In this document: positions 1 to 64,000 of the stretch, in pieces | How positions within the stretch are numbered: the first letter of the stretch is position 1 | Layout of the letters: the number at the start of each line of letters is the position of its first letter | Origin: Streptomyces sp. SM10 | GTDB lineage: Bacteria; Actinomycetota; Actinomycetes; Streptomycetales; Streptomycetaceae | Reading direction: 5' to 3' | Assembly (NCBI RefSeq): GCF_002910915.1 | Contig: NZ_NEUF01000177.1 | Coordinates: 1-64,000, forward strand | Length of the DNA: 64,000 nt | Position numbers and translations under genes: made by a program | The notes under the pieces: generated by a model | What the model was told of the DNA's origin: nothing | Database searches by the model: none | What the model saw: only the letters and a program-made list of their open reading frames with translations

Positions 1-674
1 CCGAGGCCGTTCTGGGTGATCTCCTCACCGGTGACCGCCTTGACCACGTCGGGGCCGGTGATGAACATCTGCGAGGTCTCACGGACCATGAAGACGAAGT
101 CGGTGAGGGCCGGGCTGTAGGCAGCGCCGCCCGCGCACGGGCCGAGCATCACCGAGATCTGCGGGATGACGCCGGAGGCGCGGGTGTTGCGCTGGAAGAT
201 CCCGCCGTACCCGGCGAGCGCGGAGACACCCTCCTGGATACGGGCACCGGCGCCGTCGTTCAGCGAGACCAGCGGAGCACCGGCCGAGATGGCCATGTCC
301 ATGATCTTGTGGATCTTCGTGGCGTGGGCCTCGCCCAGCGCCCCGCCGAAGATCCGGAAGTCGTGCGCGTAGACGAAGACCGTCCGGCCCTCGACCGTGC
401 CCCAGCCGGTGACCACACCGTCCCCGTACGGCTTCTTCGCCTCCAGGCCGAAGCCGGTCGCCCGGTGCCGGCGCAGCTGCTCGACCTCCTTGAACGATCC
501 CTCGTCCAGCAGCAGCGCGATGCGCTCGCGCGCCGTCAGCTTGCCCTTGGCGTGCTGCGCCTCGGTCGCCCGGTCGCTCGGTCCACGCCGGGCCTGCTCG
601 CGCAGCGCCAGCAGTTCGGCCACCCGGCCACGCGTGTCGCTGGGCTCGCCCGGGATTTCGTCCACAACGGTCAT
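1..674 (-). CDS. accB: acyl-CoA carboxylase carboxyltransferase (beta) subunit, 3' end outside window
   Basis: Carboxyltransferase subunit of an acyl-CoA carboxylase, which moves CO2 from biotin on the alpha subunit to acetyl- or propionyl-CoA to supply malonyl- and methylmalonyl-CoA. About 224 N-terminal residues are present ([20 protein letters not shown] onwards). Visible family motifs are [10 protein letters not shown], the glycine-rich [13 protein letters not shown] stretch, [13 protein letters not shown] and [16 protein letters not shown], the acyl-CoA carboxyltransferase fold. The gene runs off the left edge, where the usual protein is about 530 residues. The start is the ATG at 672-674. 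From memory the N-terminus is very close to S. coelicolor AccB (SCO5535), and the neighbourhood further right supports that orthology. The exact acyl-CoA preference cannot be read from this fragment. Confidence 0.93.
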
Positions 675-1156
675 ACGTCGACCCTACGAACCCGACCGCG
701 GAAACCCTGCCGTTCACTCCGGACAGTCTCCTGCCCGGTTTCCTGGTGGCACCTGACAGAAACGGGGCGCGGTGCAGCCCATCTGCCAGCTCATGGGGCG
801 TGAGCGTTGTGGGGCTCCGACAAAGCGGGAGATGTGGCCCCGACCACACGGCGGCCCGCGCGCCACGCCGCGGATACACCGGGGCGGGCGACCGGACGCA
901 CCGCAAATGGCGGGGTGGCGCCGGCCCCTCCGCCCGCGGCCGTGTGCGCCGGGCCGGACCCGCCACGGGACCGTACCGGGTGCGGAACGAGGTGGCCAGT
1001 ACTCTCGCGGCCGCCCCGGGGGCGAGCGGGCCCTCCCGGCGCCCCGGCTCCGGCCGTCCTCGCGTTCAGTTCCTGTTCACTCCGCGCAGGCGACGGTCGA
1101 CCAGGCGTCGCCAAAACCCGCCTGGAGGCGTCGAGTTGTGAAGAACGACTACTTCG
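675..1156. other. intergenic region between accB and the GH64 gene
   Basis: No convincing gene is seen here. The reading frames open across it lack Streptomyces-like amino-acid composition and have no homology I recognise. It should hold the promoter of accB on the minus strand and the upstream part of the GH64 control region. Confidence 0.5.
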
Positions 1157-1170
1157 TGAGAGCGCTCTCA
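1157..1170. promoter_or_regulatory. LacI-type operator TGAGAGCGCTCTCA upstream of GH64
   Basis: A perfect 14-bp palindrome with the central CG typical of LacI-family sites. It differs at two symmetric positions from the CebR box TGGGAGCGCTCCCA. The identical 14-mer occurs at 29826-29839 inside the binding-protein gene of the glucan locus. A TTGACG hexamer starts at 1181, just downstream, so the site sits where a repressor could block transcription of the GH64 gene. Confidence 0.75.
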
Positions 1171-1300
1171 GTCATAAGTCTTGACGCTCACCACAGGCGT
1201 GGCAAGAGTGGTGCGCACCGCAGACGGACCCCCCCGCTCCACCTCCCCGCACCACACCCTGACCCCTGTCTGCGGCCCCCCACACCTCGGGAGTTCCTCC

Positions 1301-2527
1301 GTGATTTCGCGCAGAATGTTCCTGACGGGCGCCGCCGCCTCCGCGACCGCGCTCACCTACCCCCTCTGGGGCAGCGCCCTGAGCCCGCGCACGTCGGCAG
1401 CGGCCGCGACCTGCGAGCTGGCCCTGGAGAACCGCTCGCTCCCCGGCACGGTGCACGCGTACGTCACCGGCCACGAGCAGGGCACGGACCGCTGGGTGCT
1501 GCTGCGCCCGGACGGCAGTGTCTACCGCCCCGGCTCCCCCGGCGCCCCGCAGACCCCGCTGCCGGTGGACTGCGCCATCCCGCTCAAGGGCGCGGGCGCC
1601 GGTCCTGTCGTCCTGACCCTGCCCCAGATGTACGGCGCGCGCGTCTACTTCGTCCGCGACGACAAGCTGGACTTCTACCTCAACCCGGGGCCCTCCCTGG
1701 TCGAGCCGGCCTTCGCGACCCCCACCGACCCGAACTACGGCCGGACCTGGTCGTTCTGCGAGTTCACCTTCAACCCGCAGCAGCTCTACGCCAACATCAG
1801 CTACGTCGACCTGGTGACGGCGCTGCCGATCGGGCTGACCCTGGAGGGGGACGCCACGCACACGGTGGCCCCGCTCCCGGACGGCGCGGTCCAGCGGATC
1901 GCCGACGACCTGACGGCCCAGGCGGCCTCGGACGGGCAGCCCTGGGACAAGCTGGTCACCCGCGGTCCGGACGGACAGGTCCTGCGGGTCGTGTCCCCGC
2001 AGAACCTGATGGCGCCGTTCTTCGACCGGCCGGACGAGATGCCCTTCCGGGACCTGTTCACCGCACAGATCGACGAGGTCTGGGAGAAGTACCGCTCCAC
2101 CGACCTGCGGATCGACCTGCAGGGCGGCCGGGGCACCCTGGCGGGTCGCGTCAGCGGGGACACGCTCACCTTCGAGGGCGGCCACACCTTCGTGAAGCCC
2201 ACGTCGAAGGACATCTTCACCTGCAACCACGGCCCCTTCACGAACAATCCCGGTGACTCCGACGACAAGAAGGCGCTGCTGGCCAGGATCGCCGCCGGCT
2301 TCAACCGGTCGATCATGCTCAGCCACCCGCAGCAGCCCAACGGCACCACGGTCGGGGACTACTACAAGGGCGGGGTGACGAACCACTGGTCGCGCGTCGT
2401 CCACGCGAACTCCCCGATCGGCTACGCCTTCCCGTACGACGACGTACGCCCGGACGGCGAGCCGGACGTGTCGGGGGCGGCGCACGACGGCAACCCCCGA
2501 CGCTTCACGGTGAGCGTGGGTTCCTGA
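1301..2527 (+). CDS. secreted GH64 beta-1,3-glucanase
   Basis: Endo-beta-1,3-glucanase of the laminaripentaose-producing type (glycoside hydrolase family 64), acting outside the cell on laminarin, curdlan or fungal walls. The protein has 408 residues with a twin-arginine-like signal (ISRRMFLTG, then a hydrophobic stretch to about residue 35). The family signature WSFCEFTFNPQQLYANISYV DLV is present, split here by a space. The putative acid and base are Glu154 in FCEF and Asp170 in YVDLV, the same numbers I recall for the S. matensis enzyme. I chose GTG 1301 because GGGAG lies 7-8 nt upstream and the Tat motif starts there. The open frame extends upstream to TTG 1181, but that adds a non-signal-like sequence. 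A LacI-type operator lies 131 bp upstream and a strong hairpin follows the stop. Confidence 0.9.
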   Translation: MISRRMFLTGAAASATALTYPLWGSALSPRTSAAAATCELALENRSLPGTVHAYVTGHEQGTDRWVLLRPDGSVYRPGSPGAPQTPLPVDCAIPLKGAGAGPVVLTLPQMYGARVYFVRDDKLDFYLNPGPSLVEPAFATPTDPNYGRTWSFCEFTFNPQQLYANISYVDLVTALPIGLTLEGDATHTVAPLPDGAVQRIADDLTAQAASDGQPWDKLVTRGPDGQVLRVVSPQNLMAPFFDRPDEMPFRDLFTAQIDEVWEKYRSTDLRIDLQGGRGTLAGRVSGDTLTFEGGHTFVKPTSKDIFTCNHGPFTNNPGDSDDKKALLARIAAGFNRSIMLSHPQQPNGTTVGDYYKGGVTNHWSRVVHANSPIGYAFPYDDVRPDGEPDVSGAAHDGNPRRFTVSVGS

Positions 2528-2538
2528 CGCTCCCGCAC

Positions 2539-2585
2539 GGCAGGGCCGCCCCCTGGAAACCGCCCGGGGAGGGGGCGGCCCTGCC
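2539..2585 (+). terminator. hairpin terminator after GH64
   Basis: Perfect 15-bp arms (GGCAGGGCCGCCCCC at 2539-2553 and its complement at 2571-2585) with a 17-nt loop, 11 bp after the GH64 stop. There is no clear T-tract, which is common in streptomycetes. Confidence 0.8.
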
Positions 2586-2650
2586 GTGTCCGGCACCCGT
2601 AAGGCCCAGGCCGGACTGCGCCGCCGGGTCGGGGGACGGATCGTGGTCGG

Positions 2651-3973
2651 ATGTCCACCCTCGACGGACCGCCCGCCGGCGAAGCCGGTGCCCGGGTCCT
2701 CCTCCACGGCCTGCGCCTGATCGACGGCACCGGCAGCGCCCCCGTGCCGGACGCCGCCCTGCTGATCGAGGGCGAGGTGATCCGGTGGGCCGGCCCCTCG
2801 GCCCGTCTCCCCCCGGACCTCGGTTCCGTGCGGAGGCTCGGTCTCGGCGGCCGGACCGTCTGCCCGGGCTTCATCGACACCCATGTGCACTTCGCCCTGC
2901 CCGGACCGGCCGGAAACCCCCTGCAGGGCCTCTACGAGCTGCCCAGCTACCGGACCCTGAAGGTGCTGGAGCGCCTCCGCACCACCCTGGAGAACGGGGT
3001 CACCACCGCCCGTGACCTGATGGGCCTGGACGCGGGGTTCCGGCAGTCCGTGGCGGAGCGGAGGATCCCCGGCCCTCGCCTGCTGGTCTCGGTCACCATG
3101 CTCAGCCAGCGCGCCGGTCATGCCGACTTCACCCTCGCCGGGGGCATCGACGGGCTCGCCCTGGCCGTCACCTTTCCCGGGAGCCCGCGCAGCCTGGTGG
3201 ACTCCGTGGACGAGATGCGCCGGCGGGTGCGCGAGCTGGTCGCGGCGGGCGCCGACTGCGTCAAGCTCGCGACGAGCGGCGGTGTCACCTCCCCTCACGA
3301 CCGGCCGGAGTGGCTGGGGCTGCGGCCCGAGATGATCCGGGCCGCCGTCGAGGAGGCCCGGGCGTACGGCGGTCTGCCGGTCGCCGCCCATGCCATCGGC
3401 CGGCCGGGGATCGAGGCCGCCGTCCGGGCGGGTGTCAGCAGCATCGAGCACGGTTACGCCCTGGACGACGGGCTGCGGGCGGAGATGGTGGAACGGGGGC
3501 AGTACCTGGTGCCGACGCTGCTGGAGACGACCCAGGACCTGGATCCCGCGCGCACCTCCCCGGCGGCGTACGAGAAGGGGGTCCGCTGGCACCGGGTCGC
3601 ACAGGAGTCGGTGGTCCGCTCGGTGGCCGCGGGGGTCAGGATCGCCATGGGGACCGACAGCGGCCTCTCCGTCGGCCACGGCAACAACCTCCAGGAACTG
3701 GGGCTGCTGGTGGACATCGCCGGGCTGACCCCGATGGCGGCCATCGTGGCCGCGACGGGCGACGCCGCCCGGCTGTGCGGCGTCCACGGGAGGACCGGCA
3801 CCCTCGAGGCGGGCAAGGCCGCCGACCTGGTGGTCACTGACGTCGATCCCCTGACCGACATCGCCGCGCTCGGCGACCCCTCCCACATCCTGGCGGTGGT
3901 GAAGGAGGGGCGGATCGCGGTCGACCGGGCCGGTGTGCTCGGCGGAGGCGTCCTGCCCCCGCTCTGCCCCTGA
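2651..3973 (+). CDS. metal-dependent amidohydrolase (imidazolonepropionase/prolidase-like)
   Basis: Cytosolic metallohydrolase of the amidohydrolase superfamily, 440 residues. The N-terminal composite beta domain runs into the first metal site THVHF (GFIDTHVHF near residue 80). CVKLATSGG supplies the probable carbamylated lysine, AAHAIG and EHGYAL supply the third and fourth ligand histidines, and GTDSG supplies the catalytic aspartate. The C-terminal GKAADLVVTDVDPL motif is the typical return to the beta domain. The closest groups are imidazolonepropionase-like, Xaa-Pro dipeptidase-like and ochratoxinase-like enzymes. The substrate cannot be read, and no histidine-utilisation genes are nearby. 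The start is ATG 2651 with only a weak G-rich upstream stretch. It stands alone between two strong hairpins. Confidence 0.85.
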   Translation: MSTLDGPPAGEAGARVLLHGLRLIDGTGSAPVPDAALLIEGEVIRWAGPSARLPPDLGSVRRLGLGGRTVCPGFIDTHVHFALPGPAGNPLQGLYELPSYRTLKVLERLRTTLENGVTTARDLMGLDAGFRQSVAERRIPGPRLLVSVTMLSQRAGHADFTLAGGIDGLALAVTFPGSPRSLVDSVDEMRRRVRELVAAGADCVKLATSGGVTSPHDRPEWLGLRPEMIRAAVEEARAYGGLPVAAHAIGRPGIEAAVRAGVSSIEHGYALDDGLRAEMVERGQYLVPTLLETTQDLDPARTSPAAYEKGVRWHRVAQESVVRSVAAGVRIAMGTDSGLSVGHGNNLQELGLLVDIAGLTPMAAIVAATGDAARLCGVHGRTGTLEAGKAADLVVTDVDPLTDIAALGDPSHILAVVKEGRIAVDRAGVLGGGVLPPLCP

Positions 3974-4013
3974 GGCGTACGCCGCCCCGTCCCGCAGGAG
4001 GCGGAGGGTGTGA

Positions 4014-4175
4014 CTCCGCGGACATGCGGACTCAACGGGGGCGACATCCCCGACGCGACGCCGGCGGATCAGCTGGGCGGAACTGGCCGCGGCCGACCGG
4101 GACAAGGAGACGGCCGAGCCGGACCCGTACCTCAACCGCTACACGCGGCGCGCTCCGGTCGTCCGGTTCGAGTGA
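4014..4175 (+). pseudogene. possible C-terminal remnant of a lost gene
   Basis: After an in-frame TGA at 4011-4013 a short frame ends in a segment with coding-like composition: SWAELAAADRDKETAEPD followed by PYLNRYTRRAPVVRFE and a stop. It looks like the charged C-terminal tail of a membrane or cytosolic protein whose body is gone. No start codon or ribosome site precedes it and I cannot name the family. It ends 4 bp before a strong bidirectional terminator, as a real gene end would. Confidence 0.3.
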
Positions 4176-4178
4176 GAC

Positions 4179-4210
4179 GGCCCTCGTCCCGTGGGAACGG
4201 GACGAGGGCC
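4179..4210. terminator. bidirectional terminator between convergent genes
   Basis: Perfect 12-bp arms GGCCCTCGTCCC / GGGACGAGGGCC with an 8-nt loop. It lies 18 bp from the stop of the minus-strand peptidase-like gene and after the plus-strand material. Confidence 0.8.
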
Positions 4211-4227
4211 TTCGTGCGTGCGTGCGG

Positions 4228-4752
4228 TCAGCAGCCGCCGCAGTTGTAGTACGTCACGTCCCAGTGGTTGCCCTCGTCGGCGTAGACGTTGCCCGAGCCG
4301 GACTTGTACTGGGGGGCGCCGTCGCCCCGCAGACCGATGTAGCTGAACACGCCCTTCACGTAGTTCGTGAGGCAGGTGGTCTTGCCGAAGTCGAGCTTGT
4401 AGCCGTTCCAGTGCGAGTACGTGCCACTGGCGTGCCCTGTCTCGGTGCCCCCGGTGATGTTGAGCGCGCAGCCCGTCGCGCTCTTCAGCGTCTGGGCACC
4501 CTGCGCGCTGGTCAGGTTCAGCTGGTCGAAGGACGTACAGGTGGAGACGTTCCGGTTGGAGCAACCGCCCGAGGAGGACCACGTGATCCCGGACGAGGAG
4601 AAGCGGGAGGTCGCCTGCGAGTGGGTCAGCTTCGTGACAGCGTGCGCCTCGGTCGCGCCGCCGCCGAGCACACCGACGCCGGGTGCGAAGAGCACGCCGA
4701 GGACGAGGGCCAGGGCGGTGAGGGCCGAGCGGAGTCTGGGGCGGGTCAGCAT
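4228..4752 (-). CDS. small secreted M15-like (D-Ala-D-Ala carboxypeptidase-like) protein
   Basis: A secreted protein of 174 residues. The signal peptide starts MLTRPRLRSALTALALVLG and is cleaved after EAHA. The mature part has the pattern SHWNGYKLDF, which fits the zinc-binding HxxGxxxD of peptidase family M15, and near the C-terminus EGNHWDVTYY, which fits the third zinc ligand of that family (HW plus an acidic residue). Four or more cysteines suggest disulfides. A role in cleaving peptidoglycan stems is inferred from these motifs only. The ATG at 4752 is chosen over the one at 4773 because AGGAGG lies 8 nt before it, while nothing precedes the upstream ATG. Confidence 0.7.
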   Translation of the reverse strand: MLTRPRLRSALTALALVLGVLFAPGVGVLGGGATEAHAVTKLTHSQATSRFSSSGITWSSSGGCSNRNVSTCTSFDQLNLTSAQGAQTLKSATGCALNITGGTETGHASGTYSHWNGYKLDFGKTTCLTNYVKGVFSYIGLRGDGAPQYKSGSGNVYADEGNHWDVTYYNCGGC

Positions 4753-4884
4753 GGGGGGAGTCCTCCTGCTCATGACAATTAGGGGCAGGGAGATAGTGCC
4801 CCAGCTCTACGCGCGTCCGCCAGGGGGCGGCCCCGGCGGATGCCAGGCTTCCCGTGACTTCCGGACCGGCCTGGACCCTTGATG

Positions 4885-4913
4885 TTGAACTTTGAACAAA
4901 ATGGGTCTACAGT
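4885..4913 (+). promoter_or_regulatory. sigma-70-like promoter of the YceI gene
   Basis: TTGAAC (4885-4890), 17 bp, TACAGT (4908-4913), in an AT-rich patch that is unusual for the window. It would start transcription about 70 nt before the yceI-type start codon. Confidence 0.6.
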
Positions 4914-4991
4914 CGAACTCGTTGAAGGTTAAACCAAACGTTCGGCGGGCTGCCATGCAGAACGCGCCGGACCACGTCCCGAGGAGGAGCC

Positions 4992-5606
4992 ATGGCTCTG
5001 TTCAACCGCAAGAACACCGCCCCGTCCACCACCGCCACCCTCGCCGTGGACCCGGCGCCGGCGGCGCTGACCGGCACCTACACGATCGACCCGGCACACA
5101 GCAGCATCGGCTTCACCGTGCGTCACGCCATGGTCACCAACGTGCGGGGCTCGTTCGGCGACCACGAGGGCATCCTGGTGCTGGACGGCACGGACCCCGC
5201 CGTCTCCACCGCGTCCATCGACGTCAGGATCGCCAGCGTCGACACCGGCATCGCCGACCGTGACGGTCACCTGGTCAGCGGCGACTTCTTCGACGCCGAG
5301 ACGTTCCCGCTCATGACGTTCCGCTCCACGCGGGCGGAGCAGCTCGGCGGCGACACCTACCGCGTCACCGGTGACCTCACCATCAAGGACGTCACCCGCC
5401 CGCTCTCCATCGACCTGGAGTTCAACGGCTCCGCCACCGACCCCTACGGCAACCAGCGCGTGGGCTTCGAGGGCAGCGCCGAGATCCTGCGCTCCGACTG
5501 GGGCCTGACCTACAACGCCGCGCTGGAGACCGGTGGTGTGCTGGTCGGCGACAAGGTCAAGCTGAACTTCGACATCTCCGCCATCAAGGCCGCCCCGCAG
5601 GCCTGA
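4992..5606 (+). CDS. YceI family lipid-binding-like protein
   Basis: YceI-type lipocalin-like beta-barrel protein of 204 residues. In other bacteria the family binds long polyprenyl or amphiphilic ligands. The family core starts at about residue 28 with GTYTIDPAHSSIGFTVRHAM, followed by VSGDFFDAETFPLMTF, YRVTGDLTIKDVTRP and the C-terminal GVLVGDKVKLNFDIS. No signal peptide is evident, so it is probably cytosolic, as in many actinobacterial members. GGAGGAG lies just before ATG 4992. It has its own promoter and a strong hairpin after the stop, so it is monocistronic. The family and fold are confident; the ligand is unknown. Confidence 0.92.
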   Translation: MALFNRKNTAPSTTATLAVDPAPAALTGTYTIDPAHSSIGFTVRHAMVTNVRGSFGDHEGILVLDGTDPAVSTASIDVRIASVDTGIADRDGHLVSGDFFDAETFPLMTFRSTRAEQLGGDTYRVTGDLTIKDVTRPLSIDLEFNGSATDPYGNQRVGFEGSAEILRSDWGLTYNAALETGGVLVGDKVKLNFDISAIKAAPQA

Positions 5607-5622
5607 CGCTCCCGCACCGAGC

Positions 5623-5663
5623 GCGCCCGCCGGCTCTCCCCTTCGGGGGAGGGCGGCGGGCGC
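5623..5663. terminator. terminator between YceI and methyltransferase genes
   Basis: Long GC stem with arms GCGCCCGCCG and GCGGCGGGCGC, closed by CTCCCC-TTCG-GGGGAG. It lies between convergent genes and probably serves both. Confidence 0.75.
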
Positions 5664-5705
5664 TCGGCGTTCCGGGGACGTTCGCGAGGTCGTGCGAGAG
5701 CCGGA

Positions 5706-6338
5706 TCAGTCCGCGCGGCGGACCTTCAGCGCGTTGTCCGTGCGGGTGGTGGGATTGCCGTCGGGGTCGTTCTGGATGCGCTCGTGCTCGGCGCTGACCA
5801 GTACCTCCCACTCCCCCTCCGGAAGTTCCAGGGAGGCCAGGACCTCGTCCGTCGTCGGCAGTTCGACGTCCGGGTGCTCGTGCTCCCAGGAGGGGAAGCC
5901 GGCGTGGCCGACGATCAGCAGCACCCCGCCCGGCGCGACCGCCGACGCCGCGCGCCGGAGGATCTCCTCGCGGGGCAGGTCGCCCATCGAGTGCAGGAAC
6001 TGGGCCGAGACCAGGTCGTACTCGCCTTCGGGGAACGACGCCCCGAGGTCGTGCCACTGCCAGTCGACCCGGTCCGCCACATCGGCATCGGCCGCGTGAC
6101 CGGCCGCACGCTCCAGCGCGACCCGTGAGATGTCGGTGGCGGTGACCCTCCAGCCCTGCCGGGCGAGCCAGACGGCGTCGGCGCCCTCTCCGCACCCCAG
6201 GTCGAGGGCGCGGCCCGGCTTCAGGTCCTCCACCTCGCGGACGAGGGCGACATTGGGGTTGCCGCTCCAGATCCGGTCGCTCTCGCGGTACCGGTCGTCC
6301 CACATCTCGGCGTCGGTGCGGGTGCTGTCGGTTGTCAT
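5706..6338 (-). CDS. class I SAM-dependent methyltransferase (TehB/thiopurine-type)
   Basis: Cytosolic methyltransferase of 210 residues. The Rossmann SAM site is ALDLGCGEGADAVWLARQGW (near residues 43-62) followed by VTATDIS. DLVSAQFLHSMG and APGGVLLIVGHAG are the later family motifs. The N-terminal MWDDRYRESDRIWSGNPN is typical of the tellurite/thiopurine methyltransferase-like group. Its ATG overlaps the stop of the upstream flavin oxidoreductase (ATGA at 6335-6338), so the two are translationally coupled. A detoxification pair is likely but the substrate is unknown. Confidence 0.85.
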   Translation of the reverse strand: MTTDSTRTDAEMWDDRYRESDRIWSGNPNVALVREVEDLKPGRALDLGCGEGADAVWLARQGWRVTATDISRVALERAAGHAADADVADRVDWQWHDLGASFPEGEYDLVSAQFLHSMGDLPREEILRRAASAVAPGGVLLIVGHAGFPSWEHEHPDVELPTTDEVLASLELPEGEWEVLVSAEHERIQNDPDGNPTTRTDNALKVRRAD

Positions 6339-7372
6339 CGTGCCTCCGTAAGTCCGTGACGGCGGTCGCCGAGCACGCGCTCGGTGACCTGGCGCTCGGC
6401 CTCGGCCGAGAAGGGCGCGCGGCGGGCGTCCACCGCGCGGCCGGTGTCCTCGGTGACGAGGTCCATGTTGATCATCGAGGCCGCCTTCAGGCCGGCGGCG
6501 GCCGACCCGACGACCTGCTCCATGAGGTTGGCGACGTTGCCGGCCACCCGGACGCCGGGCACGTCGGTGGCTCCGGCGGGGTCGGCCGCGATGTACGTGC
6601 CGACGACGTGGTCACCCACCACCATCTCGGTGGGCACCAGACCGAGGCTCTCCAGGACCGCCGACCGCGCGGTGAAGCGCGGCTGGACCACGAGCGCGGC
6701 GAGCGGGATCACCGTGCCGCCGGCGAGCCGCACCCCGGTGAGGCGGTCGTCGGCCACCTCCAGCGAGGCCACGGCTCCGTCCAGCACCGAGATGCCCCGG
6801 GCCGCGAGCTGCTCGTACTCCTCGTCGCCGAAGTCCGCCTGCTCGTGCCGGAACAGCACCACGTCGTCGGTCCACTGCCGCCAGAGCAGCGCCTGGTGCA
6901 CGGCCATCGGGCTGAGCGCCAAAACGCCCACCGCCGTGTCCCGCACCTCCCAGCCGTGGCAGTACGGGCAGTGCAGCACCTCACGGCCCCACCGTTCGGC
7001 GAGGCCCTCCACGGGCGGCAGTTCGTCGACGAGTCCGGTGGTCACGAGGAGGTGGCGGGCCCGCACCACCCCGCCGTCCCCCCGCACGACGCGGAAGCCG
7101 TCGGGCAGCCTCTCGGCCGAGACGGCGTCGCCCCGGACGATCTCGGCACCGTAGTCCGCCGCCTCGGCCCGGCCGATGGCCAGCAGCTCCGAGGGCGGGG
7201 TCCCCTCGCGGCCCAGGTAGTTGTGCACGTGGGACGCTGGGGCGTTGCGCGGGCTGCCCGAATCGATCACGAGCACGGATCGCCGCGCCCGGGCCAGGGC
7301 GAGCGCCCCGCTCAGCCCGGCGGCGCCACCGCCGATCACCACGACGTCGTACCTCTGGTTCGTCTCGCTCAT
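6335..7372 (-). CDS. FAD/NAD(P)-dependent oxidoreductase, thioredoxin reductase-like
   Basis: Two-dinucleotide-binding flavoprotein of 345 residues. The FAD site is VVVIGGGAAGLSGALALARA from about residue 9. A redox pair Cys135-Pro-Tyr-Cys138 (HCPYCHGWEV) is placed as in thioredoxin reductases, and the C-terminal VAGNVANLMEQVVGSAAAG helix resembles the TrxB end. Genuine TrxB usually has CATC, so this is a TrxB-like protein, and its partner need not be thioredoxin. I chose ATG 7372 because AGGAGGTG lies 6 nt upstream. The open frame goes on to 7474 without a ribosome site. It overlaps the methyltransferase start by 4 nt. Confidence 0.88.
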   Translation of the reverse strand: MSETNQRYDVVVIGGGAAGLSGALALARARRSVLVIDSGSPRNAPASHVHNYLGREGTPPSELLAIGRAEAADYGAEIVRGDAVSAERLPDGFRVVRGDGGVVRARHLLVTTGLVDELPPVEGLAERWGREVLHCPYCHGWEVRDTAVGVLALSPMAVHQALLWRQWTDDVVLFRHEQADFGDEEYEQLAARGISVLDGAVASLEVADDRLTGVRLAGGTVIPLAALVVQPRFTARSAVLESLGLVPTEMVVGDHVVGTYIAADPAGATDVPGVRVAGNVANLMEQVVGSAAAGLKAASMINMDLVTEDTGRAVDARRAPFSAEAERQVTERVLGDRRHGLTEAR

Positions 7373-7518
7373 GCGGAACACCTCCTGTTGGTGGAGATGG
7401 TGCGCGCGCGGAGTCGATTCGACAAACCTGATTGCCGAAGTGGCAAACTCGTGCCGGGGCGGCCTCCCCCGCACGCCGGGAGATGGCCACTGCGACCCCG
7501 GCCATGCTGGCGGTTACT

Positions 7519-7662
7519 CCCCGGGTCCTCCCGCCGGCCCGGCGCGCTGAGGGCCGTGACCGCGAACCACACGAGGGACGCCGCCACGATCGCGCCGATC
7601 ACGGTGTCCACGTAACGGAAGGCGGTCGGGGAGAACACGGTTCCGCGCCGCGCCGCGACCAC
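7519..7662 (-). pseudogene. fragment of a DUF2975 membrane protein
   Basis: About 48 codons read ARRGTVFSPTAFRYVDTVIG followed by a hydrophobic segment AIVAASLVWFAVTALSAPG. This matches the middle of the Streptomyces DUF2975 small membrane proteins as I recall them (a run like RRGTVFSxxAxRYVDxVxGA). The N-terminal membrane segment and the C-terminal half are absent. The frame continues into non-homologous sequence towards the flavin oxidoreductase gene. The XRE-type regulator that normally follows such genes is also missing. It begins only 3 bp after the sigma-factor stop. Confidence 0.6.
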
Positions 7663-7665
7663 GGC

Positions 7666-8808
7666 CTACCGGCGATTCGCTCCGGACGGAGCCGGCAGCG
7701 TGAGGGCCGCCTCCGCGGAACCGGCGCCCCCGCTGGAACCGGCGGACACGGCGCCCCCGTTGGACCCTGCGGACGCGGCTACGTCTTCGGAACCGGCACC
7801 TCCGGCGGCCTCGGCAGAGATATCGACCGGCACCAGGAGCGCTTTCGGGGAATCGACGGCAGGCGGGTCCACAGGTCGTGCCGGAATGGACGCCGACAGG
7901 GCGACCGGACGCCGCACCGACCCGCCCGTACCGAATGCGATACCCACTTCCACGACCGTGGAATTCGCCGGTGCGTCCGCGCCCCGTGCATTCCTCGCCA
8001 TGGGCAGCGAAGTCTCCCGGACCGTCGGGCCGATGGTGTCCGGGGAGGCGCCGGGCGCCGCGGAACGTCCGCGAGCCACACGGGGAACGGGAGACCCGAC
8101 GGCGCGCGGGGCGGCGCACCCGGGACCGTCCGGCACGGTCCGCTCCCCGGGCCGGACGGAGTCGGCGGGCAGGGCCAGTCCCACCACGGCGACCGTCACC
8201 GCCGCCGATGTCGCCACCGCCTGCTGGCCGACGCCCGTACGCGGAAATCTCCGCGCGGACAGCCACAGGGTCATGGTGAGGGTGAGGGCCCCGGCCAGGG
8301 CGGTGCGCAGTGAGCGTCTGGCTCTGGCGAGCAGCGACTCGGTGGCCCGGTAGCTCAGCCCCATGACCCCGGCCACCTGTCCGACGTCCAGATCCTGGGA
8401 GTGCAGCCGGAGCGCCTCGGCCTGACGCGCGGGCAGCAGCTCCGCGCTGCGGGCGGCCAGCCACCGGGCCTCAGCCCGGTCGCAGGCCATCTCCTCCACC
8501 AGGAAGGGGTCGGCGGGAGCGGCGGAGAGGCTGTCCCTGACCTCCGCGTCCCGTGCGATCTCGCGGCGCCGGTCCGCGCAGGCACGGAGGGTCGCGCGCC
8601 TGAGCCACGGGCGGACCCTGCCGTACGGGACACCCGGGTCCTCCACCGCACGGATCATCGCCTCCTGGACGGCGTCCTCGGCCTCTTCGGCACTCGCCGA
8701 GCGGCTGCGCGCCATCTCCAGCAGTTCGTCCCGGTGGCTCCAGACGAGCTCCCACCGGTTGCCCGGACCGCGCGGTCGACGGGCGGCATGCGGGTCCCTC
8801 ACGTTCAC
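7666..8808 (-). CDS. ECF-like RNA polymerase sigma factor with membrane-spanning, low-complexity C-terminal extension
   Basis: A 380-residue protein. Residues about 20-60 (LLEMARSRSASAEEAEDAVQ and following) resemble sigma region 2. Residues about 130-172 (ALRLHSQDLDVGQVAGVMGL then SYRATESLLARARRSLR) are a region 4 helix-turn-helix, so it should direct RNA polymerase to its own promoters. It then carries two hydrophobic stretches (about 174-190 and 200-218) and a 160-residue tail rich in Ala, Gly, Ser and Pro (GGAGSEDVAASAGSNGGAVS). Ordinary ECF sigmas stop after region 4. The tail may anchor or sense at the membrane, in place of a separate anti-sigma factor; none is seen nearby. The start is GTG 8808 behind GAGGGCAGGG. 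The GG-leader peptide gene lies directly upstream on the same strand. Confidence 0.8.
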   Translation of the reverse strand: MNVRDPHAARRPRGPGNRWELVWSHRDELLEMARSRSASAEEAEDAVQEAMIRAVEDPGVPYGRVRPWLRRATLRACADRRREIARDAEVRDSLSAAPADPFLVEEMACDRAEARWLAARSAELLPARQAEALRLHSQDLDVGQVAGVMGLSYRATESLLARARRSLRTALAGALTLTMTLWLSARRFPRTGVGQQAVATSAAVTVAVVGLALPADSVRPGERTVPDGPGCAAPRAVGSPVPRVARGRSAAPGASPDTIGPTVRETSLPMARNARGADAPANSTVVEVGIAFGTGGSVRRPVALSASIPARPVDPPAVDSPKALLVPVDISAEAAGGAGSEDVAASAGSNGGAVSAGSSGGAGSAEAALTLPAPSGANRR

Positions 8809-8873
8809 AGCCCTGCCCTCTGGTCCGCGGTTTCAGGGTTCGCCGTGCGCCTGGTCATGTGCCCCACGACCCC

Positions 8874-8906
8874 TATGCCCCGCGGCCTGGACGGCATCGG
8901 GGCATA
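8874..8906 (-). terminator. hairpin between peptide gene and sigma gene
   Basis: Nine-bp perfect arms TATGCCCCG / CGGGGCATA with a further inner GCC/GGC pairing. It lies 17 bp after the peptide-gene stop. It could terminate or attenuate, giving more peptide transcript than sigma transcript. Confidence 0.6.
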
Positions 8907-8923
8907 CGGGGCTGAGCGTCGGC

Positions 8924-9148
8924 TCAGGCCGAGAGCGTGGCCGCGGAGCCGAGGCCGGCGACGCCCAGCACGTCGGCGCCGACGGCGCCCGACAGCGACG
9001 GGAGACCCGTCAGGTCGGCGTTGACGCCGCCCGCGATGCCACCGACGAGCGGCGCCTCGAGGGAGGCCGCACCGGCGAGGCCGCCGGACACGTTGTCCAG
9101 GTCTGCATCGGAGATTTCCTGGGTCTGCATCTGAGGGGCGGAGCTCAT
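8924..9148 (-). CDS. small peptide with double-glycine leader (RiPP or bacteriocin-like precursor)
   Basis: A 74-residue peptide. It begins MSSAPQMQTQEISDADLDNV and has a Gly-Gly site at about residues 22-23 (NVSGG). This leader layout is typical of peptides cut by C39-type proteases or of class II RiPP precursors. The remainder, about 51 residues (LAGAASLEAPLVGGIAGG, then VNADLTGLPSLSGAVGAD and VLGVAGLGSAATLSA), is made of Gly, Ala, Leu, Val and Ser with no cysteine, so lanthionine rings are excluded. ATG 9148 is preceded by AAGGGAA. No maturation enzyme or C39 transporter is in this window. The only close same-strand partner is the unusual sigma factor. Coding potential is good and the function is unknown. 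Confidence 0.7.
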   Translation of the reverse strand: MSSAPQMQTQEISDADLDNVSGGLAGAASLEAPLVGGIAGGVNADLTGLPSLSGAVGADVLGVAGLGSAATLSA

Positions 9149-9932
9149 GAGGTAAATTCCCTTCGCATTAATTCCGAAATGGCCCGGGCCCGCACCGTCA
9201 GGAAAGAAGGCCCTTGCCGCTTTCACGGTCACCGGCACCTTTCTCATGAGCCCGAATACTTCGGCTCATTCCTGGTGCGGCTTCCGCGATGTGAAGGATG
9301 TAAGCACGTGAGCGCATGAGGAGGCCACCCGTCCGGTAGCACCCCGCAAGGCTTTTCCGCGCCGAAAAGCCGGTGCGGTCACATTCCCCTCCGGACCGAT
9401 ACAGCTTCTTCACCGGGACGACCGACGGACCGCCCGGCGGCCAGAATGTCGAGCCGCCGCGAAAGGGACATTCTCGACTGCGGACGGGAGAGGCGGCTTC
9501 CGGGTCCGGACGGCGGTCGTCAACCGCCGCCCACCTGCGCACACGGTGTGCAGATCTGCCGCAGGAGGCCGGGGCGCTCCGCCGAGGACTCGGTCGCTGC
9601 GGGGCGGACGAACGGGCCGGCCAGGCCTGCGCGCGCGTGGGACCGAGACCGAGGGCCTCTCGTCTGGATCATCCCGGGCTCGCGGGGCCGGGCTCGCGGG
9701 CGTCACCGTCGCCCCGGCCCTCGACGAGGCGCCGCCGGGGCGCCGGCGCGTTCCTCGACGGCCCGACGAGCCGCCGCATCAACTCTCGGCTCCTGCAACC
9801 ACACTCCGGAGTTCACCCCCTGGTCCGACCCCGCGATCGAGGATGACCGTGTACGTCCGGCTGGGCGACGGAACACGCCCGCACTCCGAGCGCCTGCGGT
9901 CGCGGTGACCGAAGGCCGGACCTCGGCCGGTG
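9149..9932. other. 784-bp region without a supported gene
   Basis: Apart from the inverted repeat at 9350-9371 and an imperfect one around 9246-9265, I see no gene with a ribosome site and plausible composition. Open frames on both strands are rich in Arg and Pro, as expected for shadow frames in GC-rich DNA. It probably holds the promoter of the peptide gene and debris. Confidence 0.45.
9350..9371. repeat. inverted repeat upstream of the peptide gene
   Basis: GGCTTTT and AAAAGCC arms (7 bp) around an 8-nt loop, about 200 bp upstream of the GG-leader peptide gene. It could be a hairpin or an operator. Confidence 0.4.
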
Positions 9933-10385
9933 TCACCGGGCCGGCCGGGCGAGCGCCGGATCGGCCAGATCCAGGTGGAGCAGGTTCCCCCAGTCGTTGG
10001 CGAAGACCGCCCAAGTCCCCTCATGGCGTACGCCGACGAACGGATTCGAGGACCACAGGGCCAGGACCCACAGCGGGGAACGGCCCGAGTCGAGGCGGGC
10101 GAGGTAGCCGATGTTGCCCATCCCGCCGCCACCGCCCGACATCCAGCCGGATCCGTCCGGCAGGGCACTCTCGAAATGGAGATCCGCCTCCGTGGAGCCT
10201 TCCTCCTCGACGGCCTCGGCCACGCCGAGCGGCCCCCCGAGGTGGAAGGGAATGGTCTGTCCGGCTTGCGGGTGGTAGGCGCCGGGGCCCTCCACGTACA
10301 CCTTCAGGCCGGTGTCGTCCGGTCGGTACAGCCCGTCCCGGATCGGGAACTCGCCTGCCGCCCGTAGCCGTTCGACTATTCCCAT
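9933..10385 (-). CDS. conserved hypothetical protein
   Basis: A 150-residue soluble protein starting MGIVERLRAAGEFPIRDGLY. It has no signal peptide or membrane segment. It contains a VYVEGPGAYHP loop, a glycine run (SGWMSGGGGGMGNIGYLARL) and a Trp-rich C-terminal half (PLWVLALWSSNPFVGVRH, then GTWAVFANDWGNLLHLDLAD). I do not recognise a family. The alternating beta-rich pattern recalls small immunity-type proteins, but this is only an impression. I chose ATG 10385 for the GGGAGGCGG just upstream. It is divergent from the GH5 gene region. Confidence 0.65.
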   Translation of the reverse strand: MGIVERLRAAGEFPIRDGLYRPDDTGLKVYVEGPGAYHPQAGQTIPFHLGGPLGVAEAVEEEGSTEADLHFESALPDGSGWMSGGGGGMGNIGYLARLDSGRSPLWVLALWSSNPFVGVRHEGTWAVFANDWGNLLHLDLADPALARPAR

Positions 10386-10621
10386 CGCGCCCGCCTCCCT
10401 GTCGGCGCCCCCGAAGCGTGATGCCGTGGGCCTCATCCTGCAGCAGATCGCGGTGCGGTGGACACCGAGTCGGCCCGTGCACGAAGGAGTTCATCACCGT
10501 CCGACCTTCGACGGCCCGGTTCCGCAGCGCCGCTCCCTCCCGGACCGCTCTTCGTCGCATGCCTGTCGAATCCCTGTACGCACACCCGCACACCGGTGTA
10601 CGGTCTCGGGCCGACGGGCTT

Positions 10622-10635
10622 TGGGAGCGCTCCCA
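10622..10635. promoter_or_regulatory. CebR operator TGGGAGCGCTCCCA
   Basis: Exact match to the 14-bp palindrome known as the binding site of the cello-oligosaccharide repressor CebR/CelR in Streptomyces and Thermobifida. It lies 40 bp upstream of the GH5 cellulase start, so cellobiose-type inducers should derepress this gene. Confidence 0.9.
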
Positions 10636-10674
10636 TAGCGGTGCTTCCGCTCCACCCCCACGAGGAGGAACGCC

Positions 10675-12045
10675 ATGAAACGCCTACTCGCCTTACTGGC
10701 GACCTGTGCGACAGTCCTGGGCCTGACCGCCGCAGTGGCTCCCCAGGCGGTGGCCGCCACCGGCTGCACGGCCGAGTACACGGTCACCAGCCAGTGGTCG
10801 GGCGGCTTCCAGGCCGGAGTGAAGATCACCAACCTGGGCGCCCCGGTCACCGGCTGGACACTCGGATTCACCCTGCCGGACACGGGACAGAGGATCGCCC
10901 AGGGGTGGAACGCCACCTGGTCGCAGTCCGGCTCCGCGGTGACCGCCGTCGGTGTCGACTGGAACCGCACCCTGGCCACCGGCGCTTCGGCCGACGTGGG
11001 ATTCACGGGATCCTTCACGGGAGCCAACCCGAAGCCCACGGCGTTCACGCTCAACGGCGTCGCCTGTACCGGCTCCATCGAGGAGCCGCCGCCCGTCCCG
11101 GCCGACGGCACCCCCGTGGACATCAACGGCCGGCTGCACGTCTGCGGCGTGAATCTGTGCAACCGGTACGACCGCCCCGTCCAACTGCGGGGCATGAGCA
11201 CGCACGGCATCCAGTGGTTCAGCCAGTGCTACAACAACGCGTCCCTGGACGCACTGGCGCACGACTGGAAGGCCGACCTGCTGCGCACCGCCATGTACGT
11301 GCAGGAGGACGGTTACGAGACCGACCCCGCCGGCTTCACCAGCAAGGTGAACGGCCTCGTCGACATGGCCGAGTCCCGCGGTATGTACGCACTCATCGAC
11401 TTCCACACCCTCACGCCGGGCGACCCGAACTACAACCTCGACCGAGCGAAGACGTTCTTCGCGTCCGTAGCCGCCCGCAACGCCGGCAAGACGAACGTGA
11501 TCTACGAGATCGCCAACGAGCCCAACGGCGTGAGCTGGACGGGCATCAAGAGCTACGCCGAGCAGGTCATCCCGGTGATCCGGGCCGCCGACCCGGACGC
11601 CGTCGTCATCGTCGGCACCCGCGGCTGGTCCTCGCTGGGAGTCTCCGACGGCTCGAACGAGAGCGAGGTCGTCAACAACCCCGTCAACGCCACCAACATC
11701 ATGTACGCGTTCCACTTCTACGCGGCGAGCCACAAGGACAACTACCGCGCCACACTGAGCCGGGCGGCTTCACGACTGCCCCTGTTCGTGACCGAGTTCG
11801 GCACGGTGAGCGCCACCGGCGGCGGAGCGATGGACCGGGCGAGCACCACGGCCTGGCTGGACCTGCTCGACCAGCTGAAGATCAGCTACGCGAACTGGAC
11901 CTACTCCGACGCACCCGAGAGCAGCGCGGCGTTCAAGTCCGGTACGTGTGAGGGCGGCGACTACAGCAGCAGCGGCGTGCTGACCGAGTCCGGAGCACTG
12001 CTCAAGAACCGGATCAGCACTCCCGACAACTTCCCCACCGGCTGA
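10675..12045 (+). CDS. secreted CBM2-GH5 endoglucanase (cellulase)
   Basis: Endo-beta-1,4-glucanase, 456 residues, secreted. The signal peptide is residues 1-27 (MKRLLALLATCATVLGLTAA, cut after VAA). A cellulose-binding CBM2 module follows to about residue 128, with TSQWSGGFQAGVKITNLG and a disulfide pair CTAEY/GVACTG. A short acidic/Pro linker leads to a GH5 subfamily 2-like catalytic domain (LRGMSTHGIQWFSQCYNN). The putative acid/base is Glu282 in YEIANEPNG and the nucleophile is Glu374 in LFVTEFGT. AGGAGGAA lies 6 nt upstream of ATG 10675. The CebR box upstream and the hairpin downstream make it an independent cellulose-responsive unit. Confidence 0.95.
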   Translation: MKRLLALLATCATVLGLTAAVAPQAVAATGCTAEYTVTSQWSGGFQAGVKITNLGAPVTGWTLGFTLPDTGQRIAQGWNATWSQSGSAVTAVGVDWNRTLATGASADVGFTGSFTGANPKPTAFTLNGVACTGSIEEPPPVPADGTPVDINGRLHVCGVNLCNRYDRPVQLRGMSTHGIQWFSQCYNNASLDALAHDWKADLLRTAMYVQEDGYETDPAGFTSKVNGLVDMAESRGMYALIDFHTLTPGDPNYNLDRAKTFFASVAARNAGKTNVIYEIANEPNGVSWTGIKSYAEQVIPVIRAADPDAVVIVGTRGWSSLGVSDGSNESEVVNNPVNATNIMYAFHFYAASHKDNYRATLSRAASRLPLFVTEFGTVSATGGGAMDRASTTAWLDLLDQLKISYANWTYSDAPESSAAFKSGTCEGGDYSSSGVLTESGALLKNRISTPDNFPTG

Positions 12046-12050
12046 CCTAC

Positions 12051-12083
12051 GGCGGGGGCTCCGGCCGGCCCGGAGCCTCCGCC
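12051..12083 (+). terminator. terminator after GH5 cellulase
   Basis: Fourteen-bp arms (GGCGGGGGCTCCGG / CCGGAGCCTCCGCC) with one G-T wobble and a 5-nt loop, 5 bp after the stop. Confidence 0.75.
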
Positions 12084-12270
12084 GCCTGCTGACAAGAGCA
12101 CCGGCCGCTGCGCCCGAGCGCCCCGGGGGTGGGCCGACGCCAGGAACGAACTACCTGAGAGGGTCGGCCAGTTCCCTCGCGCCGGACTTCGCGGGGTTCC
12201 ATCGGCCCGAGCCGCGGCGGATGGCATAGTGAGCCTCACCGCGACGGTCGAGTAGGGGAGAGCCACACCT

Positions 12271-12825
12271 GTGAGGATCGCTCGCTGGATGGTGCCCGTC
12301 ATCGTCGGGGCCGTGGTGACTCCGTTGTCGATCGGACTCGGTGCCGTGCTGCTCGGCACGTTCGACGGCAGCGAGGCGGCCGGCACCGACGTCCCCTCGT
12401 CGGCGGAGACCGAATTGAAGCCGGGCGACGTGGGTGTTCCCGTCGTGTACGCGAAGCTCCTACGTGACGTCGCGGCCGACTGCGACGAGAAGGAGCTCAC
12501 CGCACCGGTGCTGGCGGCGCAGTTGAAGCGGGAGAGCGACTTCGACCCGAGGGCCCGATCGCTCGCGTCCGAGGGGCCGGCGGAGGACGAGGGCTCTCTG
12601 ACGGACCCGCGGAGCGAGGAACAGCGGGCTCAGGACGAGAAGGCGGGCGGGACGCCGGCCGAAGAGGACCTCTCCGGCGGGGACCGCGCCACCGGAACGG
12701 GCGCCGACGGGGCCTCTCCTGGGACGGATCCGCCCGGTGTGGCGCAGGCCGAACGGCCCGTCACCAGGGGTATCGCGCAGTTCTCCGACGCCGACTGGGC
12801 GGCCGACGGGATCGACGGCGCGTTG
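12271..12825 (+). pseudogene. truncated secreted lytic-transglycosylase-like gene
   Basis: GTG 12271 behind GGGGAGAG begins MRIARWMVPVIVGAVVTPLS, a signal or anchor segment. It then reads LTAPVLAAQLKRESDFDPRA and TRGIAQFSDADWAADGIDG, the Glu-containing and GIAQF motifs of the lysozyme-like SLT fold. Between them is an acidic insertion of about 70 residues (DEGSLTDPRSEEQRAQDEKA). Right after GIDG, where the family continues with a Ca-binding-like GDG run and the rest of the catalytic domain, the frame enters the antisense strand of the convergent zinc-ribbon gene and stays open to 13257. The C-terminal third is therefore lost. Confidence 0.65.
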
Positions 12826-13556
12826 AACGCCGAGCGGATGACGAACCGTACGCTGACGACGTCCTGCGCCCGCAACTTCCGCTGCTGGGGCCCGCTCATC
12901 TGGTCGAGCGTGATGTGGCGCGTGGTCTTCCTCCCGTCGGCCGTGGTGATGACCGCGTCCATGCGGTGCGGCAGCGCGGCCTCGGAGAGGTCGGCGGGCT
13001 TGGTGGAGATGCCGGACGTGATGAGGATGTCCAGCAGCCGGGTGGGTTCCTGGAAGCGCGCCTCCACCCACTCCCCCTCGGCGCCCTGCGAGACCCCGGG
13101 GCCCCACCAACTGTTGTTGACCTTGTCGAAGAGGTCCTTCGGCGGGTGGCCGCCGAAGGACCGGGAGGCCACGGCGGAATCCGGGCTGACCTGGGCCCGC
13201 TTGGCGAAGTGGTCGCGTGCCGCGTTCCAGGCCGTGCTCACGTGGAACGCCGCGTAGATCACCAGCCCCAGCGCGAGGCCGTACCCGATCCAGGTGACGA
13301 TGCGGCCGATGCCCCTGCGCAGTCTGGGGCGGTCGCCCGCCCAGGGCGCAGGGCCGTTGCCGAAGTCCCGTATCCGGTGCCACCAGGGGCGCCTTGCCTC
13401 CGGGATGCCGGGGCGCTCGGCGAGGGACATGCCGCAGCGCCGGCAGAAGTGCCGGTCGGGGCGGTTGCCGACCTCGCACCAGGGACACGGGGGGCCTGTC
13501 CCGTCGGCCGGTTCACCGCCGGGGGCCTGGACCCGTGGACGGGCCGCGGCGGGCAT
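12826..13556 (-). pseudogene. truncated zinc-ribbon membrane protein with discoidin-like domain
   Basis: The start region PCPWCEVGNRPDRHFCRRCG is a four-cysteine zinc ribbon. One membrane helix follows (GRIVTWIGYGLALGLVIYAA), then an extracytoplasmic domain with WVEARFQEPTRLLDILITSG and ITTADGRKTTRHITLD, ending QDVVSVRFVIRSAFN. This matches the layout of Streptomyces zinc-ribbon/F5-8-type proteins that I recall. The last strands are missing: from about 12825 downward the frame reads the antisense of the transglycosylase gene and stays open to 12630. The N-terminus may also be short. Coding of the retained part is convincing. Confidence 0.65.
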
Positions 13557-13588
13557 GCCGGGGAGGACCGGAGCGACGTCCGGCGCCG

Positions 13589-13843
13589 GTGCGGAGGCAC
13601 ACCGGCAGCCGTCCCGTCATCGTCGACAACGACGTCACCTACGGAACCGGCCCGGTCGACCTCGAACCCCGGCGGGAGCGGGGACGCAGCCGCAGGCCGT
13701 CGTCCTCCCGGGCGCCCTTCATCACGGACAGCGGCCGGAGCACCTTCGCCCCCGCCAGCTACGCCGAACCGGAGTGGGACGACGCATTCGCCTACGAGGA
13801 AGAGCCGTTCGCACCTTCGTCGCGGGGGCGCGGACGCCGGTGA
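13589..13843 (+). CDS. possible small orphan protein or gene remnant
   Basis: Frame from GTG 13589 with 84 codons: SRPVIVDNDVTYGTGPVDLE, then an Arg/Ser-rich stretch, then SYAEPEWDDAFAYEEEPFAP and a basic tail. The mixed acidic and aromatic composition looks coding rather than shadow. There is no good ribosome site and no family I can name. It may be the tail of a lost gene next to the truncated zinc-ribbon gene. Confidence 0.3.
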   Translation: MRRHTGSRPVIVDNDVTYGTGPVDLEPRRERGRSRRPSSSRAPFITDSGRSTFAPASYAEPEWDDAFAYEEEPFAPSSRGRGRR

Positions 13844-13957
13844 AGGCAGCGCCGGCGGGCGCGCGGGTGAGGGTGCCCGGCCCCGGACCGGCCAAAGGGG
13901 CTCTCCTCCCGGGTGGCCGGGGCCATGGACGGCCCGGCTCCGGGAAGACGAACGGGC

Positions 13958-14722
13958 ATGAGCATCAGAACCTTCGCGCCCGGACGGCGCCTGGCGGCGC
14001 TCCTGTTGGCCCTCGTCCCCCTCGCCGTGTCCTGCGGAGGACAGGACCATGCCCCGGACGGGCGGCTCGGCCTCGCCCCGCCCGCGCTGTCCCGAGGCTC
14101 GCACGTGGTGATCGCCACCGACAACGGCGTACGGCTGCGGCCCGCGGACGGGGACCGGGCGGCGGTCGCGCCGCACGTCACGAGCGACTGGTCCCGGGGC
14201 GAGGGCACCTGGACCCTCGACCTGTCCTGCACGGACCGCGAGGGTCACGAGGACCCGGAGTGTCCCCGCATGCCCGTGGTCACGGTCCCTCCCGGCATCT
14301 CCGTCACCGTCACGGCGAGGAACGCGGGTGTCGACGCGGCGGGGATCGAGGCGGAGCTGGACCTGACCACGGTCAACGGCGATGTGACGGTGACCCGTTC
14401 GGGCCGTGACGACGCCCCGGTGCGGCTCGCCACCCGCAACGGCTCGGTCCGCGCCGAGGCGCTGCGCTCCGGGACTCTGCACGCCGTGACGGTCAACGGG
14501 GACGTGACGATGAGCAGTTCGACCGCGCCCGGCTCGCTCACGGCCGCCACCACCAACGGTTCCGTACGGGTGGCGCTCCCCCATGACGCCCCCGCCTACC
14601 GCACCACCGCGACCGCCCGGAACGGCCGGACGTCGGTCACCGTGCCGGGCACCACGGACAAGGCCGGGCACGCGATGGCGCTCTCGACCGTCAACGGCGA
14701 CGTCACGGCGTCGCGCGGCTGA
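13958..14722 (+). CDS. DUF4097-type beta-strand-repeat lipoprotein
   Basis: A 254-residue exported lipoprotein. The signal peptide (MSIRTFAPGRRLAALLLALV) ends in a lipobox LAVSC. The mature part is built of repeated beta-strand turns with NGDV or NGSV motifs (TTVNGDVTVTRSG, ATRNGSVRAEAL, VTVNGDVTMSSS, ATTNGSVRVALP, STVNGDVTASRG), the mark of the DUF4097/DUF4098 putative adhesin fold. I chose ATG 13958, behind GGGAAGACG, as the start that opens the signal peptide. No partner gene is evident. Function is unknown; surface attachment is inferred. Confidence 0.82.
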   Translation: MSIRTFAPGRRLAALLLALVPLAVSCGGQDHAPDGRLGLAPPALSRGSHVVIATDNGVRLRPADGDRAAVAPHVTSDWSRGEGTWTLDLSCTDREGHEDPECPRMPVVTVPPGISVTVTARNAGVDAAGIEAELDLTTVNGDVTVTRSGRDDAPVRLATRNGSVRAEALRSGTLHAVTVNGDVTMSSSTAPGSLTAATTNGSVRVALPHDAPAYRTTATARNGRTSVTVPGTTDKAGHAMALSTVNGDVTASRG

Positions 14723-14840
14723 ACGGCGCTCAGGCGCCGGCGCCCCGTCGCCCGGCACCGACGCGTTCGTCCGCACCGACCCGCCGCATGACCGCTGCCG
14801 TCATGTCGCGCCGGGGACGTGTTGTCCGAGGACCGCGGGT

Positions 14841-15374
14841 TCACCGGTGACCGGCGTCCCCGGTCATGAGGCCGAGCCAGTGGCGGTAGACCGAGGTGAA
14901 GGGCTCCGTACCCGCGCCGTCACGGTGGCCAGCCTCCATCAGCCAGGCACAGGCCCGCTGTGCCCCTTCGACCACGCTCCCGGCGTAGCCGTAGCTCACC
15001 CGGTGCTCGGCGAACTCCTCCTCGTCCTTGGCGTAGGCCTCGCCGCCGTGCGACCGTACGACGTCGAGGTCCAGGTCGATCGCGCTCAGGACCGAGCCGC
15101 CCGCGTCCCACTCGGGCACCGTGCACACGTCGCAGTACATCTCGGGCCCCGGAGCCGCGCAGAACGTGGCGATCCACCACTCACCGCGCGGCACCAGCAG
15201 CACGTGGTCGAACCGGTTCGCCCAGCCGCCCTTCGACGCGGTCACGGGCGTGCCCCGGGGCGTGCCGAGCCAGGCACCGTGCTCGTCCTCGCCCAGGCGG
15301 TTGGCCGTCCACCGCCCGCTCACGCTGCCGTCGTACTTCCGGATGTCGACCAGTACGGACCTGCTCCCCGTCAT
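14841..15374 (-). CDS. DUF402 domain protein
   Basis: A soluble protein of 177 residues starting MTGSRSVLVDIRKYDGSVSG. The core HVLLVPRGEWWIATF, MYCDVCTVPEWD and LSAIDLDLDVVRS fits the DUF402 fold, whose characterised relatives hydrolyse nucleoside diphosphates or act as fluoroacetyl-/RNA-related enzymes. The acidic run IDLDLDVV is the probable metal site. ATG 15374 has GGGGGAGTG directly upstream. It is followed by no obvious partner. The function of the family in streptomycetes is unclear. Confidence 0.78.
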   Translation of the reverse strand: MTGSRSVLVDIRKYDGSVSGRWTANRLGEDEHGAWLGTPRGTPVTASKGGWANRFDHVLLVPRGEWWIATFCAAPGPEMYCDVCTVPEWDAGGSVLSAIDLDLDVVRSHGGEAYAKDEEEFAEHRVSYGYAGSVVEGAQRACAWLMEAGHRDGAGTEPFTSVYRHWLGLMTGDAGHR

Positions 15375-15453
15375 CACTCCCCCACCCTGCCCCGTCGCCC
15401 TGCCGGGCAGTCGGCGTGAGCGGTCCCGGACTGCCGGAACCGCCCCCTCGGGG

Positions 15454-16404
15454 TCACGGGTGTGCGCCGCGCCCCTCGGCGTGCGGGGCGAGGCGGGTCG
15501 GCGAGAGGGCGATGTCCTCCTCGCCCGGCTCCAGGAGGGTGGCCGCGGCGCCCACGACGAGGGGGTCGGGCCGGCCGACGACGTCGGTGTCCTTCGCCGT
15601 GTAGTCGACGCGGGCGAGGAGGCTGCGCATGGCCTCGATGCGCGCACGGCGCTTGTCGTTGCTCTTCACGACCGTCCACGGCGCGTGCTCGGTGTCGGTG
15701 GCGCGGAACATGTCGATCTTCGCGGTGGTGTAGTCGTCCCAGAGGTCGAGGGAGTCGATGTCGGTGGGCGAGAGCTTCCACTGGCGTACGGGGTCGACCT
15801 GGCGGATCGCGAAACGGGTCCGCTGTTCGGCGCGGGAGACGGAGAACCAGAACTTCACCACGATGACGCCGTCGTCGACGAGCATCTCCTCGAACGCGGG
15901 GCACTGCTTGAGGAAGAGCGCGTACTCCGGCGGGGTGCAGAAGCCCATGACGCGTTCGACGCCGGCCCGGTTGTACCAGGACCGGTCGAAGAAGACGAGT
16001 TCGCCGGGGGCGGGCAGGTGCGCGACGTAACGCTGGAAGTACCACTGGCCGCGTTCGCGGTCGGTGGGCTTGTCCAGGGCGACGATCCGCGCGCCACGGG
16101 GGTTGAGGCGCTCGGTGAAGCGCTGGATGGTGCCGCCCTTGCCCGCCGCGTCGCGGCCCTCGCAGACCACGACGACCCGGGCGCCGGTGTCCTTGGTCCA
16201 CCGCTGGAGCTTGAGGAGCTCGATCTGGAGGATGCGCTTGGTGCGCTCGTACTCCTTGCGGCGGAGCTTGCGGTCGTACGGGTAGTTCTCCCGCCAGGTC
16301 TTGAGCGGCCTGCCCGCCTCGTCCAGCAGGATCGGCTGCTCCGGCCTGCTGGTGTCGACGGTCAGGCCGTCCAGCAGCTGCTTCTCCATCTGATCGCGGT
16401 CCAC
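15454..16404 (-). CDS. ppk2: polyphosphate kinase 2
   Basis: PPK2-family enzyme that transfers phosphate between polyphosphate and nucleotides (GDP/ADP or NMP depending on class), cytosolic, 316 residues. Walker A is EGRDAAGKGGTIQRF and Walker B is LVFFDRSWYNRAGVE. The lid segment VSRAEQRTRFAIRQVDPVRQ and the catalytic KLSPTDIDSLDLWDDYT are typical. WTVVKSNDKRRAR closes the domain. I chose GTG 16404, giving VDRDQMEKQ; ATG 16389 is an alternative, and the ribosome site GGAGGGG lies rather far upstream (about 16 nt). The single-domain length fits class I or III; the class is not decided here. Confidence 0.92.
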   Translation of the reverse strand: MDRDQMEKQLLDGLTVDTSRPEQPILLDEAGRPLKTWRENYPYDRKLRRKEYERTKRILQIELLKLQRWTKDTGARVVVVCEGRDAAGKGGTIQRFTERLNPRGARIVALDKPTDRERGQWYFQRYVAHLPAPGELVFFDRSWYNRAGVERVMGFCTPPEYALFLKQCPAFEEMLVDDGVIVVKFWFSVSRAEQRTRFAIRQVDPVRQWKLSPTDIDSLDLWDDYTTAKIDMFRATDTEHAPWTVVKSNDKRRARIEAMRSLLARVDYTAKDTDVVGRPDPLVVGAAATLLEPGEEDIALSPTRLAPHAEGRGAHP

Positions 16405-16474
16405 CCGGCCAAGCGTGGCACCCCTCCGGGCGCTACGCCACCAGGGTGACGGAACGAGCCGCCGCGGGCAGAAG

Positions 16475-16488
16475 TAAGGTGACCCTAA
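16475..16488. promoter_or_regulatory. possible IdeR/DmdR iron box
   Basis: The complement of 16475-16488 reads TTAGGGTCACCTTA, 12 of 14 matches to the 3' part of the actinobacterial iron box (TTAGGCTCACCTAA as I recall it). It lies about 40 bp upstream of the PPOX start, in a promoter position. Confidence 0.4.
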
Positions 16489-16529
16489 TACATACAGGTC
16501 GGCCACCCTCTCGAGGTACGGAGAACCCC

Positions 16530-17111
16530 TTGCCGAACGCCGCGCCCGAAACCCTCACGGTCGCCCCCCTGCTCCCGGCGGACCCCCTCGCCGGGGCGGT
16601 GCCCCTGGAGTCGGCGGAGCAACTGCGGGAGATCCTGGGCGAGCCCTGGCCGATCGTCATCGACAAGGTGCACGACGAACTCACCGAGGCCGATCTGGAC
16701 CTGCTGGCCCGTGCGCCGTTCTGCGCCGTGTCCACGTCGGACGCGGCCGGCAACTGCGACACCTCCCCGCGCGGCGGCGAACCGGGCTTCACCCGGGTCC
16801 TGGACGCGCGCACCCTCGTGTTGCCCGACCTGCCGGGCAACCGGCGCGGGGACAGCTTCCACAACATCCTGTCCAACCCGCATGTGGGCCTGCTCTACCT
16901 GATACCCGGCGCCATGACCGTCCTGCGGATCAACGGGCGGGCGCGCATCCTGACGGACGCCCCCTTCTTCGACGACATGGCGGTCAGGGGCAGGCGTCCC
17001 GACCTGGCGCTGGTCGTGGACCTAGACGAGATCTACCTGCACTGCCCGGCATCCCTCAAGCGTTCGGGTGTGTGGGCACCCGAGACGTGGGAGGGCGCGA
17101 AGGCCTCCTGA
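16530..17111 (+). CDS. pyridoxamine 5'-phosphate oxidase-fold FMN-binding protein (PPOX family)
   Basis: A 193-residue split-barrel flavin protein. LLARAPFCAVSTSDAAGNCD is followed by TSPRGGEPGFTRVLDARTLV, LPDLPGNRRGDSFHNILSNP and HVGLLYLIPGAMTVLRINGR. These make up the MSMEG_1061-like PPOX subgroup, which binds FMN or F420 and reduces unknown substrates. TTG 16530 is chosen because GGAG lies 6 nt upstream; the open frame reaches back to 16446 without a ribosome site. It is divergent from ppk2, with a possible iron box between, which would hint at a link to iron or siderophore metabolism. Confidence 0.82.
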   Translation: MPNAAPETLTVAPLLPADPLAGAVPLESAEQLREILGEPWPIVIDKVHDELTEADLDLLARAPFCAVSTSDAAGNCDTSPRGGEPGFTRVLDARTLVLPDLPGNRRGDSFHNILSNPHVGLLYLIPGAMTVLRINGRARILTDAPFFDDMAVRGRRPDLALVVDLDEIYLHCPASLKRSGVWAPETWEGAKAS

Positions 17112-17207
17112 GGCCGACGGTGCGCCGCTCCGGTCCCCGGCACACGGTGTGACGGGGACCCATGGGGCGGGATCCGGCGCGGAGGACGCCGCCCTCGTCG
17201 CCCGCCG

Positions 17208-17441
17208 TCAGCTGTTGCTCGCTTCCCCCACCGTGCTGATGACCGTGGAGGCGGTCGAGGCCGTGGCTCCGGCGGCGCCGTCGACCAGTTTGCCGAGTCC
17301 CCCGGCGTCGTCGAGCGCTCCGAGCGAGACGGGCTGTGCGGCCGCGTGGGCCGCGTCCCCGTCTCCCGGGTGCGGGCTGATCGCGGCGATGACCGCTCCG
17401 GTGGCGAACGTGAGGACGGCGAGTGCGCTTCGCTTCTTCAT
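17208..17441 (-). CDS. small secreted Ala/Gly/Ser-rich protein
   Basis: A 77-residue protein with a signal peptide MKKRSALAVLTFATGAVIAA cut near DAAHA. A short mature part follows (QPVSLGALDDAGGLGKLVDG, AAGATASTASTVISTVGEAS). It has no cysteine and no chaplin motif, and I do not recognise the family. There is no strong ribosome site, so the start rests on the signal peptide. It lies on the same strand as, and downstream of, the TPM-like membrane protein gene. Confidence 0.55.
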   Translation of the reverse strand: MKKRSALAVLTFATGAVIAAISPHPGDGDAAHAAAQPVSLGALDDAGGLGKLVDGAAGATASTASTVISTVGEASNS

Positions 17442-17584
17442 GCCGGGTCAACGGCTCACGGTCCCCGAAGGACACGCCGGATCTCCGCGGCCCCCGCCCG
17501 GTCCCACCGTGGCCACCGGCGGGGTGGCCGTCCGGTGGACACGGCTGGGGCAGTGCCCGGCGAGCGGTGCCGCGGCGGAGACGC

Positions 17585-18967
17585 TCAGAAGCCGCCGCCA
17601 CCGTCGAACCCGCCGCCGCCGAAGCCGCCGCCGTCCCCGAAGCCTCCGCCGCCGAAGCCGGAGGAGTCGAAGTCGGAGCCGGAGACGTCGCCGCCGCTCC
17701 AGTCCCCGCCGCCACCACCGCCGAAGTCGCCGCCGCCGTACTCCGCCGCGTAGGCCGGGGTGGAGAGCATCGAGCCGAGCATGGTGCCGACGAGCAGGCC
17801 CGGGAGCAGGCCGCCGCCGAAGTAGCCGCCGGCCCAGGGGCCGTACGCCGGGCCCGCCTCCCAGTAGGGGCGGCGCCGGCCGTCGCCGACGTCGACCGTG
17901 CGGCTCAGTGGATCCTCGCCCTCGCGCAGGCGCACCTCGTCCGCGCCGCAGACCGGGACCTCACGGGCGGATCCGCCGGACGGTGTCCACAGGACGTCCG
18001 CGACGGCGGGGCCGTGGCGCGGGTCGAAGAAGCAGGGCGGGCGCCGCGCCGGGAGTGTCCGGCCCGTGCGGCGGGCCTCCAGGACGGCGAGCGAGAAGCG
18101 GCCGTCCTCCAGGGCCTGGGTGACCCCGCGTACGTCGGAGGGGTGCTGGGCGTCGCCCATGCGGGACTTGGCGTCCTCGTAGGAGTCGAGTGCGCGCTCG
18201 TAGTCGATGCGCATCGCGTCGTCGGCGCCCTTCTCGGCGGGGTGGAAGTCCAGCCGGTCCAGCGTCTCGCCGTACGCGGTGATGTCCTCGTCCACGACGA
18301 CGCGGAGCTTCTCCAGGGCGGCCCGCTCCTCTTCCTCCTTGCGCCTCCTGTTGCGGCGGACGACCGCGAGCGCGGTGCCGCCGCCGACGAGTGCCACGCC
18401 GCCCAGGACGAGCAGACCGGTCACCGGCGTGCCGTTCACCGCCCCGTCGTCCGCGCCGTCGCCGGACCAGGAGGCCGGGGCGCTTCCCCTGGCCTCGTCG
18501 ACGGCCCGGTCGACGAAGGCGTTCAGCTGGGCGGCCGTGCCGGTGTCGGTACCGGGCGCCTTCACGAGCGTCGTGAGGTTCTCGACGGCGCGCGTCGGCA
18601 TCACCTGCGGGTCGGCGCCCGCGTCGAACCCGTCGCCGAGGCGGACCGCGTAGACGCCGGTGATCCCGGTGTCGGTGCGCAGGTTCTGGAGGAGGTCCTC
18701 AGGCGGGTACTGCGAGGTCGCCGGCAGGACGGCCACGAAGACCGGCTTGTCGGCGTCCGTGATCTTCTTCTCCAGGGCGGCCTCCTGGGACGCCGAGAGC
18801 TGCCCGGACGCGGCCGGGTCGACGTACACCGGGCCCTGGCGCAGGGCGCGGGCCGCGTCGTCGATCGTGGCGGGGGCGGCGTGGGCAGTGGAGGACATGG
18901 CCAGCAGTGCCGCCGAGAGCATCAGCAGCAGGCAGGCCCACAGGGGGACGAACAGCCTCTTCCGCAT
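17585..18967 (-). CDS. membrane protein with TPM-like extracytoplasmic domain and glycine-rich tail
   Basis: A 460-residue membrane protein. The signal peptide is residues 1-30 (MRKRLFVPLWACLLLMLSAA, cut after THA). An extracytoplasmic domain (DKPVFVAVLPATSQYPPEDL) resembles TPM-type repair/phosphatase domains. One membrane helix at about 180-203 (VTGLLVLGGVALVGGGTALA) is followed by a basic RRNRRRKEEEERA stretch and a cytoplasmic helical region. The extreme C-terminus is a low-complexity Gly/Asp/Phe repeat (DFGGGGGGDWSGGDVSGSDF). Such proteins are common next to housekeeping genes in Streptomyces but their role is not established. It ends the transcription direction of the glucan locus but is separated from it by a terminator. 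Confidence 0.82.
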   Translation of the reverse strand: MRKRLFVPLWACLLLMLSAALLAMSSTAHAAPATIDDAARALRQGPVYVDPAASGQLSASQEAALEKKITDADKPVFVAVLPATSQYPPEDLLQNLRTDTGITGVYAVRLGDGFDAGADPQVMPTRAVENLTTLVKAPGTDTGTAAQLNAFVDRAVDEARGSAPASWSGDGADDGAVNGTPVTGLLVLGGVALVGGGTALAVVRRNRRRKEEEERAALEKLRVVVDEDITAYGETLDRLDFHPAEKGADDAMRIDYERALDSYEDAKSRMGDAQHPSDVRGVTQALEDGRFSLAVLEARRTGRTLPARRPPCFFDPRHGPAVADVLWTPSGGSAREVPVCGADEVRLREGEDPLSRTVDVGDGRRRPYWEAGPAYGPWAGGYFGGGLLPGLLVGTMLGSMLSTPAYAAEYGGGDFGGGGGGDWSGGDVSGSDFDSSGFGGGGFGDGGGFGGGGFDGGGGF

Positions 18968-18981
18968 ACTCCGAAAGTAAC

Positions 18982-19015
18982 CCGGACGGGTGATGAATGC
19001 GTCACCCGCCCGGGT
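18982..19015 (-). terminator. terminator at the end of the glucan locus
   Basis: Arms CCCGG-A-CGGGTGA and TCACCCG-C-CCGGG with one internal mismatch and an 8-nt loop, 23 bp beyond the GH3 stop. Confidence 0.7.
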
Positions 19016-19037
19016 CTGGATTCATGCCGTTGCGCGG

Positions 19038-22000
19038 TTACCCGGCGCGGTACGCCGTGCGGAGCTTCGCGACCGCTCCGTCCAGGTCACCGGTGAGCAG
19101 CAGGTGGTCGGCCTCGGCGAACGGCTTGGACACCGCCGCGGTCGGCTCCCCTCCGGCCTTCTGCTGGACCAGCAGCCTGGCCCGGTCCACGATCTCCTTG
19201 CCCACCGCGGTCTTCCCGAGGCCCGCCCGCTCGGCGAGCCGGGCGGCGACGGCGAGACCGGTGAGGGTGGCTTCACCGCCCGTCGGCACCCTCTTCAGGG
19301 TGGTCAGTCCCCAGCCGAAGGGGAACTGCGGGTCGTACGCCGCGTCGCCGACGTTGATCGGCAGCTGCGACTCGGACTTCGGCCAGGTCACCGGAAGCTG
19401 GCCGGTGAAGGCCCGCTTTCCGTAGAGGACGTCGGCGACGCCGTCGCCCTCGGTGCCCGGCAGCCAGGAGGCGACGAGGGCGTCGATGTCGCCGAGCCGG
19501 TCCCCGATGAGCTGGGGGCGGCCCGAGACGATGAGGACCGCGCACTTCATGGCGGCGCAGACCGTGTCGACGGCCTTCTTGTCGGTGTCGGTCAGCTCCA
19601 GGTCGTGGCCGTTGCCGACATCTCCGATGCCCTCGGCGTAGGGCGTCTCACCGACGATGACGACACCGACGTCGTAGCCGTCGGTCGGGGCGGAGGCGTC
19701 CTTGGAGAAGGTGGCCGAGGGAGCGTTCTTCTCGATGCCCTTCAGGATCGTCGTGCCCGTGGTCGTGGTACCGGAGGCGCCCTGCCAGCTGACGGTCCAG
19801 CCGCCGGCCTGGTTGCCGAGGTCGTCGGCGTTGGAGCCGGCGACGTAGACCCTTTGGGAGGCCTTGAGCGGGAGCACCGCGCCGTCGTTCTTCAGCAGCA
19901 CCTGGGACTTGGCGGCTGCCTCGCGGGCGACCGCGCGGTGCTGCGCCGAGCCGACCTCGTCCAGGTTCGAGGTGTCCGCGTACGGCTTCTCGAAGAGGCC
20001 GAGGCGGAACTTCTGGGTGAGGATCCGGGACACCGCGTCGTCGATCCTGGCCTGGCCGATCCGGCCGGCGGTGATCTCGTCCTGGAGGGTCTTCGTGAAG
20101 TCCTGGTACGCGGTCGGGACCATGATCATGTCCAGGCCCGCGTTGACGGAGGTCCGGACGTCGCTCGCGTAGTCACCGGGGATCTGGTCGATGGCCTGCC
20201 AGTCGCTGATGACGAAGCCCTCGAAGCCCATCCGGTCCTTGAGCACGCCGTTGATCATCTCGGCGTTGGCGTGCATCTTCACCGGGCCGACGCCGTCGCC
20301 GAGGATGTCCAGCGAGGAGTAGGACGGCATGACCGTGCCGACGCCCCGCTTCACGGACTCGGCGAAGGGCGCGAGGTGCACGGCTTCGAGCTCCTGCCGC
20401 GTGACCTTGGTGACGCCCTGGTCGATGGTGTACGAACCGGTGGTGGAGGAGCCGAACTCCGTGCCGCCGTCGCCGACGAAGTGCTTGGCGCTGGCCAGCA
20501 CCTTGTCGTTGCGGTCCAGGTCGCGGCCGGACGGGCTGCCCTGCATGCCGGTGATGACGCTCTCCATGGACTCGACCAGTGCCGGGTCCTCGCCGTACGC
20601 CTCGTAGGAACGGCCCCAGCGCTCGTCCCGGGTGACGCAGACGCAGGGGGCGAAGTCCCAGGGGATGCCGGTGGCGCGGACCTCGCTCGCGGTGACGGCG
20701 CCCGTCCTCTCGGCGAGCCTCGGGTCGCGGCCCGCACCGATGCCGATGTTGTGCGGCATGATCGTCGAGCCGATCACGTTGTTGTGGCCGTGCACCGCGT
20801 CCACGCCGTAGATCAGCGGGATCTGGAAGCGGGTGGCCTGTGCGCGCAGTTGGTAGGCGTCGACCATCTTCGCCCAGGCCTCGGGCGTGTTCGGGGCGGG
20901 TACGGAACCGCCGCCGGAGAGCAGCGAGCCGAGGTCGTACGTGGCGATGTCGCCCTGGGACCGCAGCGCGTTGCGCTCGGCCTGGGTCATCTGGCCGGTC
21001 TTCTCGGCCGGCGACATCCGCGCCAGCAGGTCGGCGACGCGCTGCTTCACCGGGAGCTTGGCGTTCTGGTAGGCCAGCCCGTGGGCGTCGATGACGACCT
21101 GCGGGTTCTCCTTGGGCGCCTTGGCCCCGGTGACGGTGAGCTCCAGCGGGATCGTCTCCGCCGGCTCGGCGCCCTTGTCCTTGGTGGTCCTCACGGTGAC
21201 GGTCTGCGTGGTGCCGGAGGCGGTGCCCGCGGGGAAGGTGTGGACGCCGGTGACCGGGGTGTAGTCCTTGCCGGACTCGGCGCTGCCGCCCTTGGTCGCC
21301 CAGGCGACGGTGACGGGCTCCTCGATGGGCGCTGAGCCGGTGGTGGCGACGGAGATCCTGATGTCCGCCGTGCCTCCCTCCTTGACCGTGTGCACGGCGG
21401 AGTCGACGACGACGCTCGACTTCAGGGCCGGGTCGGCCTTGCCGTACAGCTCGACGGCGTCCATGGCGAAGGAGCCGGGGGCGCCGGTCGGGAGGGTGAG
21501 GGCGTAGCCCCACATCTCGTTGAGGCCGAGGACCTGGTCGATGCCGCCGACGGGCTGGTAGTCGGCTCGGTAGACGAAGTCCGCGAAGGGCATCTCGACC
21601 TGGTGCCAGCCTTCCCAGTCGTCGGTGAAGGAGGTGGTCCAGAGCTCGGAGGCGCCACCGCCCGCTCCGCCGTCCTTGATCTCGAAGTTGATCCGCTTGC
21701 CCGAACCGGGCGGCAGCGGGGCGGTGTTCTGGCCGTACCACCAGAAGCGGATGCCCTTGTGGGCGGTCCAGTCCTCCGGGGGCTGGTCGACGGCGAACTC
21801 GTGGCTGAGTCCGCCGTAGGCGCTGATGTCGTAGGTGCCCTGGAGGACCTTGGCGCCCTCGGGGGCGTCGGCGCGCTCCTTGAACTCCAGCGCGGGGTGG
21901 TCGTCCGCGTCGCCGCCCCAGGTGAACAGGGAGTCGGCGGGCGGGTTACCGAAGGGGACCTCGCCCTCGAAGCGGTCGACGAGGACGGGTGCGAGGTCCT

Positions 22001-22124
22001 CCGCGCCTGCCGCGGCGCTGGGGACGGCCCCGGCGAGGAGTGAGGCGAGGACCGTGGCGGCGGCGAGTGCGGCCGTGGCCGGTCTCGCCCGGTGACGTGC
22101 GCGGGTGTGCGGTGTACGGGGCAT
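19038..22124 (-). CDS. secreted multidomain GH3 beta-glucosidase/exo-glucanase
   Basis: A 1028-residue exported enzyme releasing glucose from the ends of beta-glucans or oligosaccharides. Domains in order: signal peptide to about residue 41; a CBM11-like carbohydrate-binding domain at about 45-230 (VDRFEGEVPFGNPPADSLFT, IRFWWYGQNTAPLPPGSGKR); a Calx-beta-like domain at about 232-335; the GH3 barrel (HGHNNVIGSTIMPHNIGIGA, LASAKHFVGDGGTEFG), with the nucleophile Asp641 in GFVISDWQAI; and the GH3 C-terminal domain (AAAKSQVLLKNDGAVLPLKA). ATG 22124 is chosen for the signal peptide and AGAAGAG upstream. It is the last gene of the LacI-ABC-GH1 locus, so it probably supplies sugars to the importer. 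Linkage preference is not readable. Confidence 0.9.
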   Translation of the reverse strand: MPRTPHTRARHRARPATAALAAATVLASLLAGAVPSAAAGAEDLAPVLVDRFEGEVPFGNPPADSLFTWGGDADDHPALEFKERADAPEGAKVLQGTYDISAYGGLSHEFAVDQPPEDWTAHKGIRFWWYGQNTAPLPPGSGKRINFEIKDGGAGGGASELWTTSFTDDWEGWHQVEMPFADFVYRADYQPVGGIDQVLGLNEMWGYALTLPTGAPGSFAMDAVELYGKADPALKSSVVVDSAVHTVKEGGTADIRISVATTGSAPIEEPVTVAWATKGGSAESGKDYTPVTGVHTFPAGTASGTTQTVTVRTTKDKGAEPAETIPLELTVTGAKAPKENPQVVIDAHGLAYQNAKLPVKQRVADLLARMSPAEKTGQMTQAERNALRSQGDIATYDLGSLLSGGGSVPAPNTPEAWAKMVDAYQLRAQATRFQIPLIYGVDAVHGHNNVIGSTIMPHNIGIGAGRDPRLAERTGAVTASEVRATGIPWDFAPCVCVTRDERWGRSYEAYGEDPALVESMESVITGMQGSPSGRDLDRNDKVLASAKHFVGDGGTEFGSSTTGSYTIDQGVTKVTRQELEAVHLAPFAESVKRGVGTVMPSYSSLDILGDGVGPVKMHANAEMINGVLKDRMGFEGFVISDWQAIDQIPGDYASDVRTSVNAGLDMIMVPTAYQDFTKTLQDEITAGRIGQARIDDAVSRILTQKFRLGLFEKPYADTSNLDEVGSAQHRAVAREAAAKSQVLLKNDGAVLPLKASQRVYVAGSNADDLGNQAGGWTVSWQGASGTTTTGTTILKGIEKNAPSATFSKDASAPTDGYDVGVVIVGETPYAEGIGDVGNGHDLELTDTDKKAVDTVCAAMKCAVLIVSGRPQLIGDRLGDIDALVASWLPGTEGDGVADVLYGKRAFTGQLPVTWPKSESQLPINVGDAAYDPQFPFGWGLTTLKRVPTGGEATLTGLAVAARLAERAGLGKTAVGKEIVDRARLLVQQKAGGEPTAAVSKPFAEADHLLLTGDLDGAVAKLRTAYRAG

Positions 22125-22185
22125 GTGCGGCTCTTCTCTGCTCCGGTGGCCGGTGGCCGGTGGTCGGTCGTCGGTGGGGTCGGGG

Positions 22186-22654
22186 CTACTTCTGCTCGAA
22201 GCGCACCCAGTCGGTCTGCGCCTTGACGCCTCCCTGTGCGACGCGGTCGACGCTGGACTGCGGGAGACCCCGGCAGGGCTGGGTGACCTTGTTCCAGCCG
22301 GCGGGGTAGGCGCCGCCGAGGGCAAGGTCGAGGATCACGTACTGGTCGTGGTCGAGGACCCGCTTGCCGCGGGTCGACTCCGGCTTCTGGCGGGAGGTCT
22401 GCTGGACGGTGCGGTCGTCGACGGTGGAGGTCATGCCCTCGGGTGTCCACTCGAGGGCATGGGGGTGCCACCGGTCGGCGCGGCCGCCGCCCGGGTAGGT
22501 CTGCTGCTTGCCGATGTCGGCGTCGGCGGAGGGGTGTCCCCGGCAGCCGCGGCGGCTCTCACCGCGGGGTCGGGGCGGGGGCCGCGAGGGCCGTGGGAGT
22601 GGCGAGGGCGACCAGGGCGGCGGTGGTGGCGAATATCGTCGTACGAGAAGGCAT
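22186..22654 (-). pseudogene. GH16 beta-glucanase pseudogene (signal peptide plus C-terminal end)
   Basis: ATG 22654 begins a clean signal peptide (MPSRTTIFATTAALVALATP then TALAAPAPTP) that stops at TGA 22559-22561. In another frame directly downstream comes the end of a GH16 domain: DADIGKQQTYPGGG, RADRWHPHALEWTPEGM, DHDQYVILDLALGGAYPAGW, SSVDRVAQGGVKAQTDWVRF. That is the conserved last 110 or so residues of bacterial endo-beta-1,3/1,4-glucanases. Roughly 150-200 codons, including the ExDxxE active site, are missing, and there is a frameshift. The gene was once a secreted beta-glucanase of this locus; the intact GH64 elsewhere in the window may now cover its job. Confidence 0.8.
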
Positions 22655-22676
22655 GCGGGGGTGCTCCTTCTACGGG

Positions 22677-24089
<1,413 letters not shown>

Positions 24090-24142
24090 GGGTCTCCGTA
24101 ACTCCGGGTGTGCTGTGGGGTGGTGTGCGGCGGTGCGGCTGG

Positions 24143-25125
24143 TCAGTGGTGCAGCCAGCAGGCCACTTCGCGGTCCTGGCCGGCGTCGGGCGCGGCAAGG
24201 ACCGGGACGCGCTGCGCGCAGGGCTCGAAGGCCTTGCCGCAGCGGGGGTGGAAGGCGCAGCCGGCGGGCATCGCGGACAGGTGCGGAGGCGATCCGGGGA
24301 TGCCGGTGAGTTCCCGCCGGGGGCCGTGCAGCGCGGGGAAGGAGTGCAGCAGGCCCTCGCTGTACGGGTGGCGGGGGTCGCGGTAGATCTCGGCCGCTCC
24401 CGCCTGCTCCACGATCCGGCCGCCGTACATGATCGCGATCCGGTCGGAGAACTCGATCAGCAGCGAGATGTCGTGGGTGATGAACACGACGGAGAAGGAG
24501 AGCCGCTCCCTGAGTTCGACGAGCTTGCGCAGGATCTGCCGCTGCATCACCACGTCGAGTGCGGTGGTGGGCTCGTCCATGATGACGATCTCGGGTTCCA
24601 GGGCGAGCGCCATCGCGATCATCACGCGCTGGCGCATGCCTCCGGAGAGCTGGTGCGGATAGGCCGCGAGCCGGTCGGAGGAGATGCCGACGAGGTTCAG
24701 CAGTTCCTCGGCCCGGGCGGTCCTCCCGGCGGCGCGCATGGCGGGGCGGTGCGCCTTGAGCACGTCGGTGAGCTGGCTGTGGACGGTGTGCACCGGGTTG
24801 AGCGAGTTCATCGCCCCCTGGAACACGATCGACAGCTCCTGCCAGCGGAAGGCGCGCAGCTCGTCCGGGCTGAGGGAGAGGATGTCGACGGGCTCGGCGC
24901 CCGGCCGGTGGTAGCGGACGTCGCCGCCGGTGATCACCCCGGGCGGGGAGAGAAGCCGGGTGACCGAGTACGCCAGCGTGGACTTGCCCGATCCCGACTC
25001 GCCCGCGAGGCCGAGGACTTCACCGCGGTGCAGGGTGAGATCGATGTCGCGCAGCGCGCGGACGCCGCTCGCACCGGTGCCGTAGTCGACGTTGAGGCCG
25101 CTGATGGTGAGGATCGGCTCGGCGG

Positions 25126-25129
<4 letters not shown>
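24143..25129 (-). CDS. ABC importer ATPase, DppD/OppD-type
   Basis: Nucleotide-binding subunit of a peptide/oligosaccharide-type importer, 328 residues. Walker A is [16 protein letters not shown], the signature is LSGGMRQRVMIAMALALEPE, Walker B is IVIMDEPTTALD and the switch His is in VVFITHDISLL. The C-terminal GCAFHPRCGKAFEPCAQRVP is the Cys-containing extension found in oligopeptide/dipeptide transporter ATPases. ATG 25129 overlaps the permease stop by 4 nt (ATGA), showing translational coupling. Despite the family name, its neighbours (GH1, GH3, LacI) make an oligosaccharide substrate likely. Confidence 0.92.
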
Positions 25130-26127
<998 letters not shown>

Positions 26128-26132
26128 AGTCG

Positions 26133-27113
26133 TCAGGCCTCCTTACGAGTGCGGGGGTCGAGGAGGGCGTAGGCCATGTCGGCCAGCAGGTTCGCGGCGA
26201 GCACGGAGAGCGTGATGATCAGGAAGACGCCCTGCATGAGCGGGTAGTCCTTGGCGCCGACCGCCTGGAAGAGCTGGTAGCCGATGCCCGGGTAGGAGAA
26301 GACCATCTCGACCAGCAGGGTGCCGCCGACGATGAAGCCCAGCGAGAGGGCGAAGCCCGAGATGTTGGGCAGGACGGCGTTGCGTGCGGCGTAGGAGAAC
26401 ATCACGCGCCGCTCGGACAGCCCCTTGGCCTGCGCCACCATGACGTAGTCCTCGGAGGAGACCGTCACCATCATGTTGCGCATGCCGAGGATCCAGCCGG
26501 CGATGGCGCTCAGCACGATCGTCACGCCGGGCAGGACGCCGTGGTAGAGCGCGCTGGAGATGAACGGCCGGTCGAAGGCCGGGACCAGGGAGTTGTCGTA
26601 GCCTCCGGCGGCCGGGAAGATCTGCCACTTCACCGCGAACAGGGCGATGGCGATGAGACCCAGCCAGAAGTACGGGATGGCCGAGATGAACGTGGTCACG
26701 GGCAGCAGGCCGTCCAGCCAGGAGCCTCGCCGCCAGCCGCTGTAGACGCCGATGCCGGTGCCGAGCAGGAAGCTGATCAGGGTGGTGATGCCGACCAGCG
26801 CGAGGGTCCAGGGCAGCGACTGGGAGATCACCTCGGCGACCGGGGTCGGGAAGAAGGTGAAGGAGAGCCCGAGGTCGCCGTCGAGGAGGTGCGACCAGTA
26901 GTCGGTGTACTGCGACCAGACGGACTGGTTCTCGTCGAGCCCGAACAGCGCCTTCAGGGAGGCGATGGCGGTGGTGTCGAGCTGGCCCTGGTAGCGGCTC
27001 ATCAGAGCGTCGACCGGGTCGCCCGGCATCAGGCGCGGGATCAGGAAGTTGATGGTGATGGCGGCCCACGCGGTGACCGCGTAGAAGGCGAGCCGCTGGA
27101 GGACGTACTTCAC
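26133..27113 (-). CDS. ABC importer permease, DppB/OppB-type
   Basis: Second membrane subunit, 326 residues. It starts [20 protein letters not shown] and carries the DppB-typical [20 protein letters not shown], six hydrophobic segments and the coupling motif [23 protein letters not shown] 27113 is the start; it overlaps the upstream ATPase stop (GTGA). The open frame goes back to 27164 but only inside the neighbouring gene. Confidence 0.92.
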
Positions 27114-28165
27114 TTCGCTGCTCCCTCGGCGGTGGTGCCGTCGTACAGCCAGCAGGCGGCCCACTGGCCGTCGGCCAGGTCGAAGCGCGGCGGCAGCTCG
27201 GTGCGGCAGCGTTCCATGGCCTTGGGGCAGCGGGGGTGGAAGCGGCAGCCTGCGGGCGGGGTGATCAGGGAGGGCGGCTCGCCGCTCCCGGTCTCCTCCT
27301 GGTCCGCCTCGTCCGCCACCCGGTCGGGGTCCGGCGCGGAGGCGATGAGCAGCTGGGTGTAGGGGTGCGCGGGATGCTGGGTGACGGTCTCGCTGTCGCC
27401 GCCCTCGACGATCCGGCCGGCGTACATCACCAGGGTCGTGTCCGCGAAGTAGCGGGCGGACGCGATGTCGTGGGTGATGTAGAGGATCGCCAGGTGCAGG
27501 CGTTCCTTGAGGTCGCGCAGGAGGTTGAGGACGCCGAGCCGGATCGAGACGTCGAGCATCGACACCGGCTCGTCGGCGAGCAGGACCTGGGGGTCGGCGC
27601 CGAGCGCGCGCGCTATCGCGACGCGCTGGCGCTGCCCTCCCGACAGCTCGTGCGGGAACTTGTCCAGGAACTGATGAGGAGGCGTCAGCTGGACGCGTTC
27701 GAGCAGAGCGGCCAGGTTCGTCTCCAGCTCCGCCTCCCCGGTCCCCGCCCGGCCGTGGATCTCCAGGGCGCGGCTCAGGTGGTAGCGCACGGTGTGCACC
27801 GGGTTGAGTGAGGCGAAGGGGTCCTGGAAGATCAGCTGGACCTGCTTGACGTATCTGCGGAAGGACCGGCCACGCCCGGCCTTCACCGCCGCCCCGCCCA
27901 GGTGGATCTCGCCCGCGGTGAGCGGGTACAGCTGGGCGAGCAGCCGTGCGACGGTGGACTTTCCGGAGCCCGACTCCCCCACCAGCGCCGTGACGGTGCC
28001 GCGCCGGAGCTTCAGCGAGACGTCGTCGACGGCGTGGACGGTGCGGCGTCTGCGGGCGACCATGTCGCCGGCGGTGCGCCGTACGGGGAAGTGCTTGGTG
28101 ACTCCGCGTGCTTCGAGCACCACGTCGTTCTCGGTGCGCACGTCTGCGGACTGTTCGGTGGTCAT
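27110..28165 (-). CDS. ABC importer ATPase, DppF/OppF-type
   Basis: Second nucleotide-binding subunit, 351 residues. Walker A is [20 protein letters not shown], the signature is [20 protein letters not shown], Walker B is [12 protein letters not shown] and the switch His is in [11 protein letters not shown]. The C-terminal [20 protein letters not shown] is the oligopeptide-transporter extension. ATG 28165 has GGGGAAG upstream. The gene begins 19 bp after the binding-protein stop. Having two different ATPases is the hallmark of DPP/OPP-type importers, in contrast to the single shared MsiK ATPase that serves most Streptomyces sugar importers. Confidence 0.92.
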
Positions 28166-28184
28166 GGTCGGTTCTTCCCCGTGC

Positions 28185-29864
28185 CTACTTGGCGGGCTTC
28201 AGGTTCAGCACGACTTCCAGCGCGTCCTGCTGGGTGTGCTGCGGTGCCGCGTACGGGTCCTTCTCGGTGGGCCAGCCCACCCAGTGCTTCGTGGAGTACT
28301 CGGCACCGATGGGGGCGGCGGCGGTCGGGACGACCGGGGCCTGGTCGACCATGATCTTCTGCAGCGCGTTCATGGCCTTGGTGCGGGTGGGGTCGTCGGT
28401 GGCGTTGGCGTACTCCTTCAGCGCGGCGGTCGCCTCGGGGCTCTTGAAGCGGCCGAAGTTGCCGAGCTGGGAGGGCTTGCCGATGGGCTGGAGGATCGCC
28501 CCGTCCATGATGTTCTGGTACATGTCGTAGGGCGTGGCGCCGCTGTTGGTCCAGTGCAGGGTGGCGTCGAAGTTGCCGGCGGCGACGTCGTTGGTCCAGG
28601 CCTCGGCGGTCTGGGTCTTGACCTTGGCCTCGATGCCCAGCTGCTTGATGTTGTCCTTGATGATCGAGAGCCCGGTGATGTAGTCGTTCCATCCGGCCGG
28701 GTCGGTGAAGGTCAGCTCCACGGGCTTGCCGCCCGGGTCCTTCAGGACGCCGCCGCTGAGCTTGAAGCCGGCGTCCTTGAGGAGCGCCTTGGCGCCGTCC
28801 ACGTCGGGCGCCGTGGTGGCGCTCTTGTACTCCGGCGCGAGGAACGGCTCACCGGCGGGCAGCGGGATGCCGGTCGGGTTGCTGATCTCCGGGTAGAGCG
28901 TCGCCTGGGCCTGCACGTGGATCGCCTTGCGGTCGATGACCATGGCCATCGCCTTGCGCAGGGCCGGGTTGTCGAACGGCTTGCGGGCGGTGTTGAACCA
29001 CAGGCCGTGGATGCCGAGGCCCGAGGGGAACCAGAGCTTGTGGTTCTCCGGGTCCTTGGCGACGTACAGCTGCTTGTAGTTCGGCATGAAGACGAAAGAC
29101 CACTCGAGCTTGCCGTTCGCCAGGGCCGTGGTCGCGGCGCTGTTGTCGTTGTAGGTGCTGTAGCGCAGCTCCTTGACCTTGGTCTCGCCCTTCCAGTAGG
29201 TGGGCGTGGCGGTCAGGGTGGTGGTCTGCGGGGTGAAGGTCTTCAGCTTGTACGGGCCGGAGCCGACCGGGGTGCGGTTGGGCCAGGTCTCCGGGTTCTC
29301 GACCTTCTCCCAGATGTGCTTGGGCACGACATAGGTCGAGATGATCTTGTTCTGGTTGACGAACTGCGAGTCCTTGAAGGTCAGCACGACCTTCTTGCCC
29401 TCGACGGCGACGCCGTCGTACGGGATGCCGTTGCCGTTGAGCGCCGGGTGCTTCTTCAGCAGCTCGAAGGTGAAGGCGACGTCCTCGGCGGTCAGCGGCT
29501 TGCCGTCCGCCCACTTGGCCCGCTCGTCGAGCGTGAAGGTGAGCTTGGTGAAGTTGGACTCCCAGTCCCACGCGGTCGCCAGCCACGGGTCCGCCTTGTC
29601 GGTGGGGCGGATCATGTTGGTCATGGCCAGCGGCTCGTAGATCATGTACCGGTAGCCGAGGGTGGCGCTCGCGGAGGTGGCCAGGAACGGGTTGCTGTTG
29701 TTCGTCTGCGGCCCGTCGGGCTTCCCGAGGTTCAGTACGCCGGAGGCACCGGCTCCGCCTCCCTTGTTGGCGCCGGAGTTGGCGGACGAGCAGCCTGCGG
29801 CGAGCGCGACCACGGCGGTGGCGACTGAGAGCGCTCTCAGAGTGTGACGACGGCGTACGGACAT
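28185..29864 (-). CDS. family 5 solute-binding lipoprotein of the glucan locus
   Basis: Extracellular substrate-binding lipoprotein (SBP_bac_5), 559 residues. The signal is [20 protein letters not shown] with lipobox LAAGC. Family signatures include [51 protein letters not shown] and [16 protein letters not shown]. Relatives bind peptides, but a branch in Thermotoga and actinobacteria binds cello- and laminari-oligosaccharides, which fits this locus. GGAG lies 5 nt before ATG 29864. Codons 9-13 contain the LacI-type operator at 29826-29839, an unusual position. The lacI gene ends 133 bp upstream on the same strand. Confidence 0.9.
29826..29839. promoter_or_regulatory. LacI-type operator TGAGAGCGCTCTCA inside the binding-protein gene
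   Basis: Same 14-bp palindrome as at 1157-1170; here the palindrome extends to 16 bp (CTGAGAGCGCTCTCAG). It lies 25-38 nt downstream of the A of the start codon and encodes Leu-Arg-Ala-Leu-Ser of the signal peptide. Repression could be by roadblock of elongating polymerase or from a promoter close to the start codon. Confidence 0.75.
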
Positions 29865-29997
29865 GGCGACTCCAGGAGGACTGCGGGTCTGGGAGATCCG
29901 GCGGTGTGGGCAGCGCTCGACGCGCGGGTGCGGGTGGTGCGGGTACCGGTGGGGCTGGTTCGGGGATGCGGGCGGGTGACCGGCGGGGCCGGGTCCG

Positions 29998-30972
29998 TTA
30001 CGGCGCCGAGTGGCGCACGACCAGTTCGGTGGGCAGCACGACCGGTCCGTCCGGTACGGCGGTGCCGCCGAGGTGGGAGAGGAGCAGGCGGGCAGCCGCC
30101 TCCCCCATCTGCCGGGTGGGCTGGTGCACGGTGGTGAGGGGCGGTTCGGTGTGTTCGGCCATCGGGATGTCGTCGAAGCCGACCACCGCGATGTCGTCGG
30201 GTACGCGGCGGCCGGCGGCTCTCAGTGCACGCAGGACCCCGGCCGCGCTGATGTCGTTGTGGGCGAAGACCGAGTCGAACTCCGTCCCGGCAGCGAGGAG
30301 TTCCTCCACCACGAGCCGGCCTCGGCTCTCGGTGAAGTCCCCGTCCACGACCAGCCCGGTGGGCAGGACCGACCGGAAGCCGGCGAGCCGGTCGCGTACG
30401 CAGCCGAAGTGCTTCGGGCCCGTGACGACCAGCGGTCTGGTGCGCCCAGCGGCCCGCAGATGACGGGCGACGGACGCTCCTCCTTCGTGATTGGTGGTCA
30501 CGACGGAGGGGAATTCGGGATGGTGCCCCCGGTCGTCGATCAGCACGATCGGCAGTCCGGAGCGGTGGAGTTCGGTGAGCTGGTCGAGTGTGTTCTCGGG
30601 CTCGACGACGACCAGCCCGTCGAAGGCGCGCGCCGACACCTGGGTGGTGAAGCGCTTGACGGACTCCGCCCCCCGGGTGCAGGTGAAGAGCAGCAGCCCG
30701 TAGTCGGCGGCCTCGACCGTGTCGACGATCCCCTGGAGCACCTCGCCCATCCACGGCCAGGTGAACGACGGCACCAGCAGGCCGACCGTACGACTGCGGC
30801 CACGCGCCAGTCCCACGGCGCCGGAACTGGGTACGTAGCCGAGGTCTGCGATCACTTCACGAACACGGGCGGCCGTGGAACCGTCCACTTCGCCCTTGAG
30901 GTTGATGACCCGTGACACGGTCGTCTTGCTGACGCCGGCCTCACGGGCGACATCGGCGATGGTGACACGCAT
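29998..30972 (-). CDS. LacI-family regulator of the glucan locus
   Basis: A 324-residue regulator. The N-terminal helix-turn-helix is VTIADVAREAGVSKTTVSRV with the hinge IADLGYVPSSGAVGLARGRS. The sugar-binding domain has TVGLLVPSFTWPWMGEVLQG, VFAHNDISAAGVLRALRAAG and DIAVVGFDDIPMAEHTEPPL. It should bind TGAGAGCGCTCTCA and release it on an oligosaccharide inducer. ATG 30972 is chosen because GGAGG lies 5 nt upstream; a TTG six codons earlier has no ribosome site. It is first in the locus, with its own promoter at 31056-31084 and a long palindrome in its leader. Confidence 0.93.
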   Translation of the reverse strand: MRVTIADVAREAGVSKTTVSRVINLKGEVDGSTAARVREVIADLGYVPSSGAVGLARGRSRTVGLLVPSFTWPWMGEVLQGIVDTVEAADYGLLLFTCTRGAESVKRFTTQVSARAFDGLVVVEPENTLDQLTELHRSGLPIVLIDDRGHHPEFPSVVTTNHEGGASVARHLRAAGRTRPLVVTGPKHFGCVRDRLAGFRSVLPTGLVVDGDFTESRGRLVVEELLAAGTEFDSVFAHNDISAAGVLRALRAAGRRVPDDIAVVGFDDIPMAEHTEPPLTTVHQPTRQMGEAAARLLLSHLGGTAVPDGPVVLPTELVVRHSAP

Positions 30973-31017
30973 CGGGGCCTCCGGGGACAAGGCAGGACAG
31001 GGGGGTCGGCGGGCTTC

Positions 31018-31041
31018 GGTACCGGTTCCGGAACCGGTACC
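31018..31041. repeat. 24-bp perfect palindrome in the lacI leader
   Basis: Each 12-bp half reads GGTACCGGTTCC; the whole is perfectly self-complementary with a central CG. It lies between the probable lacI transcription start (about 31049) and the start codon. It can be an operator (LacI-family sites have a central CG) or form a leader hairpin. It does not resemble TGAGAGCGCTCTCA. Confidence 0.75.
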
Positions 31042-31055
31042 GGCGTTGCGGCTGG

Positions 31056-31084
31056 AGTTAACCGCGCTGGAACAGAGCCGTCAA
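31056..31084 (-). promoter_or_regulatory. sigma-70-like promoter of lacI
   Basis: On the minus strand TTGACG, exactly 17 bp, TTAACT. This is the best housekeeping-type promoter seen in the window and points at the lacI gene. Confidence 0.7.
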
Positions 31085-31529
31085 TACTTCACACCGAGAT
31101 TGGTCCGTACCCATGATCGAAGCAGCTCCGGAAGCCCTTTCGTTCACTTCTTGAATGCCCTGGACCTCTTGACGCGGACACACAACGTGCCGTTCACTCA
31201 CGCTCGTTCGACGGATACCGCACCCACGCACGCGAGGAGGTCGGGCGCGGCGGACGACGAGGCGGGAGTCCCTCAGCGCCCCGCACGTCGGCGCCGGAGA
31301 GACGTACGGACGCCGCCGGACCATGGTGCGCACGAGCGTCACGAAGGCCGCGAAGGCGCCCGTGACGACGACGGTCCGACGGTGACCACGATGTGATACG
31401 CACTCATCCTTCGACCTGCTCCCCCGCTGCCATGACCACGGCCTCCAGTGTGTGGGAGCACGTGCGCGGACGCGGCCGGCACTCCCCGCCCGGGGGCGCG
31501 CCGCGTCCGTGCCCGGGTCGGGAGGCGGA
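31085..31529. other. intergenic region between lacI and cimA
   Basis: About 450 bp in which I see no supported gene. Open frames are short, Arg-rich and lack ribosome sites. It marks the border between the accessory stretch and the amino-acid core. Confidence 0.5.
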
Positions 31530-31561
31530 CCGGAGGTGCCGTCCGGGGACGGCACCTCCGG
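31530..31561 (-). terminator. terminator of cimA
   Basis: Perfect 15-bp arms (CCGGAGGTGCCGTCC and its complement) with a 2-nt loop, 13 bp past the cimA stop. Confidence 0.8.
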
Positions 31562-31573
31562 TGGCCGGCCCCG

Positions 31574-33181
31574 TCAGTCGGTCGGCTCGACCCCGGCCCG
31601 CAGGAGGCCGTAGGTGTAGGCGTCCTCCAACGCCTGCCAGGAGGCGGCGATGACGTTCTCGGCCACGCCGACCGTCGCCCAGTCACCGGATCCGTCGCCC
31701 GTGGTGATCAGCACCCGGGTGGTGGAGTCGGTACCGGTGCGGCCCTCCAGGATGCGGACCTTGTAGTCGATCAGCTCCAGCTTGGCGAGCTGCGGGTAGA
31801 TCCGCTCCAGACCGACGCGCAGCGCGCGGTCCAGGGCGTTGACGGGGCCGTTGCCCTCGGCGGTGGCGACGATCCGCTCGCCCTTGGCCCAGAGCTTCAC
31901 GGTCGCCTCGTTGGCGTGGGAGCCGTCGGGGCGGTCCTCGACGATGGCCCGCCAGGACTCGACGCGGAAGTAGCGGCGGGGCCTGCCGTCGACCTCGGCG
32001 CGCAGGAGGAGTTCGAAGGAGGCGTCGGCCGCCTCGTAGGTGTAGCCCTTGAGCTCGCGCTCCTTGACCCGCTCGACGACGCGCCCGACGAGCGCGCGGT
32101 CCTCTCCCAGGTCGATGCCGAGCTCCTTGCCCTTGAGCTCGATGGAGGCCCTGCCCGCCATGTCGGAGACGAGCATCCGCATGGTGTTGCCGACGCGTTC
32201 CGGGTCGATGTGCTGGTAGAGGTCCGGGTCGACCTTGATCGCGGAGGCGTGCAGTCCGGCCTTGTGCGCGAAGGCGGAGACACCCACATAGGGCTGGTGG
32301 GTCGAGGGCGTGAGGTTGACGACCTCCGCGATGGCGTGCGAGATCCGGGTCATCTCCGCGAGCGCGCCCTCGGGCAGGACGGTCTTGCCGTACTTGAGTT
32401 CCAGCGCGGCGACGACGGGGAAGAGGTTCGCGTTGCCGACCCGCTCGCCGTAGCCGTTGGCGGTGCACTGCACGTGGGTGGCCCCGGCGTCGACGGCGGC
32501 CAGGGTGTTGGCGACGGCGCAGCCCGTGTCGTCCTGGGCGTGGATGCCGAGCCGGGCTCCGGTGTCGGCGAGGACGGTGGAGACGACGGCCTGGACCTGG
32601 GCCGGGAGCATCCCGCCGTTGGTGTCGCAGAGGATGACCACGTCGGCGCCGGCCTCGTGTGCGGTGCGTACGACCGACTTGGCGTACTCGGCGTCGGCCC
32701 GGTAGCCGTCGAAGAAGTGCTCGCAGTCGACGAAGACCCTGCGGCCCTGCTCCCGGAGGTGGGAGACGGTGTCGCGGACCATCTCCAGGTTCTCCTCCAG
32801 CGTGGTGCGCAGGGCCAGTTCCACATGGCGGTCGTGGGACTTGGCGACCAGCGTGACCACCGGGGCGCCCGAGTCCAGGAGCGCCTGCACCTGCGGGTCC
32901 TCGGAGGCCTTGCCGCCGGCCCTCCGGGTGGCGCCGAACGCGACGAGCTGGGCGTGCTCGAAGTCGATCTCCTGCTGGGCGCGGGCGAAGAACTCGGTGT
33001 CGCGTGGGTTGGCGCCGGGCCAGCCGCCTTCGATGAAGCCCACGCCGAAGTCGTCCAGATGCCGCGCGATGGTCAGCTTGTCCGCGACCGTCAGGTTGAT
33101 GCCTTCACGCTGCGCACCGTCGCGCAGGGTGGTGTCGAAGACATGGAACGTGTCGTCGGGGGCGGTGGCCTTGGTGGTCAT
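31574..33181 (-). CDS. cimA: citramalate synthase
   Basis: Condenses pyruvate and acetyl-CoA to citramalate, giving 2-oxobutyrate for isoleucine without threonine deaminase; 535 residues, cytosolic. The N-terminal HMG-CoA-lyase-like barrel has FDTTLRDGAQREGINLTVAD (metal Asp and catalytic Arg), GIHAQDDTGCAVANTLAAVD (metal HxH-like region with GATHVQCTANGYGERVGNAN), and FAHKAGLHASAIKVDPDLYQ. The C-terminal LeuA-type dimerisation/allosteric domain spans about residues 385-520. FIEGGWPGANPRD is typical of the CimA/LeuA2 branch rather than LeuA. Next to ilvE and leuB it fits the isoleucine route. The start is ATG 33181. A leader peptide, hairpin and terminator lie upstream. Confidence 0.9.
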   Translation of the reverse strand: MTTKATAPDDTFHVFDTTLRDGAQREGINLTVADKLTIARHLDDFGVGFIEGGWPGANPRDTEFFARAQQEIDFEHAQLVAFGATRRAGGKASEDPQVQALLDSGAPVVTLVAKSHDRHVELALRTTLEENLEMVRDTVSHLREQGRRVFVDCEHFFDGYRADAEYAKSVVRTAHEAGADVVILCDTNGGMLPAQVQAVVSTVLADTGARLGIHAQDDTGCAVANTLAAVDAGATHVQCTANGYGERVGNANLFPVVAALELKYGKTVLPEGALAEMTRISHAIAEVVNLTPSTHQPYVGVSAFAHKAGLHASAIKVDPDLYQHIDPERVGNTMRMLVSDMAGRASIELKGKELGIDLGEDRALVGRVVERVKERELKGYTYEAADASFELLLRAEVDGRPRRYFRVESWRAIVEDRPDGSHANEATVKLWAKGERIVATAEGNGPVNALDRALRVGLERIYPQLAKLELIDYKVRILEGRTGTDSTTRVLITTGDGSGDWATVGVAENVIAASWQALEDAYTYGLLRAGVEPTD

Positions 33182-33284
33182 GCTGATCTGACTCCTGTCG
33201 GGTGAGCGGATCCGGACGAATCGGCTCCACTTGCCCCCATCATCTCGCGTGCCTCGCTCCGGCCGTGGTGTGGGCCGGAAAACG

Positions 33285-33310
33285 AAAAAACCCCTCGCGG
33301 GTGCGAGAGG
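33285..33310 (-). terminator. attenuator terminator in front of cimA
   Basis: On the minus strand CCTCTCGC-ACCC-GCGAGGGG followed by six T: a classical intrinsic terminator with one wobble pair, 104 bp before the cimA start. It shares the 13-mer AAAAAACCCCTCG (plus strand) with the ilvB attenuator at 53875-53887. Confidence 0.8.
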
Positions 33311-33337
33311 TCTGCGCGCGGGTCTGGGGCACGATGT

Positions 33338-33365
33338 CCGTTCCGTACGTGGTGGTACGGGACGG
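33338..33365 (-). promoter_or_regulatory. leader hairpin adjoining the leader-peptide stop
   Basis: CCGT..CGTAC-CACCAC-GTACG..ACGG hairpin with 9 pairs, beginning at the base right after the leader stop codon and ahead of the terminator. This is where a ribosome-controlled pause or antiterminator element is expected. Confidence 0.6.
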
Positions 33366-33401
33366 TCACTGCGGACCGGCGCGCCTGCTGCCGATAATCA
33401 T
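33366..33401 (-). CDS. putative cimA leader peptide MIIGSRRAGPQ
   Basis: ATG ATT ATC ... TGA encodes 11 residues with two consecutive Ile codons at positions 2-3. The stop abuts the leader hairpin, followed by an intrinsic terminator, as in amino-acid attenuators. No strong ribosome site is visible, which weakens the call. In an overlapping frame a GTG-started VRVLV stretch is also present but has no stop before the terminator. Confidence 0.45.
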   Translation of the reverse strand: MIIGSRRAGPQ

Positions 33402-33459
33402 GGCGAACGAGGACACGCACGCAGTCTGGCACAGCGCCCCTCCCGCGTCCCGGCCCGTC

Positions 33460-34104
33460 TCAGGATGCGGGCGTGACGTCCGTCGCACGGGGGGCGGCGG
33501 CGGGGCGCGCGAGCGTCTCGTCCGCGTACCGGCGCATCTGGTCCAGGACCTGCTCCCGTCCGGTCCCGGGGATGCCGACGGTGACGTGCACGCTGAACCC
33601 GTCCATCAGGGCGCGCAGCCGGGTCGCGGCCCGGTCCGTGTCGACGGCGGGGAACTCCCCGCGGCCGATGCCGTCGGCCAGCAGTTCCGTCAGGTCCCGG
33701 TGCCAGGCGCCCTCGATGGCGGCCTGCCGGGCCCGGGCCTCCTCACCGGCGTCCTGCGAGCGGTTCCAGACCTCCAGCCATAGCGTCCAGTGCGGGTCAC
33801 GGTGGCCGTCGGGCACGTACAGCTCGACGTAGGCGTCGAGCCGTTCGCGGGCGGTTCCGGGGCCGCGGAGCAGGGCGGTGCGTTCGGCGCCGAGCCGCGC
33901 CTCGCTCCACTCCAGGGTCTGCAGCAGCAGCTCGTCCTTGGTGCGGAAGTAGTAGAGGAGGTGCCCGCTGCTCATCCCCACCTCGCGGCCGAGCCCCGCC
34001 ATGGTGAGCCCGTCGAGCCCGCGTTCGGCGACGGTGGCCATGACGGCGGCGAGCACGTCCTCCCTGGGCGGGGCGATGTTGCGACGGCGCGGGGTACGGG
34101 TCAC
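33460..34104 (-). CDS. TetR-family regulator of the agmatine/urease-like operon
   Basis: A 214-residue repressor. The N-terminal HTH is EDVLAAVMATVAERGLDGLT then MAGLGREVGMSSGHLLYYFR and TKDELLLQTLEWSEARLG. The C-terminal ligand domain resembles the BetI/TetR_C_6 type (ALMDGFSVHVTVGIPG). GTG 34104 overlaps the agmatine deiminase stop (GTGA), so it is the last gene of the four-gene operon and probably controls it in response to a polyamine or guanidine compound. Confidence 0.88.
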   Translation of the reverse strand: MTRTPRRRNIAPPREDVLAAVMATVAERGLDGLTMAGLGREVGMSSGHLLYYFRTKDELLLQTLEWSEARLGAERTALLRGPGTARERLDAYVELYVPDGHRDPHWTLWLEVWNRSQDAGEEARARQAAIEGAWHRDLTELLADGIGRGEFPAVDTDRAATRLRALMDGFSVHVTVGIPGTGREQVLDQMRRYADETLARPAAAPRATDVTPAS

Positions 34105-35132
34105 GGTCTTCCGGTCCTGGGCTGTTGCTGCGTGACGCAGTGGATGCCTCCACCACCGGCAAAGATCGTACGGGCGTCGACGGGGGTCACCGTACGGCCG
34201 GGGAAGAGGTCGCGGAAGACGGCTGCCGCCTCCTCGTCCCTCGGGTCGTCGAAGGCGCAGAGGACCACCCCGTCGTTGCAGAGGTAGTGGTTGATGTAGG
34301 AGTAGTCGGCCCACGCGCCGTCGGCGTCGCGGAGAGCGGTGGGCGCCGGTATCTCCACCACCTCCAGCGGGCGGCCGCGCGCGTCGGTGGCGGCCCGCAG
34401 GATCCGGACCGTCTCCCGGGTGATCGCGTGGTCCGGATGGGAGGGATCGGGCTGGACGTGGGCGACGACGACACCGGGGCGGGCGAAGGCGGCGACGATG
34501 TCGACGTGGCCGAGGGTGCCGTACGTGCCGTAGTCCCCGGCGAGGCCGCGCGGCAGCCAGAGTGCCTTCTCGGTGCCGAGGCGGGCGTGGATCTCGTCCT
34601 CCACGGCCTGCCGGGTCCAGCCGGGATTGCGCTCCGGACCCAGCTGGACGGTCTCGGTGAGCAGGACGGTGCCCTCGCCGTCGACGTGGATCGCACCGCC
34701 CTCGTTGACCAGCGGCGAGCTGTGCACGGGGAATCCGGCCAGCTCGGCGACGCCCCGCGCGATGTGCCGGTCGTGCTCCCAGCGGGCCCAGCCCTGACCG
34801 CCCCAGCCGTTGAACGTCCAGTCCACCCCGGCCGGCTGTCCGCTCTCGTCGTCGACGACGAAGGTCGGCCCGATGTCCCGCATCCAGGCGTCGTCGAGAG
34901 GGCGTACGGCTGTCTCGACGTCCGGGCCGAGGAGCGCCCGGGCGCTGTCCTCCTGGCCCGGCCCCACGATCACGGTGACGGGTTCGAAGCGGCGTACGGC
35001 GCGGGCGACGGAGGCCCACGCGGCGCGGGCCTCGTCGAGCTCCGCGGCGGTGGCGAAGGTGGGGTTGGGGCCGGGCCAGGCCATCCAGGTGCGCTCGTGC
35101 GGTGCCCATTCGGGCGGCATGCGGAAGGTCAC
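34101..35132 (-). CDS. aguA: agmatine deiminase
   Basis: Hydrolyses agmatine to N-carbamoylputrescine and ammonia; 343 residues, cytosolic, peptidyl-arginine-deiminase fold. Motifs: MPPEWAPHERTWMAWPGPNP at the N-terminus, DDAWMRDIGPTFVVDD with the substrate-binding Asp residues, NEGGAIHVDGEGTVLLTETV, GHVDIVAAFARPG with the catalytic His, and the catalytic Cys in AGGGGIHCVTQQQP at the C-terminus. GTG 35132 begins 7 bp after the UreC-like stop. No gene for N-carbamoylputrescine amidase is in the window, which makes the attached urease-like pair notable. Confidence 0.9.
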   Translation of the reverse strand: MTFRMPPEWAPHERTWMAWPGPNPTFATAAELDEARAAWASVARAVRRFEPVTVIVGPGQEDSARALLGPDVETAVRPLDDAWMRDIGPTFVVDDESGQPAGVDWTFNGWGGQGWARWEHDRHIARGVAELAGFPVHSSPLVNEGGAIHVDGEGTVLLTETVQLGPERNPGWTRQAVEDEIHARLGTEKALWLPRGLAGDYGTYGTLGHVDIVAAFARPGVVVAHVQPDPSHPDHAITRETVRILRAATDARGRPLEVVEIPAPTALRDADGAWADYSYINHYLCNDGVVLCAFDDPRDEEAAAVFRDLFPGRTVTPVDARTIFAGGGGIHCVTQQQPRTGRP

Positions 35133-35139
35133 GGCGGCC

Positions 35140-36822
35140 CTAGAGGAAGTAGAGGCGGTTGAGGGAGACGGAGTCGGCGGCCGGCGAGCGCAGCGGGTCG
35201 CCGTCGAGGGTGACGAGTCCGGTCTCACCGTCGACGCCGACCTGCCCGGTACGGGAGTTGAGGCGCAGGTCGGCGGGGCCGATGCCGCGCGCGTTCCGGA
35301 CGGCCACCCGGCGGCGGCGGGTGGGCATCAGATCGGAACCCAGCTGGGTGGCGGCCTCGGCGACGAAGGCGGCGGAGAGGTCGGCGGCCGTGGCGCCGTA
35401 CGCGCCGAACTGCGGCCCGAGGACGAGGGGTTCGCAGGTGTCGGTGGCGGCGTTGGGGTCACCGGTGACCCCGTAGGCGGGGAAGCCGGACTTCAGGACC
35501 AGCTGCGGCTTCGCGCCGAAGAACTCGGGGCGCCACAGGACGATGTCGGCGAGCTTCCCGGCCTCGACGGAGCCGATCTCGTGGGAGAGGCCGTGGGCGA
35601 TGGCGGGGTTGATGGTGAGCTTGGCCATGTAGCGCAGCACCCGGGCGTTGTCGTCGCCGGGGCCGTCGCCCTCCATCGGGCCGAGTTCGGCCTTCATCTT
35701 CGCCGCCATGGCGAAGGTACGGCGTACGGTCTCCCCGGCCCGGCCCATGCCCTGCGCGTCGGACGAGGTGATGCCGATGGCGCCGAGGTCGTGCAGGACG
35801 TCCTCGGCGCCCATCGTCCCGGCCCTGATCCGGTCGCGTGCCATGGCGGCGTCGCCGGGGAGGCCGGTCTTCAGGTCGTGGACGGAGACGATCATGCCGT
35901 AGTGCTCGGCGACGGCGTCCCGGCCGAAGGGGAGGGTCGGGTTGGTGGAGGAGCCGATGACGTGGGGGACGCCCGCCATCTTCAGGACGTCGGGCACGTG
36001 TCCGCCGCCGCAGCCCTCGATGTGGAAGGCGTGGATCGTGCGGCCTTCGAGCACGCTCAGGGTGTCCTCGACGGACAGGCACTCGTTCAGCCCGTCGCTG
36101 TGCAGGGCGACCTGGACGTCGTGCTCCTCGGCGACCCGCAGGGCGGTGTCCAGGGCCCGGGTGTGGGCGCCCATGTCCTCGTGGACCTTGAAGCCGCAGG
36201 CGCCGCCCTCGGCGAGGGCCTCCACCAGCGGGGCCTCGTGGGAGGACGAACCGCGGCCCAGGAAGCCGATGTTGACGGGCCAGGCGTCGAAGGCGTTGAA
36301 GGCGTGGCGAAGCGCCCAGGGGGAGTTGACCCCGACGCCCCAGACCGGGCCGAACTCCTGGCCGATGATCGTGGTGACACCGGAGGCCAGGGACGCCTCC
36401 ATGACGCGTGGAGAGAGCAGGTGGACATGGGGGTCCACTGCTCCGGCCGTCGCGATCATGTTCTCCCCGGAGACGATGGTGGTTCCCGTGCCGACGACCA
36501 CGTCGACCCCGTCGAGGGTGTCCGGGTTGCCGGCCCGTCCGATGGCGGAGATACGGCCCTCGCGGATGCCGACCGAGACCTTCCGGATGCCCAGCACGGC
36601 ATCGATGACCAGCACGTTGCTGATGACCACGTCGCAGGTGTCCCGGACCGCGGCGGCCTTGAGGTGGAGGCCGTCGCGGGCCGTCTTGCCGAAGCCTGCG
36701 AGGAACTCGTCCCCCGGCTTCTGGGCGTCGGACTCCACGCGGACGGTCAGCCCGGAGTCGCCGAGCCTGACGCGGTCCCCGGCGCGGGGCCCGTGCACGG
36801 AGGCGTACTCGTAGGGATCCAT
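35140..36822 (-). CDS. ureC: urease alpha-subunit homologue with altered active-site flap
   Basis: A 560-residue UreC homologue. Nickel ligands appear kept: HxH in AVDPHVHLL, carbamylated Lys212 in CGFKVHEDMG, His in ALHSDGLNE, His in FHIEGCGGGHVPD and Asp in ITSSDAQGMGR. In true ureases the mobile flap reads MVCHHLD with catalytic Cys and His; here it is MIVSVHDLK, so Ser313 and Val314 replace them. The metal-site loop DPHVHLLSPR also differs from DTHIHFICPQ. No ureD, E, F or G is nearby. It is coupled to the UreAB-like gene (TGATG) and 7 bp from agmatine deiminase. It is either a second, atypical urease or an amidohydrolase for another urea-like compound. Confidence 0.88.
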   Translation of the reverse strand: MDPYEYASVHGPRAGDRVRLGDSGLTVRVESDAQKPGDEFLAGFGKTARDGLHLKAAAVRDTCDVVISNVLVIDAVLGIRKVSVGIREGRISAIGRAGNPDTLDGVDVVVGTGTTIVSGENMIATAGAVDPHVHLLSPRVMEASLASGVTTIIGQEFGPVWGVGVNSPWALRHAFNAFDAWPVNIGFLGRGSSSHEAPLVEALAEGGACGFKVHEDMGAHTRALDTALRVAEEHDVQVALHSDGLNECLSVEDTLSVLEGRTIHAFHIEGCGGGHVPDVLKMAGVPHVIGSSTNPTLPFGRDAVAEHYGMIVSVHDLKTGLPGDAAMARDRIRAGTMGAEDVLHDLGAIGITSSDAQGMGRAGETVRRTFAMAAKMKAELGPMEGDGPGDDNARVLRYMAKLTINPAIAHGLSHEIGSVEAGKLADIVLWRPEFFGAKPQLVLKSGFPAYGVTGDPNAATDTCEPLVLGPQFGAYGATAADLSAAFVAEAATQLGSDLMPTRRRRVAVRNARGIGPADLRLNSRTGQVGVDGETGLVTLDGDPLRSPAADSVSLNRLYFL

Positions 36823-37511
36823 CAGTTCTCCTCCTCCGCTCCGAGGTAGCCGCAGGCCGCAGCCCTGCGCAGCGCCTCCTCCTTGGCACCCGGCGCGTCC
36901 AGGGGCCCGTCGACGAGTCCGGCGAAGCCGATCGCGATCCGGTCGCCCCCGATGGGGACGAGCGCCGCCTCGACGGTCTCCCCCGGGCCGAAGCGGACGG
37001 AGGACCCGGCCGGCGCGCCCAGCCGCATCCCGTACGCCGCCGCGCGGTCGAAGTGGAGCCGGGGGTTGGCCTCGAAGAAGTGGAAGTGGGACGTGACGCT
37101 GACCGGGACGGTCGCGGTGTTGCGGACGGTGAGCCGCACGGCGGGCTGCGTCTCGGGCACCGCGGTACCGGGGAGCAGCGCCCCGGGGGCCTCGTCGCCG
37201 AGCGTGCCTCCGGCGAGCGGGTCGCTGACGACCGCGAGCCGGGAACCGTCGTCGAACACGGCCTCCACATGGACCTCGGTGACCACGTCGGCCACGCCGG
37301 GCAGCACGTCGTCCGGCCCCAGGACGGCCCGGGCGGCCTCGATCGCCTCGGCCAGCCTGCGTCCGTCCCTGGCCGCCTCGCAGACGGTGTCCGCGATCAG
37401 CGCCGTCGCCTCGGGGACGTTGAGCCGCAGGCCCCGGGCGCGCCGCGCCCGGGCCAGCTCGGCGGCCCCGAAGAGCAGCAGCCGGTCGCGTTCGGTCGGG
37501 GTCAGTCGCAC
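36822..37511 (-). CDS. ureAB: fused urease gamma/beta subunit homologue
   Basis: A 229-residue fusion. Residues 1-100 are UreA-like (RLTPTERDRLLLFGAAELAR, ADTVCEAARDGRRLAEAIEA, DVLPGVADVVTEVHVEAVFD). Residues about 115-225 are UreB-like (VRLTVRNTATVPVSVTSHFH, FFEANPRLHFDRAAAYGMRL). I chose GTG 37511 because AGGAGG lies 5 nt upstream and the family starts MRLTP; the GTG at 37517 overlaps the ribosome site. The stop overlaps the ureC-like ATG by one base. Being first, it carries the operon promoter in 37512-37608. Confidence 0.9.
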   Translation of the reverse strand: MRLTPTERDRLLLFGAAELARARRARGLRLNVPEATALIADTVCEAARDGRRLAEAIEAARAVLGPDDVLPGVADVVTEVHVEAVFDDGSRLAVVSDPLAGGTLGDEAPGALLPGTAVPETQPAVRLTVRNTATVPVSVTSHFHFFEANPRLHFDRAAAYGMRLGAPAGSSVRFGPGETVEAALVPIGGDRIAIGFAGLVDGPLDAPGAKEEALRRAAACGYLGAEEEN

Positions 37512-37608
37512 GTACACCTCCTGGTTTCGAGCGTCACTCTAACCAGGTTTGAGCGGCGCTCGAAACCTGGACCGGCGAACGGCCGGGTGGACGGACACGC
37601 GGGAACGC

Positions 37609-37645
37609 CGAAGGCCGCGCCCCCTGTGCGGGAGCGCGGCCTTCG
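37609..37645. terminator. terminator of ilvE
   Basis: Perfect 12-bp arms CGAAGGCCGCGC / GCGCGGCCTTCG, 16 bp past the ilvE stop. Confidence 0.8.
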
Positions 37646-37661
37646 TGGGCGGGAGCGGCGG

Positions 37662-38765
37662 TCAGCCGAGCTCGTGCATCCAGCCGTGGGTGTCCTCGGC
37701 GATGCCACGCTGGATGTCCAGCAGGCGCTCGCGCAGCTTGAGGGTGACCTCGCCGGGGGTGCCGTCGCCCTGGGTCCACTCGCCGTCCGCGGACTTCACG
37801 GTGCCGACGGGCGTGATCACGGCGGCCGTGCCGCAGGCGAAGACCTCGGTGAGGGTGCCGTTCTCGGTGTCGGCGCGCCACTGGTCGATGGAGACGCGGC
37901 CCTCCTCGGAGGCGTAACCGAGGTCACGGGCGACGGTGAGCAGGGAGTCTCGGGTGACGCCGGCGAGCAGCGAGCCGGTGAGGGAGGGGGTGACGATGCG
38001 CTTGCTGCCGTCCTCCTGGCCGTACACGAAGTAGAGGTTCATGCCGCCCAGCTCCTCGACCCACTTGTGCTCGACGGCGTCGAGGTAGGCGACCTGGTCG
38101 CAGCCCTGCGCGGCGGCCTCGGCCTGGGCGAGGAGGGAGGCGGCGTAGTTGCCGCCGGTCTTGGCGTCGCCCATGCCGCCGGGCACGGCGCGGACCCGGT
38201 CCTGGGAGAGCCAGATGGAGACCGGCTTCACCCCACCGGGGAAGTAGGCACCGGCCGGGGAGGCGATGACGAGGAAGAGGTACTCGTTGGCGGGCCGGAC
38301 ACCGAGACCGACCTCGGCAGCGATCATGAACGGGCGCAGGTAGAGGGACTCCTCACCGCCGTGCGCCGGGACCCAGGCCCGGTCCTGCTGGACCAGCGCG
38401 TCGCAGGCCTCGATGAAGGTCTCGGCCGGGAGCTCGGGCATCGCGAGCCGTGCGGCGGACCGCTGGAAGCGGGCGGCGTTGGCCTCCGGGCGGAAGGTGG
38501 CGACCGTGCCGTCGGGCTGCCGGTAGGCCTTGAGGCCCTCGAAGATCTCCTGCGCGTAGTGCAGGGTCATGTTGGCCGGGTCCATCGACAGCGGCCCGTA
38601 GGGCACGAGCTGGGCGTCGTGCCAGCCGCGGCCCTCGGTCCAGCGGATCGTCACCATGTGGTCGGTGAAGTAGCGGCCGAAGCCGGGGCTGGCCAGGATC
38701 GCCTCGCGCTCCGCGTCGGACAGCGGGTTCGAGGAGGGCTTGAGCTCGATCGTGGGCTTCGTCAT
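37662..38765 (-). CDS. ilvE: branched-chain amino acid aminotransferase
   Basis: PLP enzyme of fold type IV that converts the 2-oxo acids of Val, Leu and Ile to the amino acids; 367 residues. Motifs: [56 protein letters not shown], the PLP lysine K202 in [15 protein letters not shown], and [14 protein letters not shown]. Its length and motifs match the large (eukaryotic-like) BCAT subgroup usual in actinobacteria. Monocistronic with its own terminator, in a neighbourhood of leuB, cimA and ilvBNC. Confidence 0.96.
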
Positions 38766-38996
38766 GAGTGCGTGTCCTTCACCGGTCTTGTGTGTGAGGG
38801 ACCGCGCTCACGCCCGCTCCCCCCGGCGGCTTGCCGGGCAGGTTGTAGGACGTCCGAGCTCTACCGCGAGCCGCGGCCCCGTTCGATTATCTCCCGGGGG
38901 CGGCTCTGCACGAAATGGTGCGATTGCGGTGACGCTCGAGGGCGACGCGAGAACGCGGTCCAGGGGTCGATGGTGGCACCCGGAGACCGCGAGGTG

Positions 38997-39029
38997 AAGC
39001 CGCCGGGTGCGGTTGCGACCCGGCGGCTT
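38997..39029 (-). terminator. terminator of leuB
   Basis: Perfect 12-bp arms AAGCCGCCGGGT / ACCCGGCGGCTT with a 9-nt loop, 18 bp past the leuB stop. The rest of 38766-39047 shows nothing else but the upstream region of ilvE. Confidence 0.8.
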
Positions 39030-39047
39030 CGAAGTGGAGGCGTCGGG

Positions 39048-40091
39048 TCAGCTCGCTACGCGTACCGCGAGCGCGTCGCCGATCTCGTCGGTGGTGCGCG
39101 CGTGCTGTCCGTCACGCTCCGCGAGGTCGGCGGAGACGGCCTCCTCGATGCGCACGGCCTCGGCCTCGTAGCCGAGGTGGCGCAGCAGGAGGGCGACGGA
39201 GAGGATCGTGGCCGTCGGGTCGGCCTTGCCCTGGCCCGCGATGTCGGGCGCGGTGCCGTGCACCGGCTCGAACATGGACGGGAAGGCGCCCGTCGGGTTG
39301 ATGTTGCCGGACGCGGCCAGGCCGATGCCGCCGGTCACGGCTGCGGCGAGGTCGGTGAGGATGTCACCGAAGAGGTTGTCGGTGACGATGACGTCGAAGC
39401 GCTCGGGCTGCGTGACGAAGAAGATCGTCGCGGCGTCGACGTGCAGGTAGTCGGTGGTGACCTCGGGGTACTCGGCGGCGACCTTGTCGAAGGTGTTCTT
39501 CCACAGGTGGCCGGCGTACACGAGGACGTTGTTCTTGTGGACCAGCGTCAGCTTCTTGCGCGGACGGGCGGCGGCACGCGCGAAGGCGTCACGCACGACA
39601 CGCTCGACGCCGTAGGCGGTGTTCACGCTGACCTCGGTGGCGACCTCGTGCTCCGTGCCGGTGCGCAGGGAACCGCCGTTGCCCGTGTACGGGCCCTCGG
39701 TGCCCTCGCGGACGACGACGAAGTCGATCTCGGGGCGGCCGGCCAGCGGGGTCGCGGTGTTCGGGAAGAGCTTCGACGGCCGCAGGTTGATGAAGTGGTC
39801 GAAGGCGAAGCGGAGCTTCAGCAGCAGCCCGCGCTCCAGCACGCCGGACGGCACCGACGGGTCGCCGATGGCCCCGAGCAGGATGGCGTCGTGGCCCCTG
39901 AGGGCTTCGAGTTCCGCGTCCGGGAGGGTCTCACCGGTGCGGTGCCACCGCTGGGCGCCGAGGTCGTACTCCTTGGTCTCCAGCTTCACGTCCTGCGGGA
40001 GAACAGCGTTGAGAACCTTGAGGCCCTGGGTGACGACCTCCTGGCCGATACCGTCGCCGGGGATCACTGCGAGATCGATGCTGCGAGACAT
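39048..40091 (-). CDS. leuB: 3-isopropylmalate dehydrogenase
   Basis: NAD-dependent oxidative decarboxylation of 3-isopropylmalate in leucine synthesis; 347 residues. Motifs: [60 protein letters not shown] (substrate Arg/Glu), [20 protein letters not shown] (catalytic Lys), [20 protein letters not shown] (metal Asp) and [20 protein letters not shown] (NAD site). This is the short, LeuB1-like actinobacterial type. It starts at ATG 40091. A 42-codon basic gene lies 102 bp upstream on the same strand. Confidence 0.96.
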
Positions 40092-40193
40092 AGAGGCACC
40101 CTAGCCTTCCGTCCCACCCCATGACATTCGACGTCCACGATACGGACATGCCGTGCCGGTCCGGACACGGTCACCACGGGGTGGGCCTCACCC

Positions 40194-40322
40194 TCAGTGA
40201 CCCGTGGAGCCGCCGTTGTCCCGGCGGTCGAGGGCGCGCTGCAGGGCGGCGGCGGCGTTCTTACGCTCCGACTCGGCGGGGCGGGGGGTACGGCGGACGC
40301 GGCGGACAGTGGTCTCGGCCAT
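40194..40322 (-). CDS. small basic protein of unknown function
   Basis: A 42-residue protein, MAETTVRRVRRTPRPAESER then KNAAAALQRALDRRDNGGST GH (split by spaces). ATG 40322 has AGGAG 9-10 nt upstream and the composition is clearly coding (basic N-terminus, amphipathic helix AAALQRALDRR). I recall similar short proteins upstream of leuB in other streptomycetes but have no function for them. It could act as a nucleic-acid-binding peptide. Confidence 0.65.
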   Translation of the reverse strand: MAETTVRRVRRTPRPAESERKNAAAALQRALDRRDNGGSTGH

Positions 40323-40602
40323 GAGGGATCGACTCCTTGAGATCGCGTGGATTTCGGGATCGGGACTTCGCGCATACGGATGTCGGGATCGGGATTTCGA
40401 AGCGCCTGAAGGGGCGGGGAGCCGATGCCGCAGGGGTTGCCTGCTTCGGGCACGCTCACACACGCCGGTCGCTGGATCAGCGATTCGTTCGGCTCCTACA
40501 AAGTTAGGTCAGCCGGGCCTGTCTGTCTCTACAGATACTCGGACTTCCTACTATCTGAGACGGCGGCACGGCCGCGCCCCGCCCGAGGGGACGGCGCGAG
40601 CC

Positions 40603-41202
40603 TCAGAGATCCACGGTGAGCTGGGCCTCGATGTGCGCGCGCAGGGTGCCGGCCATGTCCGTGGTGCAGTCGCTGAGCAGCCACTGCACCTGGAGTCCGT
40701 CCATCAGCGCGATGAGCTGGGACCCCGCGTCGTCGGGTGCGACACCGGCCCGCAGCGCGCCCTCCAGACGCACCTGCGTGTAGGCGAGCCGGGCACCCGC
40801 GACCGAGTTCTCGTAGCGGCGCACGAAGTAGCCGTGGGCGGGGTGGTCGGCGGCCGTCGCCTCGGCGGACACCACCGAGAAGAGTTCGACGATCCCCCGC
40901 CGTGTCGCGTTCAGCTCGGCCAGCTCGGCGAACCTGCGCAGCCGCCGCACGCCCGTGGTGCCGCCGAGCGAGAGCCACTCGTCGTCCACGTCGTCACGGC
41001 GTTCGAGCACCGCGAGCAGCAGCGCCTCCTTGGTCGGGAAGTGGTGCAGCAGGCCGGTGTGCGAGATGCCGCACCGGGTCGCGATCACCCGGAGCGACGC
41101 ACCCCGGTAGCCGGCCTCGCCGAACAGGGACATGGCCTGGTCGAGGATCTCGCGCCGCTTCGCACGGCCCTTCGCGTAGCCGCGGGTCGCTTCGGCCGTC
41201 AC
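40603..41202 (-). CDS. TetR-family regulator divergent from GH3
   Basis: A 199-residue repressor. HTH: KRREILDQAMSLFGEAGYRG, ASLRVIATRCGISHTGLLHH and FPTKEALLLAVLERRDD. The C-terminal domain (ALRAGVAPDDAGSQLIALMD, GLQVQWLLSDCTTD) is of the TetR_C_6/BetI-like kind. ATG 41202 faces the GH3 gene 174 bp away, with an inverted repeat between, so it probably controls that gene and itself. Confidence 0.88.
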   Translation of the reverse strand: MTAEATRGYAKGRAKRREILDQAMSLFGEAGYRGASLRVIATRCGISHTGLLHHFPTKEALLLAVLERRDDVDDEWLSLGGTTGVRRLRRFAELAELNATRRGIVELFSVVSAEATAADHPAHGYFVRRYENSVAGARLAYTQVRLEGALRAGVAPDDAGSQLIALMDGLQVQWLLSDCTTDMAGTLRAHIEAQLTVDL

Positions 41203-41317
41203 TGGCCACTCTCCCGGTCCGCCGGCGTCGTCCGGCCGGCTCTTAGGTACATCGGATTCCCGTGCGTGCGACCTCCGGCGGATTCCGTCCCCGGGGATCC
41301 CGATCCCGGGAGATACT

Positions 41318-41333
41318 TACCAGGTGGTCGGTA
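41318..41333. promoter_or_regulatory. inverted repeat in the TetR/GH3 divergent promoter
   Basis: TACCAGGTGGTCGGTA contains ACCA-GG-TGGT and outer TACC/GGTA arms. It lies 44 bp before the GH3 start codon, over a possible -35 region (TTACCA) with TATGGT 18 bp on. A plausible TetR operator. Confidence 0.45.
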
Positions 41334-41376
41334 TTGACTCTATGGTGAAGCGAACCGTGTCGCGAAAGGACCCCCC

Positions 41377-43662
41377 GTGTCCCCCTCCCTGCCCTATCTC
41401 GACCCCTCGCTCCCCGTGGCGGAGCGGGTCGCCGACCTCCTGGGGCGCATGACGCTGCCCGAGAAGGTCGGCCAGATGCTCCAGCTGAACGCCAAGGAAG
41501 GGGTGCGGCACTTCGTCGAGGACCTGCACGTGGGGTCGATCCTGCACACCTCGCCCGAGCGGGTCCTGGAGGCCGCCGAGCTGACCGACCGGTCCCGGCT
41601 GCGCATCCCGCTGCTGGTCGCGGAGGACTGCATCCACGGGCACTCCTTCTGGGAGGGCGCCACCATCTACCCCACCCAGCTCGGCATGGCCGCCACCTGG
41701 GACGCGGAGCTGGTGGAGCGGATCGCGCGGGCCACGGCGGTGGAGGTCGCGGCGACCGGCGTGCACTGGACGTTCTCACCGGTCCTCTGCATCACCCGGG
41801 ACCTGCGCTGGGGCCGGGTCAGCGAGACCTTCGGCGAGGACCCCCATCTGATCGGGGAGCTGGCGTCGGCGATGGTGCGCGGGTACCAGGGCGACGGCCT
41901 GGCCGACCCGACCGCGGTCCTGGCCTCGGCCAAGCACTTCGCGGGGTACTCCGAGACGCAGGGCGGCCGGGACGCCAGCGAGGCGGACATCTCGCGGCGC
42001 AAGCTGCGGTCCTGGTTCCTGCCGCCGTTCGAGAGGGTCGCCAGGGAGGGCTGCCGGACGTTCATGCTCGGCTACCAGTCCATGGACGGCGTGCCGATCA
42101 CGGTCAACGACTGGCTGCTCAACGACGTGCTGCGCGAGGAGTGGGGCTACACCGGGACCCTCGTGACCGACTGGGACAACGTCGGCCGCATGGTGTGGGA
42201 GCAGAAGGTGTACGCCGACTACGCCCAGGCCGCGGCGGCGGCGGTCCGCGCGGGCAACGACATGGTGATGGCGACCGAGGGGTTCTTCGAGGGCGCCCTG
42301 GAGGCGGTCGGGAACGGCACCCTCGGCGAGGCCGAGATCGACGCGGCCGTGCGCCGCGTGCTGACGCTCAAGTTCGAGCTCGGCCTGTTCGAGAACCCGC
42401 GCCGACCCGACACCGCCCGCCAGGCCGAGATCATCGGCAGCGCCGGGCACGCCGCACTGAACCTGGAGGCGGCCCGGCGCTCCCTGGTGCTGCTGACCAA
42501 CGACGGCGCGCTGCCGCTGGCCGGCGGTTTCACGGCGGGGGACGACGGGCGGGCCGCCGGGGCCCCCGCCCCCCGCACGGTCGCGGTGATCGGGCCGAAC
42601 GCGGACGACGCGCAGACCCAGCTGGGCGACTGGGCCGGCTCCTCGGGCCAGGTGGACTGGCTCCCGGAGGGCCAGCCGCGCGCCATGATCCGTACCGTCC
42701 TCGACGGCTTCCGCGAGCACGCGCCCGCGGGCTGGACGGTCTCGCACGCGCGGGGCGCCAGGATCCTCGACGTGGGCGCTGACCCGGAGGGGCAGTTCTT
42801 CCCCGACGGCCAGCCCCGCCCGGAGGTGGTCATCCCCGCCGAACCGGACGCCGCACTGATCGGTGAGGCGGTCGCCGCCGCCGAGGCCGCCGATTACGTC
42901 GTCGCCGTGGTCGGCGACCGCATCGAGCTGGTCGGCGAGGGCAAGTCGACCGCCACCCTGGAACTCGTCGGCGACCAGCTCGCGCTGCTGGACGCCCTGG
43001 CCGCCACGGGCAAGCCGCTGGTCGTCGTGGTCATCAGCTCCAAGCCGCTGGTCCTGCCGCCGTCCGTGCTCGGCGCCTCGGCGATCGTGTACGCGGCCAA
43101 CCCCGGCATGCTCGGCGGCCGGGCGGTGGCCGAGCTGCTGCTCGGGATCGTCGAGCCGACCGGACGCCTGCCGCTCTCCTTCGCCCGCCACGCGGGTCAG
43201 CAGCCGACGTACTACAACCAGATCCGGGGCCAGCACGGCTCCCGGTACGCCGACCTGACCCAGCGTCCGGCCTTCGTGTTCGGCGAGGGCCTGAGCTACA
43301 CCACCGTCGTGTACTCGGGTCTGGAGATGCTCACGGCGAGTGTCGGCGAGAGCGACACACTGCGGGCGCGCGTCACCGTCCACAACACCGGCGCGCGGCC
43401 GGCCGTGGAGACGGTGCAGGTGTACGTCAGCGACACCGTGACGTCGGTGACGTGGGCGGAGAAGGAGCTCAAGACCTACCGGCAGATGACGCTCGCGCCC
43501 GGCGAGTCCCGCGAGGTGGTGCTCGAACTGCCGGTCTCCGAGTGCACCCTCGTGGACGCGGCGGGCAGGCGCGTCGTCGAGCCGGGCGCCTTCGAGCTGC
43601 TCGTCGGCCCGTCCTCGCGCGACGACGCCCTCCTGCGGGCCGGCTTCACCGTGAAGGGCTGA
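41377..43662 (+). CDS. cytosolic GH3 beta-glucosidase
   Basis: A 761-residue family 3 enzyme without a signal peptide, so it acts on imported oligosaccharides. GH3 N-domain: LLGRMTLPEKVGQMLQLNAK, EDCIHGHSFWEGATIYPTQL, RWGRVSETFGEDPHLIGELA, LASAKHFAGYSETQGGRDAS, with the nucleophile Asp265 in LVTDWDNV. The C-domain starts near residue 365 (RRSLVLLTNDGALPLAGG) and a fibronectin-III-like domain ends it (VHNTGARPAVETVQVYVSDT). GTG 41377 follows AAAGGA. It is likely repressed by the divergent TetR. The substrate is probably gentio-, cello- or xylo-type; not decided. Confidence 0.92.
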   Translation: MSPSLPYLDPSLPVAERVADLLGRMTLPEKVGQMLQLNAKEGVRHFVEDLHVGSILHTSPERVLEAAELTDRSRLRIPLLVAEDCIHGHSFWEGATIYPTQLGMAATWDAELVERIARATAVEVAATGVHWTFSPVLCITRDLRWGRVSETFGEDPHLIGELASAMVRGYQGDGLADPTAVLASAKHFAGYSETQGGRDASEADISRRKLRSWFLPPFERVAREGCRTFMLGYQSMDGVPITVNDWLLNDVLREEWGYTGTLVTDWDNVGRMVWEQKVYADYAQAAAAAVRAGNDMVMATEGFFEGALEAVGNGTLGEAEIDAAVRRVLTLKFELGLFENPRRPDTARQAEIIGSAGHAALNLEAARRSLVLLTNDGALPLAGGFTAGDDGRAAGAPAPRTVAVIGPNADDAQTQLGDWAGSSGQVDWLPEGQPRAMIRTVLDGFREHAPAGWTVSHARGARILDVGADPEGQFFPDGQPRPEVVIPAEPDAALIGEAVAAAEAADYVVAVVGDRIELVGEGKSTATLELVGDQLALLDALAATGKPLVVVVISSKPLVLPPSVLGASAIVYAANPGMLGGRAVAELLLGIVEPTGRLPLSFARHAGQQPTYYNQIRGQHGSRYADLTQRPAFVFGEGLSYTTVVYSGLEMLTASVGESDTLRARVTVHNTGARPAVETVQVYVSDTVTSVTWAEKELKTYRQMTLAPGESREVVLELPVSECTLVDAAGRRVVEPGAFELLVGPSSRDDALLRAGFTVKG

Positions 43663-43700
43663 GGCCGCACGGGGCGTCCGGCGGCCCGGGAACGGAAACC

Positions 43701-43737
43701 GCCTCCCGGCGGGCACGGGGGGAGCCGGCCGGGAGGC
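43701..43737 (+). terminator. terminator of the GH3 gene
   Basis: Perfect 10-bp arms GCCTCCCGGC / GCCGGGAGGC, 38 bp after the stop. Confidence 0.7.
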
Positions 43738-43750
43738 GGAGTGCGGGGGC

Positions 43751-43773
43751 GGGGCGCCCGGAGGGGGCGCCCC
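43751..43773 (-). terminator. terminator of the pruA gene
   Basis: Eight-bp arms GGGGCGCC / GGCGCCCC with a 7-nt loop, 7 bp past the minus-strand stop. Together with 43701-43737 it separates the convergent genes. Confidence 0.65.
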
Positions 43774-43780
43774 GGGGCGG

Positions 43781-45412
43781 TCAGCCCTGGTGCGGGTAGG
43801 TGTAGTCGGTCGGCGGGACCAGCGTCTCCTTGATGGCGCGGGTCAGCGTCCAGCGCTGCAGGTTCTGCGGGGCCCCGGCCTTGTCGTTGGTGCCCGAGCC
43901 GCGGCCGCCGCCGAAGGGCTGCTGGCCGACGACGGCACCGGTCGACTTGTCGTTGATGTAGAAGTTGCCCGCCGCGTAGCGGAGCTTGTCCATCGTGTAC
44001 GCGGCCGCCGCGCGGTCGTTGGAGATGACGGCGCCGGTCAGCGCGTAGTCGGAGACCGACTCCATCTGCTCCAGCATGGCGTCGTACTTCTCGTCCTCGT
44101 AGACGTGGACGGCGAGGATCGGGCCGAAGTACTCGGTGGTGAAGACCTCGTTGGCCGGGTCGTCGCAGACGATGACGGTCGGGCGGACGAAGTAGCCGAC
44201 GGAGTCGTCGTAGGTGCCGCCCGCGACGACCGTGCACGTCGGGTCGGCGGCGGCGCGGTCGATCGCGGCCTTGTTCTTGGCGAAGGAACGCGCGTCGATG
44301 ACGGCGCCCATGAAGTGCGACAGGTCGGTGACGTCACCCATGGTGATGGAGTCGACCTCGGCCGCGAACTCCTCCTTGAAGCCGGAGTTCCAGATGGAGG
44401 CCGGGACGTACGCACGGGAGGACGCGGAGCACTTCTGGCCCTGGTACTCGAAGGAGCCGCGGGTCAGCGCGGTCTTCAGCACGGCGCGGTCGGCGCTGGG
44501 GTGCGCGACGACGAAGTCCTTGCCACCGGTCTCGCCGACGAGGCGCGGGTAGGTGCGGTAGTTGGCGATGTTGTTGCCGACCGTCTTCCACAGGTGCTGG
44601 AAGGTGGGGGTCGAGCCGGTGAAGTGGACACCGGCCAGGTCGCGGTGGTTCAGCGCGACCTCGGAGACGGCGATGCCGTCACCGGTGACCAGGTTGATGA
44701 CGCCCTTGGGCAGCCCGGCCTCCTCCAGGAGCTGCATGAGCAGCACGGCGGCGTGGGTCTGCGTCGGGGACGGCTTCCACACCACGACGTTGCCCATGAG
44801 GGCGGGCGCGGTGGGCAGGTTCGCCGCGATGGCCGAGAAGTTGAACGGCGTGATCGCGTAGACGAAGCCCTCCAGCGGGCGGTGGTCCATGCGGTTCCAC
44901 ACGCCGGGGGAGTTCGCCGGGGGCTGCTCGGCGAGGATCTGGCGCGCGTAGTGCACGTTGAAGCGCCAGAAGTCGACGAGCTCGCAGGGGCAGTCGATCT
45001 CGGCCTGCTGGGCGGTCTTGCCCTGGCCGAGCATCGTGGAGGCGGCCAGCGTCTCGCGCCAGGGGCCGGACAGCAGCTCGGCCGCGCGCAGGATGATGGC
45101 AGCGCGGTCGTCGAAGGACATGGCGCGCCAGGCCGGAGCGGCGGCGAGGGCCGCGTCGACGGCGTCCTGGGCGTCCTGCTCGGTGGCCCCGGCGAAGGTG
45201 CCGATGACGGCCTTGTGGTTGTGCGGCTGCACGACGTCGACGCGCTCGCCGCCGCCCATGCGCTTCTCGCCGCCGATGGTCATCGGCAGGTCGATCGGGT
45301 TCTGGCCGAGCTCGGCGAGCTTCGCCTCCAGGCGGGCGCGCTCGGGGCTGCCGGGGGCGTAGGAGTGGACCGGCTCGTTGACCGGCGCGGGGACCTGGGT
45401 GACAGCGTCCAT
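43781..45412 (-). CDS. pruA: L-glutamate gamma-semialdehyde (delta-1-pyrroline-5-carboxylate) dehydrogenase
   Basis: Second step of proline breakdown: oxidises the semialdehyde to glutamate with NAD; 543 residues, aldehyde dehydrogenase fold. Motifs: VVWKPSPTQTHAAVLLMQLL, VHFTGSTPTFQHLWKTVGNN, LVGETGGKDFVVAHPSADRA (catalytic Glu), EYQGQKCSASSRAYVPASIW with Cys328, and FTTEYFGPILAVHVYEDEKY. It follows the proline dehydrogenase gene by 100 bp on the same strand, so the two are separate proteins and not a PutA fusion, as usual in actinobacteria. Divergent pucR is the likely regulator. Confidence 0.95.
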   Translation of the reverse strand: MDAVTQVPAPVNEPVHSYAPGSPERARLEAKLAELGQNPIDLPMTIGGEKRMGGGERVDVVQPHNHKAVIGTFAGATEQDAQDAVDAALAAAPAWRAMSFDDRAAIILRAAELLSGPWRETLAASTMLGQGKTAQQAEIDCPCELVDFWRFNVHYARQILAEQPPANSPGVWNRMDHRPLEGFVYAITPFNFSAIAANLPTAPALMGNVVVWKPSPTQTHAAVLLMQLLEEAGLPKGVINLVTGDGIAVSEVALNHRDLAGVHFTGSTPTFQHLWKTVGNNIANYRTYPRLVGETGGKDFVVAHPSADRAVLKTALTRGSFEYQGQKCSASSRAYVPASIWNSGFKEEFAAEVDSITMGDVTDLSHFMGAVIDARSFAKNKAAIDRAAADPTCTVVAGGTYDDSVGYFVRPTVIVCDDPANEVFTTEYFGPILAVHVYEDEKYDAMLEQMESVSDYALTGAVISNDRAAAAYTMDKLRYAAGNFYINDKSTGAVVGQQPFGGGRGSGTNDKAGAPQNLQRWTLTRAIKETLVPPTDYTYPHQG

Positions 45413-45512
45413 GAGTGCCTTGTCTCCTTGGTTGAGGTGGGTGGTCGGCCGGGCGGGTCCGCCCTGGTTCAGCCTGGTTGCGGCCCTGTGGTTCGAGCCG
45501 CGGCCGAACGCG

Positions 45513-46493
45513 TCAGCCCTTGGTGAGCACGGAGCGGCCGAAGAACAGCAGGTTGGCCGGCTTCTCCGCGAGGCGGCGCATGAAGTATCCGTACCAGTCG
45601 GTGCCGTACGCCGTGTAGACGCGCATCCGGTGGCCCTCGGCGGCGAGCCGGATGTGCTCCGCGCTGCGGATGCCGTACAGCATCTGGAACTCGTACTCGT
45701 CCAGTTTGCGCCCGGCCTGGCGCGCGAGCTCCTGGCCGATGGCGATGAGACGGGGATCGTGAGAGCCGATCATCGGGTAGCCCTCGCCCAGCATCAGCGT
45801 CTTCAGGATACGGACGTACGCCTTGTCGATCTCCGGCTTGCTCTGGTACGCGACGGAGGCGGGCTCCTTGTAGGCGCCCTTCACCAGGCGGACGCGGCTG
45901 CCCGCGGCGGCGAGACGCCGGGCGTCGGCCTCGGTGCGGAACAGGTAGGACTGGATCACGCAGCCGGTCTGCGGGAAGTCCTTCCGCAGCTCCTCGTGGA
46001 TGGCGAACATCGAGTCCAGGGTGGTGTGGTCCTCGGCGTCCAGCGTGACCGTGGTGCCGATCGCTGCGGCGGCCTCGACGACGGGGCGGACGTTGGCGAG
46101 GGCCAGCTCGTGGCCGTTCGGGAATGCGGGGGCGAGCCCGGAGGGATCTCCGTCAAGGGTGGTGGTGGGCGACGGGAGGGCCTGGCCGAACATCGAGAGC
46201 TTGACGGACATCTCGGCGCGGGCGCCGAGCCCGAGCTCCTTCAGACGGCCGACGAGCTCCAGATAGGCGTCACGAGCGGCGGCGGCCTGCTCGGGGGTGG
46301 TGATGTCCTCACCCACGACGTCCAGGGTGACCTCGAGGCCCTTGGAGGCGGCGTCCTCGATGACCGGGACGACCTGGTCGACGCTCTCACCGGCGATGAA
46401 GCGGTCGACGACCTGCTTGGTGCCGGGCGCGGCCGAGATGAAACGACGCATCTTGTCGCTGCGTGACGCGGCGAGAATCACGGGACCCAGCAC
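45513..46493 (-). CDS. putA: proline dehydrogenase
   Basis: FAD enzyme oxidising proline to delta-1-pyrroline-5-carboxylate; 326 residues, monofunctional. Motifs: VILAASRSDKMRRFISAAPG, VTLDAEDHTTLDSMFAIHEE, SRVRLVKGAYKEPASVAYQS, MIGSHDPRLIAIGQELARQA, EFQMLYGIRSAEHIRLAAEG and VYTAYGTDWYGYFMRRLAEK. I chose GTG 46493 because GGAGGTG lies 4 nt upstream and the family begins MLGPVILAASRSD; the open frame reaches 46592. Divergent from pucR, with a 16-bp palindrome between them. Confidence 0.94.
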   Translation of the reverse strand: MLGPVILAASRSDKMRRFISAAPGTKQVVDRFIAGESVDQVVPVIEDAASKGLEVTLDVVGEDITTPEQAAAARDAYLELVGRLKELGLGARAEMSVKLSMFGQALPSPTTTLDGDPSGLAPAFPNGHELALANVRPVVEAAAAIGTTVTLDAEDHTTLDSMFAIHEELRKDFPQTGCVIQSYLFRTEADARRLAAAGSRVRLVKGAYKEPASVAYQSKPEIDKAYVRILKTLMLGEGYPMIGSHDPRLIAIGQELARQAGRKLDEYEFQMLYGIRSAEHIRLAAEGHRMRVYTAYGTDWYGYFMRRLAEKPANLLFFGRSVLTKG

Positions 46494-46634
46494 GGGGCAC
46501 CTCCACGGAGTACGAACGAGGCCGGACCGGTACGCGTGTGAACGGACCGGGACGGCACGGAGAACCACTGTGAAATCTAGGGACCCCCGCAATCACGTGC
46601 CATCGACAGCTGTCACGCATCCGTGTACTGGATC

Positions 46635-46650
46635 TCAGACATATGTCTGA
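46635..46650. promoter_or_regulatory. 16-bp perfect palindrome TCAGACATATGTCTGA before pucR
   Basis: Lies 20 bp upstream of the pucR start and 142 bp upstream of proline dehydrogenase, in an AT-rich core. It may be the PucR operator controlling both directions, or overlap a -10 element of pucR. Confidence 0.6.
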
Positions 46651-46670
46651 AGGGGTGCGAGAATGGCGGG

Positions 46671-47810
46671 GTGAAGGGCGATTACCAGGAGCTGGTCGAC
46701 GAGATCTCCGCGCTGCTCGGCGCTCCCGCCACCCTGGAGAACCGCGACTTCGGGCTGGTCGCGTTCGGGGCCCACGACAGCGACGACGACACGGCCATGG
46801 ACCCCGTCCGCACCCGCTCGATCCTGACCCGGCGCTCCACCCCCGCGGTGCGTGCCTGGTTCGAGGGCTTCGGGATCACCCGCGCCACGGGCCCGGTCCG
46901 GATCCCGGCCGCCCCGGAGGCCGGGGTGTTCCGGGACCGCGTCTGCCTGCCGGTACGCCATCGGGGTGTCGTCCTGGGCTACGTGTGGCTGCTGGACGCG
47001 GAGCCCGGGCCGACGGACGGGCAGCTGTCGGCAGCCATGGACGTGGCGGCCCGGATCGGCGCCCTGCTCGCCGACGAGGAGCGGGCCGGCGCGGACCTCT
47101 CCCGGGAATTCGGCGCGGTGCTCGTCGCCGGACGCGGCTGGCAGCGCGACATGGCGGTGGCCGCACTCCACGAGGCCCTGACCTCCGACGCGGAGGGGTT
47201 GCACACGGTGGCGTGCGTGATCCCCTGGCCCGGCGGGACCCCCTCCGTGCCCATGGTGCCGTCGGCGGCGGCCCTCACCACGCTTCCCGGGGCCGGCGTC
47301 CACGCTCTGGCAGCCCTCGTCCGGCTCCGCTCCCCCGAGGCCCTGGATCCGGCGACGACGGCCGCGGAGCGGCTGCGCACCGCCGCGGGGCCAGGCGCCA
47401 CCGCCGGCCTCGCCGCTCCCCGCCGGGGGCTGGCGGAGCTGGCCGACTCCTGGCACGAGGCCCTGTCCGCCGCCCGCGCGGCCTCGGCGGAATCCCGCTT
47501 CGGCCCGGTCGCCGCTTGGGGGGCCATCGGCCCGTACCGCATGCTGACCGCCCTGCCCCGCCCCCCGGAGAGCGCCCCGGACCCGGCCGTCCTCCCCCTG
47601 CTCGCCCCGTCCCACGCGGAACTGGCCCGCACCGCCGAGGTGTTCCTCGACCGGGCGGGCCAGGCGAGCCGGACCGCCGCCGAGCTGGGCATCCACCGCC
47701 AGACGCTCTACTACCGCCTCGGCCGGGTCCAGCAGCTCACCGGCCTCGACCTGAACGACGGCGAGGACCGGCTGCTGCTGCACATGGCGCTGAAGGCCGC
47801 ACGGCTGTGA
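46671..47810 (+). CDS. PucR-family regulator of proline catabolism
   Basis: A 379-residue activator. The N-terminal region ([20 protein letters not shown]) is a PucR-type sensory part with [20 protein letters not shown] and LLADEERAG. The C-terminal HTH_30 is [39 protein letters not shown] (split by a space), followed by [14 protein letters not shown]. PucR proteins next to proline dehydrogenase control its proline-dependent expression in Streptomyces, as I recall. GTG 46671 is the best start; an upstream in-frame GTG at 46623 lies across the palindrome. Confidence 0.9.
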
Positions 47811-48053
47811 ACCGCTCCAGGTGCAGGTTCCGCAGTTTGGTGAGCACTTCCGCGCGATCATGAGCAGCGGTAACGTTCAGTAGCGGTCAGTTGTGTGAAC
47901 GATCCTCCGTTCTGGGTGCTGCGCCCACTTCGCACCAGAACCCTGCTCCTGGACATCGAGGACGGGCTCCTCGTCCGGCGCGGGCCGCTGCCTGAAGGGG
48001 CGTCCTGGCCCGGCGGAGCGCCTGGAGCCTTCCCCTCGCCCGGCGAGGCGATG
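47811..48053. other. intergenic region after pucR
   Basis: No supported gene. It contains the 3' side of the LysR relic and no clear terminator for pucR. Confidence 0.4.
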
Positions 48054-48344
48054 TCAGGGAGGGGTCGCGTCGCGGTCGCCTTCTTCTCGCGGTCCCAGTG
48101 GGCCGAGCCGGTGATCGAGCGCGGCACCGACGTCGGGGCATTTCGTGCGGATGACGTCGAGGAAGGCGTTCAGTGCCGGGGAACGGTCCCGGGCGCTGAA
48201 GGACAGGACCAGATCGGGCAGCGGCGTGCGCGGGGTCACCTCGCAGAACCACGTGCCCCGTCGTGGGGCCGTCAGCATGCGAGAGGGCCCCAGTCCGACG
48301 CCCACCCCGCAGGCTGCCAGGCCGATGATGGTGTGGATGTCCAA
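48054..48344 (-). pseudogene. C-terminal fragment of a LysR-type regulator
   Basis: Reads VDIHTIIGLAACGVGVGLGP, SRMLTAPRRGTWFCEVTPRT, PLPDLVLSFSARDRSPALNA FLDVIRT (split by a space). This is the last third of a LysR substrate-binding domain. The helix-turn-helix and first subdomain are missing; the homology ends directly at the serA terminator arm (48347), with no start codon of its own that fits. The last 25 or so residues look like a non-homologous tail. It is a relic of a regulator gene. Confidence 0.65.
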
Positions 48345-48346
48345 AC

Positions 48347-48392
48347 GGCCGCGCCCGGCCGACGGATCAGGATCCGTCGGCCGGGCGCGGCC
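48347..48392 (-). terminator. long terminator of serA
   Basis: Perfect 22-bp arms (beginning GGCCGCGCCCGGCCGACGGA) with a 2-nt loop, 16 bp past the serA stop. One of the longest perfect stems in the window. Confidence 0.85.
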
Positions 48393-48407
48393 GTGTGACG
48401 CAGTGGA

Positions 48408-50000
48408 TCAGTCGGTGAGGTTCACCGAACGCGCCGAGGCGGCGCCGATCTCGTCGGCGATCTCGGTGAGGACCGACTGCGGGATCGTGTCGTCCACGGT
48501 GAGGACGACCAGAGCCTCGCCGCCCGCGTCCTGGCGCGAGACCTGCATGCCGGCGATGTTCAGCCCGGCCTCGCCGAGGATCTTGCCGACCGCGCCGACG
48601 ACGCCGGGACGGTCCTCGTACCGCAGGACGACCATGTGGTCGGCGAGCGCCAGGTCCACGTCGTGCTCGCCGATCGCGACGATCTTCTGGAGGTGCTTCG
48701 GGCCGGCCAGCGTGCCGGAGACCGCGACCTCCTCGCCGCTCGACAGGGTGCCGCGCACGGTCACCACGTTGCGGTGGTCCGGCGACTCGGAGCTGGTGGT
48801 CAGGCGCACCTCGACACCGCGCTCCTGAGCGAAGAGCGGGGCGTTGACGTAGCTGACGGTCTCGGCGACGACGTCCTCGAAGACACCCTTGAGCGCGGAG
48901 AGTTCGAGCACCTTCACGTCGTGCTGGGTGATCTCGCCGTAGACCTCGACGTCGAGCCGGGCTGCCACCTCGCCCGCGAGGGCGGTGAAGATCCGGCCGA
49001 GCTTCTCGGCGAGCGGCAGGCCCGGACGCACGTCCTCGGCGATGACCCCGCCCTGGACGTTGACCGCGTCGGGCACGAGCTCACCGGCGAGCGCCAGGCG
49101 GACGGACCTGGCGACGGCGACGCCCGCCTTCTCCTGCGCCTCGTCGGTGGAGGCACCGAGGTGCGGGGTGCAGACGACCTGGTCGAACTCGAAGAGCGGG
49201 GAGTCCGTGCAGGGCTCCTTGGTGTACACGTCCAGACCGGCGCCGGCGACCCGGCCCTCCTTGAGGGCGGAGGCGAGCGCCTCCTCGTCGACGATGCCGC
49301 CGCGTGCGGCGTTGACGATGCGCACCGAGGGCTTCACCTTGTGCAGCGCGTCGTCACCGATCAGGCCGAGCGTCTCGGGGGTCTTGGGCAGGTGCACCGT
49401 GATGAAGTCGGAGACCGCGAGCAGCTCGTCCAGCGTGAGGAGCTTGACGCCCATCTGCGCGGCGCGGGCGGGCTGCACGTAGGGGTCGTACGCGACGATC
49501 TTCATGCCGAAGGCCGACATGCGCTGGGCGACCAGCACGCCGATGCGGCCGAGGCCGACGACGCCGAGGGTCTTCTCGCTGAGCTCGACACCCGTGTACT
49601 TGGAGCGCTTCCACTCGCCGTTCTTCAGGGCGGTGTTGGCCTGCGGGATGTTGCGCGCGGTGGCGACGAGCAGACCGCAGGCCAGCTCGGCGGCGGTGAC
49701 GATGTTGGAGGTCGGGGCGTTGACGACCATCACGCCGGCCTTGGTGGCCGAGGAGACGTCGACGTTGTCCAGACCGACGCCGGCACGGGCGACGACCTTG
49801 AGCTTCTTCGCGGCGGCGATGGCCTCGGCGTCGACCTTGGTCGCGGAGCGCACCAGGATGGCGTCGACGTCGGCGATCGCGGGGAGGAGTTCGGCGCGGT
49901 CCGCGCCGTTGCAGTGCCGGATCTCGAAATCCGGACCCAGGGCGTCGACCGTGGCGGGCGACAGCTCTTCGGCGATGAGTACGACAGGTTTCGAGCTCAC
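48408..50000 (-). CDS. serA: D-3-phosphoglycerate dehydrogenase
   Basis: First step of serine synthesis: oxidises 3-phosphoglycerate with NAD; 530 residues, long (type 1) form. The N-terminal nucleotide and substrate domains show GVGLDNVDVSSATKAGVMVV, GVVGLGRIGVLVAQRMSAFG, VNAARGGIVDEEALASALKE (catalytic Arg), GAGLDVYTKEPCTDSPLFEF (Glu) and VVCTPHLGASTDEAQEKAGV (His). An intervening domain (about 315-450) and a C-terminal ACT domain (RPGVVGAVGKILGEAGLNIA) allow serine feedback. GTG 50000 is chosen for GAGGA upstream and the family start SSKPVVLIAEELSPATVDAL. It is preceded by ilvC on the same strand. Confidence 0.95.
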   Translation of the reverse strand: MSSKPVVLIAEELSPATVDALGPDFEIRHCNGADRAELLPAIADVDAILVRSATKVDAEAIAAAKKLKVVARAGVGLDNVDVSSATKAGVMVVNAPTSNIVTAAELACGLLVATARNIPQANTALKNGEWKRSKYTGVELSEKTLGVVGLGRIGVLVAQRMSAFGMKIVAYDPYVQPARAAQMGVKLLTLDELLAVSDFITVHLPKTPETLGLIGDDALHKVKPSVRIVNAARGGIVDEEALASALKEGRVAGAGLDVYTKEPCTDSPLFEFDQVVCTPHLGASTDEAQEKAGVAVARSVRLALAGELVPDAVNVQGGVIAEDVRPGLPLAEKLGRIFTALAGEVAARLDVEVYGEITQHDVKVLELSALKGVFEDVVAETVSYVNAPLFAQERGVEVRLTTSSESPDHRNVVTVRGTLSSGEEVAVSGTLAGPKHLQKIVAIGEHDVDLALADHMVVLRYEDRPGVVGAVGKILGEAGLNIAGMQVSRQDAGGEALVVLTVDDTIPQSVLTEIADEIGAASARSVNLTD

Positions 50001-50257
50001 GTGAGTCCTCACAAGTCCAGTGCGGACGGCCGTCCCGACGGCCGCAGGCGGTGGAGGGGCTAGCCGCGTGGAAGACGCACGACACTGTGGGCCCTGACGC
50101 GTGTATGTGTTGAGAAGTGTAGTCATGCGGCCGGGCATCGGCTGCGCCCCGGTGGAAGGATCACCCGCACGGGGTGGACGGTCTGTACAGACGTACGGCG
50201 CCGTCTCCTGCCACCCTCCTCTCCCCGCAGTGACACGGGGTGTGAGGCCGGCCTTGC

Positions 50258-50291
50258 GCCGGGGGCGGGCCCGTGCGGACCTGCCCCCGGC
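50258..50291 (-). terminator. terminator of ilvC
   Basis: Twelve-bp arms GCCGGGGGCGGG / CCTGCCCCCGGC with one wobble, 8 bp past the ilvC stop. Confidence 0.75.
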
Positions 50292-50298
50292 GAAGAAC

Positions 50299-51931
<1,633 letters not shown>

Positions 51932-51953
51932 GGAGTCGGTCTCTCTCTGTCTC

Positions 51954-53810
51954 TCAGTCGTCTTCGTTGTCGCCGAAGTCGGGGCGGACGCCGCGCGCTG
52001 CCATGACCTCGTCGTTGGAGGTGCCGGCTGCGACCATCGGCCACACCATGGCGTCCTCGTGGACGATGAAGTCGACGACGACCGGGCGGTCGTTGATCGC
52101 GTTGGCCTCGGCGATGACCTTGTCCAGGTCGGCCGGGTCCTCGCAGCGGATCGCGTAGCAGCCCATGGCCTCGGACAGCTTGACGAAGTCGGGCACGCGG
52201 GTGCCCCTGGCGGCGTTGCCGTCGGCGTCCGGGCCGGAGTGCAGCACGGTGTTGGAGTACCGCTGGTTGTAGAACAGGGTCTGCCACTGGCGGACCATCC
52301 CGAGGGCGCCGTTGTTGATGATCGCGACCTTGATCGGGATGTTGTTGAGCGCGCAGGTGGTGAGTTCCTGGTTGGTCATCTGGAAGCAGCCGTCGCCGTC
52401 GATCGCCCAGACGGCGCGGTCGGGCATGCCCGCCTTGGCTCCCATCGCCGCCGGGACGGCGTACCCCATGGTCCCGGCGCCGCCGGAGTTGAGCCAGGTC
52501 GAGGGCTGCTCGTACTGGATGAAGTGCGAGGCCCACATCTGGTGCTGGCCGACGCCCGCCGCGAAGATCGTGCCCTCGGGGGCGAGTTCGCCGATGCGCT
52601 GGATGACCTGCTGCGGCGAGAGGCTGCCGTCCTCGGGCAGGTCGTAACCGACCGGGTAGGTCTCGCGCCAGCGGTTGAGGTCCTTCCACCAGGAGGTGTA
52701 GTCGCCGGTGTTGCCCTCGGTGTGCTCGGCCTGGACCGCCTGGACGAGGTCGGCGATGACCTCGCGGGCGTCGCCGACGATCGGGACGTCGGCGGCGCGG
52801 TTCTTGCCGATCTCGGCCGGGTCGATGTCCGCGTGGACGATCTTGGCGAACGGGGCGAAGCTGTCCAGCTTGCCGGTGACACGGTCGTCGAACCTGGCCC
52901 CGAGCGCGACGATCAGGTCGGCCTTCTGCAGCGCGGTGACGGCGGTGACCGAACCGTGCATGCCGGGCATTCCCACGTGCAGCGGGTGGCTGTCGGGGAA
53001 CGAGCCGAGCGCCATCAGGGTGGTGGTGACGGGCGCTCCGGTGAGCTCTGCCAGGACCTTCAGCTCGGCGGTCGCGCCGGCCTTCATGACGCCGCCGCCG
53101 ACGTACAGCACCGGGCGCTTGGCCTGGGCGATGAGCTTGGCGGCCTCGCGGATCTGCTTGGCGTGGGGCTTGGTGACCGGCCGGTAGCCGGGCAGGTCCA
53201 TCGACGGCGGCCAGCTGAAGGTGGTCCTCGCCTGCAGCGCGTCCTTGGCGATGTCGACGAGGACGGGTCCCGGGCGGCCGGTGGAGGCGATGTGGAAGGC
53301 CTCGGCGACCGTGTGCGCGATGTCCTCGGCGCGGGTGACCAGGAAGTTGTGCTTCGTGATCGGCATGGTGATGCCGCAGATGTCGGCTTCCTGGAAGGCG
53401 TCCGTACCGATGGCGGCCGAGGCCACCTGGCCGGTGATGGCGACCATGGGCACGGAGTCCATGGCCGCGTCGGCGATCGGGGTGACCAGGTTGGTCGCGC
53501 CGGGGCCCGAGGTGACGATGCAGACGCCGACCTTGCCGGTGGCCTGCGCGTAGCCGGTGGCCGCGTGACCGGCCCCCTGCTCGTGGCGGACCAGGACGTG
53601 CCGGACCCGGGTGGAGTCCATCAGCGGGTCGTACGCCGGGAGGATGCAGCCACCGGGGAGGCCGAATACGGTGTCGGCCCCGACTTCCTCGAGAGAACGG
53701 ATGAGGGACTGCGCGCCCGTGAGGTGCTCAACGGAGGCGGAGGACGGTCCGCCGTTACGGGCCCGCGGCTGCGGGTGCTGGGCCCCGGTGGCCTGCTCGG
53801 TCATCGGCAT
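51954..53810 (-). CDS. ilvB: acetolactate synthase large (catalytic) subunit
   Basis: TPP- and FAD-dependent condensation of pyruvate with pyruvate or 2-oxobutyrate; 618 residues. TPP catalytic Glu is in [20 protein letters not shown]. The FAD/herbicide region is [10 protein letters not shown]-like ([20 protein letters not shown]) with [20 protein letters not shown]. The TPP-binding motif is [20 protein letters not shown] with [18 protein letters not shown]. First gene of ilvBNC, behind a leader-peptide attenuator. Confidence 0.97.
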
Positions 53811-53874
53811 TCTCTTCTCGAAGCTGAGGGTTTATGCGGTGTTTTTGCGGGGTTTTGACAGGTCCCGGTGCAAC

Positions 53875-53908
53875 AAAAAACCCCTCGTGCCGTGAGGCAA
53901 GCGAGGGG
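53875..53908 (-). terminator. attenuator terminator in front of ilvB
   Basis: On the minus strand CCCCTCG ... TGCC-TCAC-GGCA ... CGAGGGG followed by six T: a strong intrinsic terminator 65 bp before the ilvB start and 45 nt after the leader stop. Confidence 0.88.
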
Positions 53909-53952
53909 AGCGCGCCGGTGCGGTCTGCAAGGTGTCCATGAGTGACCCTGCT

Positions 53953-53994
53953 TCAGCCGACGCGCTTTCCAAGTACGAGAATTCGGGTGCGCAT
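53953..53994 (-). CDS. ilvB leader peptide MRTRILVLGKRVG
   Basis: Thirteen codons with the run Ile-Leu-Val-Leu, the three end products of the pathway, followed by a stop and then an intrinsic terminator. This matches the well-known attenuator leader of actinobacterial ilvBNC operons. Translation stalling at these codons would favour readthrough into ilvB. Confidence 0.88.
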   Translation of the reverse strand: MRTRILVLGKRVG

Positions 53995-54026
53995 GGCATT
54001 GACCCTCTCTCCGGCACGCTGCGGTG

Positions 54027-57000
54027 TCAAGTGGGTGGGACGGCAGTCTCATCATGTGAGCGGCTCTGGAGTGGGATCGCGCCACCCGCCAGCACCGGCT
54101 GAGCGGACGGACCGACGCCCGGGACGGGGTACTTCCCCCGGATCAGCGTGCGACGCAGCCTGTACTCGTCCAGCGGGCCCGCGAAGGCCATCCCCTGCCC
54201 ATGGGTGCACCCCATGGCACGGAGCGCACGCACCTGCTCGGGCACGTCCACCCCGTCGGCCACGGACTGCATACCGAGATCGCCGGCGATGCGCAGCAGC
54301 CCACTGGTGATCTTGTGAAGCCTCGCCGACTCGACGACGCCCTCCACGAGGCAGCGGTCCAGCTTCAGTACGTCGATGGGGAGCCGGCGCAGGGCGTTGA
54401 CGGCGGCGTACCCGCTGCCGAAGCCGTCGAGCGCGATCCGGACCCCGAGGCGGCGCAGCGCGACCAGCCGCTGCTCCAGCTCGTCGAAGGAGATCCGCGG
54501 GTCACTGTCCGCCACCTCGATCATGAGAGCGCCGGAGGGCAGCCCGTGCCGGGTCAGGAGCGCCTCGACGGAGCCCGGGGGCAGGGCCCGGTCGAGGAGC
54601 CGGGCGGCCGACACACGCACGGAGACGGGGACCGGATGACCGGCCCCGAACCGGTCCGCGGCCTGCTCGACGGCCTCCTCCAGCAGCCAGGTACCGAGCT
54701 CGGCGGCACGGTCGCTGTCCTCGGAGACGCGGAGGAACTCGGCGGGGGTGAACAGGATGCCCTGGGAGGAGCGCCAGCGCGCCTGGGCGGAGACGGCCGC
54801 GACGGTGCCGCTGGCCAGATGGACGACGGGCTGGTGGAGCAGGGCGAACTCACCGTCGCGCAGGGCGGTGCGCAGCCGTGCCGCGAGCTCGGAGCGGCGT
54901 ACGACGTCGGCCTGCATCTGGGGGGCGTACAGCTCGACCCGGTCCTTGCCGCCGGCCTTCGCCCGGTACATGGCGAGGTCGGCGTTGCGCATGAGGTCCT
55001 TGGGCGTGATGGAGGGCTCGGCGAAGGCGACCCCGATGGAAGCGGCCACCCGGACCTCGCCGGTCCCGATCCGGTACGGCTGGGAGAGCCGCAGGCGCAG
55101 CCGGTCGGCGATCTCGTGGACCTGGCACTCCCGGGCGGCCTGGTCCCGGGTGCCGTCGCCGACGATGAGGGCGGCGAACTCGTCGCCCCCGAGGCGTGCC
55201 GCGGTGTCCGAGGCGCGCACGGACTCCTGGAGGCGGCGGGCGGCCTGGACGAGGAGCTCGTCGCCCGCCTGGTGGCCGATGGAGTCGTTGACCGCCTTGA
55301 AGCCGTCGAGGTCGATGAAGAGCACGGCGGTGCCCGGGTCGCCGGCCCTGCGGCCGCCGAGCGCCTGGCCGACCCGGGTGGTGAACAGGGCGCGGTTGGG
55401 CAGATCGGTGAGCGGGTCGTGTTCGGCGTTGTGCTGGAGCTGTGCCTGCAGCCTGACGCGCTCGGTCACGTCGCGGCTGTTCAGCAGCAGGCCGCCCTCG
55501 TGGCGGTTGACGGTGGACTCGACGTGGAGCCAGTCGCCGTTGCCCGAACGGAAGCGGCACTCGATCCGGGTGGTCGGCTCCTCGCGGGAGGGCGCGGCGA
55601 GGAAGCGCCGCAACGCGTGGACCACCCCGCCGAGGTCGTCGGGATGGATGATCGAGGAGAGCTCCGCACCGACGAGGTCCTCGGCGTCACGGCGGTAGAC
55701 ACCGGCCGCCGCGGGGCTCACGTAGCGGAGCACCCCGCTGGGCTCGGCGATCATGATGACGTCGCTGGAGCCCTGCACCAGGGAGCGGAAGTGGTTCTCC
55801 TTCTGGGCCAGTTCCTGGGTGAGCGCGATGTTGTCGAGGAGCATGATGGCCTGCCGCAGCACCAGGGCGAGCACGACCGTGCAGCCGGTGAGCACCACGA
55901 CCCGGTCGACCCTGCGGCCCTCCACCACGTTGTACAGGATGCCCAGGGTGCAGACCGCCGCGGCCAGATAGGGCGTGAGCGCGGCGAGGGACCCGGCGAT
56001 GGGGCGACTCAGGGCACGGGGCTCGGGGGCGGGGGCCTCGACAGCGTTGTCCTGACCGCGGCGGGCCCCCCAGGGGGCGTACGCGAGGATCAGGGAACCG
56101 GCGAACCAGCCCGCGTCCAGCAGTTGGCCCGAGTGGTACGCCGAGCGCAGCAGCGGGGCCGTGAACAGGGCGTCGCACACCACGGTCAGGGCGAGGCCGG
56201 CGATGGCGGTGTTGACCGCGGAGCGGTTCATGTTGACCCGCCGGAAGTGCAGCGCGAGGACCATGGAGACCAGCACGATGTCCAGCAGCGGGTAGGCCAG
56301 CGAGAGGGCCGCCCTGGCCACGCTCTCCCCCGCGGCGTTCGCGAGGTGGGCGGTGTGGGCCAGCGCGAGGCTCCAGGAGAGCGTCAGCAGGGATCCGCCG
56401 ATCAGCCAGGCGTCCAGCACCAGGCAGACCCAGCCGGCGCGTGTGACGGGCCGTTTCGCGAGGACGAGCAGCCCGACGATGGCGGGCGGCGCGAAGCAGA
56501 GGAAGAAGAGGTCCGCCGGCGAGGGGGTGGGCACCGGGCGCCCGAGCACCACCTCGTACCACCCCCAGACCGCGTTGCCTCCCGCGGCCATGGCCGAGGA
56601 GAGCGAGAAGAGGAGCCAGGCGGGCCGGAAGCGGCTGCCGCCGGTGCGCGCGTAGAGGAAGCACGACACGGCGGCGATCAGGGCCGCGACGCTGAGGCCG
56701 AAGTCGCCCATGAACAGGGCGACTCCGGGAGATCCCCAGCCACAGGCCGCTCCTAGGCCGTATCCGGCGCAGACGGTGGCGAGGACGAGCTGGGAGCGCA
56801 GCCCCACGGTCCGCCCGGAGGACGACTGCCGGGAGAGCAGGGTCCCGAGGGCGCTCACCGGTGCGCTCCGCGGGCAGGTCCCGGCGCCCTCGCCGCCGCC
56901 GGCCTCTCCTGCCCGCCCTGCCGCGTCGGATCGTCTCTCCACTGGCCGAACATCGCCCGTCGCCCCCCTCGCGTTGCGCTTGCTCCCGGCGCCGCCCCTT

Positions 57001-57053
57001 CCACGACGCTGCCCTCTTGTGGACGATACACCAGAGTCGTCACTCAGGGACAT
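54027..57053 (-). CDS. membrane PAS-GGDEF-EAL protein (diguanylate cyclase with degenerate EAL)
   Basis: A 1008-residue cyclic-di-GMP signalling protein. Disordered basic N-terminus (about 1-75), roughly ten membrane helices (about 80-400; VLATVCAGYGLGAACGWGSP onward), a PAS/PAC domain (LVQGSSDVIMIAEPSGVLRY), then GGDEF (AARLGGDEFAALIVGDG). The product-inhibition I-site RASD sits five residues before GGDEF, and DPLTDLPNRALF and FIDLDGFKAVNDSIGHQAGD are intact. The EAL domain is degenerate: SAQARW replaces EALxRW, LDGFGSGY replaces DDFGTGY and ADGVD replaces AEGVE, so it probably makes rather than degrades c-di-GMP. ATG 57053 is chosen; GTG 57077 is an alternative. It is next to the ilvB leader on the same strand. 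Confidence 0.9.
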   Translation of the reverse strand: MSLSDDSGVSSTRGQRRGRGGAGSKRNARGATGDVRPVERRSDAAGRAGEAGGGEGAGTCPRSAPVSALGTLLSRQSSSGRTVGLRSQLVLATVCAGYGLGAACGWGSPGVALFMGDFGLSVAALIAAVSCFLYARTGGSRFRPAWLLFSLSSAMAAGGNAVWGWYEVVLGRPVPTPSPADLFFLCFAPPAIVGLLVLAKRPVTRAGWVCLVLDAWLIGGSLLTLSWSLALAHTAHLANAAGESVARAALSLAYPLLDIVLVSMVLALHFRRVNMNRSAVNTAIAGLALTVVCDALFTAPLLRSAYHSGQLLDAGWFAGSLILAYAPWGARRGQDNAVEAPAPEPRALSRPIAGSLAALTPYLAAAVCTLGILYNVVEGRRVDRVVVLTGCTVVLALVLRQAIMLLDNIALTQELAQKENHFRSLVQGSSDVIMIAEPSGVLRYVSPAAAGVYRRDAEDLVGAELSSIIHPDDLGGVVHALRRFLAAPSREEPTTRIECRFRSGNGDWLHVESTVNRHEGGLLLNSRDVTERVRLQAQLQHNAEHDPLTDLPNRALFTTRVGQALGGRRAGDPGTAVLFIDLDGFKAVNDSIGHQAGDELLVQAARRLQESVRASDTAARLGGDEFAALIVGDGTRDQAARECQVHEIADRLRLRLSQPYRIGTGEVRVAASIGVAFAEPSITPKDLMRNADLAMYRAKAGGKDRVELYAPQMQADVVRRSELAARLRTALRDGEFALLHQPVVHLASGTVAAVSAQARWRSSQGILFTPAEFLRVSEDSDRAAELGTWLLEEAVEQAADRFGAGHPVPVSVRVSAARLLDRALPPGSVEALLTRHGLPSGALMIEVADSDPRISFDELEQRLVALRRLGVRIALDGFGSGYAAVNALRRLPIDVLKLDRCLVEGVVESARLHKITSGLLRIAGDLGMQSVADGVDVPEQVRALRAMGCTHGQGMAFAGPLDEYRLRRTLIRGKYPVPGVGPSAQPVLAGGAIPLQSRSHDETAVPPT

Positions 57054-57125
57054 AGCTTCTCTACTCTCCGTGACCACCTGGGGTGTTGGCGGGACGGGGA
57101 GCGGCCGAGCGGCTCCGGAGCGTGG

Positions 57126-58076
57126 TCAGCCGGTCGTGAGGACGAGGTTGGCGACCGGCTCTCCCGCGGCGAACCGGGTGAGCTGTCCGGCCAGCAGCCG
57201 CTTGGCCCGGGGCAGGAACGCGGAGGTGCTGCCTCCCACATGGGGTGTGATCAGTGTGCGGGGAGCATGCCAGAGCGGGTGGCCGGCGGGCAGGGGTTCG
57301 GGGTCGGTGACGTCCAGTGCGGCCCGCAGACGCCCGGACTCGAGTTCGGACAGCAGGGCCTCGGTGTCGACGACGGCGCCCCGTGCGACGTTCACGAGCA
57401 GGGCGTCGTCCCGCATCGCGGCGAGGAAGCCGGGGCCCACCAGCCCTTGTGTGGACGGGTTCAGCGGAGTCGACAGGATGACGATGTCGGCCTCGGGCAG
57501 CAGGGCCGGAAGCTCCTCGATCGCGTGTACGGGGCCGCGCTCGGTTGCCCGTGCCGAGCGCGCGACGCGCACCACCCGCGCGCACTCGAAGGGTTCGAGC
57601 CGGTCCTCGATGGCCGCGCCGATCGATCCGTAACCCACCACGAGGACGGACTTGTCGGCGAGCGCCGGGTAGAAGCCGGACCGCCACTCCTCCTTGTCCT
57701 GGCCGTGCACGAAGCCCGGGAACCCGCGGAGCGAGGCGAGGACCAGAGCCAGGGCGAGCTCGGCGGTCGAGGCCTCGTGCACCCCCTTGGCGTTGCACAG
57801 CCGCACCCCCGCGGGCAGCAGACCGAGCCCGGGCTCCACGTGGTCGATGCCGGCGGAGAGGGTCTGGACGACCTGGACCGCGTGCATCCCCTTCAGGGGA
57901 CGGACCGCGACCTCCGGTCCCTTCATGTACGGGACGACGTAGAAGGCGCAGTCGGAGGGGTCCGCCGGGTACTCCCGGCCTCCGTCCCAGAAACGGTAGT
58001 TGAGACCCTCGGGGAGGCCGTCGACCTCATCGGCGGCGAACGGGAGCCATACGTCGGTGGTGGATGCAGAAGTCAT
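57126..58076 (-). CDS. D-isomer specific 2-hydroxyacid dehydrogenase
   Basis: NAD(P)-dependent reduction of a 2-oxo acid or oxidation of a 2-hydroxy acid; 316 residues. Motifs: VQVVQTLSAGIDHVEPGLGL, LVVGYGSIGAAIEDRLEPFE (dinucleotide site), LVNVARGAVVDTEALLSELE (catalytic Arg), ALDVTDPEPLPAGHPLWHAP (Glu) and LITPHVGGSTSAFLP (His). It resembles the glyoxylate/hydroxypyruvate reductase-like branch; the substrate is unknown. ATG 58076 lacks a clear ribosome site, so the message may be leaderless. Divergent from the aldo/keto reductase 93 bp away. Confidence 0.9.
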   Translation of the reverse strand: MTSASTTDVWLPFAADEVDGLPEGLNYRFWDGGREYPADPSDCAFYVVPYMKGPEVAVRPLKGMHAVQVVQTLSAGIDHVEPGLGLLPAGVRLCNAKGVHEASTAELALALVLASLRGFPGFVHGQDKEEWRSGFYPALADKSVLVVGYGSIGAAIEDRLEPFECARVVRVARSARATERGPVHAIEELPALLPEADIVILSTPLNPSTQGLVGPGFLAAMRDDALLVNVARGAVVDTEALLSELESGRLRAALDVTDPEPLPAGHPLWHAPRTLITPHVGGSTSAFLPRAKRLLAGQLTRFAAGEPVANLVLTTG

Positions 58077-58169
58077 GGTCAGGAGGCTATGCGAAGGCCC
58101 CGGGACCGCAGAGGTTACTTTGGGGTGCTGGGGCCCCGTGATCACGGGACCGAGGGAGGGTTCGGGGAG

Positions 58170-59162
58170 TTGGAGCGCAGGACTATCGGTGCGGCGGCGC
58201 TGTCCGTGGGCGCGGTCGGGCTGGGCTGTATGCCGATGAGCTGGGCCTACAACACGTCGCAGCAGCGCGGTGACCGCTCGGTGCGGACCGTGCACGCCGC
58301 GCTGGACGCGGGCGTCCGACTCCTCGACACCGCCGACATGTACGGACCGTTCACCAACGAGCTGCTCGTCGGGCGGGCGCTCAAGGGGCGCCGCTCCGAG
58401 GCCTTCCTCTCCACCAAGTGCGGTCTGCTGGTCGGCGATCAGCACATCGTGGCCAACGGCCGTCCGGGTTATGTACGCCGGGCCTGTGACGCCTCGCTGC
58501 GGCGCCTCCAGACCGACGTGATCGATCTCTACCAGCTGCACCGGGCGGATCCCGAGATTCCGGTGGAGGAGACCTGGGGCGCCATGGCTGATCTGGTGAC
58601 CGCGGGCAAGGTGCGGTCGCTGGGGCTCTGCGCGGTGGGTGCCCGCGCCGGTCGCGGGCCGGGGGCGCGGATGCACGACGGGACCATCAGGCAACTGGAG
58701 CGGATGCAGCAGGTCTTCCCCGTCAGCGCGGTCGAGGCGGAGCTCTCCGTGTGGTCGCCCCAGGCTCTGGAGGACCTGCTGCCGTGGTGCGCGGCCCGGG
58801 GGGTGGGCGTGCTGGCGGCGATGCCGCTGGGCAGCGGTTATCTCACGGGGACCCTCAAGCCGGGCCAGGGCTTCGAACGGGACGATCCCCGGGCGAGGCA
58901 CCCCCGCTTCACCGCGGAGATGATGGCGGCCAACCAGCCGGTGGTGGCGGGGCTCCGCAGGGTCGCGGAGCGGCACGGCGCCACACCGGCGCAGGTGGCC
59001 CTCGCCTGGGTCCTGCGGCAGGGGCGCCATGTGGTGCCCGTGCCCGGTGCGAAACGGGAGCGGTGGGCCGTGGAGAACGCGGGAGCGGCGGGGCTGGCGC
59101 TCACCGACCGGGATCTGGCCGAGATCGCCGCACTCCCGCCGGCCCGCGGGTCGTGGGACTGA
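58170..59162 (+). CDS. aldo/keto reductase
   Basis: NADPH-dependent reductase with a TIM barrel, 330 residues. The tetrad is visible: Asp and Tyr in RLLDTADMYGPFTNELLVGR, Lys in FLSTKCGLLVGD and His in DLYQLHRADPEIPVEETWGA. GKVRSLGLCAVG and AQVALAWVLRQGRHVVPVPG are cofactor-side motifs. TTG 58170 is chosen because GGAGGG lies 9 nt upstream and the family core (IGAAALSVGAVGLGCMPMSW) follows; upstream reading frame is the antisense of the neighbour. The substrate is unknown. Confidence 0.9.
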   Translation: MERRTIGAAALSVGAVGLGCMPMSWAYNTSQQRGDRSVRTVHAALDAGVRLLDTADMYGPFTNELLVGRALKGRRSEAFLSTKCGLLVGDQHIVANGRPGYVRRACDASLRRLQTDVIDLYQLHRADPEIPVEETWGAMADLVTAGKVRSLGLCAVGARAGRGPGARMHDGTIRQLERMQQVFPVSAVEAELSVWSPQALEDLLPWCAARGVGVLAAMPLGSGYLTGTLKPGQGFERDDPRARHPRFTAEMMAANQPVVAGLRRVAERHGATPAQVALAWVLRQGRHVVPVPGAKRERWAVENAGAAGLALTDRDLAEIAALPPARGSWD

Positions 59163-59255
59163 CCGCCCGGCGGGAGAATGGGCGGAGACCGGGAACCCGC
59201 GACGGAGCTGCGGTGTAGGAACAGTAGTGGTGCGACCGTCGAAAGGATCGGTGCT

Positions 59256-60434
59256 GTGCGAACTCCCGCTCTGCGCAAGGGGGTGGTGGCCCTGCTCGCC
59301 TCGGCCTCCCTCCTGCTGTCCGCCTGCTCGTCCGGCGACGGCCCGGCGGCCGGCGGGCGCGCCTCCTCGTCCGCGGGCGCCGCATCGGCTCCCCCGGCCT
59401 CGGCGAGCCCCTCGGCGGACCTGCCGCCGGCCAAGGGCTCCGTCGAGGTGGTGAAGACCCTGACCGAGGGGCTCGCCTCTCCCTGGGGTCTCGCGGCCCT
59501 GCCCGGGGGCGACCTGCTGGTCTCCTCGCGTGACGAGGCGACCATCACCCGGATCGACGGGGAGAGCGGCAAGAAGACCCTGCTGGGCTCGGTGCCGGGG
59601 GTCGCACCGGAGGGCGAGGGCGGTCTGCTCGGCCTCGCCGTCGCCCCGACCTACGGCGCGGACCATCTGGTCTACGCCTACTTCACCACCGAGTCGGACA
59701 ACCGCATCGTCCGCCTCCAGTACGACGAGAAGAAGCCTGCCGGCCAGCAGTTGGGTGCCCCGGACACCATCCTGCGGGGCATTCCCAAGGGGGCCGTCCA
59801 CAACGGCGGGCGGATCGCGTTCGGACCCGACCGCATGCTGTACGCGGGCACGGGCGAGACGGGTGACACGGGTCTCGCCCAGGACACGTCGTCGCCTGCG
59901 GGCAAGATCCTCCGGATGACGCCCGACGGCGAGCCGGTGCACGGCAATCCCGAGGCCGACTCGCTGGTCTATTCGTACGGGCACCGCAATGTGCAGGGTC
60001 TGGCCTGGGACGGCCGCAAGCAGCTCTGGGCGGCGGAATTCGGCCAGAACACCTGGGACGAGCTCAATCGGATCGAGCCGGGCAGGAATTACGGCTGGCC
60101 CGACGTCGAGGGCAGGAAGGGGGAGTCCGGATTCGTCGACCCGGTCGCCCAGTGGAAGACCTCCGAGGCCTCACCCAGCGGCATCGCGTACGTCCAGGGG
60201 TCGATCTGGATGGCGGGGCTCGGGGGCGAGCGGCTCTGGCGCATCCCCCTGTCGGGCAAGGCCGACGGGGAACCTCTGGCGGCTCCCCAGGCGTTCCTGG
60301 AAGGGAAGTACGGCCGTCTGCGCACGGTGCTCGCCGCGGGCGGCGACATGCTGTGGCTGGTCACGAGCAACACGGACGGCCGCGGGAGTCCCACGTCGGG
60401 CGACGACCGGATCCTGCTGTTGAAGGTGCGGTAG
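59256..60434 (+). CDS. glucose/sorbosone dehydrogenase-family lipoprotein
   Basis: An exported lipoprotein of 392 residues, six-bladed propeller of the PQQ-type sugar dehydrogenase family. The signal ends in lipobox LLSAC. A Ser/Ala-rich linker (about 25-60) follows, then LTEGLASPWGLAALPGGDLL, GEGGLLGLAVAPTYGADHLV, GAVHNGGRIAFGPDRMLYAG (catalytic His region), YSYGHRNVQGLAWDGRKQLW and AEFGQNTWDELNRIEPGRNY. GTG 59256 is chosen behind AAAGGA. Whether it binds PQQ is uncertain; many actinobacterial members are uncharacterised. It follows the aldo/keto reductase by 93 bp. Confidence 0.88.
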   Translation: MRTPALRKGVVALLASASLLLSACSSGDGPAAGGRASSSAGAASAPPASASPSADLPPAKGSVEVVKTLTEGLASPWGLAALPGGDLLVSSRDEATITRIDGESGKKTLLGSVPGVAPEGEGGLLGLAVAPTYGADHLVYAYFTTESDNRIVRLQYDEKKPAGQQLGAPDTILRGIPKGAVHNGGRIAFGPDRMLYAGTGETGDTGLAQDTSSPAGKILRMTPDGEPVHGNPEADSLVYSYGHRNVQGLAWDGRKQLWAAEFGQNTWDELNRIEPGRNYGWPDVEGRKGESGFVDPVAQWKTSEASPSGIAYVQGSIWMAGLGGERLWRIPLSGKADGEPLAAPQAFLEGKYGRLRTVLAAGGDMLWLVTSNTDGRGSPTSGDDRILLLKVR

Positions 60435-60504
60435 TCGGCAGCCGGAGGTCCGCTCAGGTCCGGCCACCGGGTCCGGCAGGACGAAGTCGGAGGGAGCACA
60501 GCAG

Positions 60505-60732
60505 GTGTTCAACTTCTTCGAGGAGCTGTTCGCTCCGGGCCGTAAGCACACGGCCGAGGAGCAAAAGCGGCTGGAGCTGAGCCGGGTGGATCTGGGAGTC
60601 GGTGACCCCGCGCGGGGCCCGATAGACCTCACCTCGGGAAAGGTGACGGTCCACCGCCCGGCACCGGGGGCCGCGGAGGGCCGGCCCGGGGCGGGCGAGG
60701 AATCACGGGGACAGCTCCCTCCCGGCGCTTGA
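60505..60732 (+). CDS. small DUF6191-type protein
   Basis: A 75-residue soluble protein: MFNFFEELFAPGRKHTAEEQ, KRLELSRVDLGVGDPARGPI, DLTSGKVTVHRP and a Pro/Gly-rich tail. The pattern FEELFAPGRKHT plus RGPIDLTSGKV matches a short Streptomyces family I recall as DUF6191. GTG 60505 has GGAGGGAG upstream. It is 70 bp downstream of the sugar dehydrogenase gene and may be co-transcribed. Function unknown. Confidence 0.75.
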   Translation: MFNFFEELFAPGRKHTAEEQKRLELSRVDLGVGDPARGPIDLTSGKVTVHRPAPGAAEGRPGAGEESRGQLPPGA

Positions 60733-60873
60733 GGCACCTCCCGGATCCGCCACGCCACCGGGTCGGGCCCGGCAGGGCAGGTGGCTCAGCCGGTCCGGAC
60801 GGGGCCCGGCGGGCATGGGCAGACGGCTCCACCGCTCGGGCCCGGGCCGGCGGGGCGTCTCACGCCGCTCTGC

Positions 60874-60889
60874 TCCGGACCGGTCCGGA
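60874..60889. repeat. 16-bp palindrome TCCGGACCGGTCCGGA
   Basis: Lies 8 bp from the stop of the minus-strand LuxR-type gene, in a 165-bp gap that also has repeated GGTCCGGACGGG (twice) and GGGCGTCTCA (twice). Probably part of a bidirectional termination region. Confidence 0.45.
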
Positions 60890-60897
60890 CGGGCGTC

Positions 60898-63800
60898 TCA
60901 TGCGGCCACGTACAGCCGGAAGCGGTGCGCGAGCGCGGCGGCCTCTCCCCGGCTGGAGACGCCCAGCTTGGCGAGGATGTTGGAGACGTGCACGCTCGCC
61001 GTCTTCGGGGAGATGTAGAGCTCCTCCGCGATCCGGCGGTTGGTGTATCCCGCCGCGACCAGACGGTGCACCTCCTGCTCCCGTGACGTCAGCCCGAACG
61101 ACTCGATCGCGTCCACCGCCGGGACCGGCTCGGCAGGCTGGTCGGCCTCGTGCCCGGCGGCGGCGTCCGGGGCGGCGAGCACGATCCGTGCGCGGCCGGC
61201 CAGCAGCTCGATGCTCTCCACGAGTGGCCGGGCGCCGAGCCGTAGCGCCACGGCGTGGGCCTCGCGGAGAAGTCCCGCCGCCGGTGTCCGGTCGCCCGAG
61301 GCGGTGAGGATCGCCTCCGCCTGGTGGTGGCGGATCTGGGCCAGTTCGTAGGGGCGCTGGAGCGGGGCGAAGGCCGTGGCGGCCCGGCACCAGTGGTCCG
61401 GGGTGTCCGCCCCTTCCGCCCGGGCCAGTTCCGCCTCGATCAGCAGCCCGTAGGCGGCCCAGACGGGCACCAGCATGGGCAGTGGCCTGAGGTGGCCGCG
61501 TATCCGCTCCAGGATCGCCGGCCGTCCTGGATCCGTGGCGGGCAGCCCGCGGGCGTCGGCCTCGATCGCGGCGGCGGCGTGGAGCAGCGGCAGGGAGTAC
61601 CGCTGGGTTCCCGGCGGCAGCCCGATGTCGGACTGCGCCTCGAACGCGGCCCGCGCCTCGGAGAGCATGCCCTTGCGGGCCGCGAGGACCATGGAGTGCC
61701 GGACGGGGCAGATCAGGTGCTGCGGCTGCGGGTCGTGGCCGAGATGGCGTCGGTTCAGGGCCAGTTGCTCCTCGGCCTCCTCGAAGTTCCCGGTGGCCAG
61801 GGCCAGGTCGGTGCGGCGGGCGGCCACCAGGGCGTTCGACTTGCGGGACCGGGCCAGCGGGGCCGCGGCCTCCGCGGCGGCCCGGCTCTCCTTCCAGTAC
61901 CCCAGCGAGTAGTACGACTGTGCCTGGTTGGCCCGTGTCCAGGCCTCGGACTCGGGGACCCCGTGGCTGTGGCAGATCCGGATGCCGTGGTCGGCGGCCG
62001 CCACCGCCTCCAGGGAGCGGCCGCAGGATTCGAGCGATGAGGGCAGGTTGACGGCGGCGCGGCTCATGACGCCCACCAGGTGCAGTTCCTCGGCACGGTC
62101 GCGGACGGCGTACATCTCGGCGACGCCCTCCTCGACGTCGCCCGCGTCGATGGTGAGCCAGCCCCGGGTGAGCCTGGCGTGCAGTTCGATGGACTCCTCG
62201 CCGACGAGCCGTGCGTACTCCACCGCCCGGTCGGCCGCCACGAGGGTCTCGGGCCCCGGCCGGTGCAGGGCGCCCCAGCTCGCGACGGCGGCGAGGACGT
62301 CGGCGTGCACCACGGACGGCCGCAGTCCCCGCACCAGGTCCTCGGCGGTGGCCAGTTCCTGCCGGCCGTCGCCCCGGGAGAGGCTCTGCATGAGGAGGGA
62401 GCGCTGCACCCAGAACCACGCCGCGCGCAGCGGGTCCCCGTCTCCGTCCAGGATGCGCAGGGCCTTCTTCGCTATGTGCAGGGCCCGTTCGCGGTCACCG
62501 CCGAAGCGGGCGGCCACCGTGGCCTCGGCCATCAGGTCGAGATAGCGCAGCGGGTCGCCCGGCTCGCAGCCGCAGCCCGGGTAGGCCTCGGCGTGGTCGA
62601 GGGGCCGCAGGGTGGCGCGCACCTCGTCGGGGACGTCGTCCCAGAGCTCCATGGCTCGTTCCAGCAGCCGGAGTTGCTCGTTGTACGCGTAACGCCGTCT
62701 GGCCTCAACGGCTGCCCGGAGCACGGCGGGCAGGGCTCTGACCGCGTCGTGCGCGGCGTACCAGTAGCTGGCGAGGCGTGCGGCGCGCTCGTCGGCGCGC
62801 ACGAGCGAGGGGTCGGCCTCCAGCGCTTCGGCGTAGCGGCGGTTGAGGCGGGTTCGTTCGCCGGGGAGCAGGTCGTCACTGACGGCCTCGCGGACCAGGG
62901 AGTGCCGGAAGCGGTATCCGTCGGTGTCGGGGGCAGGCAGCAGCAGGTTGGCGCCGACGGCGGCCCGCAGCGCTTCGTCGAGGTCGTCCTCGGCGAGGCC
63001 GGCGACGGCGGCGAGGAGCGGGTGCTCGACCGTGGAGCCGCCTTCGGCGATGATCCGGGCGATGCGCTGGGCGTCGTCGGGAAGGGCCTCGACGCGTACG
63101 AGGAGGAGATCGCGCAGCGAGTCGGAGAGCCCGGAACTGTCGCCGCAGCACTCCACGCTCCGGGCGAGCTCCTCGACGAAGAAGGCGTTGCCGTCGGAGC
63201 GTTCGAAGATGTCGTCGACCAGGGAGGGGTCCGGGACCATGGCGAGGATCCCGGTGAGCTGCCGGCCGACCTCGGCGCGGCTGAAGCGGTCGATCTCGAC
63301 CCGGCGGACGGTACGGAGGCGGTCCAGCTCGGCGAGGAGCGGGCGCAGGGGGTGGCGGCGGTGGACGTCGTCCGCGCGGTACGTGGCGATCACGACGAGC
63401 CTGCCGTTGCGCAGGGCGCGGAAGAGGTAGGCGAGCAGGTGCCGCGTGGAGGCGTCGGCCCAGTGCAGGTCCTCCAGGACGAGGACGACCGTCCGGGTCG
63501 CCGAGATGCGTTCCAGCAGCCGGGCCGCGAGTTCGAAGAGCCGGGCGGTGCCGTGTTCGTCGTTGGCCGCGCGGTCGGCCTCGCCCAGTTCGGGCAGCAG
63601 CCGGGCGAGCTCGCCCTCCTGCCCGGCCAGTGCCTCGGCCAGTTCGTCCGGCAGTGCGCGGCGCAGGGCCCGGAGCGCCGTGGCGAACGGGGCGTAGGGC
63701 AGGCCGTCGGCCCCGATCTCCACGCACCCGCCGACCGCGACGACGGCCTCGCGGCGGCGGGCCGCCGCGAGGAACTCCTCGACCAGCCGGGTCTTGCCGA

Positions 63801-63939
63801 CGCCCGCCTCGCCGCCGAGGAGCATGGCCTGGGGCTCTCCGGCGGCGGCACGGGCGAGCGTGTCGGTGAGCGCGGCGAGCTCCCCGGTCCGGCCGACGAA
63901 GACGGGGCTGACGGTGTTGGTCTCCACGCCGCCGAGCAT
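60898..63939 (-). CDS. large LuxR-family ATPase regulator (LAL-like)
   Basis: A 1013-residue regulator. N-terminal AAA/NACHT-type ATPase: FVGRTGELAALTDTLARAAA, Walker A LLGGEAGVGKTRLVEEFLAA, Walker B-like TVVLVLEDLHWADASTRHLL. A long TPR-like helical middle (about 350-900) follows, then the C-terminal LuxR HTH at about 945-1005 (SFGLTSREQEVHRLVAAGYT, NRRIAEELYISPKTASVHVS, NILAKLGVSSRGEAAALAHR). Such LALs bind ATP and an inducer and activate catabolic or secondary-metabolite genes. The start is unclear: ATG 63939 without ribosome site (possibly leaderless) or positions up to 63993. The target is not evident from the visible neighbours. Confidence 0.88.
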   Translation of the reverse strand: MLGGVETNTVSPVFVGRTGELAALTDTLARAAAGEPQAMLLGGEAGVGKTRLVEEFLAAARRREAVVAVGGCVEIGADGLPYAPFATALRALRRALPDELAEALAGQEGELARLLPELGEADRAANDEHGTARLFELAARLLERISATRTVVLVLEDLHWADASTRHLLAYLFRALRNGRLVVIATYRADDVHRRHPLRPLLAELDRLRTVRRVEIDRFSRAEVGRQLTGILAMVPDPSLVDDIFERSDGNAFFVEELARSVECCGDSSGLSDSLRDLLLVRVEALPDDAQRIARIIAEGGSTVEHPLLAAVAGLAEDDLDEALRAAVGANLLLPAPDTDGYRFRHSLVREAVSDDLLPGERTRLNRRYAEALEADPSLVRADERAARLASYWYAAHDAVRALPAVLRAAVEARRRYAYNEQLRLLERAMELWDDVPDEVRATLRPLDHAEAYPGCGCEPGDPLRYLDLMAEATVAARFGGDRERALHIAKKALRILDGDGDPLRAAWFWVQRSLLMQSLSRGDGRQELATAEDLVRGLRPSVVHADVLAAVASWGALHRPGPETLVAADRAVEYARLVGEESIELHARLTRGWLTIDAGDVEEGVAEMYAVRDRAEELHLVGVMSRAAVNLPSSLESCGRSLEAVAAADHGIRICHSHGVPESEAWTRANQAQSYYSLGYWKESRAAAEAAAPLARSRKSNALVAARRTDLALATGNFEEAEEQLALNRRHLGHDPQPQHLICPVRHSMVLAARKGMLSEARAAFEAQSDIGLPPGTQRYSLPLLHAAAAIEADARGLPATDPGRPAILERIRGHLRPLPMLVPVWAAYGLLIEAELARAEGADTPDHWCRAATAFAPLQRPYELAQIRHHQAEAILTASGDRTPAAGLLREAHAVALRLGARPLVESIELLAGRARIVLAAPDAAAGHEADQPAEPVPAVDAIESFGLTSREQEVHRLVAAGYTNRRIAEELYISPKTASVHVSNILAKLGVSSRGEAAALAHRFRLYVAA

Positions 63940-64000
63940 CGCATACGCGTACGACACCCCGGCCACCGTTTTACGCAGGACGTCCATCGTCACGCGGCGT

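What the first reader, a model, noticed from the sequence alone, without database searches (positions are those of the whole stretch)
8924..9148. GG-leader peptide gene without maturation partners: candidate new RiPP or signal peptide
Seen: a 74-residue frame with leader MQTQEISDADLDNVSGG and a Gly/Ala/Leu/Val core without cysteine, with a good ribosome site. Known: EISDADLDxVSGG-type leaders are used by C39 proteases and class II RiPP enzymes. Inference: the core cannot form lanthionine or disulfide rings, so it would be a cysteine-free bacteriocin, a lipid-interacting peptide or a signal, matured by enzymes encoded elsewhere. The pairing with a membrane-tailed sigma factor suggests a sensing loop.
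Basis: partly seen in the sequence, partly recalled or inferred. Interest (0 to 1): 0.8.

Follow-up and report, generated by a model that had tools for sequence, protein, structure and literature searches.

The report
Dispersed secreted peptide sharing one exporter
This small Streptomyces gene makes a cysteine-free, water-shy peptide that is probably cut and exported by a transporter encoded elsewhere in the genome and preceded by a near-identical control sequence, so it looks like a satellite of a known peptide family rather than an isolated new antibiotic gene.

Summary
The frame is real: minus strand 8924-9148, 74 codons, with a 23-residue double-glycine leader and a 51-residue core without Cys, Lys or Arg. 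Frame, leader and ribosome site are kept in seven orthologous loci, the window's included. It belongs to a widespread Streptomyces family (profile match in 106 of 150 genus genomes) whose members mostly sit upstream of an NHLP-type export set (HlyD, C39-ABC, second ABC); SCO0753-0756 of S. coelicolor is the known counterpart. The window copy has no such neighbours, but its genome has one PF03412 (C39) match, in such a set beside a paralogue. Of 106 peptide-bearing genomes, 105 carry the HlyD gene. Linked and unlinked copies share an upstream element, CGTGCTTTGATCC: 80 of 86 exact sites in 150 genomes lie just before a family peptide. The window has CGTGCTTACATCC. Best reading: a co-regulated satellite substrate, exported in trans and unmodified (inferred). 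The sigma gene is adjacent in 7 of 7 orthologous loci, but the whole block is syntenic, a conserved hairpin lies between, and 24 more distant sigma loci have no such peptide beside them, so a sensing loop is unsupported. The role after export is unknown; an envelope or surface role is weakly favoured.

The parts
8924..9148 (-). GG-leader peptide gene, 74 aa plus stop
9080..9148 (-). leader, 23 aa, MSSAPQMQTQEISDADLDNVSGG; predicted C39 cleavage after GG
   Evidence: alignments; cleavage itself inferred
8927..9079 (-). core, 51 aa, Gly/Ala/Leu/Val-rich, no Cys/Lys/Arg, net charge -3
9157..9164 (-). ribosome binding site GAAGGGAA
   Evidence: 7 of 7 orthologous loci; this 8-mer is in 50 of 74 upstream regions of linked family members
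9296..9308 (-). promoter/operator-like element CGTGCTTACATCC, clade variant of the family element CGTGCTTTGATCC
8870..8911 (-). conserved terminator-like hairpin between the peptide and sigma genes, with a few compensatory changes
7666..8808 (-). ECF-type sigma factor gene with a long variable C-terminal tail holding moderately hydrophobic stretches; syntenic neighbour, not shown to be a partner

Best explanation
It is an unlinked paralogue ('satellite') of the SCO0753-type peptide family of Streptomyces. The precursor is made from an upstream element of the same type as that of the paralogue-plus-exporter operon. Its leader is recognised by the NHLP-type C39 peptidase/ABC exporter encoded on another contig. 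The leader is cut after Gly-Gly and the unmodified 51-residue hydrophobic, anionic core is released outside the membrane. Outside it most likely serves the hyphal envelope or surface rather than acting as a classic cationic bacteriocin. Shown: frame, conservation, paralogy, a single PF03412 match, co-occurrence, shared 5' element. Inferred: expression, cleavage, export in trans, lack of modification, and function outside.
For: Paralogue G000:C81:18349 (47% identity, E 4.1e-6), followed by HlyD (TIGR03794, 160.4 bits against a cut-off of 156.2), C39-ABC (TIGR03796, 1007.6 against 853.3) and ABC2 (TIGR03797, 885.7 against 709.4). One PF03412 match in the genome. In 150 genus genomes, 127 single-sequence matches: 88 within 2.5 kb of the HlyD gene, 39 unlinked in 35 genomes; 35 of 35 carry HlyD against 109 of 150 overall, Fisher p 2.6e-6. 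With the profile, 105 of 106 peptide genomes have HlyD and 105 of 109 HlyD genomes have a peptide. Leaders are nearly constant while cores differ. By sequence clustering no gene recurs around the unlinked copies in a way that suggests a modification enzyme. The element is matched at 11 or more of 13 positions upstream of 74 of 74 linked and 37 of 40 unlinked copies read, against 268 of 20000 random stretches of the same loci. Genome-wide, 80 of 86 exact sites lie 41-141 nt before the start of a family profile match, reversed-motif control 0. In the window's genome CGTGCTTNNATCC occurs three times: before the linked peptide, before the window peptide, and once inside a 633-codon frame. S. coelicolor SCO0753 is the gene most raised by an activating SCO5282 allele, with envelope genes among the others, and nearly silent with its secretion genes in the null mutant (PMC6629963, passages and section 23).
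Against: No expression, cleavage or mass data for this gene. Co-occurrence is not corrected for phylogeny, and the orthologue-bearing genomes form one syntenic group. The 13-mer was picked from the same upstream regions, so only the genome-wide count is an independent check. The element before the window gene differs from the family consensus at 2 of 13 positions (one orthologue at 3). Some unlinked copies lie on short contigs, and one (G008:C196) has an internal stop. One genome (G001, 79% complete) has a weak peptide match (E 2.6e-8, not readable as a GG peptide by my pattern) but no HlyD match; four HlyD genomes (G028, G038, G121, G134) have no peptide match. AlphaFold2 gives no confident fold (mean pLDDT 54.8). 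Three LanC-like matches exist in the genome on other contigs, so modification is not excluded in principle. Other peptidase families close to C39 (such as PF13529) were not searched. SCO0753 was not itself aligned here; its identity with the family rests on gene order, length and the paper's description, and on the similar S. violaceoruber locus L143.
Confidence: 0.75

Rival explanations
1. Classic bacteriocin: the exported core kills neighbouring bacteria, alone or as one component of a multi-peptide set with the linked paralogue. (This differs from the best explanation only in the role after export.)
For: NHLP/C39 export sets are annotated as bacteriocin systems; weak sub-threshold resemblances to bacteriocin signatures; variable cores behind a fixed leader.
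Against: No Lys or Arg in 56 distinct linked cores and none in the window core, net negative; by clustering no immunity-like gene recurs beside unlinked copies; nothing above cut-off.
Confidence: 0.25
2. Signal in a loop with the adjacent sigma factor: the secreted peptide is sensed, and the membrane-tailed sigma drives peptide transcription.
For: Adjacency in 7 of 7 orthologous loci, same strand; hydrophobic stretches after the sigma domains.
Against: Adjacency is part of a wider syntenic block; 0 of 24 more distant sigma loci examined show such a peptide; S. silvae peptide without sigma; hairpin between the genes; element shared with family members elsewhere.
Confidence: 0.08
3. Relic: a duplicated precursor no longer exported or used.
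For: Separated from its transporter; orthologues in only 6 of 392 genomes, its own included.
Against: Frame, start, ribosome site, GG site and upstream element kept in 7 orthologous loci; dN/dS below 1.
Confidence: 0.05
4. Precursor of a modified RiPP made by an enzyme acting in trans.
For: EISDADLD-type leaders resemble class II leaders (recalled); LanC-like genes exist in the genome.
Against: No Cys in the window core; no such enzyme in the conserved clusters or, by clustering, beside unlinked copies; no LanC-like match on the window's contig.
Confidence: 0.07

Closest known systems
SCO0753 with SCO0754-SCO0756 of Streptomyces coelicolor (PMC6629963)
   Same: Small hydrophobic Cys-free peptide upstream of HlyD and two ABC genes; the paralogue at G000:C81 has this gene order, and the window peptide shares that paralogue's leader type and a variant of its 5' element.
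   Different: The window gene has no transporter beside it, a different core and a different chromosomal context; the passages that I saw do not mention unlinked copies.
NHLP/N11P precursor families with the TIGR03794/03796/03797 exporter (PMC2887384, passages)
   Same: Same exporter families; GG leaders with hypervariable cores; one to twelve precursors per genome, tied to the exporter by phylogenetic profile.
   Different: Those leaders are nitrile-hydratase- or Nif11-related and often lie beside modification enzymes; here the leader is 23 residues, does not match those models, and no enzyme is linked.
Unmodified GG-leader bacteriocins (Pfam PF10439, Bacteriocin_IIc; C39-ABC export)
   Same: GG leader, presumed C39 processing, presumed lack of modification.
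   Different: PF10439 score far below cut-off (11.5 against 27.1); core anionic, no Lys/Arg.

Membership tests
SCO0753-type NHLP-exported GG peptide | 23-residue leader ending EISDxxLDxVSGG with a small hydrophobic core | tested here: met
SCO0753-type NHLP-exported GG peptide | NHLP HlyD, C39-ABC and ABC2 genes in the same genome | tested here: met
SCO0753-type NHLP-exported GG peptide | gene directly upstream of the exporter operon | tested here: not met
   window copy has none nearby; its paralogue does
SCO0753-type NHLP-exported GG peptide | shared upstream element CGTGCTTTGATCC | tested here: met
   11 of 13 positions, conserved in the clade
SCO0753-type NHLP-exported GG peptide | cleaved and exported by that C39 transporter | not testable with these tools
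   needs an enzyme assay or culture mass spectrometry
NHLP or N11P precursor (TIGR03793, TIGR03798) | match to the precursor model | tested here: not met
   neither model among the three NCBIfam matches listed at E up to 10 (speed filters drop weak matches)
Class II lanthipeptide | Cys plus Ser/Thr in the core | tested here: not met
   0 Cys in the window core
Class II lanthipeptide | LanM-type synthetase beside the precursor | tested here: not met
   the three LanC-like matches of the genome are on contigs C153 and C71, none on the window's C167
Bacteriocin_IIc (PF10439) | score above gathering cut-off | tested here: not met
   11.5 against 27.1 bits
Peptide-sigma signalling pair | co-occurrence beyond one syntenic clade | tested here: not met
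   24 of 76 other sigma-bearing genomes examined

The most novel reading that the evidence does not exclude
Streptomyces run a dispersed secreted-peptide regulon: one conserved exporter and one 13-bp upstream element drive a linked peptide plus up to three unlinked satellites per genome whose leaders are fixed but whose cores diversify freely, giving each species its own blend of unmodified hydrophobic peptides on the hyphal surface. Because the linked cores and the window core have no Lys or Arg, they would escape ordinary trypsin-based proteomics.
Probability: 0.4. Interest if true: 0.7.

Novelty: new variant of a known kind. Interest (0 to 1): 0.5.

Why it matters
It turns an apparently orphan gene into a directly testable system: both a family peptide and the exporter's adaptor gene are found in 105 of 150 sampled genus genomes. 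It predicts that peptides scattered over the chromosome use one exporter, gives a 13-bp element by which to find more of them, and offers a way to learn what the SCO0753-type peptide, strongly induced along with envelope genes, is for.

Tried and rejected
Sigma partner idea: tested and not supported beyond synteny. One search also listed several GG matches in other frames near sigma relatives; I dismissed them because they lack the leader motif. Lanthipeptide idea: no Cys, no LanC-like match on the window's contig. Named protein families for the peptide: nothing above cut-off in NCBIfam or Pfam, nor for the other family peptides scanned. PDB sequences: one match, E 0.84, a Nif11-domain protein, to profile positions 10-23 only. 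Structure prediction: low confidence (mean pLDDT 54.8, pTM 0.17), so no fold search was run. Rfam on six loci: no match. The consensus sigma-70 promoter and terminator scan of 7300-10000 found nothing, although a hairpin is there: it rests on the seven-sequence comparison, where the covariation term was +0.18, that is no net bonus, and the single-sequence fold of 8800-8940 had z -1.84. The shared 5' untranslated region can fold so that CCCTT pairs with the AAGGG ribosome site, but those pairs hardly vary, so there is no covariation support. Literature: searches of the open-licence PMC library; I saw listings and opened passages of six papers (PMC6629963, PMC5733086, PMC6295645, PMC5882110, PMC6414726, PMC2887384; of the first also section 23 whole). 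In these I met nothing on unlinked copies or the shared element; other papers were not searched.

Rows dropped, lost or capped: one search scored nearly all candidates, but one search scored only 8, only 14 and only 41 candidates per genome, so their counts are lower bounds. In one search a peptide could be read by pattern in 25 of 33 unlinked loci. In one search upstream regions were read for 74 of 74 linked and 40 of 49 unlinked loci; some loci are present twice from two sources (65 distinct linked sites), and the 40 include the S. mutomycini orthologue. In one search peptides were read in 74 of 74 linked and 46 of 55 unlinked loci. The random control was drawn from loci that contain true sites, so its high-score counts are inflated. 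The match list was cut by the tool; one search used its rows down to E 1.0e-10. One search is sequence clustering with reading by eye, not a family search of each neighbour. Of the 434 relatives only the best 80 were fetched.

Full report
Observation. The ORF at 8924-9148 on the minus strand is exactly as described in extent. The true leader is 23 residues, because seven orthologous loci (the window's included) share the start MSS[A/T]PQ and GCGAAGGGAA before it. The core is 51 residues with no Cys, Lys or Arg, net charge -3 and GRAVY +1.06. In a sample of 392 genus genomes, five besides its own have an orthologue at 79-85% identity (a lower bound). The genus name Streptomyces rests on these named records. 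The ratio of mean dN to mean dS is 0.37 in the leader and 0.54 in the core.

Family. The genome has a paralogue at G000:C81:18349. It stands directly upstream of three genes that score above the NCBIfam cut-offs for the NHLP export system: HlyD-like adaptor, C39 peptidase/permease/ATPase, and a second permease/ATPase. That C39 domain is the only PF03412 match in the genome. In 150 genus genomes, 90 have a match to the window peptide at E up to 0.001. Of the 127 matches, 88 lie within 2.5 kb of the HlyD gene and 39 do not. In a named scan, 61 of the best 80 loci (of 434 relatives) have the HlyD gene beside the peptide.

Exporter in trans. All 35 genomes with unlinked copies in that count carry the HlyD gene, against 109 of 150 overall (Fisher p 2.6e-6, no correction for kinship). 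With a 32-sequence profile, 106 genomes have a peptide; 105 of them have HlyD, 4 HlyD genomes have no peptide match, and 40 genomes have neither. The exception, G001, is 79% complete with a weak match near a contig end that I could not read as a GG peptide. Of 33 further unlinked loci, 25 could be read: the leader is nearly constant and the cores fall into several unlike groups. Around unlinked copies, genes recur mainly by synteny between near relatives; the exceptions are regulator-like pairs near six loci. Linked cores have no Lys or Arg in 56 of 56 distinct sequences; 8 of 45 distinct unlinked cores have one Cys, none more.

Shared control element. Upstream of the start, linked copies carry CGTGCTTTGATCC at 11 or more of 13 positions in 74 of 74 cases, and unlinked copies in 37 of 40 read. 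The motif was chosen from these regions, so the independent check is genome-wide: over 150 genomes the exact 13-mer occurs 86 times, the reversed control 0 times. Of these, 80 lie 41-141 nt before the start of a family profile match on the same strand. The other six were read and show no GG peptide behind them. The window clade has CGTGCTTACATCC in six of seven loci and CGTGTTTACATCC in the seventh. In the window's own genome CGTGCTTNNATCC occurs three times: before the linked peptide, before the window peptide, and inside a 633-codon frame. Whether this is a sigma-factor promoter or a regulator site is not known. The bases around the linked and window elements also resemble each other, so the upstream region was probably duplicated with the gene.

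Sigma neighbour. The downstream gene has Sigma70 region 2 and region 4 above the Pfam cut-offs and a variable tail with moderately hydrophobic stretches. It sits beside the peptide in 7 of 7 orthologous loci. The oxidoreductase and methyltransferase genes of the block are conserved in 6 of 6 loci examined. Relatives of the sigma occur in 82 of 392 genomes, six of them with the orthologous peptide. Of the other 76 genomes, 24 loci were examined with about 1.5 kb on each side and show no leader of this type. A hairpin separates the two genes in all seven; two adjacent stem pairs show compensatory changes, but the overall covariation term gives no bonus. A loop is therefore unsupported, though not excluded.

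What is known. SCO0753 of S. coelicolor is described as a 77-residue, very hydrophobic, Cys-free peptide upstream of SCO0754-SCO0756, the gene most raised by an activating SCO5282 allele and almost silent in the null mutant (PMC6629963, passages and section 23). Other papers name it as part of a bacteriocin cluster or list its transporter among changed genes (PMC5733086, PMC5882110, PMC6414726, single passages). The exporter families and the association of several hypervariable precursors with one exporter were described for other precursors in PMC2887384 (passages). What is added here is the unlinked copies, their tie to the exporter, and the shared element; I met none of this within the searches named in Tried and rejected.

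Judgement. Family membership, co-occurrence and the shared element are shown. Cleavage, export in trans and lack of modification are inferred. Function outside the cell is open: the anionic, hydrophobic cores and the SCO0753 expression data favour an envelope or surface role over a classic bacteriocin, but only weakly.

Noticed in passing
L143 5861-6003 and 17 other loci: The roughly 130-nt 5' untranslated region of many family members is itself conserved and can fold so that CCCTT pairs with the AAGGG ribosome site; the pairs hardly vary, so there is no covariation proof.
   Followed up: partly
L040, L041, L043-L046, L049-L052: A cluster-4 gene (secreted-protease-like by eye, no search) lies in the same fetched stretch as the peptide and exporter in 10 of 21 loci; SCO0752 in S. 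coelicolor is listed as a secreted protease of the SigU regulon (PMC6295645, passage).
   Followed up: no
linked and unlinked peptides: Linked cores mostly end in VAGL (59 of 74) or a close variant, whereas unlinked cores of different groups often end in a Ser/Thr-containing stretch such as SASL, TTSL, TLSV or TVSF.
   Followed up: no
L207, L208, L209, L211: Four of the six off-target 13-mer sites lie shortly before other genes (oxidase- and oxygenase-like by eye), apparently two pairs of relatives, so the element may serve a few further genes.
   Followed up: partly
L036, L038, L088, L096, L097, L100: A helix-turn-helix regulator-like gene (cluster 2) lies near the peptide in 6 of 39 loci, in several cases with a short partner gene; such pairs are common in Streptomyces (recalled), so this may mean nothing.
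   Followed up: no
L122 5312-5548: The S. mutomycini orthologue has one Cys in its core, unlike the other six.
   Followed up: no
window 10675-12045: Adjacent secreted cellulase of family GH5 with a CBM2 domain, conserved in the same syntenic block.
   Followed up: no
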